Shown piece after piece: positions 1 to 64,000 of a stretch of DNA of 64,000 nucleotides; the stretch's first letter is position 1; every line of letters begins with the position of its first letter. The DNA is from an uncultured Opitutia bacterium (lineage in GTDB: Bacteria > Verrucomicrobiota > Verrucomicrobiia > Opitutales > Puniceicoccaceae): positions 1-64,000 of the forward strand of contig CAJXLM010000001.1 in NCBI GenBank assembly GCA_913056175.1, in the 5' to 3' direction. The translations under genes were made by a program, and so were the position numbers. The notes under the pieces were generated by a model. That model did no database searches. It was not told where the DNA came from and saw only the letters and a list, made by a program, of their open reading frames with translations.

Positions 1-353
1 AGCGACCGCCGGGCCCGGCGCGCGTCCGCGCCCCCCTTGGCCAGCACCGCCTCCAGCCCGTCCGCGTCGTAGCCCAGGCAGCCCACCGCACGCCCGTAGA
101 GCGCCCGGTACCGGGCCACCAGCTCCTCCGCCCCCACATCCCCCCGCTCCCGCGGATCGGCCACCACCACCAGCTGAATCCCCGTAGGCAACACCACGCA
201 CTCCAGCACATCCACCCCCGAGAACTCCGTCGCCCGCACCGCCAGCCGCATCAGGAACTCCCGCTCCTCCGCCCCCAACCGAAACTCCCCGACCAACTCC
301 CCCCGCAAATAGTAGTACCCCTCCCCCCTCAACTTGTATCGCCGCCGTCTCAT
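1..353 (-). CDS. RAYT-like transposase-family protein, HUH motif lost (partial, 3' end outside window)
   Basis: The visible 117 residues start at ATG 353 and run off the left edge. They align along their whole length with the complete gene at 43565-44476: MRRRRYKL against MRTLRYTL, then VLECVVLP against VVEAVVLP, ADPRERGD against VDPGERELL, RYRALYG against RYRDFYG, and LGYDADGLE against LGYDAEELE. The complete copy carries the RAYT (REP-associated Y1 transposase) signature, so this one belongs to the same family. Where an active RAYT has PxHxH, this copy reads LPTGIQL, so both metal-binding histidines are gone. The tyrosine region lies outside the window. The sequence GTCAAG stands 31 bases before the start codon, exactly as in the other copy. 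No promoter could be assigned. The family call is firm; a present-day transposition function is unlikely. Confidence 0.75.
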   Translation of the reverse strand, partial: MRRRRYKLRGEGYYYLRGELVGEFRLGAEEREFLMRLAVRATEFSGVDVLECVVLPTGIQLVVVADPRERGDVGAEELVARYRALYGRAVGCLGYDADGLEAVLAKGGADARRARRS

Positions 354-714
354 GCCTCCACCCCAGCACCACTCACCCTAGAAGTCAAGTGTGTGGAAAG
401 CCTGACACTATGTTCCAGCGAATAGACGTAAAGTGGTTGCATGGGCGACGGGTTAGAATTGCGGACGTGGGGTGTTGATTGTCTGGTCCGTTGGTAGGGG
501 ATCGGAGGTTTTTTGGGGGGTCTGATTTTCCTCGGGGAATTCTGGGTTGCGGGGGTGGTCTTGATTTTCCCGGTAGGTGGGGGTCGTCGGCTGGTGGGTG
601 GGGAGGACGGGGTGAGGTTCCTTTCGTCCTTGAAGTCCCGTGGTGATCCATCCGGTCGCGACAGTGCAGGTGTACGGTGGCGATTGGATCCGCCGGAAAA
701 TCGTGAGGGGACCG
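354..714. other. Intergenic stretch with no supported gene
   Basis: This is the leader side of the transposase-like gene and the downstream side of the RRM gene. It holds GTCAAG at 384-389 and a half palindrome CTGACACT at 402-409, which resembles half of the GTGTC-A-GACAC palindrome found beside the second copy. From about 500 to 640 the plus strand is G-rich. A plus-strand open frame at 513-803 has no recognisable domain and runs through the terminator of the RRM gene, so I do not call it. Confidence 0.6.
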
Positions 715-738
715 AAAAAAGCCCGCCGGAGCGGGCTG
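715..738 (-). terminator. Rho-independent terminator of the RRM gene
   Basis: Read on the minus strand, a stem AGCCCGC, loop TCCG and stem GCGGGCT run straight into six T residues. It lies about 60 bases past the stop codon of the RRM gene at 800 and closes the minus-strand transcription unit. This is the clearest intrinsic terminator among the protein genes of the window. Confidence 0.88.
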
Positions 739-799
739 AAAGGCAGGGGCGGAAAGCGGACCGAGTCCGGCCTTCCGCCCCGTTTGCCCTTGGGGGGCC

Positions 800-1063
800 T
801 TAGCGGCGCGGAGGACGGTCCTCGCGGGGCCGGGCCTCGTTGATCTTGAGGGCGCGGCCTCCGACCTCGCTGCCATTGAGGGCCTCAATGGCGGAGCGGG
901 CTTCCGCGTCGTTGTTCATCGTGACGAAGCCGAAGCCCCGGGGACGCCCGGTTTCCCGGTCGGCCACCAGAGAAACCCGGTCGACGGTGCCGTGAGCCCC
1001 GAAGAGGTCCTCGAGTTCCTCACCGTGTATGCTGAAGGGAAGATTTCCCACGTAGATATCCAC
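800..1063 (-). CDS. Small RRM-domain RNA-binding protein
   Basis: The product has 87 residues and is a single RNA recognition motif. RNP-2 is IYVGNL at residues 3-8 and RNP-1 is RGFGFVTM at about 42-49, followed by a short basic tail. Proteins of this type (Rbp-like, glycine-poor) bind single-stranded RNA and are often cold-induced. I chose the GTG at 1063 because AAGGA stands about six bases upstream and the protein then begins right at the first beta strand. An in-frame ATG at 1153 would add about 30 residues with no domain match. It lies downstream of dnaB on the same strand but is separated by about 360 bases, so it probably has its own promoter. An intrinsic terminator follows at 715-738. 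The RNA target is unknown. Confidence 0.9.
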   Translation of the reverse strand: MDIYVGNLPFSIHGEELEDLFGAHGTVDRVSLVADRETGRPRGFGFVTMNNDAEARSAIEALNGSEVGGRALKINEARPREDRPPRR

Positions 1064-1425
1064 TGTATTCCTTTGACTAGTCGTGCGCCGATGGGATTCC
1101 GGTACGTGCGGGCCGACGCCTCCCGTACGCACCACTGGGGGTTTTCCCGCCAACGCGGGAAAGGCGAGAAGGGAGCGAGACGGGGAGGGTCTCTGGCGCG
1201 CAGGGCGCCCTATCTGGACCTGTCATCTCGACTTTCAGCGGGCATTGCGCCCACGCCCCCGAGCCCCAGACGGGCTCACGAGGCTCCCTTCGGAGGCAGA
1301 GGGATCCCCCCAAGAAAACGGGGAATTGGCGGGGTGATCCCCGCCTTGACCTTGCCTGTTCATGCCCATGACGGTGGGGCTGCCGCCCCCCCCGGTCAAG
1401 GGAGAAAGCTGGACACCTGGTCCCG
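1064..1425 (-). other. Long untranslated leader between dnaB and the RRM gene
   Basis: About 360 bases between the dnaB stop and the RRM start contain no credible gene. The clearest structure is a hairpin at 1328-1345 (GGCGGGG, four-base loop, CCCCGCC). It lacks a T run on either strand, so it is not a textbook terminator. Further toward the RRM gene another short inverted repeat pairs CCCGC with GCGGG near 1147-1160. A long structured leader would fit a cold-regulated RNA-binding gene, but nothing here proves regulation. Confidence 0.45.
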
Positions 1426-2874
1426 TCAACCGGAGACCTCTTCGAGGGCGGCATAATTCGCGAAACGGGTACAGCTGCGCAGGAAGGACAGATCGATCGC
1501 CCCCGTCGGACCATTCCGTTGCTTGGCGAGGACCAGGCGGATTTTCTCCCGGTCCCCGCTTCCCTCGTTCTCCCCCTCTTCCTCCTCGTTGTTGCGGGGT
1601 CGGTGCAGGAGCATGACCACATCGGCGTCCTGCTCGATGGAGCCCGATTCCCGCAGGTCGGACATCCGCGGTTCCCGTTTCTCGCGTTCGCTCTCGCGGT
1701 TCAGCTGGCTGAGGACCAGCACCGGTACATTCAGCTCCTTGGCCATTGCCTTCAGGCCACGGGAAATCTCCGCGATCTGGTTCTCCCGGGAAGCGCGGTT
1801 GTCCATTCCCGCGACCAGCTGGAGATAGTCCACCACGATCAGGCCGAGGTTATTCCGGGTGGCGATGCGGCGGGCCTTGGCGCGCAATTCGAGGATGTTG
1901 AGGCTGCCCTCATCGTCCACGAAAAGATCGGCCTCCTTGATTTCGCCGGCGGATTCCACGATCCGGCGCTGCTCCTCCGAGGTGGAGAATCCGTCCCGGA
2001 GCTTGTTCATATTCACCTCCGCCCGGCTGCAGAGAAGACGCTGGGCGAGACTCTCCGCGCTCATCTCCAGGGAAAAGACCAGGACGCCCTTCGGCTCGGG
2101 ATTCTGCGCTGTGCGGATGGCAATATTTTCCGCCACATTCATGGCGAAGCTGGTTTTCCCGACGGAGGGCCGGGCTGCCAGCACGATCATCTCCTGCTCG
2201 TGGAAACCGAAGGTCAGCTTGTCGAGGTCGTAGAAACCCGAGCGCACCCCGAAGCTCGTGTGGCGACGGGCGAGGATGTCATTGATCATCCGGATGACCT
2301 GGTCGAGGGGCTGGTCGATCCGCTGGGCGGAGTCCGAGACCTGTGCTTCCCCGATCCGGAAGATTTCCGACTCGACCTCCGCGAGGAAGGCGGGAATGTC
2401 GTCGGGGGACTCGTAGGAACGCTCGACCGTCTGGGTGGCCAGGCGAATCAGCCGGCGGAGGACCGCCTTCTCCTTGACAATCTGCAGCCAGGTGGAGGCG
2501 AAAGCCGTTGAGTTCACGGACTCGGCCACTTCGTTGATGGCAGCCCGGCCTCCGGTGGCCTCGAGCAGTCCCATCGTGCGGAGCTTTTCCTCGACGGTGA
2601 TCTCATCGATCTCCCGTCCCTGGCTGTTCAGCTCGAGAAGGGCCGCATAGAGGTTGCGGTGGGCGGCGCGGTAGAAGGAATCGGCGTCGATCTTCTGGGT
2701 CAGGCAATCCGTGAGAACCTCCGGACCGTTCTCCCGCATGCAGGCCGCGAGGAGGGCTCGCTCGGCCTCCACCGAGTGCGGCGGGAGGCGATCGGCGAGA
2801 AGGGCCGGGTCAGCCTGTCGCTCCGCCGGTCTCCCGGAACGGGGAGGGCGCTGGGCCCCGCCAGATTCGGCCAT
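1426..2874 (-). CDS. dnaB: Replicative DNA helicase DnaB
   Basis: The 482-residue protein is of normal length for DnaB, the hexameric helicase that unwinds DNA at the replication fork and interacts with primase. The N-terminal helical domain begins at LPPHSVEAERALL, the usual DnaB opening. The RecA-like domain follows with Walker A in AARPSVGKTSFAMN and Walker B in LIVVDYLQLV, and the QLNRESE segment and the DLRESGSIEQDADVV motif come later. No intein or insertion is visible. It is the last core gene of the rplY-pth-rpsF-ssb-rplI-dnaB run and starts about 40 bases after rplI ends, so co-transcription is likely. The first 25 residues before the conserved region are proline- and arginine-rich and may be a lineage-specific tail. 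Confidence 0.97.
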   Translation of the reverse strand: MAESGGAQRPPRSGRPAERQADPALLADRLPPHSVEAERALLAACMRENGPEVLTDCLTQKIDADSFYRAAHRNLYAALLELNSQGREIDEITVEEKLRTMGLLEATGGRAAINEVAESVNSTAFASTWLQIVKEKAVLRRLIRLATQTVERSYESPDDIPAFLAEVESEIFRIGEAQVSDSAQRIDQPLDQVIRMINDILARRHTSFGVRSGFYDLDKLTFGFHEQEMIVLAARPSVGKTSFAMNVAENIAIRTAQNPEPKGVLVFSLEMSAESLAQRLLCSRAEVNMNKLRDGFSTSEEQRRIVESAGEIKEADLFVDDEGSLNILELRAKARRIATRNNLGLIVVDYLQLVAGMDNRASRENQIAEISRGLKAMAKELNVPVLVLSQLNRESEREKREPRMSDLRESGSIEQDADVVMLLHRPRNNEEEEGENEGSGDREKIRLVLAKQRNGPTGAIDLSFLRSCTRFANYAALEEVSG

Positions 2875-2914
2875 GTCGATGGGTTCCCCGCCGCGCTTGC
2901 CGACGCCGGGCCGG

Positions 2915-3421
2915 TCAGTCCTCCGCGCCGGCTTCGCCGTCGCCCTCCGGTGGGCCGCTCTCGATGGGGTTCTCCGAGACGACCTCGAAACGGAGAGCCC
3001 GCTCCACCTCGGGATGGAGACGCACCCTTGCCTCGTGTTCGCCGAGAGTCTTCACCGGGGCCGGCAGGTGGACTTTCTTCCGGTCGAGGGAGACGCCCGC
3101 CTCCTCCAGTTTTTCGAGCAGGTCGCGCACGGTGACCGCGCCGAACATCTTGCCCCCCTCGCCGGTCTTCACGACGACGACCGGACGGACCGCCTCCACC
3201 CGGGAGGCGAGTTCCTCGGCGGTCGTCCGCTCAGCCTGTTCCCGCTGGAGTCGACGCGCCTCAAGGGCCTCGACCTGGCGGACATTGGCGCGGGTCGCCG
3301 GGATGGCCAGCTTTCTCGGGAGGAGGTAGTTGCGCGCGTAGCCGGAGCGGACGCGCACCTTTTCCCCCTCACCGCCGAGGTTGGGAAGGGGTTGCAGGAG
3401 AAGTACTTCGGTTTGTGCCAT
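2915..3421 (-). CDS. rplI: 50S ribosomal protein L9
   Basis: The 168-residue product (from ATG 3421) has the L9 layout. The N-terminal rRNA-binding domain opens LLLQPLPNLGGEGEKVRV and contains SGYARNYLLP, a long charged connecting helix rich in Glu, Arg and Ala follows, and the C-terminal domain has GKMFGAVTVRDL. The C-terminus is extended by about 15 acidic residues. A TTG at 3433 overlapping the ssb stop would add four residues; the internal ATG fits the family opening better. Neither start has a strong ribosome-binding site, so translational coupling to ssb is plausible. It lies between ssb and dnaB, as in many bacteria. Confidence 0.95.
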   Translation of the reverse strand: MAQTEVLLLQPLPNLGGEGEKVRVRSGYARNYLLPRKLAIPATRANVRQVEALEARRLQREQAERTTAEELASRVEAVRPVVVVKTGEGGKMFGAVTVRDLLEKLEEAGVSLDRKKVHLPAPVKTLGEHEARVRLHPEVERALRFEVVSENPIESGPPEGDGEAGAED

Positions 3422-3429
3422 GATGGTTC

Positions 3430-3897
3430 TCAAAAAGGGATATCTTCGTCGTCAAAATTCTCGGCCGGGGCCTCCGATCGGCCCGAGCCCTCCCGCGGTG
3501 GAGGTGCGGAGCGCTCGTAGGGAGAACCACCCCCGCCCCCGGCTCCGCCCTCGCCTCCCGGGCCACCCCCGGAGCCGATGAACTGGAAATTCTCACAGAC
3601 CACCTTCAGCTTGGAGCGCTTTTCTCCCTCCCGACTCTCCCAGGTGTCGAGCTGGAGCCGACCCTCTATGAGAACGGGCCTTCCCTTCGAGAGGTACTTG
3701 CCGAGGATTTCCGCCACCCGGCCAAAAGCATCCACATCGACAAAGGTGGTTTCCTCCCGCTTTTCCCCATCCCGGGTGGTGTAGTTGCGGGAGACCGCCA
3801 GCCCCAGCTTGCAGATGGCGTTGTTGCCGCTGGAAAAGCGGACCTCCGGATCCCGGGTGAGATTCCCGAGAAGGATGACGCGGTTAAAGGAAGCCAT
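3430..3897 (-). CDS. ssb: Single-stranded DNA-binding protein
   Basis: The 155-residue protein carries an OB fold at residues 1-110 (MASFNRVILLGNLTRDPE opening, FVDVDAFG and LIEGRLQLDTWE strands). A glycine-rich flexible linker follows, and the acidic tip DDEDIPF ends the protein. That tip docks repair and replication partners in other bacteria. SSB coats exposed single strands during replication, repair and recombination. It is the normal single-OB form of about 150-180 residues. It sits between rpsF and rplI. The 18S-protein gene rpsR, often placed between ssb and rplI, is not here. Confidence 0.97.
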   Translation of the reverse strand: MASFNRVILLGNLTRDPEVRFSSGNNAICKLGLAVSRNYTTRDGEKREETTFVDVDAFGRVAEILGKYLSKGRPVLIEGRLQLDTWESREGEKRSKLKVVCENFQFIGSGGGPGGEGGAGGGGGSPYERSAPPPREGSGRSEAPAENFDDEDIPF

Positions 3898-3916
3898 GGC
3901 TCGTACGGGTGCGGGA

Positions 3917-4240
3917 TCAGGCGGATGCGCCCGCCGTCACCCCTTGCTCTACCATGACCCGGTTGACCTTGCGGTCAAGACGGACCTTTTCCTGGAGCTG
4001 GGCCGGCGCGGACGGAGACCCGACAAAGTCAAAGGCAAGGATCCAAGCGCTGTCCAGGCCCGTGCGGGCCGGGCGGGCCAGTGCCCGGTTCTCCTGATTC
4101 TCAAGGAGGGTGACCTCCCCTCCGGTCAGACCGGCGATGAGACCGCGGTAGTTCTCCGCGAGTTCCTCCAGAGGCGTTTCCACACCCCGCGTATCGAGGA
4201 CGAAGGTCGCCCGGTAGTTTCGTGTCTTTTCCACACTCAT
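3917..4240 (-). CDS. rpsF: 30S ribosomal protein S6
   Basis: The 107-residue product matches S6 in length and pattern: YRATFVLDTRG at the N-terminus, a helix containing LEELAENYRGLI, then the strand ending in DRKVNRVMV. S6 binds the platform of the small subunit as a heterodimer with S18. Its ATG overlaps the end of pth by four bases (ATGA type), which implies translational coupling. The gene continues into ssb after about 20 bases. Confidence 0.93.
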   Translation of the reverse strand: MSVEKTRNYRATFVLDTRGVETPLEELAENYRGLIAGLTGGEVTLLENQENRALARPARTGLDSAWILAFDFVGSPSAPAQLQEKVRLDRKVNRVMVEQGVTAGASA

Positions 4241-4830
4241 GATGCTTTTGCCTTAGTATTCATCCAATTCATGCACCGTTCCGGTCCCTCCCGCACCAAC
4301 AGGCGGACCCCCTCGGCGAGGCGTGGGAGCTGGTTCTCGAAGATCTGCTCCTCCCCGGCCGAAAATTTCCCAAGAACGTAATCGGCGAGGACCATTTCCC
4401 GGTGCGGCTTACCGCCGATCCCGATTCGCAGCCGGGAGAATCCGCTGCCGAGATGGCGCAGCACGCTCTCCACCCCGTTGTGCCCGCCGCTACCCCCGTC
4501 CAGGGAAAGCTTGGAACGGCCCGCCGCGACGGTCGTGTCGTCGTAGGCCACACAGAAGGACTCCGCGGGGAAGCGGTAGTAACGGGCCACTTTTCCCAGG
4601 CATTCCCCGGATCGGTTCATGAAGGTGCGCGGTTTCAGGAGGAGAAGGGAGGTGGTGCCCACATCGAGCAGCGCCGTGTCCGCCTGGAAGCGTTTTTCCC
4701 AGGTCCAGAGGAGCCCGGCCTCCTGCACGAGGAAGTCCACGAGCCGGAAGCCGGCGTTGTGCCGGGTCCGCGCGTACTCCTCACCGGGATTGCCGAGCCC
4801 GGCAAGGATTCGAGGAGCGGGAGGGCTCAT
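4237..4830 (-). CDS. pth: Peptidyl-tRNA hydrolase
   Basis: The 197-residue enzyme releases tRNA from prematurely dropped peptidyl-tRNA. It shows the bacterial Pth signature GLGNPGEEYARTRHNAGF near the N-terminus, which includes the catalytic histidine in RHNAG. It also has KPRTFMNRSGE, the acidic VAYDD segment and GGSGGHNGVESVL. The length is standard. It lies between rplY and rpsF; the rplY-pth pairing is common because both serve translation. The four-base overlap with rpsF indicates one operon. Confidence 0.96.
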   Translation of the reverse strand: MSPPAPRILAGLGNPGEEYARTRHNAGFRLVDFLVQEAGLLWTWEKRFQADTALLDVGTTSLLLLKPRTFMNRSGECLGKVARYYRFPAESFCVAYDDTTVAAGRSKLSLDGGSGGHNGVESVLRHLGSGFSRLRIGIGGKPHREMVLADYVLGKFSAGEEQIFENQLPRLAEGVRLLVREGPERCMNWMNTKAKAS

Positions 4831-4864
4831 GGGTGAACTCTCAGGGCTGGCGGGGGCCCGCGCC

Positions 4865-5533
4865 TCAGGACTCCCCCGAGTCGCCTTCTCCGGCGGCCTC
4901 TCCCTCGGCGGCTTCGCCGCCTTGCTCCGCTACCCCGGCTTCTTCGGCAGCCTCCCCTTCCTCGGCGGCTGCGGCCCGGACCTTCTGCTGGCCGACCGAG
5001 ACCACCGCCACCTCCGGCTCGGAGGTGTAGTCCACCCCGGGCAGCTGGGGAAGATCGCCGATATGAAGGATGTCGCCGGCGTGGAGATTCTCAATGTCGA
5101 CGTCGATCTGGTGCGGCAGGTCCGCGGGCAAGCACTTCACTTCCACCGAGTGGCTGTGCACGTCGAGCACGCCGTCCTCCGTGCGCACCCCGACAGGTTC
5201 ACCGAGGAAGTTCAGCGGGATCGGTGCGGTGATCGCGTGGTCGCGGGTGAGCTCGAGAAAATCCACGTGGAGAAAGACATCCGTGCGCGGGTCGCGCTGG
5301 ATCGCCTGGATGAGGGTCGCTGTTTTCCCCTTCCCCTCCTCCTCGATCGTCACGATCGAGGACTGCCCGGCCTGCTTCCAGACCTTGAGAAAGGAGCTGT
5401 ACTCGACCTTGAGGGGACGGGTTCCCCCGCGCCCGTAAACAACCGCGGGGATCTGGCCCTCGCGCCGAAGCTGGCTGGCGCCCGAGCCGCCCACACGGGC
5501 CCGGGTTTGGACGGGAAGATGGATCTCATTCAT
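4865..5533 (-). CDS. rplY: 50S ribosomal protein L25 (CTC type)
   Basis: The 222-residue product is the long CTC form of L25. The N-terminal 5S rRNA-binding domain contains GASQLRREGQIPAVVYGRG and the later segment IQRDPRTDVFLHVDFLEL. The C-terminal TL5 domain has VEVKCLPADLPHQIDVD and the downstream HIGDLPQL. A tail of about 35 residues, mainly Glu, Ala and Gly, follows; such acidic tails are frequent in this family. It is the first gene of the minus-strand operon, with 83 bases to the divergent glycosylase gene, so the operon promoter should lie at 5534-5616. Confidence 0.94.
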   Translation of the reverse strand: MNEIHLPVQTRARVGGSGASQLRREGQIPAVVYGRGGTRPLKVEYSSFLKVWKQAGQSSIVTIEEEGKGKTATLIQAIQRDPRTDVFLHVDFLELTRDHAITAPIPLNFLGEPVGVRTEDGVLDVHSHSVEVKCLPADLPHQIDVDIENLHAGDILHIGDLPQLPGVDYTSEPEVAVVSVGQQKVRAAAAEEGEAAEEAGVAEQGGEAAEGEAAGEGDSGES

Positions 5534-5616
5534 GGCAAAGCGGGGAAGGCGACCCTTGGGTCAGTCGAAACGATGAGTCTTGCTCCGGTCCGCTCCCGGG
5601 CGCAAGAGAGAAAACC

Positions 5617-6144
5617 GTGCCCGGCCCGCTGCCACCCCGTCCACTACCCCCGCAGTTCTACCGGCGGTCCGCGCTCGCGGTCGCCCGCGACCTACTCGGC
5701 AAACCCCTCTGCTGCGGGGACCAGTGTCATCGCATCACCGAGGTGGAGGTCTACGAGGGGACCCGGGACCTCGCCAGCCATGCCGCCCGGGGAACGACCC
5801 CCCGCAACGAGGTCATGTTCGGACCCCCCGGTCACTGGTACGTCTACCTCTGCTACGGGGTCCACTGGCTGGCCAACATCGTGACCGGCCCCCGCCACTA
5901 TCCCGCCGCGGTACTCCTCCGCGGTGTCGGCCCCTGGACGGGGCCGGGCAAGCTCACCCGCGGGCTTGGCATGGGTCCCACCCTCGACCGTGCCCCGGTC
6001 GCCCCGCACTCCGGCTGCTACGTGGGGGCCGCTCCCGTTCTCCCCCTCGACCGGATCCGCCGGACCCCGCGGATCGGGATTGATGCGGCCGGCCCGGAAT
6101 GGGCGGCCGCTCCCCTGCGGCTCGTCTGGAAGGACCCTTGCTGA
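5617..6144 (+). CDS. 3-methyladenine DNA glycosylase (AAG/MPG family)
   Basis: The 175-residue protein belongs to the alkyladenine glycosylase family that excises alkylated purines. The visible hallmarks are ARDLLGKPLCC near the N-terminus, ITEVEVYEGTRDLASHA with the glutamate expected to activate water, then RNEVMFGPPGHWYVYLCYG and GPGKLTRGLGM. The last contains the conserved loop contacting the flipped base. The length is slightly below the usual 190-200. It starts at GTG 5617; there is no better upstream start. It is divergent from rplY and leads a plus-strand run of metabolic genes that share no obvious pathway with it. It probably acts in base excision repair. Confidence 0.93.
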   Translation: MPGPLPPRPLPPQFYRRSALAVARDLLGKPLCCGDQCHRITEVEVYEGTRDLASHAARGTTPRNEVMFGPPGHWYVYLCYGVHWLANIVTGPRHYPAAVLLRGVGPWTGPGKLTRGLGMGPTLDRAPVAPHSGCYVGAAPVLPLDRIRRTPRIGIDAAGPEWAAAPLRLVWKDPC

Positions 6145-6230
6145 AGCAGCGGTCCCTTGATCCCCGGCCGTCCTGCCCTCACGACAACCTTGCCTTGCCC
6201 TCGCCAGCGAACGGTCCAAGCGTTCCGTCC

Positions 6231-6860
6231 ATGAAATTGCACTCCCTCACTCTCGGCGCCGTGGAAACGAACGCCTACCTATTGATTCACGAGCACCGCG
6301 CCGTCCTCGTGGATGCCCCGGAGGGAGCGGCGACGGCCGTGGACGCCCTTCTCGAGGAGGAAGGGGCGACGCTCGAGGCCCTCCTCCTCACCCATGGTCA
6401 CTGGGACCACATCGTCGACGCCGCGGCCCTCGCCCGGCGGGGCCTGCGTGTCTATGGGCACCCCGGGGACCAGCCCTTCTTTGAACATCCGGAAGTCATG
6501 CGGTCCTTTCTCCCCCTTCCGCTCTCCCTCGAACCGATCGACGTGACTCACTGGGTGCACGATGCTGACCGCTTCCTCGAGATGGGCCTCCGCTTCGAAG
6601 TGCGCCTCGTGGACGGGCACGCGCCCGGCAATGTCCTCTACCACCTTCCCTCCGAGGGCATCGCGTTTTCCGGGGATTCCCTTTTCCGGCGCGGGGTCGG
6701 GCGGACGGACCTCCCCGGGAGCCGACCCGAGGCTCTCGTCGAGTCCATCCGCAAACGGATCTACACCCTGCCCGCCGGCACCGTTGTCTACCCCGGCCAT
6801 GGCCCGGCGACCACGGTAGGCGAGGAAAAGGCGGAGAACCCCTTCGTGCCGGCCGCCTGA
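6231..6860 (+). CDS. MBL-fold metallo-hydrolase (glyoxalase II-like)
   Basis: The 209-residue protein is a metallo-beta-lactamase fold hydrolase. The metal-binding motif THGHWDHI lies at about residues 56-63. The later ligands are visible in DGHAPGN, FSGDSLF and VYPGHGP. The order and the short length match the YcbL/glyoxalase II-like group that hydrolyses thioesters, but the substrate cannot be deduced. I start it at ATG 6231 because MKLHSLTLGAVETNAYLL is the normal opening of this group; an upstream in-frame start would overlap the glycosylase gene. It is followed after about 28 bases by ribD. Confidence 0.88.
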   Translation: MKLHSLTLGAVETNAYLLIHEHRAVLVDAPEGAATAVDALLEEEGATLEALLLTHGHWDHIVDAAALARRGLRVYGHPGDQPFFEHPEVMRSFLPLPLSLEPIDVTHWVHDADRFLEMGLRFEVRLVDGHAPGNVLYHLPSEGIAFSGDSLFRRGVGRTDLPGSRPEALVESIRKRIYTLPAGTVVYPGHGPATTVGEEKAENPFVPAA

Positions 6861-6888
6861 GGGCCGGCCTGCGTGGTCCCGCGCAACC

Positions 6889-8007
6889 GTGGCCGAAGCC
6901 GCCGACAGCCGGTGGATGCGCCGGGCCCTCGACCTCGCCCGCCGCGGATGGGGGCGCACTCATCCGAACCCGATGGTCGGGGCCGTTCTCGTGGCCGGGG
7001 GCGAGGTGCTCGCCGAGGGCTGGCACCCGAGGGCCGGCGCGGCCCACGCCGAGCGCGTCGCCCTCGACCGCTGGCCGGACCCGGTGCCCGCGGAGGCCAC
7101 CCTCTACATCACCCTCGAGCCCTGTGCGTCCACCGGGCGCACTCCCCCGTGCACCGACCTGATCCTCGCCCGGGGCGTCCGTCGAGTGGTCTACGCGGCC
7201 GCGGACGAGGATGCGCGGCACCGCGGACGCGGCCCCCGGCAGCTGCGGGAGGCGGGCGTGGAGGTGGTGGGAGGGGTACTCGCCGGGGAAGCCTGGGATC
7301 TCAACCTCCTTTTCCATTTCCGCGCGGCCACCGGACGGGCGCTTGTCGCCGCGAAATGGGCGGCCACCCTCGATGGGCGGACCGCCACCCGGACCGGGGC
7401 ATCCCGCTGGATCACCGGCGAGACTGCCCGCGAGGATGTCCACCGCTGGCGGCGCTACTTTCCGGCGATCGGGGCCGGGGCGGGCACGGTGATGGCCGAT
7501 GATCCCCAGCTGACGGCCCGCCTTCCCGGAGAACCCGTCCACTGCCCCCTCCGGCTCATCTTTGACCCCTCCGGCCGCCTCGCCGCCCACCCCGACCGCC
7601 ACGTCTTCACCGACTCCTTTGCCGACCGCACCGTCCTGCTCTGCCGGGAGGAAGCGGCCGACCGGGTCCTCGCCTCCCTCCCCGGCATCCGGCGGGAGAT
7701 CCTGCCCGCCGAGGGTCCCGACCGGGACTGGCTGGCGGGCGTGCTCGAGGCGCATGAGGCTCCCGGCCTCTATCTCGAGGGCGGGGCCCGGCTCCACTCC
7801 GATTTCCTCCGCCGCGGCCTTGTTGATTATCTCTTCGCCTACCGGGCTCCTCTCCTTTTCCTCGACGAGGAAGCCCCCGGTCCGGCCTCCGGTCTCGCCC
7901 CACGGACCCCCGCCGAGGGCTTGCGACTGCGGGACGTGCGGCAGGCCGCGCTCGGCGAGGATCAACTCGTGCGCGGCTTTCTCGCGCCTCCCCCGGTAAC
8001 GCCATGA
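6889..8007 (+). CDS. ribD: Bifunctional riboflavin deaminase/reductase RibD
   Basis: The 372-residue enzyme carries out two early riboflavin steps, deamination of the pyrimidine and reduction of its ribose side chain. The N-terminal deaminase domain shows HPNPMVGAVLV, the zinc motif HAE at about residue 51 and LEPCASTGRTPPC for the two cysteine ligands. The C-terminal reductase domain contains AKWAATLDGRTATRTGASRW and LYLEGGARLHSDFL. Most RibD proteins read LEPCSHxGRTPPC; the AST variant here keeps both cysteines. Start GTG 6889. It overlaps the next gene by four bases. No other rib genes are in the window and I saw no FMN riboswitch upstream. Confidence 0.94.
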   Translation: MAEAADSRWMRRALDLARRGWGRTHPNPMVGAVLVAGGEVLAEGWHPRAGAAHAERVALDRWPDPVPAEATLYITLEPCASTGRTPPCTDLILARGVRRVVYAAADEDARHRGRGPRQLREAGVEVVGGVLAGEAWDLNLLFHFRAATGRALVAAKWAATLDGRTATRTGASRWITGETAREDVHRWRRYFPAIGAGAGTVMADDPQLTARLPGEPVHCPLRLIFDPSGRLAAHPDRHVFTDSFADRTVLLCREEAADRVLASLPGIRREILPAEGPDRDWLAGVLEAHEAPGLYLEGGARLHSDFLRRGLVDYLFAYRAPLLFLDEEAPGPASGLAPRTPAEGLRLRDVRQAALGEDQLVRGFLAPPPVTP

Positions 8008-8642
8008 GCCCTCCCTCCTCCCCTCCCTTCCCCATCGTCCTCGCCTCCGGAAACGCGCACAAGGCGAGGGAAATCGCCGAAGGCCTGGCGATCCGCGGAC
8101 TCCCCGTGCAGCTCGAGACCGCCTTGGGCTACGCGCGCATGGCGGACTGCGTCGAGGACGGGGCAACCTTCCGGGCCAACGCCTACCGCAAGGCCCATTT
8201 CCTCCGGCCCTTCGCTCCCGCCACGGCCTGGGTCCTCGCCGACGACAGCGGCCTCGAGGTGGACGTCCTCGGGGGTGCGCCCGGGGTGCGCTCGGCACGC
8301 TTTGCCGGGGAGGACGCCAGTGATGCCGACAATCGCGCCCTCCTCCTTGCGCGCCTCCGGGAGCATCCGGATCCTGCCGCGCGCATCGCCCGCTTCCGCT
8401 GCCATTTTGCCCTCCTGCCACCGGCGACGGACGGCCCGGGCGGATACGACTGCGAAGGCACCGTCGAGGGCCATCTCCTTGCCGCGGAGCGGGGCGAGGG
8501 CGGATTCGGGTACGACCCGCTGTTCGTGCCCGCCGGAGAGTCCCGCACCTTTGCCGAGATGGAGCCCGCCCGGAAGGATCGGCTCAGCCACCGCGGGAGG
8601 GCGCTCGACGCTCTGACTGCCTGGCTCCGCCAGAGACCTTGA
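8004..8642 (+). CDS. rdgB: XTP/dITP diphosphatase (RdgB/HAM1)
   Basis: The 212-residue enzyme removes non-canonical purine triphosphates (dITP, XTP) from the nucleotide pool. Signature segments are LASGNAHKAREI at the N-terminus, ATAWVLADDSGLEVDVLGG in the middle, GAPGVRSARFAG, GFGYDPLFVP and LSHRGRAL near the end. The length is typical. Its ATG overlaps the ribD stop (ATGA), so the two are co-translated. Confidence 0.96.
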   Translation: MSPPSSPPFPIVLASGNAHKAREIAEGLAIRGLPVQLETALGYARMADCVEDGATFRANAYRKAHFLRPFAPATAWVLADDSGLEVDVLGGAPGVRSARFAGEDASDADNRALLLARLREHPDPAARIARFRCHFALLPPATDGPGGYDCEGTVEGHLLAAERGEGGFGYDPLFVPAGESRTFAEMEPARKDRLSHRGRALDALTAWLRQRP

Positions 8643-8756
8643 ACGGAACTCCCGTCCGGCGCGCGCGGCGAACAAAGCGCGGAAACGCTTTTGCGCCCGT
8701 TGGGAATTCCTCACCTCCTCTCTTGCCTTTGGCTGCCTCCCCGTCTTGGCTGTCGA
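8643..8756 (+). other. Upstream region of the TPP riboswitch
   Basis: This interval of about 110 bases separates rdgB from the riboswitch and must hold the promoter of the thiamine operon unless transcription reads through. No convincing pair of promoter hexamers stands out. I see no terminator for the ribD-rdgB unit; the short GCGCGCGGCG run near 8660 is not a clear hairpin with a T run. Confidence 0.35.
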
Positions 8757-8846
8757 CTGCACACGGGGTGTCCGGTCCTTCGGGGATTGGGCTGAGAACA
8801 GACCCGACGAACCTGCACTGGATCATGCCAGCGAAGGGAGTGGAGC
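8757..8846 (+). promoter_or_regulatory. TPP riboswitch (THI element)
   Basis: The conserved THI-box landmarks occur in the right order and spacing: CGGGGTGTCC at 8764-8773, GGGCTGAGAA at 8789-8798, ACCCG at 8802-8806 and GAACCTG at 8810-8816, then CTGGATCATGCCAGCGAAGG at 8818-8837. The outer helix can form between CAC near 8760 and GTG near 8840. This aptamer class binds thiamine pyrophosphate and switches off thiamine genes when TPP is plentiful. It lies 53 bases before a PurM-like gene followed by thiE, thiD and tenA, which fits that role. Confidence 0.95.
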
Positions 8847-8848
8847 AT

Positions 8849-8890
8849 CGGATGGGCCACCATTCCCCTCGACCCGAAAACGGCCCTCCG
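8849..8890 (+). promoter_or_regulatory. Possible expression platform hairpin of the TPP riboswitch
   Basis: An inverted repeat pairs CGGA-T-GGGCC (8849-8858) with GGCCC-TCCG (8882-8890), giving nine pairs with one bulged T. It ends eight bases before the ATG at 8899. No T run follows, so transcription termination is not obvious. Because it covers the place where a ribosome-binding site would sit, translational control is the simpler reading. This is inference. Confidence 0.4.
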
Positions 8891-8898
8891 TTCCCGTC

Positions 8899-9993
8899 AT
8901 GAGCTCCCAGCCCTCCCCTCCCGAACTTCCCACCGTCGGCAAGGTCGATGCTTCCGTTTTCGACCGCCTCATCCTCCCCCGCCTCGGTCGGCCGCGTCCC
9001 GACGTCGTGGTCGGCCCCCGCAACGGAGTCGATGTCGGGGTGCTCTCCCTCGGGGACGGGCGCGTCCTTGTCACGAGCACCGATCCCTTCTTCCTCGACC
9101 CCGGGGCCGGCTGGGAGCGCTCGGCGTGGTTCGCCGTCCACATCCTCGCCTCCGACCTCGCAACCTCTGGGGTCGCCCCGACCCATCTCACCGTAGACCT
9201 CAACCTGCCCCTCGAAATGAAGCGGGAGGAGCTCGCCGAGGTCTGGGAAACCGTCCACCGCGAGTGCGACCGGCTCGGCATTGCCATCGTCGCCGGCCAT
9301 ACCGGCCGCTACGGCGGCTGTGCCTATCCCATGGTCGGTGGTGCCACTATTTTCGGTTTCGCGGCCGAGGACGCTTATGTCACTCCCGCGATGGCCCAGC
9401 CGGGCGACGAGGTGCTCCTGACCAAGGGCCCGGCCATCGAAGCCGCGGCCCTCTTCGCAACAAGCTTCCGGGAGGAGCTGGCCACGGCCTACGGGGAGGC
9501 CTTTGCCCGGGAAGCTGACGGCCTCTTCGGCCAGATGTCGGTCGTGGACGAGGCCCTCACGGCCGCCTCCCTCGGGCTTCGCGACAACGGAGTCACCGCC
9601 ATGCACGATGCGACCGAGGGCGGGGTGTGGGGTGGGCTCTCCGAGATTGCCACGGCCTCCGGAATCGGCCTGCGCATTGAGGAGGAGGCCATCCCGATGC
9701 CCACGACCGTCCGGCGCATCTGCGACCACTGGGGGATCGACCCGATGATCTCGATCAGCGAGGGGACCCTCCTGCTGACCTGCCGCCCGGGATTCAGCGC
9801 GGCGATCCTCGAGCGCCTCCACGACCGCGGCATCACCGCGGCGCGGATCGGTAGCTGCCTGCCGGAGAAGGAGGGAAGCTGGATCGAGGGGACCGATGGC
9901 GATCGGCGGGCCCTTGTCCATCCCCGCACCGATCCCTTCTGGAGCGCCTACGGGCAGGCCCTCGCCGCCCGCACTTCGGAATCCGCGAGCTGA
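8899..9993 (+). CDS. PurM/HypE-like ATP-binding protein, candidate thiamine-monophosphate kinase
   Basis: The 364-residue protein belongs to the AIR synthase/HypE/ThiL superfamily, with an N-terminal PurM-like ATP-binding half (VGPRNGVDVGVLSLGDGRVL, then ILASDLATSGVAPTHLTVD) and a C-terminal half containing MHDATEGGVWGGLSEIA. The last segment and the ending HPRTDPFWSAYG are more like HypE-type AIR-synthase-related proteins than classical ThiL, which has a GDDAA metal site here replaced by NGVDVG. It is the first gene behind a TPP riboswitch and is followed after seven bases by thiE. The context therefore suggests the last step to TPP (TMP to TPP), the step not supplied by thiE, thiD or tenA. 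The ATG at 8899 gives a natural start; the open frame extends upstream only through the riboswitch. Confidence 0.7.
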   Translation: MSSQPSPPELPTVGKVDASVFDRLILPRLGRPRPDVVVGPRNGVDVGVLSLGDGRVLVTSTDPFFLDPGAGWERSAWFAVHILASDLATSGVAPTHLTVDLNLPLEMKREELAEVWETVHRECDRLGIAIVAGHTGRYGGCAYPMVGGATIFGFAAEDAYVTPAMAQPGDEVLLTKGPAIEAAALFATSFREELATAYGEAFAREADGLFGQMSVVDEALTAASLGLRDNGVTAMHDATEGGVWGGLSEIATASGIGLRIEEEAIPMPTTVRRICDHWGIDPMISISEGTLLLTCRPGFSAAILERLHDRGITAARIGSCLPEKEGSWIEGTDGDRRALVHPRTDPFWSAYGQALAARTSESAS

Positions 9994-10000
9994 GGGACCG

Positions 10001-10639
10001 GTGAAGCTTCCCTGGAAACTCTGCCTTGTAGCTGATCCGTCCCTCGCCGGCGGCGATCTCATGGGGACCGTCGAGGCCGCCCTTGCCGGCGGGGTCGACT
10101 GCCTGCAGCTCCGCTCCAAGGAGGCTCCCGAGCGGGAGTTCCTCGACTGGGCCCTTCAACTTCGCGAGGTCACCCGGAAACACCGGGTCCCCCTGCTAGT
10201 CAACGACCGCATCGACCTTGCCCTCGCCTGCGCGGCCGACGGGGTCCATCTCGGCCTCGCCGACCTCCCGGTCCCGGTGGCCCGTCGCCTTCTCGGACCG
10301 GAGGCCTGCATCGGCGGTTCCGCCCACTCCCTCGCCACCGCGCGACAGATGGAGCAAGCCGGAGCCGACTACCTCGGCATCGGGCCGATCTTCGAGGCCC
10401 GGGGCACCAAGCCGGACGCGGAGGCCCCCGGCGGACTCGCCCTGCTCCGGGACGCGCGCGCCACCACCGACCTCCCCCTCGTGGCCATCGGCGGAATCCA
10501 GCCGGCCAACGCCGCTTCCGTGGCCGCGGCGGGGGCCGATGGCATCGCCGTGGTCTCCGCCCTCCTCCGCTCGCCGGACCCCGCCACCACCGCCCGGGAA
10601 CTCCGGCAAGCCTTCACCCAGGAATCAACCCCCTCATGA
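10001..10639 (+). CDS. thiE: Thiamine-phosphate synthase ThiE
   Basis: The 212-residue TIM barrel joins HMP-PP and the thiazole phosphate to make thiamine monophosphate. Family marks are DCLQLRSKE at the first strand region, [50 protein letters not shown] with the phosphate-contacting loop, and [11 protein letters not shown]. Start is GTG 10001, preceded by GAGGGA, seven bases after the upstream kinase candidate. It overlaps thiD by four bases. The gene is under the riboswitch at 8757. Confidence 0.96.
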
Positions 10640-11448
10640 AAACAGCCCTCACCATTGCCGGATCGGACAGCGGGGGCGGTGCCGGGATCCAGGCGGACCT
10701 GAAGACCTTCTCCGCCTACCAGGTCTTTGGCACCAGCGCCCTCACTGCCATCACCGCCCAGAACACCCTCGGCGTCCACGGCGTCGAGATTCTTCCCGCG
10801 CCCTTCGTCCGCCAACAGGCCGAGGTTGTCCTCGATGACCTCGGCGCGGATGCGGTCAAGACCGGTATGCTCGCCAACGCGGCCATCGTCCGCGCGGTGG
10901 CCACCCTCGCCGAGGAGGGCCGGCTTCCCCGCCTCGTCATCGACCCCGTCATGTACGCCAAGGGGGGCCATCCCCTCCTCGATGAGGATGCCCGCGCCGT
11001 CCTCCGGGACGAGCTCCTTCCCCACGCCACCGTGGTCACCCCCAACCTCCCGGAAGCCGGGGAGTGGCTCGGCCGACCCGTGCGCGACCTTGCCGACATG
11101 GAACAAGCCGCCCGCGAGTTGCTCGCGCGCGGAGCCCAGTGGGCCGTCGTGAAGGGTGGCCACCAAGCGGGGGCGGCAGAGGCTGTCGACGTGGTGGCCC
11201 ATAACGGCGCGATCGACTACCTCCGTCGGCCCTGGATAGACAGCCGGAATACCCACGGGACCGGGTGCACCTTCTCAGCGGCCCTCTGTGCCGGTCTCGC
11301 TCTCGGGCGGGATCCGCTCCGGGCTCTCGAAGACGCCAAGGATTTCCTGACCCGGGCCATCGAGGCCGGCCCCGCTCTCGGCGGGGGACACCGACCCACC
11401 AACCACCTGATCCTGCCACCCCCACCGAATGGAGCTGCCGGGTCCTGA
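10636..11448 (+). CDS. thiD: HMP/HMP-P kinase ThiD
   Basis: The 270-residue ribokinase-family enzyme phosphorylates hydroxymethylpyrimidine twice to give HMP-PP, the ThiE substrate. Visible motifs are the opening [50 protein letters not shown] and the ATP-site loop [13 protein letters not shown]. The last contains the catalytic Asp/Gly region, in which the usual Asp before the GTGC is here HGTGC as in normal ThiD. Length is standard. Its ATG overlaps the thiE stop, indicating coupling. Confidence 0.97.
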
Positions 11449-11488
11449 GCCCACCACCGATCCATCGTATCCCCCTCCCCCTCCTGCC

Positions 11489-12136
11489 ATGTACACTGAC
11501 ACCCTCTGGAACGACATCGCTCCCATCTACGAGAAGACCCTTGAGCTGCCCTTCCTGCGCGAGCTGGCCTCCGGGAAGCTCGCCCTCGAACCCTTCCAGT
11601 TCTACCTGCAACAGGACGCGGTCTACCTCGAGGACTTTGCCCGCGCTCTCGCCATCACCGGGGCCCGCGCCGCCAGCCCCTCCAACCTGCTCCGCTTCGT
11701 CGAGTTCGCCCGGGGCGCCATCGTCACGGAACGAGCGCTCCACGAGTCCTTCTTCCAGCGCTACGGGGTCGGCCCTGCCGAGGAACGGTCCCCCACCTGC
11801 TCCCATTACACGAATTTCCTCCTCTCGGTGGCCACCACCCGCTCGGAGGCGGAGAGCATGGCGGCCCTCCTCCCCTGCTTCTGGATCTACCGGGAGGTCG
11901 GGCGGACGATCTACGAGCAGGCTGCCGACGACAATCCCTACCGGGAGTGGATTGACACCTACGCTGGGGAGGAGTTTGCCGCCTCCGTGGACGACGCCCT
12001 CGCGGCCACGGAGGACGCCGCCAACAGCGCCTCCCCGGAGGAATGGAGACAGATGCGCCGGCTCTTTGTCCTCTCCAGCCGACTCGAGTACATGTTCTGG
12101 GAAAGCGCGTACCGCCGGGAACAGTGGATGCCCTGA
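11489..12136 (+). CDS. tenA: TenA-family aminopyrimidine aminohydrolase (thiaminase II)
   Basis: The 215-residue helical protein salvages the pyrimidine part of degraded thiamine. Family features are FLRELASGKLALEPFQFYLQ, the YLEDFARAL helix, SPTCSHYTNFLL, ALLPCFWIYREVG with the cysteine expected at the active site, and LEYMFWESAYRREQW with the late catalytic glutamate. ATG 11489 gives the usual TenA opening; an upstream in-frame ATG would overlap thiD and add a proline-rich stretch. It is the last gene of the riboswitch-controlled set and lies convergent to mpl. With thiD and thiE it supplies a salvage route. No thiC, thiG or thiS lies here. Confidence 0.93.
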   Translation: MYTDTLWNDIAPIYEKTLELPFLRELASGKLALEPFQFYLQQDAVYLEDFARALAITGARAASPSNLLRFVEFARGAIVTERALHESFFQRYGVGPAEERSPTCSHYTNFLLSVATTRSEAESMAALLPCFWIYREVGRTIYEQAADDNPYREWIDTYAGEEFAASVDDALAATEDAANSASPEEWRQMRRLFVLSSRLEYMFWESAYRREQWMP

Positions 12137-12160
12137 GCCGCCAGCGCCGACGCGTCGCCG

Positions 12161-13618
12161 TCAGCCGGCCTCCGCCCCGAGCGAAGCGCACCATTCCGGG
12201 AGCAGGCCGTAAAACCCGCCGTTGGAGAAGACCACGACTACCGTCTGCCGTGAATCCCGAGCCTTCCCCACCGCCGCCCGGAAACGGGCAGTGAGCCCCC
12301 CGGGCGTATCCACCGCGGCCGCATCCACCCCCGCCGCCGCCAACGACCCGAGGAGCGCGCCCCGATCGAGACGCTCCTCCGGGGGAAGCCGCTCCTCCCG
12401 GTGCAGGGGTGCGAGGGTGACCGCCTCCGCCTCCGCGAGGACCGCGGCCAGCTCCGCCTGAAAACGGCAGGTGACCAGCGTATTGCTCCGAGGCTCGACA
12501 AAGGCATGAACCGATCGACCCGGAAACCTTTCCCGCAGGGAGCGCAGGGTCTCCCGGAAGGCCGAGGGATGGTGACCGAAGTCCTCCACGAGAACCACCG
12601 ATCCGGCGTCCACCCGTACTTCCTGGCGCCGACGCAGTCCGCGGTATCCGCGCAGGTCGAGAACCGTGCCCGCGGGCAGGGAATCCGGCAGGAGCGCCCG
12701 GCAGCCGAGGACGGCGAGGGCGAGATTCCGGGCGTTCGCCTCTCCCCAGAGAGCCGCTTTGACCCGGAGGGCCTCCCCGCCGCCCACGGCCGACCCCGGG
12801 GAGAGCACGATTTCCTGCCCGTAAGAGAGAGGCTCCCGCTGGAGGATCCAATCGTTTCCCTCCCCGCAGCCCACCGTGACGGTCGACGCCCACGGCACCT
12901 CGAGCAGGGAGCGCAGCTCGGGATCGTCCCCGTTGGCGAGCAGGATGCCTCCCGGAGGAACCACCGCGAGACCCTGACGGAAGGCCCGCCGGACCTCCTC
13001 GAGGTCGCGGTAGAGGTCAGCGTGGTCGAACTCGAGGTGGGTCAAGGCAAGAACCGTAGGACGGTAGTGCACGAACTTGGGCCGCTTGTCGAAAAACGCG
13101 CAGTCGTACTCGTCCCCCTCCACCACGCAGGGGACAGCCTCCCCCGCGGGGAGGACGAGAGCCGGGGAACCGTCCGCGAGGGCACCTCCGACGAGGTGAC
13201 CCGCGCCCTCCACGCCCAGCTGTGCGAGGAGATAAGCCGCCGCCCCCGTGGTCGTCGACTTGCCGTGCGTCCCCGCGATCACCAAATTGTCACTTGCCGC
13301 CAGCATCCAGCGGCCGAGAAAGGCGGGCAGGGAAACAAAGGCAATCCGGGGCCGGGCAAGGAGCCACTCCACCTCCGGGCACCCCCGGGAGAGGGCATTG
13401 CCCACCACGAAGAGGGCGTCCTCCCAGTCCGCGAGCACCCCGAGCTCTCCCGCCGGGTGCACCGGAATCCCCTCCCCCGCGAGGAGATCCGACATGGGCG
13501 GATAGACGCCCCGGTCGGACCCGGCGACCACCACTCCACGCCGAGCCAACCCGAGGGCGAGATTGCCCATGGCAGTGCCCCCAATGCCGAGGAGGAAGAC
13601 CCGGGGTGGCAGGTTCAC
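12161..13618 (-). CDS. mpl: UDP-N-acetylmuramate:L-Ala-gamma-D-Glu-meso-DAP ligase
   Basis: The 485-residue Mur-ligase-family protein recycles the murein tripeptide by joining it to UDP-MurNAc in the cytoplasm. It has the N-terminal Rossmann opening VFLLGIGGTAMGNLA and the ATP loop GTHGKSTTTG. It also has VEGDEYDCAFFDKRPKFVHY, a segment typical of Mpl rather than MurC, then LTHLEFDHADLY and the C-terminal VEDFGHHPSAFRETL. It starts 67 bases after nuoN on the same strand, so it may be read from the nuo transcript, although it has no metabolic link to it. It is convergent with tenA. Confidence 0.93.
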   Translation of the reverse strand: MNLPPRVFLLGIGGTAMGNLALGLARRGVVVAGSDRGVYPPMSDLLAGEGIPVHPAGELGVLADWEDALFVVGNALSRGCPEVEWLLARPRIAFVSLPAFLGRWMLAASDNLVIAGTHGKSTTTGAAAYLLAQLGVEGAGHLVGGALADGSPALVLPAGEAVPCVVEGDEYDCAFFDKRPKFVHYRPTVLALTHLEFDHADLYRDLEEVRRAFRQGLAVVPPGGILLANGDDPELRSLLEVPWASTVTVGCGEGNDWILQREPLSYGQEIVLSPGSAVGGGEALRVKAALWGEANARNLALAVLGCRALLPDSLPAGTVLDLRGYRGLRRRQEVRVDAGSVVLVEDFGHHPSAFRETLRSLRERFPGRSVHAFVEPRSNTLVTCRFQAELAAVLAEAEAVTLAPLHREERLPPEERLDRGALLGSLAAAGVDAAAVDTPGGLTARFRAAVGKARDSRQTVVVVFSNGGFYGLLPEWCASLGAEAG

Positions 13619-13685
13619 CCGCGTTTTTTCTCCGGCCGCGGTCCGGGGGTCAAGCGGGCGAGCCGCCGCCCCTGGCCTCCCCCCC

Positions 13686-15208
13686 TCAGAGCTGCAGGAA
13701 CCAAGTGAGCACGAACGGAGCCACCCCGAGGATCAGGGTGAGCACGGAAAGGCCGACGAGGGCGGTCCGATCGAGACCGGTCAGGCTGCGCGGCTCGGGC
13801 AGCGCGGGCGTGGCCGAGCCGGCTCCCTCCGCGCTCCGCCAGACGCGGAACACCGCCTCGCGCACCCATCCGAAATAATAATAGATCGAGAGGACCACCC
13901 CGACCACCGAGAAGGCCAGCAAGGTGTACAGGCCCGCTTGGAACGCGGCGATGAAGAGGACCAGCTTGCCGATGAAGCCACCCAGCGGGGGGATCCCCGC
14001 CAGACTGGCCAAGCCCACGGTGAGGGCCGCCGCGAGGAGGGGCTGCCGCTTGGCGAGGTCCTCGTAGTGGTCGAGTTCCTGGTCGGCATCCTGGCCCTCG
14101 GAGAGCAGGGCCATTACCCCGAACACGCCGAAGGAGGCGAGGAGGTAGGTGAAAAGGTAAAAGACGATCGCCCCGACCGCCCAATCCACGGTCATCGCCG
14201 CGACCACTCCCATGAGGAGATAGCCGGCGTGGGCAATGCCCGACAGGCCCATGATCCGCTTCACATTCCGCTGCGGCAGGGCCGTCAGGTTCCCGTAGAG
14301 AATCGTGAGGACAGCAACGGTCGAGATCAACGGGATCGTCCAACCGGAGAGAGCCGCGAAGGGCCCGGTCACGAGCGTGAGCAGCACGATGATCCCCGCC
14401 GCCTTCGAGGAGACCGCGAGGAAGGCGGAGACCGGCGTGGGAGCTCCCTGGTAGACATCCGGAATCCAGATCTGGAAGGGGACCGCGCCGACCTTGAAGG
14501 CAATCCCGGACAGGACGAGGAGACTGCCCGCCAGCACGAGGGTATTGTCGGGATGCGCGGCGATGAATTGGGCCAGCGAGGGGAAGTGCAGCGGGTCACC
14601 CACCGCCCCCGCGAGGTCCGGGCTCCCCGCCACCCCGTAGAGAAGGACAATCCCGAAGAGGAGCAGCCCGGAACTGAGGGCCCCCATGATGAGATACTTG
14701 AGGCCCGCCTCGAGGGAGTAGCCACTCGTGCGGGCATAGGCGACGAGGACATAGAATCCCACCGTGACGGTCTCCAACGCCACGAAAAGCAGGACGAACT
14801 GGTTGCTCTGCACGAGAAGCATGAGCGCCGCCGTGACGAGCAGGGTGATCGCGAAGAACTCCGTGCGGGCGAGGTTCCGCGCCCGGAGGAAACGCGTGCC
14901 GAGGTAGCTGACGAGCAGGGACCCGAAGAGGAAAAACAGCCGCATCGTCTCCGTCAGCGGAGTCTGCACGAGGAGTCCGCCGAAGAGTTCCTCCCGCCCA
15001 CTGGGGAATCCCCCGAAGTAACTGAGGCCCATGAGGACGAGGAGCAGGACCTGCCCCCACAAAGCCACGCGGAAAAGGAGGAGCAGGTCCTGCCTCCGGA
15101 AGACCATCTCGAAGACGAGGAGGAGGAGACAAAGGGCCACCAGGTAGATTTCCGGGAGCAGGTTGCCCCAGAGGTTGGAGGCCGCGATCTTTTGAAAAGC
15201 TTCCAGGT

Positions 15209-15212
<4 letters not shown>
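13686..15212 (-). CDS. nuoN: NADH-quinone oxidoreductase subunit N
   Basis: The 508-residue membrane protein is one of the three Mrp-antiporter-like proton-pumping subunits of complex I. It contains many hydrophobic helices. The conserved core reads SGYSLEAGLKYLIMGALSSG in the middle. The lysine-bearing GIAFKVGAVPFQIWIPDVYQ segment, typical of NuoN/antiporter subunits, follows. GIAHAGYLLMG and LAGIPPLGGFIGK come later. The start overlaps the nuoM stop by four bases. It is the last nuo gene; mpl follows. Confidence 0.97.
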
Positions 15213-16807
<1,595 letters not shown>

Positions 16808-16825
16808 GGTACTCGGGGAGGGGCC

Positions 16826-18760
16826 TCAGGTGGCGGCAAAGATCCAAAAGAAGACGATACCGATCAGGAACCAGTAGACATAGCTGTGGACGCTGCCCAC
16901 CTGCAGGCTCCGCAGGAGAGTTCCCGTGAGACCGGCCACCCCGGCGGCACCCCGCACGAGGAGACCGGCGATGAGGAAGATGTCGAGAAAGCCAAGAATG
17001 TCGGCGAAGCGCTGCTGCACCTTGGCCACATACCAGTCATAGAGGTCGTCGAACCAGCCATGGCGCTCGACCGCCTGGAAGACCGCGGGGTGGTTGACCT
17101 CGAGGCGGTCCGCCGAGGGGCCCCGGCCGTAGTAGAAGAAGGTGAACGCGAACCCGGCCAGGACGCAGGCAAGGTTCAACCACTCCACCCAACCGGCACC
17201 GGAGGCCTCGTAGACCGCGTGGGCGGCCTTCCAGCCATCATTGCCGAAGCCCTGCACCATGAATTCGACGGCATGGGTGGGCAGGAGGGAGGTCATCGCC
17301 CCACCCAGCCAGCTGCCGTCGAGCCCCGGCTGCACGAACCAGCCGGCCCCGAGGGAAAGCACCCAGCCGAGCACGATGAGGGGGAGGGTCATCCAGACAC
17401 TGCTCTCCCGGGCCTTTGCCGCCTTCTCGCTGTTCGGCTTGCCGAGGAAAACGACGAAGAACATCCGGCCCATGTAGAGGGCCGTGAAGAGGGCCCCGAG
17501 GACGGTGAGGATGTAGGCACCGAGGTATTCGCCGCCGGAACCGTTCGCGAAGAGACCCCACGCCGAAGCGATGATGGTATCCTTGCTGTAGTACCCCGCG
17601 GTGAAGGGGACGGCCGAGATGGAGAGGCTGGCAATGAGGAAGGCGATGCCAGTGATCGGCATCCGCCGGAGGAGGCCCCCCATCTTGAACATGTTCTGCT
17701 CGTGGTGGCAGGCGTGGATCACGGAGCCGGAGCAGAGAAAGAGGGTCGCCTTGAAGCAGGCGTGCATCGCCATGTGCATGATGGCGAGCCCCGGAAAGCC
17801 GAGCCCGATGGCCGTCGCCATGTAGCCGAGGTGGGCGAGCGTGGAGTAGGCGAGGCTCTTCTTGATGTCATCCTGCCCCAGCGCGCAGATTCCCGCGAAG
17901 GTCGTCATGATCGCCCCCGACCAGAGGATCCAGTCGAGGGTGAAGGGGGAGAGGATCCCGAAGATTCGGACCATGAAGTAAATCCCCGCCGCCACCATGG
18001 TCGCCGCGTGGATGAGCGCGGACACGGGGGTCGGGCCCGCCATGGCGTCGGTCAGCCAAACCTGCAGGGGCAACTGGGCACTCTTTCCCACGAAACCGCA
18101 CATGAGAAGGAGCCCGATCCCGGTGACCACGTCCTTCTCCCCACTCGCCACGAGCGCGGACATCTCGGAGATATTGGCCGTCCCAAAGTAATGGTAGGCC
18201 CAGACAATCCCGATGAGGAAGCCGAAGTCCCCGACCCGGTTGACCACGAACGCCTTCTTCGACGCTGCGGAGGCGAAGTCCTTGTCCCAGTAGTGGGCGA
18301 TCAGCATGTAGGAGCTGAAGCCGACCAGCTCCCAGAAGATGAAGAGCATGAAGAGGTTGTCCGCGAGGACGATCCCCAGCATGGAGAACATGAAGATGGA
18401 CAGACCGGCGAAGAATCGGCCCTGGGCCGGGTCGTCATCCATGTAGCCGATGCTGAACAGGTGGATGAAGAAGCCGATGAAACCGACCACCGCGAGCATC
18501 GTGGCGGCCTCCGCGTTGAAGAGGAAGCCCATCTCGATCCGGAAGTCCCCGAGGACCAGCCAGGGGATCGAGGCGGTCAGGGACCCGCTCCCCGACCACG
18601 CGAAGATGAGCACGAACGCCAGCACCATGATGATGCCGGCGGCGACCACCGATACCCATTCCGCTGCCTTGCCGGAACGGCGGAAGAAGAGGGTGATGAC
18701 CGCGGCGGAGGCCAGCGGGACGAGCAGGAGGACGGTGGCGAGGGTGCTGAGGCCTTCCAT
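16826..18760 (-). CDS. nuoL: NADH-quinone oxidoreductase subunit L
   Basis: The 644-residue subunit is the largest antiporter-like membrane subunit of complex I. Landmarks are FWELVGFSSYMLIAHYW, the AFVVNRVGDFGFLIG helix and KSAQLPLQVWLTDAMAGPTP. SALIHAATMVAAGIYFMVR, DIKKSLAYSTLAHLGYM and HMAMHACFKATLFLCSG complete the core. The C-terminal part carries the long lateral helix region and a final membrane helix. The length is close to the E. coli protein. Four bases separate it from nuoK. Confidence 0.97.
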   Translation of the reverse strand: MEGLSTLATVLLLVPLASAAVITLFFRRSGKAAEWVSVVAAGIIMVLAFVLIFAWSGSGSLTASIPWLVLGDFRIEMGFLFNAEAATMLAVVGFIGFFIHLFSIGYMDDDPAQGRFFAGLSIFMFSMLGIVLADNLFMLFIFWELVGFSSYMLIAHYWDKDFASAASKKAFVVNRVGDFGFLIGIVWAYHYFGTANISEMSALVASGEKDVVTGIGLLLMCGFVGKSAQLPLQVWLTDAMAGPTPVSALIHAATMVAAGIYFMVRIFGILSPFTLDWILWSGAIMTTFAGICALGQDDIKKSLAYSTLAHLGYMATAIGLGFPGLAIMHMAMHACFKATLFLCSGSVIHACHHEQNMFKMGGLLRRMPITGIAFLIASLSISAVPFTAGYYSKDTIIASAWGLFANGSGGEYLGAYILTVLGALFTALYMGRMFFVVFLGKPNSEKAAKARESSVWMTLPLIVLGWVLSLGAGWFVQPGLDGSWLGGAMTSLLPTHAVEFMVQGFGNDGWKAAHAVYEASGAGWVEWLNLACVLAGFAFTFFYYGRGPSADRLEVNHPAVFQAVERHGWFDDLYDWYVAKVQQRFADILGFLDIFLIAGLLVRGAAGVAGLTGTLLRSLQVGSVHSYVYWFLIGIVFFWIFAAT

Positions 18761-18764
18761 GGGA

Positions 18765-19067
18765 TCAGTGACGCAGACTGTTGAGCTGTTCCACCATGAC
18801 CGTCTGCCGTTTCCGGAACAGCGCCACGATGATGGCCAGGCCCACGGCGATCTCCGCGGCCGCCACGGTAATGATGAAGAAGACGAAGAGGTTCCCGTCC
18901 ATGATCCCGTTGAAGCGGGAGAAGGCCACCAGGGCGAGAATGGCGGCGTTCAGCATCAGCTCCAGCGACATGAAGATCACGAGGGTGTTCCGGCGGAGAA
19001 GCACTCCGAAAAACCCGATCGCGAAGAGCAAACCGGAGACGAGCAGGAAGGCGTTCAGGGAGAGCAT
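18765..19067 (-). CDS. nuoK: NADH-quinone oxidoreductase subunit K
   Basis: The 100-residue protein has three hydrophobic helices, as expected for NuoK. The conserved membrane glutamates occur in [11 protein letters not shown] and in [12 protein letters not shown]; both are needed for proton pumping in studied enzymes. The length is exact for the family. It sits between nuoJ and nuoL with gaps of 10 and 4 bases. Confidence 0.97.
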
Positions 19068-19077
19068 GGGGAAGGAG

Positions 19078-19644
19078 TCAGGAGTCGGCGCCGGCGGATT
19101 CGGCGCCCTCTTCAGCCGCCCGTTTCTTGCTCAGCACGATCACCCCGATCATCGCGATGAGCAGGAGGATCCCGGTGAGCTGGAAGGGGAGCATGTACTT
19201 GGTGAAGAGTCCGTACCCGTACGCCTTGACCTTCTGGGCGAGGCCGAGGGGCTCGTCGGCGGCCGGGTAGTCCGGCACGGCCGGGAGCGCGCTGAGGAGC
19301 TGGCCGGACAGGCCGTCCCCGGCGAGCACGGCGATCAACCCGAGCACGAGGAGGAGCAAGCTCACCCCGGCGGCCGCCGCGGTCACGGTGTTCGGTCGCA
19401 GCTTCTCCACCTCACGCACATCGAGGAGCATGATGATGAAGAGGAAGAGCACCATGATCGCCCCCGCGTAGACGAGGATCTGCAGGACGGCCAGGAAGAA
19501 GGCCTCCAACAGCACGAAGAGGCAGGCCATCCCGATGAAGGAAAGAATGAGAAAGACCGCACCCGCCACCGGATTCGGGGTCACCACCATGAGGAAGGCG
19601 GGAACCACCGTGAGAAGAGCGAAGAGAATGAAGAAGATGTCCAC
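19078..19644 (-). CDS. nuoJ: NADH-quinone oxidoreductase subunit J
   Basis: The 188-residue membrane protein shows the NuoJ opening [18 protein letters not shown] and the broken helix 3 signature [18 protein letters not shown]. Three more hydrophobic helices follow, and a polar C-terminal tail ends it. It stands 69 bases after nuoI and 10 bases before nuoK. Confidence 0.95.
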
Positions 19645-19713
19645 CGGATCCCAACCTGCAGTTTCCCTCCTGTGAGAGAAGGCAAAAATTGGCGCCCGCG
19701 GGAAGGAGCCCGC

Positions 19714-20271
19714 TCAGGAGTGGGCGTAGCCGCGCGCTTTCGCCGCGTCCTCCGCGGCCCGCTTCTTGTCCCACTTATAGTGGTGGTCCGGAAGGGTTCC
19801 CCCCAGCTCGTAGAGCTTTTCCTTGTTGTTGACCATCTCTTCCCGGGAATAGCCGGTCATCGAGTAGACGTCCTGCAGGAAGATGGCCTCTTCCGGGCAG
19901 ACCTCCTCGCAAAGGCCACAATAAATGCACCGGAGCATGTCAATCTCGAACTCTTTCGGCGCCTTTTCCACGTGGGCGGTCTCCGCCTCCGGGTCGATCT
20001 CGCCGGGAGTGATCCGGATCGCCTTGGGCGGGCAGACGAACTCGCAGAGCTGGCAGGAGACACACTTTTCCCGGCCGTGCGGATCGTGCACGAGGGTCGG
20101 TACCCCGCGGTAGCCCTCCGGGAGGGTCGGGCGAACCTCCGGATACTGGAGGGTCACCTTCTTCCGAAACATATGGGAGACGGTCGTCTTGAGGCCCGAC
20201 ACGATCTGGGGGAGGTTGGACCGCTCCGCCAGGCTGAGGGGCTTTCGCTCGAGTACCTTGGTTTCTGCCAT
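19714..20271 (-). CDS. nuoI: NADH-quinone oxidoreductase subunit I
   Basis: The 185-residue protein binds the two [4Fe-4S] clusters N6a and N6b that pass electrons to NuoB. The two ferredoxin motifs are CVSCQLCEFVCPPKAI and CIYCGLCEEVCPEEAI, each with the CxxCxxCxxxCP pattern. The N-terminal 60 residues hold a SHMFRKKVTLQYPE segment that tethers it to the membrane arm. The length is normal. Confidence 0.97.
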   Translation of the reverse strand: MAETKVLERKPLSLAERSNLPQIVSGLKTTVSHMFRKKVTLQYPEVRPTLPEGYRGVPTLVHDPHGREKCVSCQLCEFVCPPKAIRITPGEIDPEAETAHVEKAPKEFEIDMLRCIYCGLCEEVCPEEAIFLQDVYSMTGYSREEMVNNKEKLYELGGTLPDHHYKWDKKRAAEDAAKARGYAHS

Positions 20272-20316
20272 GGGTCGTGGGGGGGACGGTGGTGGGAGGG
20301 GAGTGGAGAGAAGGTG

Positions 20317-21414
20317 CTACCAGAGGTCGTGAATCGCGACCGCGGCAGCATTCACGATGAGGTTGGCGATGGCGAGAGGCAAGAGAACCGTCCAACCGAG
20401 TTTCATCACCTGGTCGAAGCGGTAGCGCGGCAGGGTCCAGCGGATCAGCACAAAGAAGGTGATCATGCCCACGACCTTGACGAGGAACCAGAGCACGGAG
20501 AGGACCGAACCGATCCAGCCCGCCGGCCAAGGATTCGCGAGGAAGGGCAGGAAGTTCCAGCCACCGAGGAAGAGGAGGACGAAGAGGGCCGAGCCCACGG
20601 CCATGGCCCCGTACTCTCCGACGAAGAAGAGGCCGAACTTGAAGGAGCTATACTCCGTATGGAATCCGCCCACGAGATCGGTCTCGGACTCCGCCATGTC
20701 GAAGGGAAGCCGATTGGTCTCCGCGAAGATCCCGACAAGGAAGAGGAAGGCGCTCAGCGGGCAGGTAATGAGGAACCACATCGTGTTCTGGGCCTCCACC
20801 ACGCTACTCAGGCTCAGCCCGGCGTCGGATCCTGGGGCGTTCATCCAGAGAAAAACCGGGAAAATGGAGAGCCCGAGCGACAGCTCGTAGGAAATCATCT
20901 GGGCCGAGCTGCGGATTCCCCCAAGGAAGGAATATTTACTGTTCGAGCCCCACCCTGCGAGCACGACCCCGTACACCGAGAGGGAACCGATCGCGAGGAC
21001 GAAGATCACCCCGAGATCCATCGGGGCCAGCACCAGCGGAATCATCTCTCCGGTCAGCGGGCTGGTGTACTGACCGAAAGGGATCACCGCGATGACCGCG
21101 AGGGACGGGACGAAGGCGATGAGGGGGGCCGCCCAGAAGAAGGGGCGATTCACATAGGGAGGGGTGAAGTCCTCCTTAAAGAGGAACTTGAGCCCGTCCG
21201 CCGGGAGCTGGATGATCCCGAGCCGGGTAAGAAGCGGCCCGATCACGGGAATCGGCCGGATGAAGGGGGTCGTCGTTCGGTTCGGGCCGATCCGGCCGTG
21301 CTGGTAGGCGGAAACCTTCCGCTCGATGAGAACCGAGTAGCCGGCAATCGTGAGGACGACGACCAGCATGATGGCCGCGTAGAGAATCTTCAGGAGGAGC
21401 GGGACAAGTTCCAT
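20317..21414 (-). CDS. nuoH: NADH-quinone oxidoreductase subunit H
   Basis: The 365-residue membrane subunit forms the quinone cavity with NuoB and NuoD. Family marks include YSVLIERKVSAYQHGRIGPN near the N-terminus, QLPADGLKFLFKED, PFDMAESETDLVGGFHTEYS with the charged quinone-channel loop and RWTLPRYRFDQVMKLGW near the end. The length is slightly above that of the E. coli protein (about 325). Confidence 0.97.
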   Translation of the reverse strand: MELVPLLLKILYAAIMLVVVLTIAGYSVLIERKVSAYQHGRIGPNRTTTPFIRPIPVIGPLLTRLGIIQLPADGLKFLFKEDFTPPYVNRPFFWAAPLIAFVPSLAVIAVIPFGQYTSPLTGEMIPLVLAPMDLGVIFVLAIGSLSVYGVVLAGWGSNSKYSFLGGIRSSAQMISYELSLGLSIFPVFLWMNAPGSDAGLSLSSVVEAQNTMWFLITCPLSAFLFLVGIFAETNRLPFDMAESETDLVGGFHTEYSSFKFGLFFVGEYGAMAVGSALFVLLFLGGWNFLPFLANPWPAGWIGSVLSVLWFLVKVVGMITFFVLIRWTLPRYRFDQVMKLGWTVLLPLAIANLIVNAAAVAIHDLW

Positions 21415-21435
21415 GGCTTCAGCGGGTGACCTCGG

Positions 21436-23157
21436 TCAGGAGGCCGTCGTCGCGGCGGGAAGGGAGGCAAGGAAGGAGTCGGCCTCGTACTTGAGGGATT
21501 GGCGCTCCGGGAAGGGATGCCGCGCGTGCTCTCCAGGGTCGAGGGCCACCCCCTCCGATGGGAGGGTGCGGAAGCGCAGGCCGGCAAAAGGTCCCGGCTC
21601 GGCGGACAGCTCCTTCCAGGCATGGTCGGGCTGCACGGAGGCCACCGGGCCATCCTCGAGGAGGGAGTTCAGCGAAGCCAGTTGCTGCAGGTCGGTGAGG
21701 AGGCCGGCCGGACCCGGCACCACCGCCCGGAACTTCTGCAGCCGGAATTGCTGGTTGATGAAGGTGCCGGAGCGCTCGAACACGGTGAGGGAGGGCAGGG
21801 CGATGAAAGCGTGCTCGTCGGCCGGCGAGGCGTGGGTCGCCATCCGGACCCAGGCAACCTTGCGGACCTGCTCTACGGTGAGTCCGCAGGCGAGCGGGTC
21901 CTCGTGGATGCAGAGGACGGTGTCGATCTCCCCGCGGTCGATCGCCGCGCCCAGCTCTCGGAGGTCCGGCTTGGGCAGTTCGTCAAGGAGGCCGGTGAGG
22001 AGGGCACCCCGCGTGTTCGGGGTGCGGTCCGCGCTCAGCAGGAGACCATCCTCCTCGCCCCAATGGCGGACCGCATAGCGCTGGGCCCCGGTCCGATCGG
22101 CGATCCGCCGGAGGAAATACTGCTCCTCCACTGAGGAGTGGGTCGAGGCGACCACCGCCACCCGCTCGGAGGGCCGGAGGAGGCGCTCGGTCTCGCGAAG
22201 CGCCTGTACGGGGGTGGCCTCGATCCCCCGGACGAAGGGGGTCGTCAAACGGTCCTCGGCCTCCACCTGCTTGTAGAGGTCGCGGCCGCTGTCCGTCATC
22301 CAGGTATCGTTCACCGCGTCGTTCTGCCGCGGGGTGATCCGGTAGATCTTGCCCTCCCGCGCCCAGACCTGGGTGTTCGCGCCCACGCTGCTCTCCGTAC
22401 AGATGCTGTCGACGGGCTTGAGGAACCACACCCGCATCTGGAACCGGAAATCCCGGCTGGTGAGCGCGCCCACCGGGCAAATGTCGACCGTGTTCAGGGA
22501 GTAATTACTGTCCAACTCCCGCCCCGGGTAGCAGGTGAGCGTGCTGTAGCTGCCGTGGTCGATGAACCCGAGCACGTCGTCCCCGGGGATCTCCTGCATG
22601 AAGCGGACGCAGCGCGAGCAGAGGATGCAGCGCTCGTCATCGAGGATCACCCGGGGGCCGAGCACAGTGCGCTTGGGCTTGGGGTTCTTTTCCTCGATAA
22701 AGCGGGAATAACCCCGCCCGTACTCCGTGGCGTACTCCTGCAGCTTGCACTCGCCGGCCTGGTCGCAGATCGGGCAGTCGAGCGGATGGTTGACGAGGAG
22801 GAATTCCATGACCCCGTGCCGGCAGTCCCGGACGAGGTCGGAATCCGTGCGCATGCGGATGCCCTCCGCCACCGGTTGGTTGCAGGCGATCCCGGGCTTC
22901 CCACCCCACCCGATCTTCGGGCTGCCGTCCTCCTCCAGGATCGGCTCTCCGGTCGCCCGGTCCTTCATGGGCCAGCCGAGCTCGACGAGGCACATGCGGC
23001 AATTGCCGACCACGGAGAGCTTCTGGTGGTAGCAGTAGTGCGGGATCTCCTTCCCCACGTGCTCCGCGGCTTCGATCATGGTGATTCCCTTGGGAACCAC
23101 CACGGGTTCGTCGTCGATGTAAACAGTGACGGTGTCGCTTCCGTTGGTCTCGGCCAT
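21436..23157 (-). CDS. nuoG: NADH-quinone oxidoreductase subunit G (short form)
   Basis: The 573-residue iron-sulfur subunit carries, in order, the [2Fe-2S] site (HYCYHQKLSVVGNCRMC and IACNQPV), the N5 ligands HPLDCPICDQAGEC, and the [4Fe-4S] motif CILCSRCVRF with the CPVGAL partner. The remainder corresponds to a truncated molybdopterin-oxidoreductase-like domain. Long NuoG proteins reach about 900 residues, whereas mitochondrial-type ones are about 700. This is shorter than both, but the iron-sulfur part is complete. It lies between nuoF and nuoH. Confidence 0.95.
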   Translation of the reverse strand: MAETNGSDTVTVYIDDEPVVVPKGITMIEAAEHVGKEIPHYCYHQKLSVVGNCRMCLVELGWPMKDRATGEPILEEDGSPKIGWGGKPGIACNQPVAEGIRMRTDSDLVRDCRHGVMEFLLVNHPLDCPICDQAGECKLQEYATEYGRGYSRFIEEKNPKPKRTVLGPRVILDDERCILCSRCVRFMQEIPGDDVLGFIDHGSYSTLTCYPGRELDSNYSLNTVDICPVGALTSRDFRFQMRVWFLKPVDSICTESSVGANTQVWAREGKIYRITPRQNDAVNDTWMTDSGRDLYKQVEAEDRLTTPFVRGIEATPVQALRETERLLRPSERVAVVASTHSSVEEQYFLRRIADRTGAQRYAVRHWGEEDGLLLSADRTPNTRGALLTGLLDELPKPDLRELGAAIDRGEIDTVLCIHEDPLACGLTVEQVRKVAWVRMATHASPADEHAFIALPSLTVFERSGTFINQQFRLQKFRAVVPGPAGLLTDLQQLASLNSLLEDGPVASVQPDHAWKELSAEPGPFAGLRFRTLPSEGVALDPGEHARHPFPERQSLKYEADSFLASLPAATTAS

Positions 23158-23189
23158 GGTCTCCTCTCAGTCCTCGGGTCGGCCGGGGT

Positions 23190-24554
23190 TCAGGCGACCG
23201 CTGCCGTGGTTTCCTGCTCACGGGCCGCCCGTTCCCGGGCCTGGCGGCGGGCGTAATCGATGAACTCGTCCCGGAAGCGCAGGATGAAGCCCTGCACGGG
23301 CCAGGCCACCGCCTCCCCGTGCGCGCAAATGGTCCGCCCTTCCACCTGGTCGGCGATCGACTTGAGCAAGTCGGCGTCCTCCTCGCGGGCCTCCCCCGCA
23401 ATCATGCGGTGGGTGATCTTTTTCAGCCAAAGGGAGCCTTCCCGGCAGGGAGTGCACTGGCCGCAACTCTCGTGGGCGTAGAAGGCGTTCAGGTTGGCCA
23501 GGGCCATCACGACGTCTGTGGTGTCGTCCATCACCATGACGGCGGCGGAACCGCTGGACGAGCCAAAGTAATTGCAGCCGTCGCAGTCGAGGGGGATGTC
23601 CTCCACGCCCCAGTCGACCTCCGTACCGTCCTGCAGCTTGCCCCGGTAGCGCTGGTCGTACTTGATCACCTTGGTGGAGGAGCCTCCCGGGATGAAGCCG
23701 AGGAGCGAGCGTCCCTCCCGGAGACCGCCCCCCATATCGTAGATGAGATCCCCGAAGGTGTAGGCCCCACCTTCCACCTCGAAGTAGCCGGGGTTGTTGA
23801 CGTGGCCGGAGAGCGACCAGATCCGGGTCCCCGTGCAGTTCGGCACCCCAATCTTGGCATATTCCTTCCCGCCCAGCTCCACCGCGTGCTTCACTTGGCA
23901 GAGGGTCTCCACGTTGTTGACGATGGTCGGGCACATGTAGAGACCCTTCGCCGCGGGGAAGAAGGGGGGCTTGAGGCGGGGGTAGGGCCGCTTGCCCTCG
24001 AGGGATTCAATCAGCCCGGTCTCCTCGCCGCAAATGTACGACCCCGCCCCACGGTGTACGATCAGGTCGCAGCTGTACCCGGAGCCGAGGATGTTCTCGC
24101 CCACGAGGTTGTTCGCCCGCGCCTTCTCGATGGCCTCCTCGAGGATCCGGGCGCCCCCGAACATTTCCCCGCGGATGTAAATGAAGGCGAGCTTCGTCCC
24201 GGTGGCGTAGGCCGAGATCATCATTCCCTCAATCAACTGGTGAGGGTCCTTGTGGATGAGCTGGCGGTCCTTGAAAGTGCCGGGCTCGGACTCATCGGCG
24301 TTGCAGATCAGGTAGACGGGCTTGTCACTGTTCGGGTCGAGGAAGCCCCACTTCCGGCCCGCCGGAAAGAGAGCCCCTCCCCGGCCGCGGATGTTGGCGT
24401 CGAGCACCTCCTTTTTGATCTCCGCGGGCTCGCGCCGGATCGCCGCCTCGAGGGTCTTGTACCCTCCCCGCGCTGTATAGTCCTCGTAGGAGCCGGTGTA
24501 CCCGGGCTCGTCGGCATGGCTCAGCAAAAGTCGTCGTTCTTTCGGATGGGGCAT
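23190..24554 (-). CDS. nuoF: NADH-quinone oxidoreductase subunit F
   Basis: The 454-residue subunit binds FMN, NADH and cluster N3 and takes the hydride from NADH. It shows RGRGGALFPAGRKWGF for the NADH/FMN loop, ICNADESEPGTFKDR, GAGSYICGEETGLIESLEG, and ESCGQCTPCREG with the cluster cysteines. Start is ATG 24554, preceded by AAAGGAAA, eleven bases after the nuoE stop. A longer upstream frame only overlaps nuoE in another frame. Confidence 0.97.
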   Translation of the reverse strand: MPHPKERRLLLSHADEPGYTGSYEDYTARGGYKTLEAAIRREPAEIKKEVLDANIRGRGGALFPAGRKWGFLDPNSDKPVYLICNADESEPGTFKDRQLIHKDPHQLIEGMMISAYATGTKLAFIYIRGEMFGGARILEEAIEKARANNLVGENILGSGYSCDLIVHRGAGSYICGEETGLIESLEGKRPYPRLKPPFFPAAKGLYMCPTIVNNVETLCQVKHAVELGGKEYAKIGVPNCTGTRIWSLSGHVNNPGYFEVEGGAYTFGDLIYDMGGGLREGRSLLGFIPGGSSTKVIKYDQRYRGKLQDGTEVDWGVEDIPLDCDGCNYFGSSSGSAAVMVMDDTTDVVMALANLNAFYAHESCGQCTPCREGSLWLKKITHRMIAGEAREEDADLLKSIADQVEGRTICAHGEAVAWPVQGFILRFRDEFIDYARRQARERAAREQETTAAVA

Positions 24555-24565
24555 CGTTTTTCCTT

Positions 24566-25078
24566 TCAGCTTCCCGATTTCGTTTCCGACCGGATCATCT
24601 GGATGAGTTCCTCCGTCCGATCCTCGTCGACGTTGTGGTACAGTTCCTCGTCGATCTGCACTACGGGTGCCGTATGGCAGCTGGCGATGCACTCGACGTA
24701 CTCCACGGTAACCGCGCCGTCCGGCGAGACTTCGTCGAGCTCGCAATCAAAGGCTTCCCGGAAGCGGTCACAGACCCGGTAGGCCCCGTTCAGGGCACAG
24801 GAGAGGGTGCGACAGACCTTCACGTGCCGCTTCCCGGTTGGTTCCCGCAGCAGCATCGGATAGAAGGTGACGAGCTCGTAGATGTTGATGGGCTCCAGCT
24901 CGAGCCGGGCGGACACCCACTCAATCGCTTCGTTGGAGAGATAGCCCTTCTCGCCTTGAACGATGTAGAGTACGGGCAGGGCCGCGCTGCGAATTTCCGG
25001 GTAGCGGGGCACGACCCGATCGATCTCCGCCCGGGCTTCCTCGCTCAGTTCAAAGGTGTCCGTCGCATTCGTTTCCAT
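24566..25078 (-). CDS. nuoE: NADH-quinone oxidoreductase subunit E
   Basis: The 170-residue thioredoxin-like protein binds the [2Fe-2S] cluster N1a. The ligand pattern is CRTLSC and, about 35 residues later, CIASC, in the usual arrangement. The N-terminal helical part reads LPVLYIVQGEKGYLSNEAIE. It works with NuoF in the NADH-oxidising arm. The gap to nuoD is 27 bases. Confidence 0.96.
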   Translation of the reverse strand: METNATDTFELSEEARAEIDRVVPRYPEIRSAALPVLYIVQGEKGYLSNEAIEWVSARLELEPINIYELVTFYPMLLREPTGKRHVKVCRTLSCALNGAYRVCDRFREAFDCELDEVSPDGAVTVEYVECIASCHTAPVVQIDEELYHNVDEDRTEELIQMIRSETKSGS

Positions 25079-25105
25079 GACTGTCCTTCCGCAATGCCCC
25101 CGCCT

Positions 25106-26362
25106 TCAGCGGTCGCATTCACCCAACACGAAATCGAGGCTCCCGAGAATCACGGTGATGTCGGTGAGCATGTGCCCAGGCACGATTTTCGGGAGCACGC
25201 TCAGGCTGGAGAAGCTGGGGCCGCGGATCTTCAGCCGGTAGGGCACTCCCCCACCCTTCGACACCACGAAGAAGCCGAGCGCCCCTTTCGGATTTTCCGC
25301 CTCGAAGTAGACTTCGCCAGCGGGCATGCGCGGCCCCTCCGTCACGAGCATGAAATTCTGGATGAGCTCCTCCATGCTGGTCACGATCTTGTCCTTGCGG
25401 GGCGCGAAGATCTCCTTCGCGTCCTCCGCGTACCAAGGGCCGTCTGGAAAATCGGCAATCACCTGCCGGAGAATCCGTACGCTCTGCCGGAGCTCCTCCA
25501 CCCGCACGAGATAGCGGTCGTAGCAATCACCGCGGGTACCAATCGGCACGTCGAAATCCACCCGGTCGTAGCCGAGGTAGGGGCGATCCTTCCGCAGGTC
25601 GAAGTCCACCCCACAGGCCCGCAGGTTGGCCCCGGTCAGCCCGTAGGCGAGGGCGTCCTCCTTCGTGATCACCCCGACCCCCTCGGTGCGATCGAGGAAG
25701 ATGCGGTTGCGGGTGAGCAGGCGCTGGGTCTCCTCGAGGATTGGCAGGAACTGGTCGAGAAAGGCGGAAACACGATCGAGCCAGCCCTCGGGAATGTCCC
25801 GGGCGACCCCCCCAATCCGGGTGTAGGAGGTCGTGAAGCGGGCGCCGGTCAACTCCTCGAAAAGAGTGTAGAGCTTTTCCCGCTCGGTGAAGGTGTACAT
25901 GAAGGCGGTCCAGGCGCCCGCGTCCATCCCGTAGACGCCCATGCCGAGAAGGTGGGAGGAGATACGGGCCAGTTCGGAAATGATCAGGCGAATCGCCTCG
26001 CAACGCGGGGGAACCTCGAGGCCGGCGAGCTGCTCCACCGCCATCGCGTAGGTCACGTTGTTGGCCAGGGGGGAGAGGTAGTCGAGGCGGTCCGTGTAGG
26101 GAACGAACTGGTTGTAGGTCATGTTCTCCGCGATCTTCTCGTCCCCGCGATGCAGGTAACCGATCACGGGCTCGCACTTGGTCACCGTGTCCCCGTCCAG
26201 CTGCATGAGGAGTCGGAGAACGCCGTGCGTCGTCGGGTGTGAGGGACCGACATTCAGGCCCATCTCCTCTCCAGCGCCGTCATTGGCCTCCGCCCGCCGC
26301 TCGGCCAGCTCCCCCGCGCGGGCCCCCATGTCCCCTACCGAAATTTCCTTGGTCTCCGCCAT
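25106..26362 (-). CDS. nuoD: NADH-quinone oxidoreductase subunit D
   Basis: The 418-residue 49-kDa-type subunit lines the quinone site. It opens with LNVGPSHPTTHGVLRLLMQL, containing the histidine near the quinone headgroup. It also contains GYLHRGDEKIAENMTYNQF and, near the end, the short segment VLGECDR. I start it at ATG 26362, two bases after the nuoC stop. A longer frame would add residues that overlap nuoC. Separate nuoC and nuoD genes are the general bacterial form, unlike the fused nuoCD of enterics. Confidence 0.96.
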   Translation of the reverse strand: MAETKEISVGDMGARAGELAERRAEANDGAGEEMGLNVGPSHPTTHGVLRLLMQLDGDTVTKCEPVIGYLHRGDEKIAENMTYNQFVPYTDRLDYLSPLANNVTYAMAVEQLAGLEVPPRCEAIRLIISELARISSHLLGMGVYGMDAGAWTAFMYTFTEREKLYTLFEELTGARFTTSYTRIGGVARDIPEGWLDRVSAFLDQFLPILEETQRLLTRNRIFLDRTEGVGVITKEDALAYGLTGANLRACGVDFDLRKDRPYLGYDRVDFDVPIGTRGDCYDRYLVRVEELRQSVRILRQVIADFPDGPWYAEDAKEIFAPRKDKIVTSMEELIQNFMLVTEGPRMPAGEVYFEAENPKGALGFFVVSKGGGVPYRLKIRGPSFSSLSVLPKIVPGHMLTDITVILGSLDFVLGECDR

Positions 26363-26363
26363 G

Positions 26364-27092
26364 TCAGTCCTCGATCCGTGGTTTGTCGCCCGACCGGTCC
26401 TCGAGGGTCTCCGGCTGCTCGGGGCCCTCCAGTGCGTCAAAATCCTCGGGGCGGTGGTGGTGCTCGGTCCAACTTTCGTCCCGGCCGCGCGGCTCCGAAG
26501 CGCTCATCGGCTGGCCCGATTGGGCAACAAAGGGTCCCCCCATCATCGGGGCCGGCAGCACCTTCGCCTCGGTCGCCTCCCCCACCTCGGAATCGGGCAA
26601 TTCGGTCTCGATTCCGGCCAAGGGAAACTCCTTGCGCAGGGGGAAATAGGGGTAACCCTCCCACATGAGGATCCGCCGCAGGTCGGGATGGTCCGTGAAC
26701 CGGATCCCGAACATGTCGTAGGTCTCCCGCTCGTGCCACTCGGCCGCCGCGAACAGCGACACCACCGACGGCACCTCGGGCTCGTCGTCGTCCAGGCAGT
26801 CCACGGAGACCCGGGCATACTGGGCGGTCTTCGGGTTGAGCAGGTGGTAGAAGACGGTGAAACGGGGCGATTCCTCATCCCAGTCGACCGCGGTCACGTC
26901 CATCAACATGAGATAGCCGTATTCATCCCGCAGGGTTTTCAGGAGCGGCCGGATGAATTCCGCGCGGCACCGGGTGGCGGGATGATCCGTGGTCGGCCGG
27001 GGCTCAAGACCCTCAAAACGCGGCCCGAGTGAATCCAGCAGCTCGCCGGTCCCCGTCGCGGGACCGGAATCAACTCCTTCTCCAGCGCTCAT
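26364..27092 (-). CDS. nuoC: NADH-quinone oxidoreductase subunit C
   Basis: The 242-residue 30-kDa-type subunit supports the NuoB-NuoD interface. The core segment runs from [20 protein letters not shown] through [20 protein letters not shown] to [12 protein letters not shown], all typical. About 55 residues at the C-terminus are acidic and lack a family match. Its ATG overlaps the nuoB stop (ATGA). Confidence 0.95.
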
Positions 27093-27625
27093 GCCCGCAG
27101 CTTCATCTGTTCCTCGCGACCTCCCAAGAGTTCCCGCGAGGAGTGCTCGGTGCGGATCTTCTCCTGCAGGCGCATCATCCCGTCGAGGAGCGCTTCCGGG
27201 CGCGGCGGGCAGCCGCTGATGTAGACATCGACAGGTACAACGTGGTCCACGCCCTGCATGGTTGCGTAGGATCGGTACATGCCGCCGGTCGATGCGCACG
27301 CACCCATCGCGACCACCCACTTCGGCTCCGCCATTTGGTCATAAATGCGACGAACAGCCGGCGCCATCTTGTAGGTCACTGTCCCCGCCACGATCATGCA
27401 ATCCGACTGCCGAGGAGAGAACCGCATCACCTCCATGCCGAAGCGCGCGATGTCGAAGCGCGAGGCCGAGGCTCCCATCAACTCGATGGCGCAACAGGCG
27501 AGGCCCATGGGCATCGGCCAGACCGAATGACTGCGCACCCAGTTGATGACGGCATCCGCTTTGGTGACGACGACATCACCCTCGACCTTGGAATTGTACC
27601 CCAATTCGGTCCCGTTTTGCTTCAT
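27089..27625 (-). CDS. nuoB: NADH-quinone oxidoreductase subunit B
   Basis: The 178-residue subunit binds cluster N2, the last electron carrier before quinone. The cluster ligands are visible in [10 protein letters not shown] (two adjacent cysteines), [10 protein letters not shown] and [12 protein letters not shown] start it at ATG 27625 ([18 protein letters not shown]); upstream in-frame codons reach further but lie in the intergenic region. It is the first gene of the minus-strand nuo cluster. The expected neighbour nuoA is missing on its upstream side, where the double uvrA is divergent. Confidence 0.97.
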
Positions 27626-27850
27626 AACTGTCCGGATTTTGAAAGGTGGAGGTGGTGAGTCCAAGGGGACCAGCGGCCCGCTTTGCTCGAGCGAAACCTT
27701 GGAACCATCCCGAAAGGACGCAAGCAAAAGGTCGTTTTTTTGGTCTCCCGCACCCCTTCCTTACGGCCGGAGGGTGGCCGCGTTGCAATCGGACCGCACC
27801 TCCCTATTCTTCCCCGTCTTGATGCCCGGTATTCCCTCATCGCCCTCGCC
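27626..27850. promoter_or_regulatory. Divergent promoter region nuoB / uvrA
   Basis: This 225-base gap holds promoters for the nuo operon (leftward) and uvrA (rightward). On the plus strand TTGCAA at 27783-27788 and TATTCT at 27805-27810 are 16 bases apart and 40 bases before the uvrA ATG, a reasonable sigma-70-like pair. No LexA-like palindrome is visible. No open frame of nuoA length and character is present. Confidence 0.4.
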
Positions 27851-34893
<7,043 letters not shown>

Positions 34894-35020
34894 GGCCAAC
34901 GGTGCCAACCGGTTGCCGGTGGTGATTCCGTGCCATCGAGTCGTGGCCGAAAACGGCCGACTGGGTGACGACGACCCGGGCATCGATCGCAAGGCGTGGT
35001 TCTTGGGGCATGAACGCTAA
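34894..35020 (+). pseudogene. C-terminal remnant of a methylated-DNA-protein-cysteine methyltransferase
   Basis: In the frame ending at TAA 35018-35020 the sequence reads NRLPVVIPCHRVVAENGRL, followed by DRKAWFLGHER. The IPCHRVV block is the active site of O6-methylguanine methyltransferases, whose cysteine accepts the alkyl group. The C-terminal DRKxWLLxHE block also matches. The N-terminal two thirds of the gene are absent: the recognisable part begins a few bases after the eno stop codon at 34893. It has no start codon of its own. The stop overlaps the ATG of the next gene, so the two were once an adjacent pair. Confidence 0.85.
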
Positions 35021-35600
35021 GACAGACCAACCGAAGTCCGTGGTGACGCTGAATCTGCCCGACTGGCTCACCACGGACGCATTGCCGTGGGCATTCGAGC
35101 CCAATTGTGCCGACAGCGCCATGTCTCTGGCCATCGAGCTGTCGAGACAGAATGTCGTTCACCAAACGGGCGGACCCTTCGGGGCCCTGGTGGTGTCTCT
35201 GGCCGCGGGGAAGGTGATCGCAGCGGCGGTCAACTGCGTCGAGGCGCAATCGTGCTCTTCGGCGCACGCCGAAATCATGGCCCTCTCCCTCGCGCAGCAG
35301 CGATATGCGCAATGGAACCTCGCCGCCACACCTGATGCCCCGCTGACGTTGGTGACCTCGGCAGAGCCCTGTGCCATGTGCTTGGGCGCGATCCCATGGT
35401 CGGGTGTCCGGCAAGTGATCTGCGGTGCGACGAAAACGGAGGTCGAGGCGGTCGGCTTTGACGAAGGCGCTCGATCCTCCGAGTGGGTCGCTGACCTTGC
35501 CGGGCGGGGGATTCGGGTCGAGCTGGAGTGTTTGCGCGACCAAGCCGCGGCCGTGTTGAAGGCCTACGCGCGGTCCGGTCAAACGGTCTATAACCCCTGA
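35010..35600 (+). CDS. Nucleoside/guanine deaminase family protein
   Basis: The 196-residue zinc-dependent deaminase has the motif SSAHAEIMAL with the HAE zinc/proton-shuttle site at about residue 88, and AEPCAMCLGAIPWSGV with the two cysteine ligands. The segment IPWSGVRQVICGAT and the following GFDEG resemble guanine deaminase-like members of the COG0590 class more than tRNA adenosine deaminases; the substrate is not certain. Start ATG 35010 overlaps the end of the methyltransferase remnant. Codons such as CTG, GTG and ACG are used more evenly than in neighbours, where C-ending codons dominate, suggesting recent transfer together with the remnant. It is followed by about 1 kb without a gene. 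Confidence 0.82.
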   Translation: MNAKTDQPKSVVTLNLPDWLTTDALPWAFEPNCADSAMSLAIELSRQNVVHQTGGPFGALVVSLAAGKVIAAAVNCVEAQSCSSAHAEIMALSLAQQRYAQWNLAATPDAPLTLVTSAEPCAMCLGAIPWSGVRQVICGATKTEVEAVGFDEGARSSEWVADLAGRGIRVELECLRDQAAAVLKAYARSGQTVYNP

Positions 35601-36545
35601 GACGAACTCTCTGTGCCCCGCGGGCCAAGGCATGGTCGACGGGAGATGCCCACGAGCCGATTGGAAGGGAGAGGGATCGGCGGGCTCATCGGCCCATCAA
35701 CATCGATGGGAGCATTTGGAATCGCTGATCGCAGGGGGCCAGCAAAGGCCATGGAGTGGGCGCCGGCGGAGCCCAATCCGTAGCGAGCCGTCGCCCTTTC
35801 CCACGCCCCGGAGAATCCCATCCAAGGTGGCAAGCGCTGCACCGATGAAGGGTGCGATCCGGGCGGAGTGGATCCTCCGCCCCTGTTCCTGAAGGCTGAA
35901 CCACGGCCGTGCGCGTTGGAGCTCCGAAGACGCGCGTAGTCCCATAAGTTCATAAAGACCGCACCGCATTGGTACGGTCCTTAATGGATCGCAAAACCTA
36001 ACCCAGCCTCCCGACCCGCCCGAGCCGCACTGCCGGGATCGTGGGATCCAACCGGGCCGGAAAGAGGAGACCAAACCCATGGAGGGACGGGTCCGTGGCC
36101 TCCCTCGGGTCGGATGGGTTGGAGGTGAGCGACGCTGCTGTGGGGCGCTCGTGATTGGCCGACAAGCCCCCGCAGTCTTTCGGTGAACGACGAGCGCCCG
36201 CGCCCATCCCCGAAGCCAAGACCACTGCGGACACGTCCGCGAACGGGACTCAAGGGATCCTTGGCCCGCTACCGGTCGACCTTCAGCCTGCCGTCGGCGC
36301 CCCACGGTACCCCTTTTCCACCGGCCGTTGGGGAAGGACTCCACGCCATTCCCTACGCGCACACCGCCCCTGGTTCAGCCCAGGCCGCAAGCCCTTGGGT
36401 AGGGCCGAACCGTTTGCGCCGACTCATGGGGGAACCGCTACGCCCCCGGGCGCCTTCACTCCCCTGGGCCTCCACAGCCCGCTCGCCACCGGACGCCCAA
36501 GCCCCCGGAGAAGGCAACGGTGCAGCGCCCGCCTCGCCCCGGCGG
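35601..36545. other. Gene-free region of about 1 kb with small inverted repeats
   Basis: No open frame on either strand has a recognisable domain. Composition is less extreme than in the neighbouring genes, as if foreign or decayed. Structures seen are an inverted repeat at 35957-35979 (GACCGCACC, loop GCATT, GGTACGGTC with one mismatch) and a ten-base perfect inverted repeat at 36143-36199. A minus-strand frame at 35697-36362 (221 residues) is Arg/Ser/Pro-rich and has no domain; I do not call it. The region separates the deaminase from sucB and could be the remains of the inserted segment. Confidence 0.5.
36143..36199. repeat. Ten-base perfect inverted repeat with structured loop
   Basis: GGGCGCTCGT at 36143-36152 is the exact reverse complement of ACGAGCGCCC at 36190-36199. 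The 37-base interior contains a second short pair, CCGA near 36159 and TCGG near 36180, so the whole can fold as a long imperfect hairpin. It lies in the gene-free region between the deaminase and sucB. Its nature is unknown. Confidence 0.5.
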
Positions 36546-36574
36546 GGTCCGGGCAAGGGAGCCTTGCCCGACCC
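36546..36574 (-). terminator. Strong GC hairpin after sucB without a T run
   Basis: CGGGCAAGG at 36550-36558 pairs with CCTTGCCCG at 36562-36570 across a three-base loop, and GGGT/ACCC extend the stem with one bulge. It is 19 bases past the sucB stop codon on the minus strand. No run of T follows in that direction, so it may be a Rho-assisted or RNA-stabilising 3' structure rather than a classical terminator. Confidence 0.5.
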
Positions 36575-36592
36575 GAGGCGTCGGTTGCCTAC

Positions 36593-37879
36593 CTACTCCC
36601 CGAAGAGCAGGCGCACGGGATCCTCGACCGCTTCCTTCACCTTCACGAGGAAGGTGACGGCTTCCTTGCCGTCGACGATCCGGTGGTCGTAGGAGAGCGC
36701 GAGGTACATCATCGGGCGGATGACCACCTCCCCGTTCACCGCCACGGGCCGCTCGGTGATGTTGTGCATCCCGAGGATACCGGCCTGGGGGGGATTGAGG
36801 ATCGGGGTGGAGAGCATCGAGCCGAAAATCCCTCCGTTCGTGATCGAGAAGACCCCGCCCTGCAGGTCCTCGATGCCGATCTTGCCCTCGCGGGCCTTGC
36901 CGGCGTAGGCGGCGATGTCCTTCTCGATGGCCGCCATCGACTTCTGCTCGCAGTCGCGCAGGACGGGCACGAGGAGGCCGCGATCGGTGCTCACGGCGAC
37001 CCCGATGTCGTAGAAGTGGTTCTGCACGAGCTCGTCGCCCTCGATGCGGGCGTTCAGCCCGGGCACCTGCCGGAGCGCCTCCACGCAGGCCTTCACGAAG
37101 AAAGACATGAAGCCGAGCTTGATCCCGTGCCGGGCCACGAACTCCTCCTGGTGCTTCTTGCGCAGCCCCATGATCCCGCTCATGTCCGCCTCGTTGAAGG
37201 TGGTCAGGATCGCCGACTCGTTCTGCACGGAGACGAGTCGGTTGGCGATGCTCCGGCGGAGGGGGCTCAGCTTCGCGCGGGTCACGGGCTTCTCCCCGGG
37301 CTCCCCGTTCGCCGTCGCCGTCGCCGTCGCCGGGGCCGGGGCCGGGGGGGGCACCTCCCGGATCTCGCCGGAGGCCGGGGCCGCCGCCGTTTCCTCCGCG
37401 GGGGCGCTCCCGCTCTCCTCGAGGGCCGCCAGCATGTCCGCCTTGGTCACCCGACCGCCCTTGCCGGTACCGGCCACGGTCGCCGGGTCGAGCCCGCTCT
37501 CCTCCGCGATCTTCCGCACGGCCGGGGAGGGGGACGGGGCGCTGGACCCGGATTCACCCTCCTCCTCGCTGCCAGCGCTCGCTTCCGCCGGTTCCCCCGC
37601 GCTCCCCGCGGAGGCTTCCTCCTTACCGGCCGCGGGCACCTCCGCGGTCTCGTCGATCACCGCGAGCAGCGCGCCGATCTCGACTTCCTCTCCCTCCTCG
37701 ACCTTCAGCTCGATCCGGCCGCTCGCCTCCGCAGTGCCCTCGGAGGTGATCTTGTCGGTCTCCAGCTCGTAAAGGACCTGGTCCTTTTCCACGAGGTCGC
37801 CGTCGGCGACCTTCCACGCTGCGAGGATGCCGGAGGTCACGGACTCTCCGAGGGTGGGTACCTTGATTTCAATGGCCAT
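36593..37879 (-). CDS. sucB: 2-oxoglutarate dehydrogenase E2, dihydrolipoamide succinyltransferase
   Basis: The 428-residue E2 component carries one lipoyl domain at residues 1-80, with the lipoylated lysine in [10 protein letters not shown]. An Ala/Pro/Glu/Ser-rich linker follows. The subunit-binding domain comes next ([20 protein letters not shown]), then a second flexible linker with an Ala-Thr-Ala-Thr run, and the catalytic domain ending in [16 protein letters not shown] with the active-site histidine. It transfers succinyl groups to CoA. Start ATG 37879. It follows sucA after 26 bases on the same strand, as in most bacteria. The E3 gene is not next to it. Confidence 0.96.
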
Positions 37880-37905
37880 GGGCTTGCTCGGGGGTGGGAA
37901 ACGAA

Positions 37906-40692
37906 TCAGACGGCGGCGGCCCGCCCGCGCAGGGCTGCCTGCACGAGCTCCTCCTGCTCGAGGACATGCCGGGCGTGGAAGCCGGTCGCCGGGCTCGCGC
38001 TCGCGGCGCGTCCGGCAAAGCGGGGCCGGCACCCGAGGATCTCCTCGAACTGCGGCTGCAGGAAGGACCAGGCCCCCATGTTCGCGGGCTCCTCCTGGCA
38101 CCAGACCACCTCGCGCGCTCCGGCATGGCGCTGGTGCACGCGGAGGAGCTCCTCGCGGTCGAGGGGATAGTACTGCTCGAGGCGGACGAGGGCTGCCCCC
38201 TTCGGCCCGTCCTCCCGGCGCCGGGCCTCAAGAAGGTCATAGTAGACTTTGCCGGAGCAGTAGACCACCACCTCGGGATTCTCGGGTGCTTCCGGATCGT
38301 CGAGCACGGTCTGGAAATCCACGTCGGTGAATTCCTTCCGCCGTGACACCGCCCACTTGTGGCGAAGGAGGCTCTTCGGGGTCATCAGCACGAGGGGCTT
38401 GCGGAACTCTCGCTTCATCTGCCGCCGAAGCACGTGGAAGTACTGCGCCGGGGTGGTCACGTTGCAGACTTGGATGTTGTTCTCCGCGCAGTTCTGCAGG
38501 TAGCGCTCGAGCCGCGCCGAGGAATGCTCGGGGCCCTGCCCCTCGTAGCCGTGGGGCAGGAGCATGACGAGGCCGCTCACCCGCCGCCACTTCGCCTCAC
38601 TGGAAAAAATGAACTGGTCGATGACGACCTGCGCCCCGTTCGCGAAATCCCCGAACTGGGCCTCCCAGAGCCCCAGCATGTTCTCGTACTCCAGCGAGTA
38701 GCCGAAATCAAAGCCGAGCACGGCCGCCTCCGAGAGGAGGGAGTTGTGCACGCAGAAGCGGGCCTGGTCGGGGGCGAGGTGGTCGAAGGGGCAGTAGGCC
38801 TCGCGGGTCGCGGTGTCGTAGAAGACCGCGTGCCGCTGGCTGAAGGTGCCCCGCTCGCTGTCCTGGCCGGACAGCCGCACGTTGCTGCCTTCCACGAGGA
38901 GTGTGCCGAAGGCGAGACCCTCCCCGAAGGCCCAATCCATCCCGCTGTCCTCCTCGAAGGACTTCCACTTGTGGGTGAGCTGGCGCTGGATCTTCCGGTT
39001 GAGCTGGAAGCCCTCCGGCACGGTGGTCAGCCCGCGGGCCACCCGCCGCAAGGCCTCGGCGTCGACCCGGGTGGGCACGGGGGCAAAGCTGTAGTCGGGC
39101 TGGAAAGCCGCCGTCGACTCCTCGTAGATGTCCGAGAGGGGTTCCACCTTGCCGAGGGCCGCCTTCTCGTAGGCGTCCTCGAACATCGCCTTCACCCCGC
39201 GGTCGATCTCCTCAATCTCGTCCCCGCTGAGCTCCCCCTCCCGCCGGAGCTGCAGGGAGAGTTCCTCCCGCGGGGAGTGCAGCTCGTTGATCTGCTTGTA
39301 GAGGAGGGGCTGGGTGAAGAGGGGCTCGTCCGCCTCGTTGTGCCCGTGCTTCCGGTAGCAGACGATATCCAGGAAGATGTCCTCCTGGAAGGCAGCCCGG
39401 TAGTCCAGTGCCAGCTCCGCCGCCATCGCCACGGCGAGGGGGTCGTTGCCGTTCACGTGCAGGATGGGAGCTTCGATCATCTTGGCCACGTCCGTGCAGT
39501 AGCGGCTGGAGCGGGCCTCCTCGGGGTTGGTGGTGAAACCGATCTGGTTGTTCACCACGATGTGGATGGTCCCGCCGGTCCGGTAGCCGGGCAGCTTGGA
39601 AAAATTGCAGACCTCCGCCACCACTCCCTGGCCGGCGATGGCCGCGTCCCCGTGGATGAGGATGGGCAGGACCTGCTCGCGGGCGAGGTCCCCGAGAATG
39701 CGCTGGCGGGCGCGGGCCCGGCCCTCCACCACGGCGTTCACCGCCTCGAGGTGGCTGGGGTTGGCCGCCAGCCGGATCTCGACGGTCTCCCCCCCGGCAG
39801 TCTCCACGACATTGTCGTAGCCGAGGTGGTACTTGACGTCGCCACTGGGCGAATCTCCCCCCTCGTCCGGGGCGTAGTCCGGCGAGAACTCCCGGAAGAT
39901 GAAGGAGCGGGACTTGCGAAGCACGTTTGCCAGCACGTTCAACCGGCCGCGGTGCGCCATCCCCATGACGATCTCCTTCATCCCGATCTGCGGCAGCCGA
40001 TTCACGATGGTATTGAGGGCGGTAATGAGGGACTCGCCGCCCTCCAGGGAGAACCGTTTCTGGCCGGTGAAGCGGGAATGCAGGATTTTTTCAAAGTCCT
40101 CCGCTTCCGCGAGCTTGGAGTACAGCTCCGCCTTTGCTTCCTTGGAGAAGCGCGGCTGGAAGCAGTCCGGCTCGATGCGCGCCTGGATCCAACGCCGCTT
40201 CGGGGTATCCTGCAGGTGGAGGTACTCGATGCCCACGGAACCACAATAGGTTCGCTGGAGCCGCTCGAGGAGCTCGCCAATGCTCAGGGGGCGGTCGCTG
40301 CGGTAGTTGCCGGTATCGAAAGCCTGGTCGAGGTCCACCCCCTCGAGGCCGAGACGCTCAAGGGAAAGGCGGGGATTCGACGGTGCCTCCCGCAAGAGGG
40401 GATTGATCCTCGCCTCGGTGTGCCCGAGGGAGCGGTAGGCGTAGATCAGCCCGATCACCCGCGCCTGGGTCCGCGCGTGCTCGGAAAAGTCCACATCCGT
40501 CCCGTCCGGTGCCACCATCGGCACGGCCCCGACACTGCTGCCGTACTGGCCCAGCGAACTGGCCGCCAGCTCGAATCCCTCGAAGAAGGCCTGCCACTGG
40601 CTGTCCAGCTCCTCCGGGTGTTCCTTCCAGACCCGGAAACGGTCCTCAATGATGTCGGAATTGGAGCGGGTCGCGAAACTGTGCTGATTCAT
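37906..40692 (-). CDS. sucA: 2-oxoglutarate dehydrogenase E1
   Basis: The 928-residue thiamine-diphosphate enzyme decarboxylates 2-oxoglutarate in the citric acid cycle. Conserved parts include [19 protein letters not shown] and [48 protein letters not shown] and [13 protein letters not shown], involved in ThDP binding, follow. The C-terminal [10 protein letters not shown] is also present. The N-terminal segment [20 protein letters not shown] is the peptide that contacts E2. Start ATG 40692. It is about 130 bases from the fmdB gene upstream, enough for a promoter. Confidence 0.97.
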
Positions 40693-40825
40693 GAAAGACG
40701 GGGCTGGGGGAGACAGGTTGCCCCGCCCACCACCGCGGGTCAAGAAAGCGCCGCCCCGGAGACGCCACCGCGGGACCGACCCCGCCGAGATTTCGCCCCC
40801 TCCCGGAGAACGCGAGGATCCCAGC

Positions 40826-41176
40826 CTACGGGGATGCCGCGGCACCCTTCGCGCCGCCCTGTTCCCCGCTCGCGGGCTTGGCGGATCCGTCCTTCCCGGA
40901 GTCGCCGGCAGGCTTGGCTTCCCCACCTTCCTTGCCGTTCCCGGAACCGCCCGCGGCCTCCTTGCCCTCCGCCGAGCCCTCGCCGCTTCTCGCGCGCTTG
41001 TAGTCCGTCTCGTAGAATCCGCCGCCCTTGAAAATCAGGCCGGCCCCGGTCCCGATCTTCCGCTGCAGTTTCTGCTTCCTGCATTCGGGACAACGCTTGA
41101 GGGGAGCGTCCTTCATCGACTGGAAAATTTCCAGCTGGTGGCCGCAGGCCGAGCATTCGTAATCGTAGGTGGGCAT
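40826..41176 (-). CDS. FmdB-family zinc-ribbon protein
   Basis: The 116-residue protein opens [20 protein letters not shown] and continues with the second CxxC as [15 protein letters not shown], the pattern of the FmdB/CxxC_CxxC_SSSS putative regulatory family. The motif [14 protein letters not shown], also typical, follows. The last 50 residues are Gly/Ser/Glu/Lys-rich and probably disordered. The function in the family is not established; a regulatory role has been proposed. It is divergent from the polyprenyl synthase with 66 bases between the starts. Confidence 0.88.
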
Positions 41177-41242
41177 CGCGCAAAAGCCTTCCTTGCAAGC
41201 AAAGCATTTGCCTCGAGGCAAGTTTTTGTCGACAACGGCCCC

Positions 41243-42130
41243 GTGGACCGCGCTGCTTTTCTCGCCGAGCTCGACGCCTGCCGCGAGGCCGTGGAGGCCG
41301 AACTCCGCCGCCAGCTCCCCGCCGCCGACGAGGCGCCGACCGACCTGCACGCCGCCCTCCGCTACTGCGTGGAGGCCGGCGGCAAGCGGCTCCGCCCGGT
41401 CCTCCTCTGCAAGGTGGCCGGGGCTCTCGGGGCCACCGTCGATCCCCTCCCCGCGGCCGCCGCCGTGGAATGCCTGCACAGCTACAGCCTCGTCCACGAC
41501 GACCTCCCCGCCATGGACAACAGTGACCTCCGCCGGGGACGGCCCGCCTGCCACCGGGCCTACGACGAGGCCACCGCCATCCTCGCCGGGGACGCCCTCC
41601 TCACCCTCGCCTTCGAGATTCTCGCGACGGAGTATCCGGACCCACCGGGCCTCGCCGGCCTCCTCGTCGCCGAGCTCGCTACCGCCGCGGGCAGCCGCCA
41701 ACTGGTCGGGGGCCAGGCCATGGATCTCGCCGTCAACGGGCAGGTCGCCTCCGCCGCCGAGCTCGCCGCCATCAACGAGCGCAAGACGGGGGCCCTCTTC
41801 GCGGCCTGCACCGCCATGGGAGCCATCCTCGCCGGGGCCGCCCCCCCCCAACGCGAGTCCTGGCGGACCGTCGGCCATGAACTCGGCGCCGCCTTCCAGG
41901 CGATCGACGATGTCCTCGATGCCACCGCCTCCGCCGAGGAGACTGGCAAGACCGCCGGCCAGGACGCCACCAATCTGAAGAACACCCTGGTCGCGCTCGA
42001 GGGAGTCGAGGCCACCCGCAGGCGCGCCCACCACCATACCGAGGAAGCCCGCCGACAGCTCGACCTCCTCCTCCCGGACGGGGACTTCCTCCGGGAAATG
42101 CTCGCCTACCTCCGCGAGCGGACCCACTGA
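41243..42130 (+). CDS. ispA: Polyprenyl (farnesyl/geranylgeranyl type) diphosphate synthase
   Basis: The 295-residue enzyme condenses isopentenyl diphosphate with allylic diphosphates. The first aspartate-rich motif is LVHDDLPAMDNSDLRRGRP, the short-chain bacterial pattern with two extra residues, and the second is FQAIDDVLDATA. GGKRLRPVLL and GGQAMDLA are also present. The product chain length cannot be read with certainty, but the architecture is that of IspA-type farnesyl synthases. I use GTG 41243; it lacks a clear ribosome-binding site and upstream non-ATG alternatives exist. It is followed by dinB after 28 bases. Confidence 0.88.
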   Translation: MDRAAFLAELDACREAVEAELRRQLPAADEAPTDLHAALRYCVEAGGKRLRPVLLCKVAGALGATVDPLPAAAAVECLHSYSLVHDDLPAMDNSDLRRGRPACHRAYDEATAILAGDALLTLAFEILATEYPDPPGLAGLLVAELATAAGSRQLVGGQAMDLAVNGQVASAAELAAINERKTGALFAACTAMGAILAGAAPPQRESWRTVGHELGAAFQAIDDVLDATASAEETGKTAGQDATNLKNTLVALEGVEATRRRAHHHTEEARRQLDLLLPDGDFLREMLAYLRERTH

Positions 42131-42158
42131 AACGCGCGCGGACGAGCCGCCCCGACCC

Positions 42159-43214
42159 GTGAGCGAGGTCCGCAAGATCATCCATGTCGACATGGACTGC
42201 TTCTACGCGGCCGTGGAAATGCGCGATGACCCCCGTCTCCGCGAGGTCCCCCTCGCCGTGGGCGGAAGCTCCCGGCGCGGCGTTGTCACCACCGCCAACT
42301 ACGAGGCCCGCCGCTTCGGGGTCCACTCCGCCCTCCCGGTCTTCCTCGCCCTCCAGCGCTGCCCCCACCTGGTCCTCGTCCCCCCGCGCTTCGAACAGTA
42401 CCGCGCCCTCTCCCGGGAAATCCGCGCCCTGCTCCGCTCCTGGACCCCCCTGGTCGAACCGCTCTCCCTCGACGAGGCCTACCTCGATGTCACCGACGCC
42501 GGCCGCCCCGCCACCACCATCGCCACCGAAATCCGCCAGCGCATCCGCCACGAGTTCCGCCTGCCGGTTTCCGCCGGAGTCGCCCCCAACAAACTCCTCG
42601 CCAAGATCGCCTCCGACTGGAACAAGCCGAACGGACAGTTCGTCCTCCCCCCCGGAGAGGTCCCCGCCTTTGTCCGCGACCTCCCCGTCCGCCGCCTCTG
42701 GGGCATCGGCCCCCGCGCCGAGGAACGCCTCCGCGCCCACGGGGTCCACTCCTGTGCCCAGCTCCAACAATGGTCCGCCCACGAACTGGAACAGGAATTC
42801 GGTCGCTTCGGCTCGGAGCTCTTCCTCCTCTGCCGCGGCATCGACCACCGCCCGGTCCAGCCCGCCCGGATCCGCAAATCCCTCTCCAACGAACGCACCT
42901 TCCCCGAACCGGTCGCCTCCCCCGAGGACCTCGAGGCCCGCGTCGCCGACCTCCACGAGGAACTCCTTGCCGACCTCCACGGTCAACCCGAACTCCGCCG
43001 ACGCGTCGCCGGCGTCTTCGTCAAGGTGAAGTTCTCCGACTTCTCCTCCACCTCCCTCTCCCGCTCCGGCCCCCACGGCTCCCTCTCCCGCTTCCTCCCC
43101 CTCGCCCGCGAGGCCTTCGCCCGCTCCCCCCTCCCCGCCCGCCTCCTCGGCCTCGGCTTCCGCTTCCACCCCACCCCCTCCCCCCACCACCAACTCCTCC
43201 TCCCCCTCCCCTGA
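42159..43214 (+). CDS. dinB: DNA polymerase IV (Y family)
   Basis: The 351-residue translesion polymerase has the palm motif IIHVDMDCFYAAVEMRDDP with the first metal-binding aspartate, the YEARRFGV segment, and the second acidic motif LSLDEAYLDVT. The thumb and little finger regions contain RLWGIGPRAEERL and RKSLSNERTFP. Start GTG 42159. The C-terminus ends with several His/Pro/Leu residues and no clear beta-clamp peptide; an internal one could be missed. It is the last plus-strand gene before the palindrome-bounded element. Confidence 0.94.
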   Translation: MSEVRKIIHVDMDCFYAAVEMRDDPRLREVPLAVGGSSRRGVVTTANYEARRFGVHSALPVFLALQRCPHLVLVPPRFEQYRALSREIRALLRSWTPLVEPLSLDEAYLDVTDAGRPATTIATEIRQRIRHEFRLPVSAGVAPNKLLAKIASDWNKPNGQFVLPPGEVPAFVRDLPVRRLWGIGPRAEERLRAHGVHSCAQLQQWSAHELEQEFGRFGSELFLLCRGIDHRPVQPARIRKSLSNERTFPEPVASPEDLEARVADLHEELLADLHGQPELRRRVAGVFVKVKFSDFSSTSLSRSGPHGSLSRFLPLAREAFARSPLPARLLGLGFRFHPTPSPHHQLLLPLP

Positions 43215-43255
43215 CCCAACCAGGACAACCAAAGTTTCCTCTTCGGGTTCGGGCA

Positions 43256-43276
43256 GTTGTAGTGTCAGACACTTTT
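43256..43276 (+). repeat. Left palindromic end of the RAYT-like element
   Basis: GTGTC-A-GACAC is a perfect palindrome around one base, followed on the inner side by TTTT. GTTG lies two bases outside. It is 42 bases after the dinB stop codon. Confidence 0.75.
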
Positions 43277-43564
43277 AAACATCTCCCCAACAGTGTTTTA
43301 CAAAACAGCAATCCTTCCGAAGCGTTTGCGGGGTTCCTTGTCCGGACCGCGGAGGATCGCCCCGGGTGTGGATGCGGGACCCGCCCCGGGAGAGGACGGG
43401 TCCGGCGGGGTTTCCGGAGGCTCCGTGCGAGCATTGCGCGCCGGTGGGGAGTTCCCCGGCGGCCGCGCCGGGACGAACCCGGCGGGGTCAACCAGCGGCC
43501 GTGCCGTCGCACCGGCAGGCAACCGGGCGACCTGGAGCGCGTTTTTCGGGGCGTTGGGCGGGCT

Positions 43565-44476
43565 TCACCTGCGGACCCGCCATCGCCGGGTCCAATGGGA
43601 GGCGTGCAGGGTGGCCTCGGTGCGCAGTTCGGGCAGGGGCACCCCCCTGCCGTACCCCCGCCACCGGCGCGTGTGGTGTTCGACAAAGGAAGCCTCGCCG
43701 ACAATCCCGCCCCTCTCAAGAAAGTCGGGCCAGCGGGGCCGGCGCAGCGGACGGTCCTGAGGTCGATCGGAAAACCTCAATTGCAGGGGCTCGATCAGCA
43801 GCATGAAAACGATCTCCATGAATTTCTCCAACCGGACCGACGCCTCCCGTTGCGCAGGGCCCAAGCCTCTCCGGCAAGGGTTTTCCCGGGCGGTCGTCCA
43901 ACGATAAGCGACCACCGTCTTGGCTTCTCCCTCCCGCAGCGGGGCACACCGGATGAAGGCGCGGTAGTAGCCGAGCACCGCGACTGTCTGCTGGACCAGG
44001 GCGCTCTGGAATCGGTCCCTCCACATCGTCCCGCGGCGCCGGTGATGAGCGTTGTACCACTTTGCGAAACGCTGCTTGAGGATCTTCATGAAAGCCGACA
44101 GGTCGTGGAAATTGCGGTCCAGCCGGGCCCGAATTCCTTCCGCCCGCGTTCCCCCCTGCGCGAGGGAGCGTTCCAGTTCCTCCGCATCGTAGCCGAGGAG
44201 ACCCGGCCCCTCCCCGTAAAAGTCGCGGTATCGCCGCACTCGCTCCCCGTCGTCGAGGAGCTCCCTCTCCCCGGGATCGACCACCGCGAGGCAAAGAAGT
44301 TCCCGAGGCAGGACCACCGCCTCCACCACCTTCACCCCACAGAAATCCGCCGTCCGGAAAACTTGCCGGAACAATGCCTCCCGCGCCACCGCGTCCCACT
44401 CCGGCAGCCCGTCGGACAACTCCGTCCGCAGGAAATAGCACGCCTCCTCCTCCAAAGTGTACCTCAGCGTTCTCAT
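43565..44476 (-). CDS. RAYT-like transposase-family protein with lost catalytic residues
   Basis: The 303-residue protein has the RAYT family signature FMKILKQRFAKWYNAHH, then GTMWRDRFQSALVQQ, and a late YRWTT corresponding to the usual YxWSS. Active members need two histidines in PxHxH and a tyrosine in YIxxNPVRAG. Here the first motif reads LPRELLCLA near residue 55 and the second FIRCAPLREG near 172, so all three catalytic residues are replaced. The C-terminal 90 residues extend beyond the domain. Its upstream GTCAAG is 31 bases before the ATG, as in the paralogue at the left edge. The frame is intact over the full length, so it is maintained or only recently inactive; a DNA-binding role is one possibility. 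Confidence 0.82.
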   Translation of the reverse strand: MRTLRYTLEEEACYFLRTELSDGLPEWDAVAREALFRQVFRTADFCGVKVVEAVVLPRELLCLAVVDPGERELLDDGERVRRYRDFYGEGPGLLGYDAEELERSLAQGGTRAEGIRARLDRNFHDLSAFMKILKQRFAKWYNAHHRRRGTMWRDRFQSALVQQTVAVLGYYRAFIRCAPLREGEAKTVVAYRWTTARENPCRRGLGPAQREASVRLEKFMEIVFMLLIEPLQLRFSDRPQDRPLRRPRWPDFLERGGIVGEASFVEHHTRRWRGYGRGVPLPELRTEATLHASHWTRRWRVRR

Positions 44477-44521
44477 ACGCAAAAATTCACATTTGTTCCA
44501 CCCCACGTCAAGAAAGGAACC

Positions 44522-44540
44522 AAAAGTGTCAGACACCAAC
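44522..44540 (-). repeat. Right palindromic end of the RAYT-like element
   Basis: On the minus strand this reads GTTG-GTGTC-T-GACAC-TTTT, the counterpart of the left end in inverted orientation, apart from two bases after GTTG. It lies 46 bases before the start codon of the RAYT-like gene, so it may also be part of its promoter region. Confidence 0.75.
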
Positions 44541-44562
44541 AAGTCTCTCCGCCCCAGAGACT
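44540..44562. repeat. Hairpin beside the uvrB stop codon
   Basis: AAGTCTCT at 44540-44547 and AGAGACTT at 44555-44562 form a perfect eight-base stem with a seven-base loop. It starts 13 bases past the uvrB stop on the minus strand. No T run follows immediately, so termination is possible but not typical. It directly abuts the right palindromic end of the element. Confidence 0.6.
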
Positions 44563-44574
44563 TGACTGGGCCGG

Positions 44575-46614
<2,040 letters not shown>

Positions 46615-46798
46615 CCCCTTTTCATCGGCGAGAACCGCCCCCGGGTCAACGGGGAGCCCGGATCGCTGGCCCCGGACAACGCCCGGCAGGGTCGCGGCCA
46701 TCCCCTCCGAAGGCTCACTGCCGCTCCGCGCCCCCCGGGCCCATCCCCGCCCAGCTCTCCCTTGCCCGCTCTCCCCGCTATCGTCATGGTATTCCGCC

Positions 46799-47344
46799 AT
46801 GACCCCCCGAGCGGAACTCCTTCTCACCGACGGATTCGAGGAAGTGGAAGCCCTTACTCCTGTCGACCTCCTTCGCCGGGCCGGCTTCGAGCTGGAGACC
46901 CTCGCCGTCGGTCCCGGCCTCGAAGTCACCGGCAAGCACGGCATTGCCGTGCGCGCGGACCGCACCCTCGGCGATTCTCCCGGGGACCTGCCCGACCTCC
47001 TCGTCCTTCCCGGCGGACCCGGCGTGGCCACCCTGCGCAAGGACCGGCGCGTCGTGGAGCGCGCCCGGGCCCAGCACCAGGCCGGCCGCACCCTTGGGGC
47101 CATCTGTGCCGCCCCGCTCGTCCTCCTCGAGGCCAGTATCCTGCCCGGCCGACCCTACACCGGTCATTTTTCGATCCGGGAGGAGTTGCCCGACCTCGCC
47201 GCCGAGCCCGTCGTCGTGGCCGGACCCCTCATCACCTCGCAGGGGGCCGGGACCGCCGTCCCCTTCGCCCTCACCCTGATCCGGGAAGTCATCGGGGAGG
47301 AAAAGGCCGGGGAGGTGGCCGCTTCCATCTGCTACCCCGGCTGA
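46799..47344 (+). CDS. DJ-1/PfpI family protein
   Basis: The 181-residue protein has the DJ-1 family core: opening ELLLTDGFEEVEALTPVDLL, central DLLVLPGGPGV, and the nucleophile elbow GAICAAPLVLLEA with the conserved cysteine. The segment YTGHFSIREELP and SQGAGTAVPFAL follow, as in YajL/ThiJ-like members. Proteins of this family act in oxidative stress and glyoxal detoxification; the specific activity is not known here. It is divergent from uvrB with about 180 bases between. Confidence 0.9.
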   Translation: MTPRAELLLTDGFEEVEALTPVDLLRRAGFELETLAVGPGLEVTGKHGIAVRADRTLGDSPGDLPDLLVLPGGPGVATLRKDRRVVERARAQHQAGRTLGAICAAPLVLLEASILPGRPYTGHFSIREELPDLAAEPVVVAGPLITSQGAGTAVPFALTLIREVIGEEKAGEVAASICYPG

Positions 47345-47431
47345 GCGGCAGGACCCTTTCGCGCTTCCCCCGCCCCACTGGTCCTGGGAACCCCGCCCTC
47401 CGGGAACGGCCACCGCCCCCGCCGCCCCCGG

Positions 47432-48874
47432 ATGGCCATTGCCCCACTGCTCCCCGATGGGCATTCTGCCCCCGTGAGCGAATCCCCCTACGACTTCCTC
47501 GTCCTCGGCGGCGGCAGTGCCGGCTACAACGCGGCCAACCTGGCCCGCCAGCACCTCGACCGCGTCGCCATCGTCGACGGCAGCCCCGAACTGGGTGGTC
47601 TCTGCATTCTCCGCGGATGCATGCCCTCGAAGACCCTCATCTACTCCGCGGAGGTCCTCCACCTCGCCCAACAAGGTTCCCGCTTCGGGCTGCACATTCC
47701 CACCGCCGAGGTCGACATGGCCGCGCTCCACCGCCGGAAACGGGAGGTCATCGGCGAGTTCGCCGAGTACCGCCAGGAGCAGCTCCTCTCGGAAAAGTTC
47801 GACCTCTACCGCCAGCACGGTGCCCTCCTTCCCGACGGCCGGGTTGCCCTCGCCGACGGCACGATCCTCACCGCCGAGCGGATCCTCCTCTCCACCGGAT
47901 CCCGGATCGCCGTGCCCCCCGTTCCCGGCCTCGCCGACACTCCCTTCTGGACCAGCGACGACATCCTCGACCTCGCGGAGGTACCCTCCTCGGTGATCGT
48001 CCTCGGGGGCGGGGTGGTCGCCTGTGAGCTCGCCCAGTACCTCCGCCGGATCGGGTCGGAGGTCGTACAGATCCAGCGCTCCGGACGGATCCTCAAGGAC
48101 CTCGCTCCCGACCTCTCCGCAGTGGCCGAGCAGGCCTTCCGGGACGAGGGGATCGAGCTGTTCACCGGGACGGCTCTCGAGAGCGTGGAGAGCCTCGACG
48201 GGGGCTCCCGGGTCCGCGTGCGTTTCCGGCACGGCGGGGAGACCGTCGAGCGGGAGGCCTCCCACCTGTTCAACGCCCTCGGCCGCCAGCCGGCCACCGA
48301 CGACCTCGGACTCCCCGAGGCCGGGATCGAGATCCTCCCCAGTGGCCACATCGCCACCGACGAGCACCAGCAGACGACCCGGCCCGGCGTGTACGCCGCC
48401 GGCGACTGCGCCGGCCCGCACGAGATCGTCCACGTCGCCATCCTCCAGGGGGAACACGCCGTGCGGCACTCGCTCGGCCTGCCCTCCCAGCCCCCCGACT
48501 ACGACAAGCTCCTCTGGGTCGTCTTCACCGATCCCCAGCTGGCGGCGGTGGGTCCGCCCGTGGAAGCCCTCGAGGAACGCTTCGGGAGCGACCTGCTGGT
48601 GGAGGACTTCCCCTTCGACGACCACGGCCGATCCATCCTCATGGAGGCCAAGTACGGCTATGTCCGAGTCTACGCGGACCGGGCCACCGGGCGGGTTCTC
48701 CGGGCGGAGTGCGCCGGCAAGGACGGGGGCGAACTCATCCACGCCATGTCCGTCGCGGTCGGGCTCGGGGCTACCGTGGAGGACCTCCTCGGGGTCCACT
48801 GGTACCACCCTACCCTCGCGGAGATCTGGACCTATCCCCTCGAGGACCTCGCCGACGCCCGGGCCGGCCGCTAA
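47432..48874 (+). CDS. FAD-dependent pyridine nucleotide-disulfide oxidoreductase (Lpd/MerA-like)
   Basis: The 480-residue flavoprotein has the FAD-binding opening DFLVLGGGSAGYNAANLAR, the redox-disulfide motif GGLCILRGCMPSK, the NAD(P)-binding VIVLGGGVVACELAQYL, and VYAAGDCAG near the second FAD motif. The C-terminal dimer domain ends with HPTLAE, containing the catalytic His-Glu pair of dihydrolipoamide dehydrogenases. The redox motif differs from the usual GGTCLNVGCIPSK. It could be an E3 partner for SucAB, but no lipoyl gene is adjacent and a general role in thiol redox is equally possible. GTG 47474 is an alternative start. Confidence 0.8.
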   Translation: MAIAPLLPDGHSAPVSESPYDFLVLGGGSAGYNAANLARQHLDRVAIVDGSPELGGLCILRGCMPSKTLIYSAEVLHLAQQGSRFGLHIPTAEVDMAALHRRKREVIGEFAEYRQEQLLSEKFDLYRQHGALLPDGRVALADGTILTAERILLSTGSRIAVPPVPGLADTPFWTSDDILDLAEVPSSVIVLGGGVVACELAQYLRRIGSEVVQIQRSGRILKDLAPDLSAVAEQAFRDEGIELFTGTALESVESLDGGSRVRVRFRHGGETVEREASHLFNALGRQPATDDLGLPEAGIEILPSGHIATDEHQQTTRPGVYAAGDCAGPHEIVHVAILQGEHAVRHSLGLPSQPPDYDKLLWVVFTDPQLAAVGPPVEALEERFGSDLLVEDFPFDDHGRSILMEAKYGYVRVYADRATGRVLRAECAGKDGGELIHAMSVAVGLGATVEDLLGVHWYHPTLAEIWTYPLEDLADARAGR

Positions 48875-49608
48875 TCGCCCCCTCGGCTCGGCGACCGCCA
48901 GCAGCCGTCGAGCAGGGCACGCGCCAGCTCCGCGGGCCGGGAGAGGAAGGGACTGTGGCCCGCCGGGAGGGAGACCACCGTGACCGGGGCGGCCCGCTCC
49001 GCCATGCGGTCCTGCCAGGCTGGCGGGATCATCCGGTCGTCCTCCGTGCGCACGTAGCGCTTGGGCAACTCCCGCCACGGTCCCGGGGCGAGGTGGACTT
49101 TCTCCCGCTGGGGGCCCAACGGCTCCGGTTCGAGGCGACGGATGGCCTCGGTCGCCCACGGTTCGGGCACGTCATGAAAGAGGAGGGCCCGGGCTCGATC
49201 CGGCCGGATCACCAATCCTTCCTCCCGTCGGTCGATCGCGCCCTCCCGCTCCCTCGACACCCCGGGCGAACGCGCCTCCGCAAAGCTCTGCCCCTCCACC
49301 GGAACATAGGCCGCCACGTACGCCAGGCCGGCCACCGCCGCCGGATCCTCCGCCGCCGCCATCGTTACCGGAAAGCCCCCCCAGGAATGCCCGACCAACA
49401 CCGGCGGTTCGGGCAACCGGCCCACTGCCTCCCGAATCGCCGCGACTGAGTCCGCCAACTTCCCTTCGCCCGCTGGCAGCCGTCTCGATCCGTGGCCCGG
49501 CAGGTCGATCGCCTCCGCCCGGGCACCCGATGCCCGCAGGCAATCAATGACCCGTTCCCAGCACCAGGCCCCGTGGCAAGCGCCATGAACGAGGAGGAAG
49601 GATCCCAT
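48871..49608 (-). CDS. Alpha/beta hydrolase (esterase-like)
   Basis: The 245-residue protein is a compact alpha/beta hydrolase. It begins FLLVHGACHGAWCWERVI, with the oxyanion-side HG, continues AIDLPGHGSR, and shows the nucleophile elbow LVGHSWGG with serine. The late AGHSPFLSRP carries the catalytic histidine. It resembles the plant methylesterase/MenH-like group, but the substrate is unknown. It converges on the flavoprotein gene with a four-base overlap of ends and follows the AlaX gene by about 24 bases. Confidence 0.85.
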   Translation of the reverse strand: MGSFLLVHGACHGAWCWERVIDCLRASGARAEAIDLPGHGSRRLPAGEGKLADSVAAIREAVGRLPEPPVLVGHSWGGFPVTMAAAEDPAAVAGLAYVAAYVPVEGQSFAEARSPGVSREREGAIDRREEGLVIRPDRARALLFHDVPEPWATEAIRRLEPEPLGPQREKVHLAPGPWRELPKRYVRTEDDRMIPPAWQDRMAERAAPVTVVSLPAGHSPFLSRPAELARALLDGCWRSPSRGGD

Positions 49609-49632
49609 GAGGGGGTGGCGCCGGACGCGGGC

Positions 49633-50379
49633 CTACTCCCGCGGTCCCGGGAAGCCGGGCGAATCCGCCAGGTGCAGGTTCACCCGCCGGTTCTGTCGTC
49701 CCTTCTTTTCGACCTTGCCCAGGCGCACCTCGCCGATCGCGGCTGTCCCGGCGACATGGGTGCCACCGCAGGGCTGCAGGTCGATCGGCGGGTTCCCCTC
49801 CCCGATCCGGACGAGCCGGATCCGACCGGCTCCGGCGGGTGGGCAGACCGAGAGCGTCTTGACGAGGGAGGGATTCGCGGCGAGCTCCTCCTCCCCGATC
49901 CACTCCGTGGTGACGGGATAATCGGCCGCGACCAGGGCCCGCAGGCGTTCCTCCAGTTCTTCCTTCGGGGCGGGAAGCTCCGCCATGGCGAAGTCCAGCC
50001 TTCCCTTCTCCGCGCCGATGGCCCCACCCGTTACCGGGTAGGGAAGCACCACCGAGAGGAGGTGCAGGGCCGTGTGGAGACGGGTGTGCCGGTCGCGGCG
50101 CTCCGCATCGACGAGCTGGACGACCTCCGTACCCGGGCCGAGGACAGCCGCGGGCTGCTCCGGAACCAGCACGATCTCCCCCTGCTCCCCGCGAAGGGAG
50201 TCCGCGATTGGGATGCGCGTGCCCCCAGCAACCAGAGCGCCCCGATCCCCCGGTTGTCCGCCCCCTTGAGGATAAAAGAGGGAGCCCTCCAGGACGACGC
50301 CACCGTCCGGGGTGATCGAGCGAACCACGCCCGGCGCCTCCCGGAGCTGCGGATGTTCGTGGTAGAGCGGCGCGGTCAT
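49633..50379 (-). CDS. AlaX-type alanyl-tRNA editing protein
   Basis: The 248-residue free-standing editing protein removes Ser or Gly mistakenly attached to tRNA-Ala. The zinc motifs HTRLHTALHLL (HxxxH) and PCGGTHVAGT (CxxxH) are complete. The N-terminal SLFYPQGGGQPGDRG segment is that of the editing domain of alanyl-tRNA synthetase. The size fits a short AlaX. It lies just beyond the tRNA-Leu gene on the same strand, without a clear functional tie. Confidence 0.92.
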   Translation of the reverse strand: MTAPLYHEHPQLREAPGVVRSITPDGGVVLEGSLFYPQGGGQPGDRGALVAGGTRIPIADSLRGEQGEIVLVPEQPAAVLGPGTEVVQLVDAERRDRHTRLHTALHLLSVVLPYPVTGGAIGAEKGRLDFAMAELPAPKEELEERLRALVAADYPVTTEWIGEEELAANPSLVKTLSVCPPAGAGRIRLVRIGEGNPPIDLQPCGGTHVAGTAAIGEVRLGKVEKKGRQNRRVNLHLADSPGFPGPRE

Positions 50380-50414
50380 CGGTGGGCCTTCGACCGGGGC
50401 AGACCCGGCGGGGG

Positions 50415-50501
50415 TGGTGCTGAGGGGGGGACTTGAACCCCCACGTCCTTGCGGACACTAGAACCTGAATCTAGCGCGTCTACCGATTCCGCCACCCCAG
50501 C
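50415..50501 (-). tRNA. tRNA-Leu (anticodon CAG)
   Basis: The 87-base gene folds as a class II tRNA with a long variable arm. The acceptor stem GCTGGGG pairs with CCTCAGC (one G-T pair), the D-loop region has GGTAGACGC, the anticodon stem CTAGA/TCTAG encloses TTCAGGT with anticodon CAG, the variable arm is TGTCCGCAAGGACG, and the T arm has GGTTCAAGTCC. The 3' CCA is encoded. It decodes CUG, a codon frequent in these genes. Confidence 0.97.
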
Positions 50502-50518
50502 GAGGGACCAAGCCGGAA

Positions 50519-51286
50519 TCATTCCCCCGCGCCGGATTCCACGTCAAGCGCGAAGGCCGGCAAGTCGGGCACATACCGCTCGAACTCCCCGGCCGCGTTC
50601 CGGCGGAGGTAGGGATCGGCGGCCGGTCCCTCGTCCCCGCCTTCCTCTTCCTCCCCCGGGGGAAGGCCCTCCTCAATCACCACCTCGACGGTCGTGTCCA
50701 GTTCGTCCGGGGGCTCGAGGGCCTGGGAAAGCCGCCGCGCCTGCTCATCCAGCATCCACGACGGGTGGCGAGGCCGGCCCTTCTTGAGACGATCAAAAAG
50801 GCAGGGGAAACGCTGCTTGCGGAAGCGCTCCTCGTAGTCGCGGATCCACTTCTCGGAAACAGCCGTTCCCCGGGGATCGATGAGGACCAGGTCCGAGAAA
50901 TGGATAGCCGCCTCGTACCAGCGATCCGCCTCCCGCGAGTCGCGGCAGGCCGGCCCGTGCACGAGGGTGGTCACCCGGCCCACCTCGAGAGTGCCGCGCG
51001 CGGTGCGGTCGGCCAATTGCTCGAGAAGGGGCGCCGGAAAGGCCCGCCCGCCGTAGACCAGCACCTGGAGGGCGCTTGCCGGCATCGCCTCGGCCCCTTC
51101 CACCCGCCAGGCGGAGGGTGGTACCGGGGGATGCCCAGCGGGGGCGGGCGCCTCGTCGTCCGCCGCCCAGACGCAGACATCCTCCTCCGGAAGGCGTTCC
51201 GCCCGCAGGAGTTGGTCGACGAGCGCCCAGCGGCCCGGATGCGGGCCGGCCAGGACCACGAAGAGGACCGGCCGGTCCGCGCTCAT
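50519..51286 (-). CDS. Protein of unknown function, possible degenerate CobW-type P-loop protein
   Basis: I do not recognise this 255-residue protein. It begins [20 protein letters not shown], placed like the Walker A of CobW/UreG-type GTPases, but the GKT residues are absent (GRW). A middle part [20 protein letters not shown] then [20 protein letters not shown] resembles the switch region in which such proteins read VVDA and ADRIVLNK. The C-terminal 60 residues are very acidic. Its start overlaps nothing but the aroC stop by four bases, so the two are transcribed together. The nucleotide-binding parallel is inference. Confidence 0.75.
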
Positions 51287-52386
51287 TCCACCTCCGGGAA
51301 GGCGAAGGCGCGGTTCTGGGCGAACTGCCGCATGGCATGGTCGATAAGGACGAGCGCGGTCATCGCCTCCACGATGGGCACCGCCCGCGGCACCACGCAG
51401 GGGTCATGGCGGCCCTTGGCCGCCAGCTCCGTATTCTCGCCCCCCCGCGAGACGGTTTGCTGCTTCTTGCGGACGGTGGCCGTCGGCTTGAAGGCCACCC
51501 GGAAGACCAACTCCTCCCCGTTGGTGATCCCGCCGAGGACCCCCCCAGCGCGGTTGGAGGTCGTGCGCACCCGGCCCTCCCGCATCTCGAAAGGGTCGTT
51601 GTGCTCGGAGCCGCGGAGCAGGGTGCCGGCGAAGCCCGAGCCGACCTCGAAGCCCTTCGTCGCCGGGATGGAGAGCATGGCCCGGGCGAGGTCCGCCTCC
51701 AGCCGGTCAAACACCGGGTCCCCCCAGCCCACCGGCAACCCGCGGGCCCGGCACTCCACGATTCCCCCGACGGAGTCCCCCTTGTCGCGGGCCGCCACGA
51801 TTTCCTGTTCCATCCGCGCGGCGGTCTCCGGGTGGGGACAGCGGACCGGGGTGGCCTCGACCTCCTCCCGGGAGGGAAAGGGCAGGTCCGGCGGGGTCTC
51901 CACCCCGTGGATCGCGGAAATGAAGGCGCGGATCTCCACCCCGTGGGCGAGCCGCAGGACCTTGTCGGCGACCGCCCCGGCCGCGACGCGGGCCGTGGTC
52001 TCCCGGGCCGAGGACCGACCTCCGCCCGCGTAGTCACGGATCCCGTACTTCTCCTGGTAGGTATAGTCGGCGTGGGAGGGGCGGTAGGTCTCCCTCATCT
52101 CCCGGTAGTCCGACGAGCGCTGATCGGCATTGGGGACCATCAAGGAGATCGGCGTGCCTGTCGTCCGCCCCTCGAAGACTCCCGAAAGGATCTGGACGGT
52201 ATCGCCCTCCTTGCGCGGGGTCGTCAGGGCGCTTTGCCCGGGGCGACGGCGGTCGAGAGCCTCCTGGATGTCCGCCGCCTCCAGCGGGAGGAGGGGCGGG
52301 CAGCCGTCGATGACGACTCCCATGCCGGCGCCGTGACTCTCGCCCCAGGAGGCGATGCGGAAAAGATGTCCGAAGTGGCTGCTCAT
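51283..52386 (-). CDS. aroC: Chorismate synthase
   Basis: The 367-residue enzyme makes chorismate, using reduced FMN. Signature segments are [75 protein letters not shown], and [18 protein letters not shown]. Start ATG 52386. The length is standard. The stop overlaps the start of the following unknown gene by four bases. No other aro genes are nearby. The region to the divergent SRP RNA is about 200 bases. Confidence 0.97.
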
Positions 52387-52587
52387 GACTCGCGGACCCC
52401 TATCCTCACAGCGACCAACCCGATGCGCAACCCCAGCGCCCGGCCCGGCCCACCGGATGGCTTCCTTTCGCGCCCGTTCTGGGGGGAAACCGGAAGCGGG
52501 CGCGGGAGGACGGGCCCCGCGGGGATTCGCCGGTAAGCCACCGAATTGGGTTGCGTTCCCCGGGGAAAAACCGTTCTCCTCTCTCTC
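52387..52587. promoter_or_regulatory. Divergent region between aroC and the SRP RNA gene
   Basis: About 200 bases with no gene. It must hold promoters for aroC (leftward) and ffs (rightward). TTGCGT at 52551-52556 may be part of the ffs promoter, but no matching second hexamer is convincing. Confidence 0.3.
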
Positions 52588-52683
<96 letters not shown>

Positions 52684-52689
52684 TTTTTT
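52684..52689 (+). terminator. T run ending the SRP RNA gene
   Basis: Six T residues directly follow the closing stem of the SRP RNA, which itself serves as the terminator hairpin. Confidence 0.8.
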
Positions 52690-52759
52690 GTTGCCCGTTC
52701 CACCGAGCTGTGGCCATGGTCTCCGGCGTGGGCAAGCCCCGGCCCCGAGCGAACGGAAC

Positions 52760-54166
52760 ATGAACGAATTCTGGATCCAAACGGGGATCATTGCCGCCAG
52801 CATCTTCGCGGCAGTATTCGGAGCGATCTGGTTGCTCCGTCGATGGTTGCGCCGGGGGGAGATCGCCGCCCCGCTCCCGGACACCCCGGACTTTCCCGCG
52901 GCGGAGCGCAGCTCCCCGTCCCCCAGCACCGAGGAACTCCGCCGCCGCATCGAGCGGGTGCGCGGGGTGGAGAACCGCCTCGAGCGCTCCCGACAGCGGA
53001 TCGAGGAACGGCGCGAGGAGCTCGACCGCAAACTCCTCGAGGTCGCCCAACTGACGCCCGCGCAGGCCCGGGAAGCCCTCGTGGAAAACCTGCGGGCCGA
53101 GGCGGACGAGTATCTCGAGCAGGTGCGCCACGAGCTCTTCGACATCCCGGAACACAAGCTGGAGGAGCGGGCCAAGCTGACCCTCCTCGCCGCCATGCAG
53201 CGGATCGCGACCCGCCCGCTCAGCGAGCAGACCTCGACCACCCTGCCCATTCCCAACGAGGAGATGAAGGGGCGGATCATCGGGCGCGAGGGCCGCAACA
53301 TCCGCACCTTTGAATCGGTGACCGGGGTTTCCCTGCTCATCGACGAGACCCCGGACACCGTCCTCCTCAGCGGGTTTGATCCCGTCCGCCGGGAAATCGC
53401 CCGGCAGACCCTCGCGGCCCTCATTGAGGACGGCCGCATCCATCCCGCCAGCATCGAGGAAAAGTACGAGCAGGCCTCCGGGGAGATGGACAAGACGATC
53501 ACCACCCTCGGGGAGGAAAGCCTCCGGCGCCTCCACCTCTCCCGGGTCCACCCGGAGATCGTCTCCCTGCTCGGGAAGCTCCACTTCCGCCACTCCAACA
53601 ACCAGAACACCCTCCAGCACAGCGAGGAGGTCGGCTTCCTCTGTTCCCTCCTTGCCGCGGAGATCGGCTTCGATCCCGAACTCGCCAAGCGGGCTGGCCT
53701 CTTCCACGACCTCGGCAAGGCGATCGGCCAGGAATTCGAGGGCAGCCACGCCGCCGCGGCCGCCAAGGTCCTCCGGCACCACGGGGAGTGCGAGGAGGTC
53801 GTCAACGCGGTCGCCGCCAGCCACGGCGAGGTCGCCGCCGAATCTCCCTACGCCGGCCTCGTCATGCTGGCCGACAGCGTCTCCGCCGCCCGGCCCGGGG
53901 CCCGGGCCGATTCCAGCAACGGCTACATCCAGCGGGTCCGCTCCCTCGAGAACCTCGGCCGCGCCTTCGAGGGCGTGCGCGACTGCTACGCCCTGCAGGC
54001 CGGCCGGGAAATCCGGGTCATCGTCGACCCCGACCAGCTCGGCGACGCCGAGGCCCGCGTCCTCGCCCTCAAGCTCCGCTCGCGGATCGAGGCGGAACTG
54101 CACTACCCCAGCACCATCAAGGTCACCGTCATCCGCGAGTCCCGGTACAGCGAAGTGGCGACCTGA
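52760..54166 (+). CDS. rny: Ribonuclease Y
   Basis: The 468-residue membrane-anchored endoribonuclease starts mRNA decay. An N-terminal membrane helix ([17 protein letters not shown]) is followed by a charged coiled coil, here shorter than in the usual 510-530 residue proteins. Then come the KH domain [20 protein letters not shown] and the HD domain with [12 protein letters not shown] and FHDLGKAIG. Start ATG 52760. It follows the SRP RNA by 70 bases and precedes the permease genes by 20. Confidence 0.95.
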
Positions 54167-54185
54167 GGAGAACGAGCGCCCCGCC

Positions 54186-55139
54186 GTGGCCCGCTACCTC
54201 CTCCGCCGGATCCTCCTCGTGGTCCCCGTCCTCTGGGCGGTGGCCACCCTCACCTTCTTCCTCGTGCGGGCGGCCCCCGGCGACCCCTTCTCCGCCGAGA
54301 AGAGCATCCCCGAGGAGAGCCGGGCGGAGATCGAGGCGTTCTACGGGCTCGACCAGCCGCTGCCCGTGCAGTACCTCCGCTACCTCGGGAACCTCCTGCG
54401 GCTCGACCCCGGTTATTCCTACTCCCACCCGGGATTCACCGTCGGGGAAATCATCCGGGACCACTTCCCGACCACCCTCGCCTACGCCGTGCCCGGATTC
54501 CTCTTCGCCCTTTTCCTCGGGATCGGGCTCGGCCTGCTCGCGGCCCTCCGCCGGGGCGGCTGGGGAGACTTCCTCGCCTCCACCCTCGCCCTCGCCGGAA
54601 TCTGCCTGCCCACCTTCGTGATCGGGCCGCTCCTCGCCCTCCTCCTCGGCGCCTGGCTCGGCCTCCTCCCCACCGTGGGCTGGTCCGGCGGGGCCGACTT
54701 CGGGGCCGGCTTCCCGCCCTGGGCCTACGCGGTCCTCCCCGCCCTCACCCTCGGCTTCCTCTACACGGCCTTCGTCACCCGCCTGACCCGGTCCGGTCTC
54801 CTCGAGGCCCTCGGCAGCGACTTCGTGCGGACCGCCCGGGCCAAGGGACTCGGCCGGCCCCGCATCCTCTGGAGGCACGCCCTTCCCGTCAGCCTGCTCC
54901 CGGTCGTCAATTTCCTCGGCCCCGCCCTCGCCGGGGGGCTGACCGGCTCCTTCGTCATTGAGACCCTCTTTCACATTCCCGGGCTCGGCCAGTTCTTCGT
55001 GGATGCCGCCATCAACCGGGACTATCCCCTCCTCCTCGGCCTCGTCGTCTTCTACGCCACCCTCATCCTGCTGCTCAACCTCCTCGCCGACCTCCTCCAG
55101 GCCGTCCTCAACCCCCGGATCCGCGAGGAAATGGGCTGA
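54186..55139 (+). CDS. Peptide/nickel-type ABC transporter permease (OppB/DppB family)
   Basis: The 317-residue membrane protein has the DppB/OppB opening YLLRRILLVVPVLWAVATLT and FFLVRAAPGDPF, and several helices. The cytoplasmic EAA-like loop DFVRTARAKGLGRPRILWRH contacts the ATPase. FHIPGLGQFFVDAAINRDYP is the typical C-terminal segment. Start is GTG 54186. It pairs with the next permease. No binding protein or ATPase gene stands next to them, so those parts must be elsewhere if the transporter works. Confidence 0.92.
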   Translation: MARYLLRRILLVVPVLWAVATLTFFLVRAAPGDPFSAEKSIPEESRAEIEAFYGLDQPLPVQYLRYLGNLLRLDPGYSYSHPGFTVGEIIRDHFPTTLAYAVPGFLFALFLGIGLGLLAALRRGGWGDFLASTLALAGICLPTFVIGPLLALLLGAWLGLLPTVGWSGGADFGAGFPPWAYAVLPALTLGFLYTAFVTRLTRSGLLEALGSDFVRTARAKGLGRPRILWRHALPVSLLPVVNFLGPALAGGLTGSFVIETLFHIPGLGQFFVDAAINRDYPLLLGLVVFYATLILLLNLLADLLQAVLNPRIREEMG

Positions 55140-55142
55140 CCG

Positions 55143-56312
55143 ATGACCGAGCGACCGCCCCCCGACGCCGGCCGTCCCCGGCGCCCCCTCTCCCCCGTCG
55201 CCCTCGGGGCCGCCCTCGTCCTCGGCCTGATCGCGCTCCTCTGTGCGGTCGGCCCCCTCGTCTGGCCCGTCTCCTCCGCGACCACCCACCTCTCCCTCGG
55301 AGCCACTCCACCCCTCGCCACGATCCTCGAGTTGGAAACCACCGGGGACGAGCGCCTCCTCGACCTCCCGCGGGCCGACCGGCTCGCCGCGAACGGCAAC
55401 CGGGCCCTCGGGGACCTCCTGCCCGGGCGCGCCCCCCTTGAGCCCGCGCCGGGGGAGACCATCGCCTGGGTCCAGGTGCCCCCGGTCCTCCCCGGCCCGG
55501 AGGGCTATCCCGTTCCCCCCGCCTGGGTGCGGCCCGGGGAAGGGGAGGCCTACCTCGCCGCGGTCGCCCCGCACCTGGAACCCGACCCCGGCTGGCAGCA
55601 GACCTGGAAAGTCGGCGCCTCCCCCCTGCGCTTCCTCCTCGGCACGGACGAGCTCGGGCGCGACCTCGCCGTGCGCATCCTCGAGGGCGGCCGGCTCTCC
55701 CTCGCCGTCGGGCTCGCCGCCACCCTCGTCTCCGTGACGATCGGCCTCCTCTACGGGGGCATCGCCGGCTACGCCGGCGGTCGGGTCGACACGCTCCTCA
55801 TGCGCATCGTCGACGTGCTCTACTCCCTGCCCTTTCTCCTCTTCGTCATCCTCCTCATGGTCGTCTTCCCCCGCAGCCTCCTCCTCCTCTTCCTCGCCAT
55901 CGGCGCCGTGGAGTGGCTGACCACCGCCCGGATCGTGCGCGGGGAGATCCTCGCGCGAAAACGGCTCCCCTATGTCCTCGCCGCCCGGGCCCTCGGCCTC
56001 GGCCACGGGACGATCCTCCTGCGCCACCTCCTCCCGAATACCCTCGGTCCCGTCCTCGTTTACGCCACCCTCACCGTGCCCACCGTCATCCTCCTCGAGT
56101 CCGTCCTCAGCTTCCTCGGCCTCGGCGTGCAACCCCCGGCCAGTTCCTGGGGAATCCTCATCAACGAGGGGGCCGAGCGCATGCTGGCGTATCCCTGGAT
56201 GCTGGTGGGCCCCTCCCTCCTCTTTGCCCTCACCCTGCTCAGCCTGAACCTGCTCGGCGACGGGCTGCGCGACCGCCTCGACCCGCGGGCCCGCTTCCGG
56301 CTGCGTCGTTGA
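55143..56312 (+). CDS. Peptide/nickel-type ABC transporter permease (OppC/DppC family)
   Basis: The 389-residue permease is longer than typical OppC (about 300). After the first membrane helix comes an extra periplasmic stretch of about 110 residues (55260-55620). The core then starts with FLLGTDELGRDLAVRILEGG, continues with the GGIAGYAGGRVDTLLMRIVD helix and VLAARALGLGHGTILLRHL, the ATPase-contact loop, and ends SFLGLGVQPPASSWGILINE. The inserted stretch resembles that of YejE-like permeases of microcin C/oligopeptide type, a tentative comparison. It begins three bases after the OppB-like gene. Confidence 0.9.
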   Translation: MTERPPPDAGRPRRPLSPVALGAALVLGLIALLCAVGPLVWPVSSATTHLSLGATPPLATILELETTGDERLLDLPRADRLAANGNRALGDLLPGRAPLEPAPGETIAWVQVPPVLPGPEGYPVPPAWVRPGEGEAYLAAVAPHLEPDPGWQQTWKVGASPLRFLLGTDELGRDLAVRILEGGRLSLAVGLAATLVSVTIGLLYGGIAGYAGGRVDTLLMRIVDVLYSLPFLLFVILLMVVFPRSLLLLFLAIGAVEWLTTARIVRGEILARKRLPYVLAARALGLGHGTILLRHLLPNTLGPVLVYATLTVPTVILLESVLSFLGLGVQPPASSWGILINEGAERMLAYPWMLVGPSLLFALTLLSLNLLGDGLRDRLDPRARFRLRR

Positions 56313-56360
56313 CCCCGCGCCGGAACCCCCAAGACTTTTCCCCCAAACCTCCCTCCTCCC

Positions 56361-57218
56361 ATGCACTTGCCAGCCATCGCCTACGTCTCCCTGAGCAACC
56401 TCGACAACCTCCTCGCGGACTGGGCCCTGCGGCTCCTCTTCGCGATCCTCATCCTCGTGGCCGGGCAGCTCCTCGCCCGCTTCGCCGGCCGCGTCCTCGA
56501 CCGCGTCCTCGGCAGCCGCAAGGTGGACCCCTCCCTGATCCGCTTCGCCGGGAGCCTCCTCTACTTCGGGATCATGGCCGTCGCGGGGATCGCCGCCCTC
56601 GGCAAGATCGGCATCCCCGTGGGCTCCCTGGTCGCCCTGCTCGCCGCCGCCGGCCTCGCCATCGGCCTGGCCCTGCAGGGCACCCTCTCCCACCTTGCCG
56701 CCGGGGTGATGATCCTCCTCTTCCGGCCCTTCCGGGCCGGAGACGTCATCGACGGGGCCGGGGTCATGGGCACGGTGAAGGGCACGGACCTCATGACCAC
56801 GGAGCTGGAGAGTTTCGACGGCAAGAAGATCCTCGTCCCGAACGGGCGCTTCATCGAGGGGGTGATCACGAACATCAACGCCTACGCCAGCCGGCGCGTC
56901 GACCTCGAGGTCTCCGTCTCCTATGCGGACGACGTGGAGCGGGCCCGCGCGGTCATTCTCGGTCTCTTCGAGGGGGACGAGCGGATCCTCGGGGATCCCG
57001 CCCCGTCCGTTGTCATCACCGGCTTTGGGGACAGCGGGGTCAACCTCGTCGCGCGCCCTTGGGTCGCCCCGGACCAGTGGTGGACGGTCCTCACCGAGTA
57101 CCGGGAGAAGGTCAAGACGGCCTTCGCCGAGAACGGGATCCAGATCCCCTTCCCGCAGCGGGAGATCCGGATGCTGCCGCCCGCCGGCGAATCCGCGGAC
57201 ACCCCGGCCGCTTCCTGA
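56361..57218 (+). CDS. Small-conductance mechanosensitive channel (MscS family)
   Basis: The 285-residue protein has three membrane helices: the pore helix region is VGSLVALLAAAGLAIGLALQ and GTLSHLAAGVMILLFRPF, and the beta domain follows with GTVKGTDLMTTELESFDGKK and VPNGRFIEGVITNINAY. The C-terminal domain ends with a polar tail. It opens under membrane tension to protect against osmotic downshock. Length and layout match E. coli MscS. Confidence 0.94.
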   Translation: MHLPAIAYVSLSNLDNLLADWALRLLFAILILVAGQLLARFAGRVLDRVLGSRKVDPSLIRFAGSLLYFGIMAVAGIAALGKIGIPVGSLVALLAAAGLAIGLALQGTLSHLAAGVMILLFRPFRAGDVIDGAGVMGTVKGTDLMTTELESFDGKKILVPNGRFIEGVITNINAYASRRVDLEVSVSYADDVERARAVILGLFEGDERILGDPAPSVVITGFGDSGVNLVARPWVAPDQWWTVLTEYREKVKTAFAENGIQIPFPQREIRMLPPAGESADTPAAS

Positions 57219-57272
57219 GGCGATCCTTTCCTTGACCCTTCCCACCCACTCCCCCCCGGTCCGGCGGTTTCC

Positions 57273-60200
57273 GTGAAGCCGGCCGTCTTTCCCGGCCGCC
57301 TCCGCCGCTCCACCGGAGTCGTGGAGCCCGCGCGGGCGGCCCTCGCCTGCGACTGGCTCGGCGCGACCGGCCTGCCCTGCGCCCTGCTCGTCGGGAAGGA
57401 TCTCCGCGAGGTTCGCCAGCGCCTGGCCGAGCTGGAAGTCCACGCGACCCTCGCCGACCACCCCCTCGATACCCTCCTGCTCCCGCCCCCTCCCGGAGAG
57501 GAGGGCGAGGAGGCGGAGGGGGTCCCCCGCCGGGAGAACGCCTGGGACCGCGCGGCCGTTCTCGAGGCTCTCCTCGCAGCGGGGGGAAGCCCGCCGCGCC
57601 CGCTGGTGGTGGGGGTGAGTCCGGCCTCCCTCCTCGCCCCGGTTCCCCCACGGACTTCCCTCGAGGAGCGCGCCCTGCGGCTGCGGGTGGGGGAAGAGGT
57701 CGGTCGCGAGGAACTCGCCCGCCGTCTCGCCGAGGACCTCGGCTACGACCACGAGGCGGTCTGCGAAGGACCCGGAGAATTCGCGGTGCGCGGCAACCTC
57801 CTCGATGTCTACCCGCTCCAGGCAGACGCCCCCGTCCGCCTCGATTTCTTCGGGGACGAGGTGGAGGCCCTGCGTACCTTCGATCCGGCCACCCAGCGCA
57901 CCACCGGCTCCCTCTCCTCCCTCCGCCTGCATCCCGCCCGGCCCGCCGCCGGGACCTCCGCCGCCCACGCGGAGAGGGCCTCCCTCGCCGAGTACCTCGA
58001 CTTTCCCTGCGGCTGGATCTTCGAGGAGCCGGAGCAACTCCGGGACGAGAATCCCGGCTTCTTCGAGCAACCGGAACGGGCCGGCCGCGGGGAGGCCTCG
58101 CTCCGCCCCCTGTTCGAGCGGCCCGCCGCCCGCGGGGACCAGGCCCTCACCCTCAGCGAGACCCCCGGCACCCTCCCGCGGGCGCGGGAGGAGGAAGCCC
58201 GCGAGGAGGACACCCGGGAGATTGCCAACCTCCGCGAGCCGGAAGTCCGCCCCGGCGGGGCCGATCCGCGGGCCGCCATCGGCGAGGCCCGGCTCTCGCG
58301 ACAGGAAGAGGCCCGGCGGGCCCTGCTCCGCCGGGCCCTCGAGGAGCAGGGCCGGGGGACCTCGGTGACCGTCGTCCTGCCCGCCGAGCAGGAGGAGGCC
58401 CGCCTCCGCGAGTGGTGGGACGAGCAACCGGGACTGGCCGGCCGTCCCGTGTCCTGGCTCCGGGGAGAGCTTTCCCGGGGCGTCTGGCTGCCGCGGGCGG
58501 ATCCACCACGGATCCTCCTCACCGATGCGGAGCTCTTCGGCCGGGAGGGGCGCACGCTCGCCGGGAGCCGGGCCACCCGCGCCCTGCCCACCCACTCCGG
58601 CGTGGACGATTCGCTCGACTTCGCCGAACTCGTGGAGGGCGACCTCCTCGTCCATCTCTCCCACGGGATCTGCCGTTTCCGCGGGATCAGCGAGGTGGAG
58701 GTGGAGGGCGAGCGCCGGGAAATCATTCGGCTCGAGTTCGCCGACGAGATCCAACTGCAGGTCCCGGTGACCGAGGCGCACCTTCTCACCCGCTACGTGG
58801 GCCTGCGCAAGGGCCGACCGCGGCTCGGCAAGCCGGGCTCCGGCGCTTGGGAGCGGGCCCGCCAGTCCGCGGAGAGCTCCACCCTCGACCTCGCCGCCCG
58901 CCTCCTCCAGCTGCAGGCCCGGCGCCTGTCCTCCCCGGGGCACGCCTTCGCGCCCGACCAGCCCTGGCAGGACGACCTCGAGGCCTCCTTCCCCCATCCG
59001 GAAACCCCGGACCAGCTGGCCGCCCTCCGGCAGATCAAGGCGGACATGGAGGCGCCCCGCCCGATGGACCGCCTCCTCTGCGGGGATGTCGGCTTCGGCA
59101 AGACGGAGGTCGCCCTCCGGGCCGTCTTCAAGGCCGTCCTCGACGGCAAGCAGGTCGCGATCCTCGTCCCGACCACGGTCCTCTGCCAGCAGCACTTCCA
59201 GACCTTCCGGGAACGCTTTGCCCCCTTCCCCGTGCGGGTGGAATCCCTCAACCGCCTGCGGTCCGGGCGCGACCAGACGGAGATCCGCCGGCAGCTCCGC
59301 GAGGGAGGCATCGATGTGGTCGTGGGTACCCACAGCCTCCTCAGCCGCTCCGTCCGCTTTCGCGACCTCGGCCTGCTCGTCATCGACGAGGAACACCGCT
59401 TCGGGGTCCGCCAGAAGGAGCGCCTCAAGGAGTTCCGCACCGAGGTCGACGTCCTCTCCATGTCGGCCACCCCGATCCCCCGCAGTCTCTACCTCGCCCT
59501 CTCCGGGGCCCGTGAGCTCAGCGTCATCGAGACCCCGCCCCGCGACCGTCGGCCGGTGGAGACCCTCGTGCGGCCCTATTCCGAGGAAATCATCCGCTCG
59601 GCGATCGACTACGAGATCGGGCGCGGCGGCCAGGTCTTCTACCTGCACAACCGCATCGACACCCTCCCGGCGGTGGAGAAAACCCTGCGGGAGCTCTTCC
59701 CCCACCTGCGGGTCGGGGTCGGCCACGGGCAGATGGAGGGGGACGCGCTCGAGCGGACCATGACCGATTTCGTCGCCGGCAAGTACGACCTCCTCCTCTG
59801 CACCACCATCATCGAGAGCGGGCTCGACATCCCCAACTGCAACACCCTGCTCATCGAGGGGGCCGACCGCTTCGGGCTCTCCCAGCTCTACCAGATCCGC
59901 GGCCGGGTGGGCCGTTTCAACCGGCAGGCCTACGCCTACCTTCTCCTCCACCGGCACGGCGGGCTTCTCGACACCGCCCGCAAGCGTCTCTCCGCGATCC
60001 GGCAGTACCGCCAGCTCGGGGCCGGCTACCGCATCGCCCTGCGCGACCTCGAGCTGCGGGGAGCCGGGAACCTCATCGGGTCGGAGCAGAGCGGGGAAAT
60101 CGCCGGGGTCGGCTTCGACTTGTATTGCCAGCTCCTCCGGCAGAGCGTCGCCCGCCTGAAGGGGGAGGAGGTCGCCTCTCACGTGCGGGCCGAGGTCCAG

Positions 60201-60665
60201 CTCGATTTCGTCCGCAAGGGGACCGGCGCCCGCGCGGAGACCGCCCGCCGCCGCGACGGCTACGGGGCCCTCCGCGAGCTCGAGCAGGCCCCGGGCCGCC
60301 TGCGGCCGGTCCCCGCCGAGCTTCCCGCCGACTACCTGCCGGAATCCCGCCTGCGGCTGGAGCTGTACCGCCGCCTCGGCATGGCCGCCACCCGGGAGGA
60401 AGTCGACCGGATCGGCGAGGAGATGGAGGACCGCTTCGGCCCCCCGCCCCCCCCGGCCACCCGGCTGCTCGAGCTGTCCCGGATCCGGGTGGAGGCCGAG
60501 CACCGGGGGATCGACCGGGTGGAGAGCGAGGGTCCCCTCCTCCGGCTGCGCCGGGCCGGCACCACCGACCAGTACTGGAAACAGGGATCGCGCTTTCCCC
60601 GCTTGACCGCCGGAAACGCCGATCGCAGATTGACCGAGATCCGCAGGATCCTCGCCCGCCCATGA
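57273..60665 (+). CDS. mfd: Transcription-repair coupling factor Mfd
   Basis: The 1130-residue translocase removes stalled RNA polymerase and brings in UvrA. The N-terminal part is UvrB-like (EFAVRGNLLDVYPLQADAPV then RLDFFGDEVEALRTFD). The RNA polymerase-binding domain contains EGDLLVHLSHGICRFRGI. The helicase part has GDVGFGKTEVALRAVFKAVL, LLVIDEEHRFG, and the late YQIRGRVGRFNRQAYAYL. The TRCF-specific C-terminal domain follows. Start GTG 57273. It overlaps the SurA-like gene by four bases. Its repair partners uvrA and uvrB are also in this window. Confidence 0.97.
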   Translation: MKPAVFPGRLRRSTGVVEPARAALACDWLGATGLPCALLVGKDLREVRQRLAELEVHATLADHPLDTLLLPPPPGEEGEEAEGVPRRENAWDRAAVLEALLAAGGSPPRPLVVGVSPASLLAPVPPRTSLEERALRLRVGEEVGREELARRLAEDLGYDHEAVCEGPGEFAVRGNLLDVYPLQADAPVRLDFFGDEVEALRTFDPATQRTTGSLSSLRLHPARPAAGTSAAHAERASLAEYLDFPCGWIFEEPEQLRDENPGFFEQPERAGRGEASLRPLFERPAARGDQALTLSETPGTLPRAREEEAREEDTREIANLREPEVRPGGADPRAAIGEARLSRQEEARRALLRRALEEQGRGTSVTVVLPAEQEEARLREWWDEQPGLAGRPVSWLRGELSRGVWLPRADPPRILLTDAELFGREGRTLAGSRATRALPTHSGVDDSLDFAELVEGDLLVHLSHGICRFRGISEVEVEGERREIIRLEFADEIQLQVPVTEAHLLTRYVGLRKGRPRLGKPGSGAWERARQSAESSTLDLAARLLQLQARRLSSPGHAFAPDQPWQDDLEASFPHPETPDQLAALRQIKADMEAPRPMDRLLCGDVGFGKTEVALRAVFKAVLDGKQVAILVPTTVLCQQHFQTFRERFAPFPVRVESLNRLRSGRDQTEIRRQLREGGIDVVVGTHSLLSRSVRFRDLGLLVIDEEHRFGVRQKERLKEFRTEVDVLSMSATPIPRSLYLALSGARELSVIETPPRDRRPVETLVRPYSEEIIRSAIDYEIGRGGQVFYLHNRIDTLPAVEKTLRELFPHLRVGVGHGQMEGDALERTMTDFVAGKYDLLLCTTIIESGLDIPNCNTLLIEGADRFGLSQLYQIRGRVGRFNRQAYAYLLLHRHGGLLDTARKRLSAIRQYRQLGAGYRIALRDLELRGAGNLIGSEQSGEIAGVGFDLYCQLLRQSVARLKGEEVASHVRAEVQLDFVRKGTGARAETARRRDGYGALRELEQAPGRLRPVPAELPADYLPESRLRLELYRRLGMAATREEVDRIGEEMEDRFGPPPPPATRLLELSRIRVEAEHRGIDRVESEGPLLRLRRAGTTDQYWKQGSRFPRLTAGNADRRLTEIRRILARP

Positions 60666-61639
60666 AGAGAATAGTACGGTTCCTCCTCCCGGCGGTCCTC
60701 CTCGCCCTGCTCGCCCCACTGGTCCTCGCCCAGTCCGGGAGCGGGGTGCAGATGGACCCGAACCGGTCGAACCGCGTTGCCGCGCGCGTGGAAGGCCAGA
60801 TCATCACGACCGAGGAAATCCGGCGGGAGATGGCTCCCCTCATCCCCCAGGTCCTTCGCAACGCGACCACCGTGGAGGACCGGAACCGCGCCCTCCGCCA
60901 GCTGGAACGGACCGTCCTCGAGAACATGATCAACCGCATCCTCATGCTCAAGGAGTTCGGCAAGGACGGGAAACGGGAGATCCCCCAGTCCGTCATCGAG
61001 AACCGGCTCAAGGACATCATCGAGCAGGACTTCAACGGCGAGCGGGAGCGCTACCTCGCCTACCTGCAGAGCCGTGGCCAGACCGTGGAGGAATTCCGGG
61101 AGGACATCCGCGAGGAACTGATCATCAATTTCATGCAGGGCCGCATGCGGCGGAGCCAGGCGGAAGTCAGCCCGGAGCGGATCCTCGAGTACTACCGACA
61201 GAACCAGGACGAGTTTCGCCAGGAGGCCCAGGTCCGGCTGCTGCAGATCGTTCTCCCCGCCGGCGAGGAAGTGCTCGCCGCGGAACTGCGCGAGCGCATT
61301 CTCGCCGGGGAGCCCTTTCGCGAGGTGGCGGCGGAGGCCTACCGCGACCAGCCGAACGCCCCGGCGGTCTCCCAGGGCTGGGTCCGCCGGGAGGATCTGC
61401 GCGGGGAGCTGGCCGAGGCGGCCTTTGCCCTCGGGCCCGGGGAGGTCAGCGAGGTGATCGTCCTCGGGGACTTCGCCTTCGTCCTCGGGGTCGAGGGCGT
61501 GCGCGAACCCGGGGTGCTTCCCCTCGCCGAGGTCCGCGAGGAAATCGAGGAAATCCTCTCCCAGCGACTCTCCCGCGAGGCCCAGCAAAGGTGGCTGGAG
61601 CGCCTCCGGGAGAAGGCCTTCATCGAGTACTATAGCTAA
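60662..61639 (+). CDS. SurA-like periplasmic chaperone / peptidyl-prolyl isomerase
   Basis: The 325-residue protein has a signal peptide (MKRIVRFLLPAVLLALLAPL, cut after LAQ). A SurA N-terminal-type helical domain follows at residues 40-190 and includes a GQIITTEEIRREM opening. One parvulin-like domain, VRLLQIVLPAGEEVLAAELR to FAFVLGVEGVRE, comes last. It probably helps outer-membrane proteins fold. It overlaps the mfd stop by four bases. Only one isomerase domain is visible, against two in E. coli SurA. Confidence 0.85.
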   Translation: MKRIVRFLLPAVLLALLAPLVLAQSGSGVQMDPNRSNRVAARVEGQIITTEEIRREMAPLIPQVLRNATTVEDRNRALRQLERTVLENMINRILMLKEFGKDGKREIPQSVIENRLKDIIEQDFNGERERYLAYLQSRGQTVEEFREDIREELIINFMQGRMRRSQAEVSPERILEYYRQNQDEFRQEAQVRLLQIVLPAGEEVLAAELRERILAGEPFREVAAEAYRDQPNAPAVSQGWVRREDLRGELAEAAFALGPGEVSEVIVLGDFAFVLGVEGVREPGVLPLAEVREEIEEILSQRLSREAQQRWLERLREKAFIEYYS

Positions 61640-61662
61640 CCGCGGTCGACGGGTACGGTACC

Positions 61663-62436
61663 ATGGAGGTCCTCATGGAACGACTCCAGGGCCTCCCCCC
61701 GGAGGTCCTTTGGCTGGGACTGCTCGCCGTCGCTTTCGGGTCCATCCTCGCCCTCCACCGCTGGGCGGGTCGGGCCGGGCTCTACCTCTACATGGCCATC
61801 GCCATCATCGGGGGGAACCTCCAGGTCCTCAAGGTCACCCAGTTCTCCGTCTTCCCGGACCCGGTAGCCCTCGGCACCATCCTCTTCTCGACGACCTTTC
61901 TCTGCACCGACATCCTCGCCGAGTACCACGGGGCGAGGTACGCCCGCAAGGGGGTCCTCCTCGGGTTCACTGGCCTCGTCCTCTTCAACCTCTTTCTCTT
62001 CGCGGCCCTCTCCTTCCGCCCGATCGAGGCGGCCGGGGATCCCTTCACCGAGCGGGCCGCCGCCCTGCAGGGGCACCTCGAGGCGGTCTTCCTCCCCGCC
62101 CCGGCCATCCTCGTGGCCTCCTTGTGTGCCTACCTCGTCAGCCAGTTCAATGACATCTGGATTTTCGGCCGGATCCGCGCGGCCACCCGCGGACGCTTCC
62201 TCTGGCTGCGCAACAACGCCTCCACCTGGATTTCCGCCCTCGTCGACAACACGGTTTTCAGCGTGCTCGCCTTCGTGGTGCTGGCTCCGGAACCGATCGG
62301 CTGGAAGCCGCTCGTCTTCACCTACATCCTCGGGACCTACGGACTGCGGGTGACCGTGGCCCTCCTCGACAGTCCGATCGTCTACCTCGCCCGTCCCCGG
62401 CGGCGGGCGCTGCCGGCGACGGAAATGGCCGGATGA
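61663..62436 (+). CDS. Queuosine precursor transporter (YhhQ/QPTR family)
   Basis: The 257-residue membrane protein has about six hydrophobic helices and the family segments NLQVLKVTQFSVFPDPVALG, FLCTDILAEYHGARYARKG, the YLVSQFNDIWIFGRI segment and RNNASTWISALVDNTVFSVL. YhhQ-type proteins import preQ0/preQ1. It overlaps tgt by four bases (ATGA), so the transporter and the tRNA-modifying enzyme are co-translated. No queC, queD, queE or queF is here, so the cell may rely on imported precursor. Confidence 0.93.
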   Translation: MEVLMERLQGLPPEVLWLGLLAVAFGSILALHRWAGRAGLYLYMAIAIIGGNLQVLKVTQFSVFPDPVALGTILFSTTFLCTDILAEYHGARYARKGVLLGFTGLVLFNLFLFAALSFRPIEAAGDPFTERAAALQGHLEAVFLPAPAILVASLCAYLVSQFNDIWIFGRIRAATRGRFLWLRNNASTWISALVDNTVFSVLAFVVLAPEPIGWKPLVFTYILGTYGLRVTVALLDSPIVYLARPRRRALPATEMAG

Positions 62437-63623
62437 GCGCGGACGACGGGCTTTCCTTTGCCACGACCGCGGAGTGCGGGCGCAGCGGCGCCCGCTGCGG
62501 ACGGCTCCGCACACCCCACGGCACCGTGGAGACCCCGGTCTTCGTCCCCTGCGCCACCCGCGGCGCCCTCAAGGGGATCACCGCCGAACAGGCTGCGGCC
62601 ACGGGGGCCCAGATGCTCCTGGCCAACACCTACCACCTCTTCCTCCAGCCGGGCCCGGAGGCGGTCGCTGCCCGCGGCGGTCTCCACCGCTTCATGAACT
62701 GGCCGCGCCCCCTCCTCACCGACTCGGGAGGCTTCCAGATCTTCAGCTTCGGGCATGGTTCGGTGGCGGATGAGATCAAGGGGCGCCGCAAGCAGCGGCA
62801 GTCCCCGGCCGCCGTCGAGCTCACCGAGGAGGGAGCCGCCTTCCGCTCCTACGTGGATGGCCGCCGGGTCTTCCTCAGCCCGGAGGGCGCCGTCGAGGCC
62901 CAGCAGAGGATCGGGGCGGACCTCATCGTGGTGCTGGACGAGTGCACCCCCTACCACGTCGACCGCGAGTACACCGCCCGGTCCATGGAGCGCAGCCACC
63001 GCTGGGGGTTGCGTGGGCTGGAGCGCTTCCGGGAAACGGACGACGGCCGCCAGGGGCTCTACGGGATCGTCCAGGGCGGGGTCTACGAGGACCTGCGGGC
63101 GGAGAGCAGCGCTTTCGTAGCCGGGCAACCCTTCTTCGGGCAGGCCATCGGGGGTTCCCTCGGCAGCGATCCGGCCCAGATGGAGGAAGTGGTCGCATGG
63201 TCGCGGGCGGGACTGCCTCGGGAACGCCCCACCCATCTCCTCGGCATCGGGGGCATCCGCGACCTCTGGCGCAATGCCGCCCACGGCATCGACAGCTTCG
63301 ACTGCGTCCACCCCACCCGACTCGCCCGCCACGGCGGTGCCCTCTGCGTGCCGGGAGAGAACGGGGGGCAGGAGCACCTCAACCTGCGCAACGCCCGCTT
63401 CCGCGACGATCCCCGCCCCCTCGACGAGCGCGTGCCCCACCCGGCCTCCCGCGAGTACTCCCGCGCCTACCTCCACTACCTGGTGCGGGCGGGCGAGAGT
63501 CTCGGGGGACAATTGCTCGCCCTGCACAACCTCGCCTTTCTCGCCTGGATGATGGAACGGCTCCGCGAGAGTATCCGCGAGGGGCGCTTCCCCGAGGAGG
63601 CCGGGAACTGGACGGGCGCTTGA
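62433..63623 (+). CDS. tgt: Queuine tRNA-ribosyltransferase, zinc cysteines replaced
   Basis: The 396-residue enzyme exchanges guanine 34 of GUN-anticodon tRNAs for preQ1. It keeps TPVFVPCATRGALKGITAEQ, LANTYHLFLQPGPE, LLTDSGGFQIFSFGHG with the catalytic Asp, YGIVQGG, and IDSFDCVHPTR with the nucleophilic Asp near residue 290. Where E. coli has CDCYTC (three zinc cysteines) just before NYSRAYL, this protein reads VPHPAS before REYSRAYL. An insertion near residue 115 (VADEIKGRRKQRQ) separates two conserved segments. The open frame is intact and the transporter gene overlaps it, so it is probably functional. A histidine in the altered loop could partly replace a cysteine. Confidence 0.93.
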   Translation: MSADDGLSFATTAECGRSGARCGRLRTPHGTVETPVFVPCATRGALKGITAEQAAATGAQMLLANTYHLFLQPGPEAVAARGGLHRFMNWPRPLLTDSGGFQIFSFGHGSVADEIKGRRKQRQSPAAVELTEEGAAFRSYVDGRRVFLSPEGAVEAQQRIGADLIVVLDECTPYHVDREYTARSMERSHRWGLRGLERFRETDDGRQGLYGIVQGGVYEDLRAESSAFVAGQPFFGQAIGGSLGSDPAQMEEVVAWSRAGLPRERPTHLLGIGGIRDLWRNAAHGIDSFDCVHPTRLARHGGALCVPGENGGQEHLNLRNARFRDDPRPLDERVPHPASREYSRAYLHYLVRAGESLGGQLLALHNLAFLAWMMERLRESIREGRFPEEAGNWTGA

Positions 63624-63693
63624 GGCGGCCCCCACCGCGCCTCCCAAAGAAAGCCTTTACCTGCCCGGAGGATTTTGTCACCTTTCGGTCTCG

Positions 63694-64000
63694 ATGGATC
63701 TCCCCCAACGCCCCTGGCCCCTTCTGGTGGGCCTCCTGCTGGCCCTCTTCCTTTTCGGATGCCAGAACCGCGGGGGACCCACCCCGGACGCCACCGTGCT
63801 CGGTCCCTCCGAGGATCGCTTTGACCTCGTCGGGGATGGGGAAGCCTTCCCGCTGGTCGAGGAGGAGATCTACGGCGAACTGGAGGAGGAGGGTCTCTTC
63901 GCCCGCGACGAGAATTTCAACATCCTCGAGGGAGAGCAGATCCGGGGGGAGCTGCCGGTGGTCTACTTCGACTTCGACCAGAGCTTCATCCGCCCCTCCG
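63694..64000 (+). CDS. Pal-type OmpA-domain lipoprotein (cut by the right edge)
   Basis: The frame starts at ATG 63694 and continues past the window end; 102 residues are visible. A lipoprotein signal peptide (hydrophobic WPLLVGLLLALFLFGC) ends in a lipobox with cysteine at residue 23. An acidic linker of about 60 residues follows. Then VVYFDFDQSFIRPS begins, the first strand of the OmpA/Pal peptidoglycan-binding domain. Such proteins tether the outer membrane to the cell wall. Its place downstream of tgt may reflect a tol-pal cluster beyond the window, which cannot be seen. Confidence 0.85.
   Translation, partial: MDLPQRPWPLLVGLLLALFLFGCQNRGGPTPDATVLGPSEDRFDLVGDGEAFPLVEEEIYGELEEEGLFARDENFNILEGEQIRGELPVVYFDFDQSFIRPS

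What the first reader, a model, noticed from the sequence alone, without database searches (positions are those of the whole stretch)
63421..63480. Tgt with all three zinc cysteines substituted
Established: bacterial and eukaryotic Tgt enzymes coordinate a structural zinc through the CxCxxC triad and a later histidine. Seen directly in the DNA: the loop reads RPLDERVPHPASREYSRAYL, so the cysteine positions are Val, His and Ser, while the neighbouring residues, both catalytic aspartates and the later LHN histidine remain. The gene is intact and overlaps the precursor transporter gene. Inference: a zinc-free or rebuilt Tgt fold in this lineage.
Basis: partly seen in the sequence, partly recalled or inferred. 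Interest (0 to 1): 0.72.

Follow-up and report, generated by a model that had tools for sequence, protein, structure and literature searches.

The report
Queuine-inserting tRNA enzyme without zinc site
This bacterium's only tRNA-guanine transglycosylase, which probably puts the imported vitamin-like base queuine into tRNA, has lost the three cysteines that hold the enzyme's textbook structural zinc; the same loss has happened several separate times in bacteria, including in Sinorhizobium, where the gene is known to be needed, so the zinc seems to be dispensable.

Summary
The window's single intact tgt (62433-63623) reads V334, H336, S339 where Z. mobilis, E. coli and human enzymes have the CxCxxC zinc ligands. 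His365 and both catalytic aspartates (D97, D290) remain. It is not a sequencing error: three other genomes of the same family also lack all three cysteines, and a second family of the order keeps only the middle one. It is not a decayed copy: it is the only Tgt in the genome, relatives are under strong purifying selection, and it overlaps a queuosine-precursor transporter gene by 4 bases. The specificity loop (GGSLG) and the absence of QueA, QueC and QueG point to direct queuine salvage. The loss is not confined to this lineage. In sampled Tgts the triad was lost at least about seven times: here, in Micavibrio-type Alphaproteobacteria, in preQ1-type enzymes of the same order and class, and in all 52 Hyphomicrobiales sequences sampled, where the histidine is gone too. 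Sinorhizobium meliloti carries such a Tgt, and published mutants show its tgt is needed. I conclude that this is an active, queuine-inserting Tgt whose zinc subdomain folds without zinc: a recurrent, apparently undescribed variant of a known enzyme. Metal content was not measured.

The parts
62433..63623 (+). tgt, 396 aa, single copy, queuine-type tRNA-guanine transglycosylase without zinc cysteines
   Evidence: Pfam TGT E 4e-115, NCBIfam TIGR00430 over cut-off; only Tgt in genome; AlphaFold model pLDDT 90.9, TM 0.88-0.89 to Z. mobilis Tgt structures
63432..63449 (+). degenerate zinc triad: V334 (63432-63434), H336 (63438-63440), S339 (63447-63449) in place of C-x-C-x-x-C
   Evidence: alignments to Z. 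mobilis, E. coli and S. meliloti and to 290 other Tgts
63525..63527 (+). H365, the retained fourth zinc ligand (LHN)
   Evidence: kept in 45 of 45 queuine-type Tgts that lost the triad
62721..62723 (+). D97, equivalent of Z. mobilis Asp102 (TDSGGFQ)
   Evidence: invariant in a 52-sequence alignment
63300..63302 (+). D290, equivalent of the nucleophile Asp280 (FDCV)
   Evidence: invariant in a 52-sequence alignment
63138..63170 (+). base-specificity loop GQAIGGSLGSD: the bulky Val of preQ1-type enzymes (GG[LV][SA]VGE) is absent and Gly follows
   Evidence: published rule that queuine-type bTGTs have GG[LS][AS]G (PMC11570991)
61663..62436 (+). queuosine precursor transporter (QPTR/YhhQ family), overlaps tgt by ATGA
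   Evidence: NCBIfam TIGR00697 154 bits over cut-off 50.95, Pfam PF02592; next to tgt also in G001, G003, G006, G032, G047 and G012

Best explanation
The gene encodes an active tRNA-guanine(34) transglycosylase of the queuine-type subfamily, whose C-terminal 'zinc' subdomain folds without a metal. The cell imports queuine through the overlapping QPTR transporter, and this Tgt swaps it directly for G34 in tRNAs with GUN anticodons; no QueA/QueG step is needed. Shown: residues, single copy, gene overlap, loss of de novo and late queuosine genes, family-wide loss of the triad, several independent losses, purifying selection, confident model with a normal fold. Inferred: direct queuine use, absence of zinc, and the way the loop is held. 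My proposal for that: small or aliphatic residues at C1 and C2 fill the former metal pocket, and Ser339 starts the short helical turn before the SRAY helix and may hydrogen-bond to the retained His365, so that packing replaces the metal staple.
For: V334/H336/S339 for the triad, with H365, D97 and D290 kept. The same loss in all four genomes of the family; f4 keeps only the middle Cys. Only Tgt in the genome. Strong selection between triad-less relatives: pN 0.08-0.16 against pS 0.69-0.85 in f1 and f4 pairs. QueA: absent in 17 of 17 same-order genomes with this Tgt type, present in 8 of 8 with the other type; a second set from Alphaproteobacteria, 19 of 21 absent. No credible QueC or QueG in G000. 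QPTR next to tgt. V-less specificity loop; Z. mobilis V233G mutants have been solved with queuine bound. Model pLDDT 90.9 overall and 97 over residues 331-340, same secondary structure as a triad-bearing relative modelled the same way. In two independently derived groups every triad-less queuine-type enzyme has Ser at C3 and keeps His (45 of 45). Functional precedent: S. meliloti Tgt reads SSCPAT with His to Asn, and S. meliloti 1021 tgt mutants lose queuosine-dependent phenotypes (PMC3568095).
Against: No metal or activity measurement. For E. coli Tgt zinc is reported as required for activity (PMC9508795 citing Chong 1995). AlphaFold without metals or coordinates cannot show how the loop is held. 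Queuine as substrate is inferred from the loop and from gene absence; the window loop GGSLG does not match the published GG[LS][AS]G pattern letter for letter. The functional precedent is a distant, preQ1-type Tgt from strain 1021, while the sequence read here is from strain Ak57.
Confidence: 0.8

Rival explanations
1. A rebuilt metal site: the protein still binds zinc or another metal through different ligands, for example H336, H365, H315 and a new cysteine C305.
For: H365 is kept; C305 is conserved in all four family members and not in relatives; H315 is conserved in the family.
Against: H336 is Ala or Pro in the other three family members; C305 is Val/Ile in f4, which also lost two cysteines; H315 is common in triad-bearing relatives too. 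No spatial check was possible.
Confidence: 0.08
2. A decaying or non-catalytic Tgt (for example a QTRT2-like scaffold) in an organism that is losing queuosine.
For: The genome has lost QueA, QueC and QueG and the metal site.
Against: Both catalytic aspartates and the specificity pocket are kept, there is no second Tgt, selection is strongly purifying, and tgt overlaps the transporter gene. QTRT2 has lost its catalytic residues but kept the zinc ligands, the opposite pattern (PMC6165067).
Confidence: 0.06
3. Sequencing or assembly artefact.
For: High-GC metagenome-type assembly in 84 contigs.
Against: Three codons would have to be wrong without a frameshift, and three independent same-family genomes share the loss.
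Confidence: 0.01
4. Selection for zinc sparing: the loss is part of a programme of zinc-free protein variants in low-zinc habitats.
For: Ribosomal proteins L31 and L36 in this genome, where read, lack the CxxC zinc motifs.
Against: The same zinc-free L31/L36 types are found in same-order genomes whose Tgt keeps CxCxxC (G012, G015, G028), so the marker does not separate the two states. This is a rival for the cause of the loss, not for how the enzyme works.
Confidence: 0.2

Closest known systems
Queuine-type bacterial Tgt of the direct salvage route (Chlamydia trachomatis bTGT; PMC11570991)
   Same: Specificity loop without the Val of preQ1 enzymes; genome without QueA and QueG; QPTR transporter beside the gene
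   Different: Zinc triad lost. The C. trachomatis sequence was not read here, so its triad is not compared; the nearest triad-bearing members of the clade (L008, L010-L018, L035) keep CxCxxC
Zymomonas mobilis / Escherichia coli Tgt (preQ1-type; PDB 1PUD and many more)
   Same: Fold (TM 0.88-0.89 by query length), catalytic aspartates, SRAY helix, HN motif
   Different: Those have CxCxxC plus His around zinc and GGLAVGE for preQ1; the window has V/H/S and GGSLGSD, plus an insert of about 16 residues at 108-126 of low model confidence
Hyphomicrobiales Tgt (e.g. Sinorhizobium meliloti, L296)
   Same: Zinc site lost although the gene is functional in vivo (S. meliloti tgt mutants, PMC3568095)
   Different: An independent loss in the preQ1-type branch; C1 to Ser and C3 to Ala/Ser/Thr, C2 often kept, and His lost in all 52 sampled (window keeps His)
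Micavibrio-type queuine Tgt (L037, L040, L048 and others)
   Same: Queuine-type, His kept, C3 always Ser, C1/C2 mostly aliphatic
   Different: A separate loss: one clade of all triad-less queuine-type rows is rejected, AU p 0.0003

Membership tests
tRNA-guanine(34) transglycosylase (Tgt, TIGR00430 / PF01702) | Scores above the curated equivalog cut-off over full length | tested here: met
   395.5 bits against 306.75, residues 12-387
tRNA-guanine(34) transglycosylase (Tgt, TIGR00430 / PF01702) | Two catalytic aspartates (Asp102 and Asp280 in Z. mobilis) | tested here: met
   D97 and D290, invariant columns
tRNA-guanine(34) transglycosylase (Tgt, TIGR00430 / PF01702) | Distorted TIM barrel of Tgt | tested here: met
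   AlphaFold model pLDDT 90.9; best matches are Z. mobilis Tgt structures, TM 0.87-0.89, rmsd mostly 1.4-2.0 A
tRNA-guanine(34) transglycosylase (Tgt, TIGR00430 / PF01702) | Structural zinc site CxCxxC plus His (usual, called highly conserved; not a curated membership criterion) | tested here: not met
   V334/H336/S339 with H365. Other Tgts without it are functional by published genetics (S. meliloti), so this does not exclude membership of the family
tRNA-guanine(34) transglycosylase (Tgt, TIGR00430 / PF01702) | Base exchange at G34 of GUN tRNAs | not testable with these tools
   Needs enzyme assay or tRNA mass spectrometry
Queuine-type bTGT (direct queuine salvage) | Substrate loop without the Val that blocks queuine (published GG[LS][AS]G) | tested here: inconclusive
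   GGSLG: Val absent and Gly next, but fourth residue is Leu, not Ala/Ser
Queuine-type bTGT (direct queuine salvage) | Genome lacks QueA and QueG/QueH | tested here: met
   QueA absent; QueG only a 75-residue hit below cut-off; QueC absent. QueH not searched
Queuine-type bTGT (direct queuine salvage) | Queuine importer | tested here: met
   QPTR gene overlapping tgt; that it carries queuine is inferred

The most novel reading that the evidence does not exclude
The Tgt zinc, described as highly conserved and required in E. coli, is generally dispensable: bacterial Tgts have lost it at least about seven times with convergent repacking (C3 to Ser/Ala/Thr, C1 and C2 to aliphatic or small residues), and large groups of bacteria, including the Hyphomicrobiales, run queuosine synthesis on zinc-free Tgts.
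Probability: 0.65. Interest if true: 0.62.

Novelty: new variant of a known kind. Interest (0 to 1): 0.55.

Why it matters
Tgt is a textbook zinc enzyme and a long-studied drug target; its zinc subdomain carries part of the dimer interface. If natural Tgts work without the metal, and have come to do so many times, the zinc is a replaceable staple and not a functional need. That gives a set of natural experiments on how a structural metal site is removed, bears on statements that queuosine formation depends on zinc at the Tgt step, and warns against using CxCxxC as a test for functional Tgt in genomes. Queuine salvage in free-living, larger genomes of this order also widens a route best known from Chlamydia.

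Tried and rejected
Sequencing error: rejected by three same-family genomes. Second complete tgt: none in the genome. One ancestral loss shared with the Micavibrio group: rejected, AU p 0.0003. Separate losses in f1 and f4: not resolved; they group with support 56 only. Rebuilt site: no consistent ligand set. Zinc sparing through ribosomal L31/L36: does not discriminate. dN/dS: synonymous sites saturated, so only pN and pS are quoted. Paper searches for zinc loss in Tgt found nothing, but only open-licence papers are held. A search of solved structures found no entry that was evidently a natural zinc-free Tgt; the organism of 10fa/10fb was not identified.

Full report
CHECK OF THE OBSERVATION. 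The window has an intact 396-codon gene at 62433-63623 (+). It scores far above the curated cut-off for Tgt. In the alignment with Z. mobilis Tgt the stretch DERVPHPASREYSRAY lies on DSECHCAVCQKWSRAY; E. coli Tgt reads DPECDCYTCRNYSRAY in the same columns. The three zinc cysteines are therefore V334, H336 and S339. The fourth ligand H365 and the catalytic aspartates D97 and D290 remain. The 20-residue loop lies at 63414-63473, seven bases upstream of the stated interval. The genome has no other Tgt.

NOT AN ERROR. Three other genomes of the same family (64-65% identical Tgts, L003-L005) read LIAPAS, LPAPAS and LPPSAS at the site; three genomes of a second family of the order (f4; L006, L007, L009) read LPCKAS. 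Ten other same-order Tgts of the same type keep CxCxxC (L008, L010-L018). The loss is thus old, shared by the family, and nested in triad-bearing relatives.

NOT A DECAYED COPY. Between triad-less relatives the share of changed non-synonymous sites is 0.08-0.16 in f1 and f4 pairs, against 0.69-0.85 for synonymous sites (saturated). The gene overlaps a QPTR (YhhQ-type) transporter gene by 4 bases, and QPTR lies next to tgt in G001, G003, G006, G032, G047 and G012 as well.

WHICH TGT IT IS. Tgts in this order fall into two kinds. One has the preQ1-type loop GG[LV][SA]VGE. The window's kind has GG[SC]LG, without the valine. Published work ties loops without the valine to queuine use (GG[LS][AS]G; PMC11570991), and Z. 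mobilis V233G mutants have been solved with queuine. Gene content agrees: QueA is missing in all 17 same-order genomes with the window's kind and present in all 8 with the other kind; 19 of 21 Alphaproteobacteria with the window's kind also lack it. QueC and QueG are missing in the window genome (short sub-threshold hits only). So the likely role is direct salvage: import queuine, put it into tRNA in one step. That step is inferred.

HOW WIDE THE LOSS IS. I read 293 Tgts plus the window. In the queuine-type clade (88 sequences) 45 lack the triad. In the preQ1-type set (206, sampled on purpose near triad-less groups, so not a frequency) 107 lack it. In the sample 52 of 52 Hyphomicrobiales sequences lack C1 and C3 and the histidine, 44 keeping C2 (typical reading SxCPAARDYSRAY...WxNL). 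The Micavibrio order has both states, 19 of 50 intact. The other 57 named loci from many phyla all keep the triad. On a tree of 143 non-redundant Tgts built without the zinc columns at least 7 changes are needed, and rooted on a triad-bearing row there are 9 triad-less clades or rows; some of these may merge, and a few branches are long. Inside the queuine-type clade a single triad-less clade is rejected (AU p 0.0003), so this family and the Micavibrio group lost it separately; f1 and f4 may share one loss.

FUNCTIONAL PRECEDENT. S. meliloti Tgt (strain Ak57, CP090106.1) reads PLDEQSSCPATRDYSRAY with WNN for the histidine: three of four ligands are gone. In S. meliloti 1021 a tgt insertion mutant could not induce cytoskeletal changes on HeLa cells, was not rescued by preQ1 while queC and queF mutants were, and fixed nitrogen poorly (PMC3568095). 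B. henselae Tgt, of the same order, partly complements an E. coli tgt mutant (PMC11570991); its own triad was not read here. This contrasts with the statement that E. coli Tgt needs zinc (PMC9508795).

STRUCTURE AND MECHANISM. AlphaFold gives pLDDT 90.9, with 97 over residues 331-340; a triad-bearing relative (L035) folded the same way gives the same helix boundaries around the site. The model matches Z. mobilis Tgt with TM 0.88-0.89. In all 45 triad-less queuine-type enzymes C3 is Ser and the His is kept; C1 and C2 are mostly Leu, Ile, Val or Met. I propose that aliphatic packing plus a Ser-His contact replaces the metal. In Hyphomicrobiales both partners of that contact are usually gone (C3 mostly Ala), so there the packing must differ.

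ALTERNATIVES. A rebuilt metal site is unlikely: the window's H336 is Ala or Pro in its family, C305 is family-specific but stands alone, H315 is common in triad-bearing relatives. Zinc economy as the cause is open: L31 and L36 of this genome lack zinc motifs, but so do those of triad-bearing relatives.

NOVELTY. No held paper that I found describes loss of the Tgt zinc site; reviews call these residues highly conserved (PMC4425180). The library holds open-licence papers only. I rate it a new variant of a known enzyme, more interesting for its recurrence than for this single case.

Noticed in passing
L114 (G130), L122 (G168), L128 (G133); similar Tgt parts in L199, L208, L232, L247: Some genomes of this order and class carry a second, about 690-aa protein: a Tgt domain with DQC[IV]P and FDCIIP[TS]Q (the Arg of PTR lost) and intact CxCxxC, fused to a C-terminal MnmC-like methyltransferase domain (Pfam Methyltransf_30). 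A Tgt-methyltransferase fusion of unknown role.
   Followed up: partly
L021-L031, L196-L225 (same order, preQ1-type Tgt): Most preQ1-type Tgts of this order also have a broken zinc triad, typically LDNYTC with only the third Cys and the His left (41 of 43 sampled).
   Followed up: partly
L119, L226-L228 (same class): A further group reads GHPxVA-type loops with the HN histidine changed to Gln (QNL).
   Followed up: no
G000 C56:7173-7538 (L309, L320): Ribosomal proteins L31 and L36 lie next to each other and lack the CxxC zinc motifs; the same in same-order relatives where both could be read.
   Followed up: partly
G285 (L039) and G296 (L050): Two Alphaproteobacteria with a queuine-type, triad-bearing Tgt nevertheless have QueA; whether they also have a second, preQ1-type Tgt was not checked.
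   Followed up: no
window 62754-62812 (residues 108-126 of Tgt): Queuine-type Tgts carry an insert of about 16 residues next to the active-site lid, modelled with low confidence here and absent in preQ1-type enzymes.
   Followed up: no
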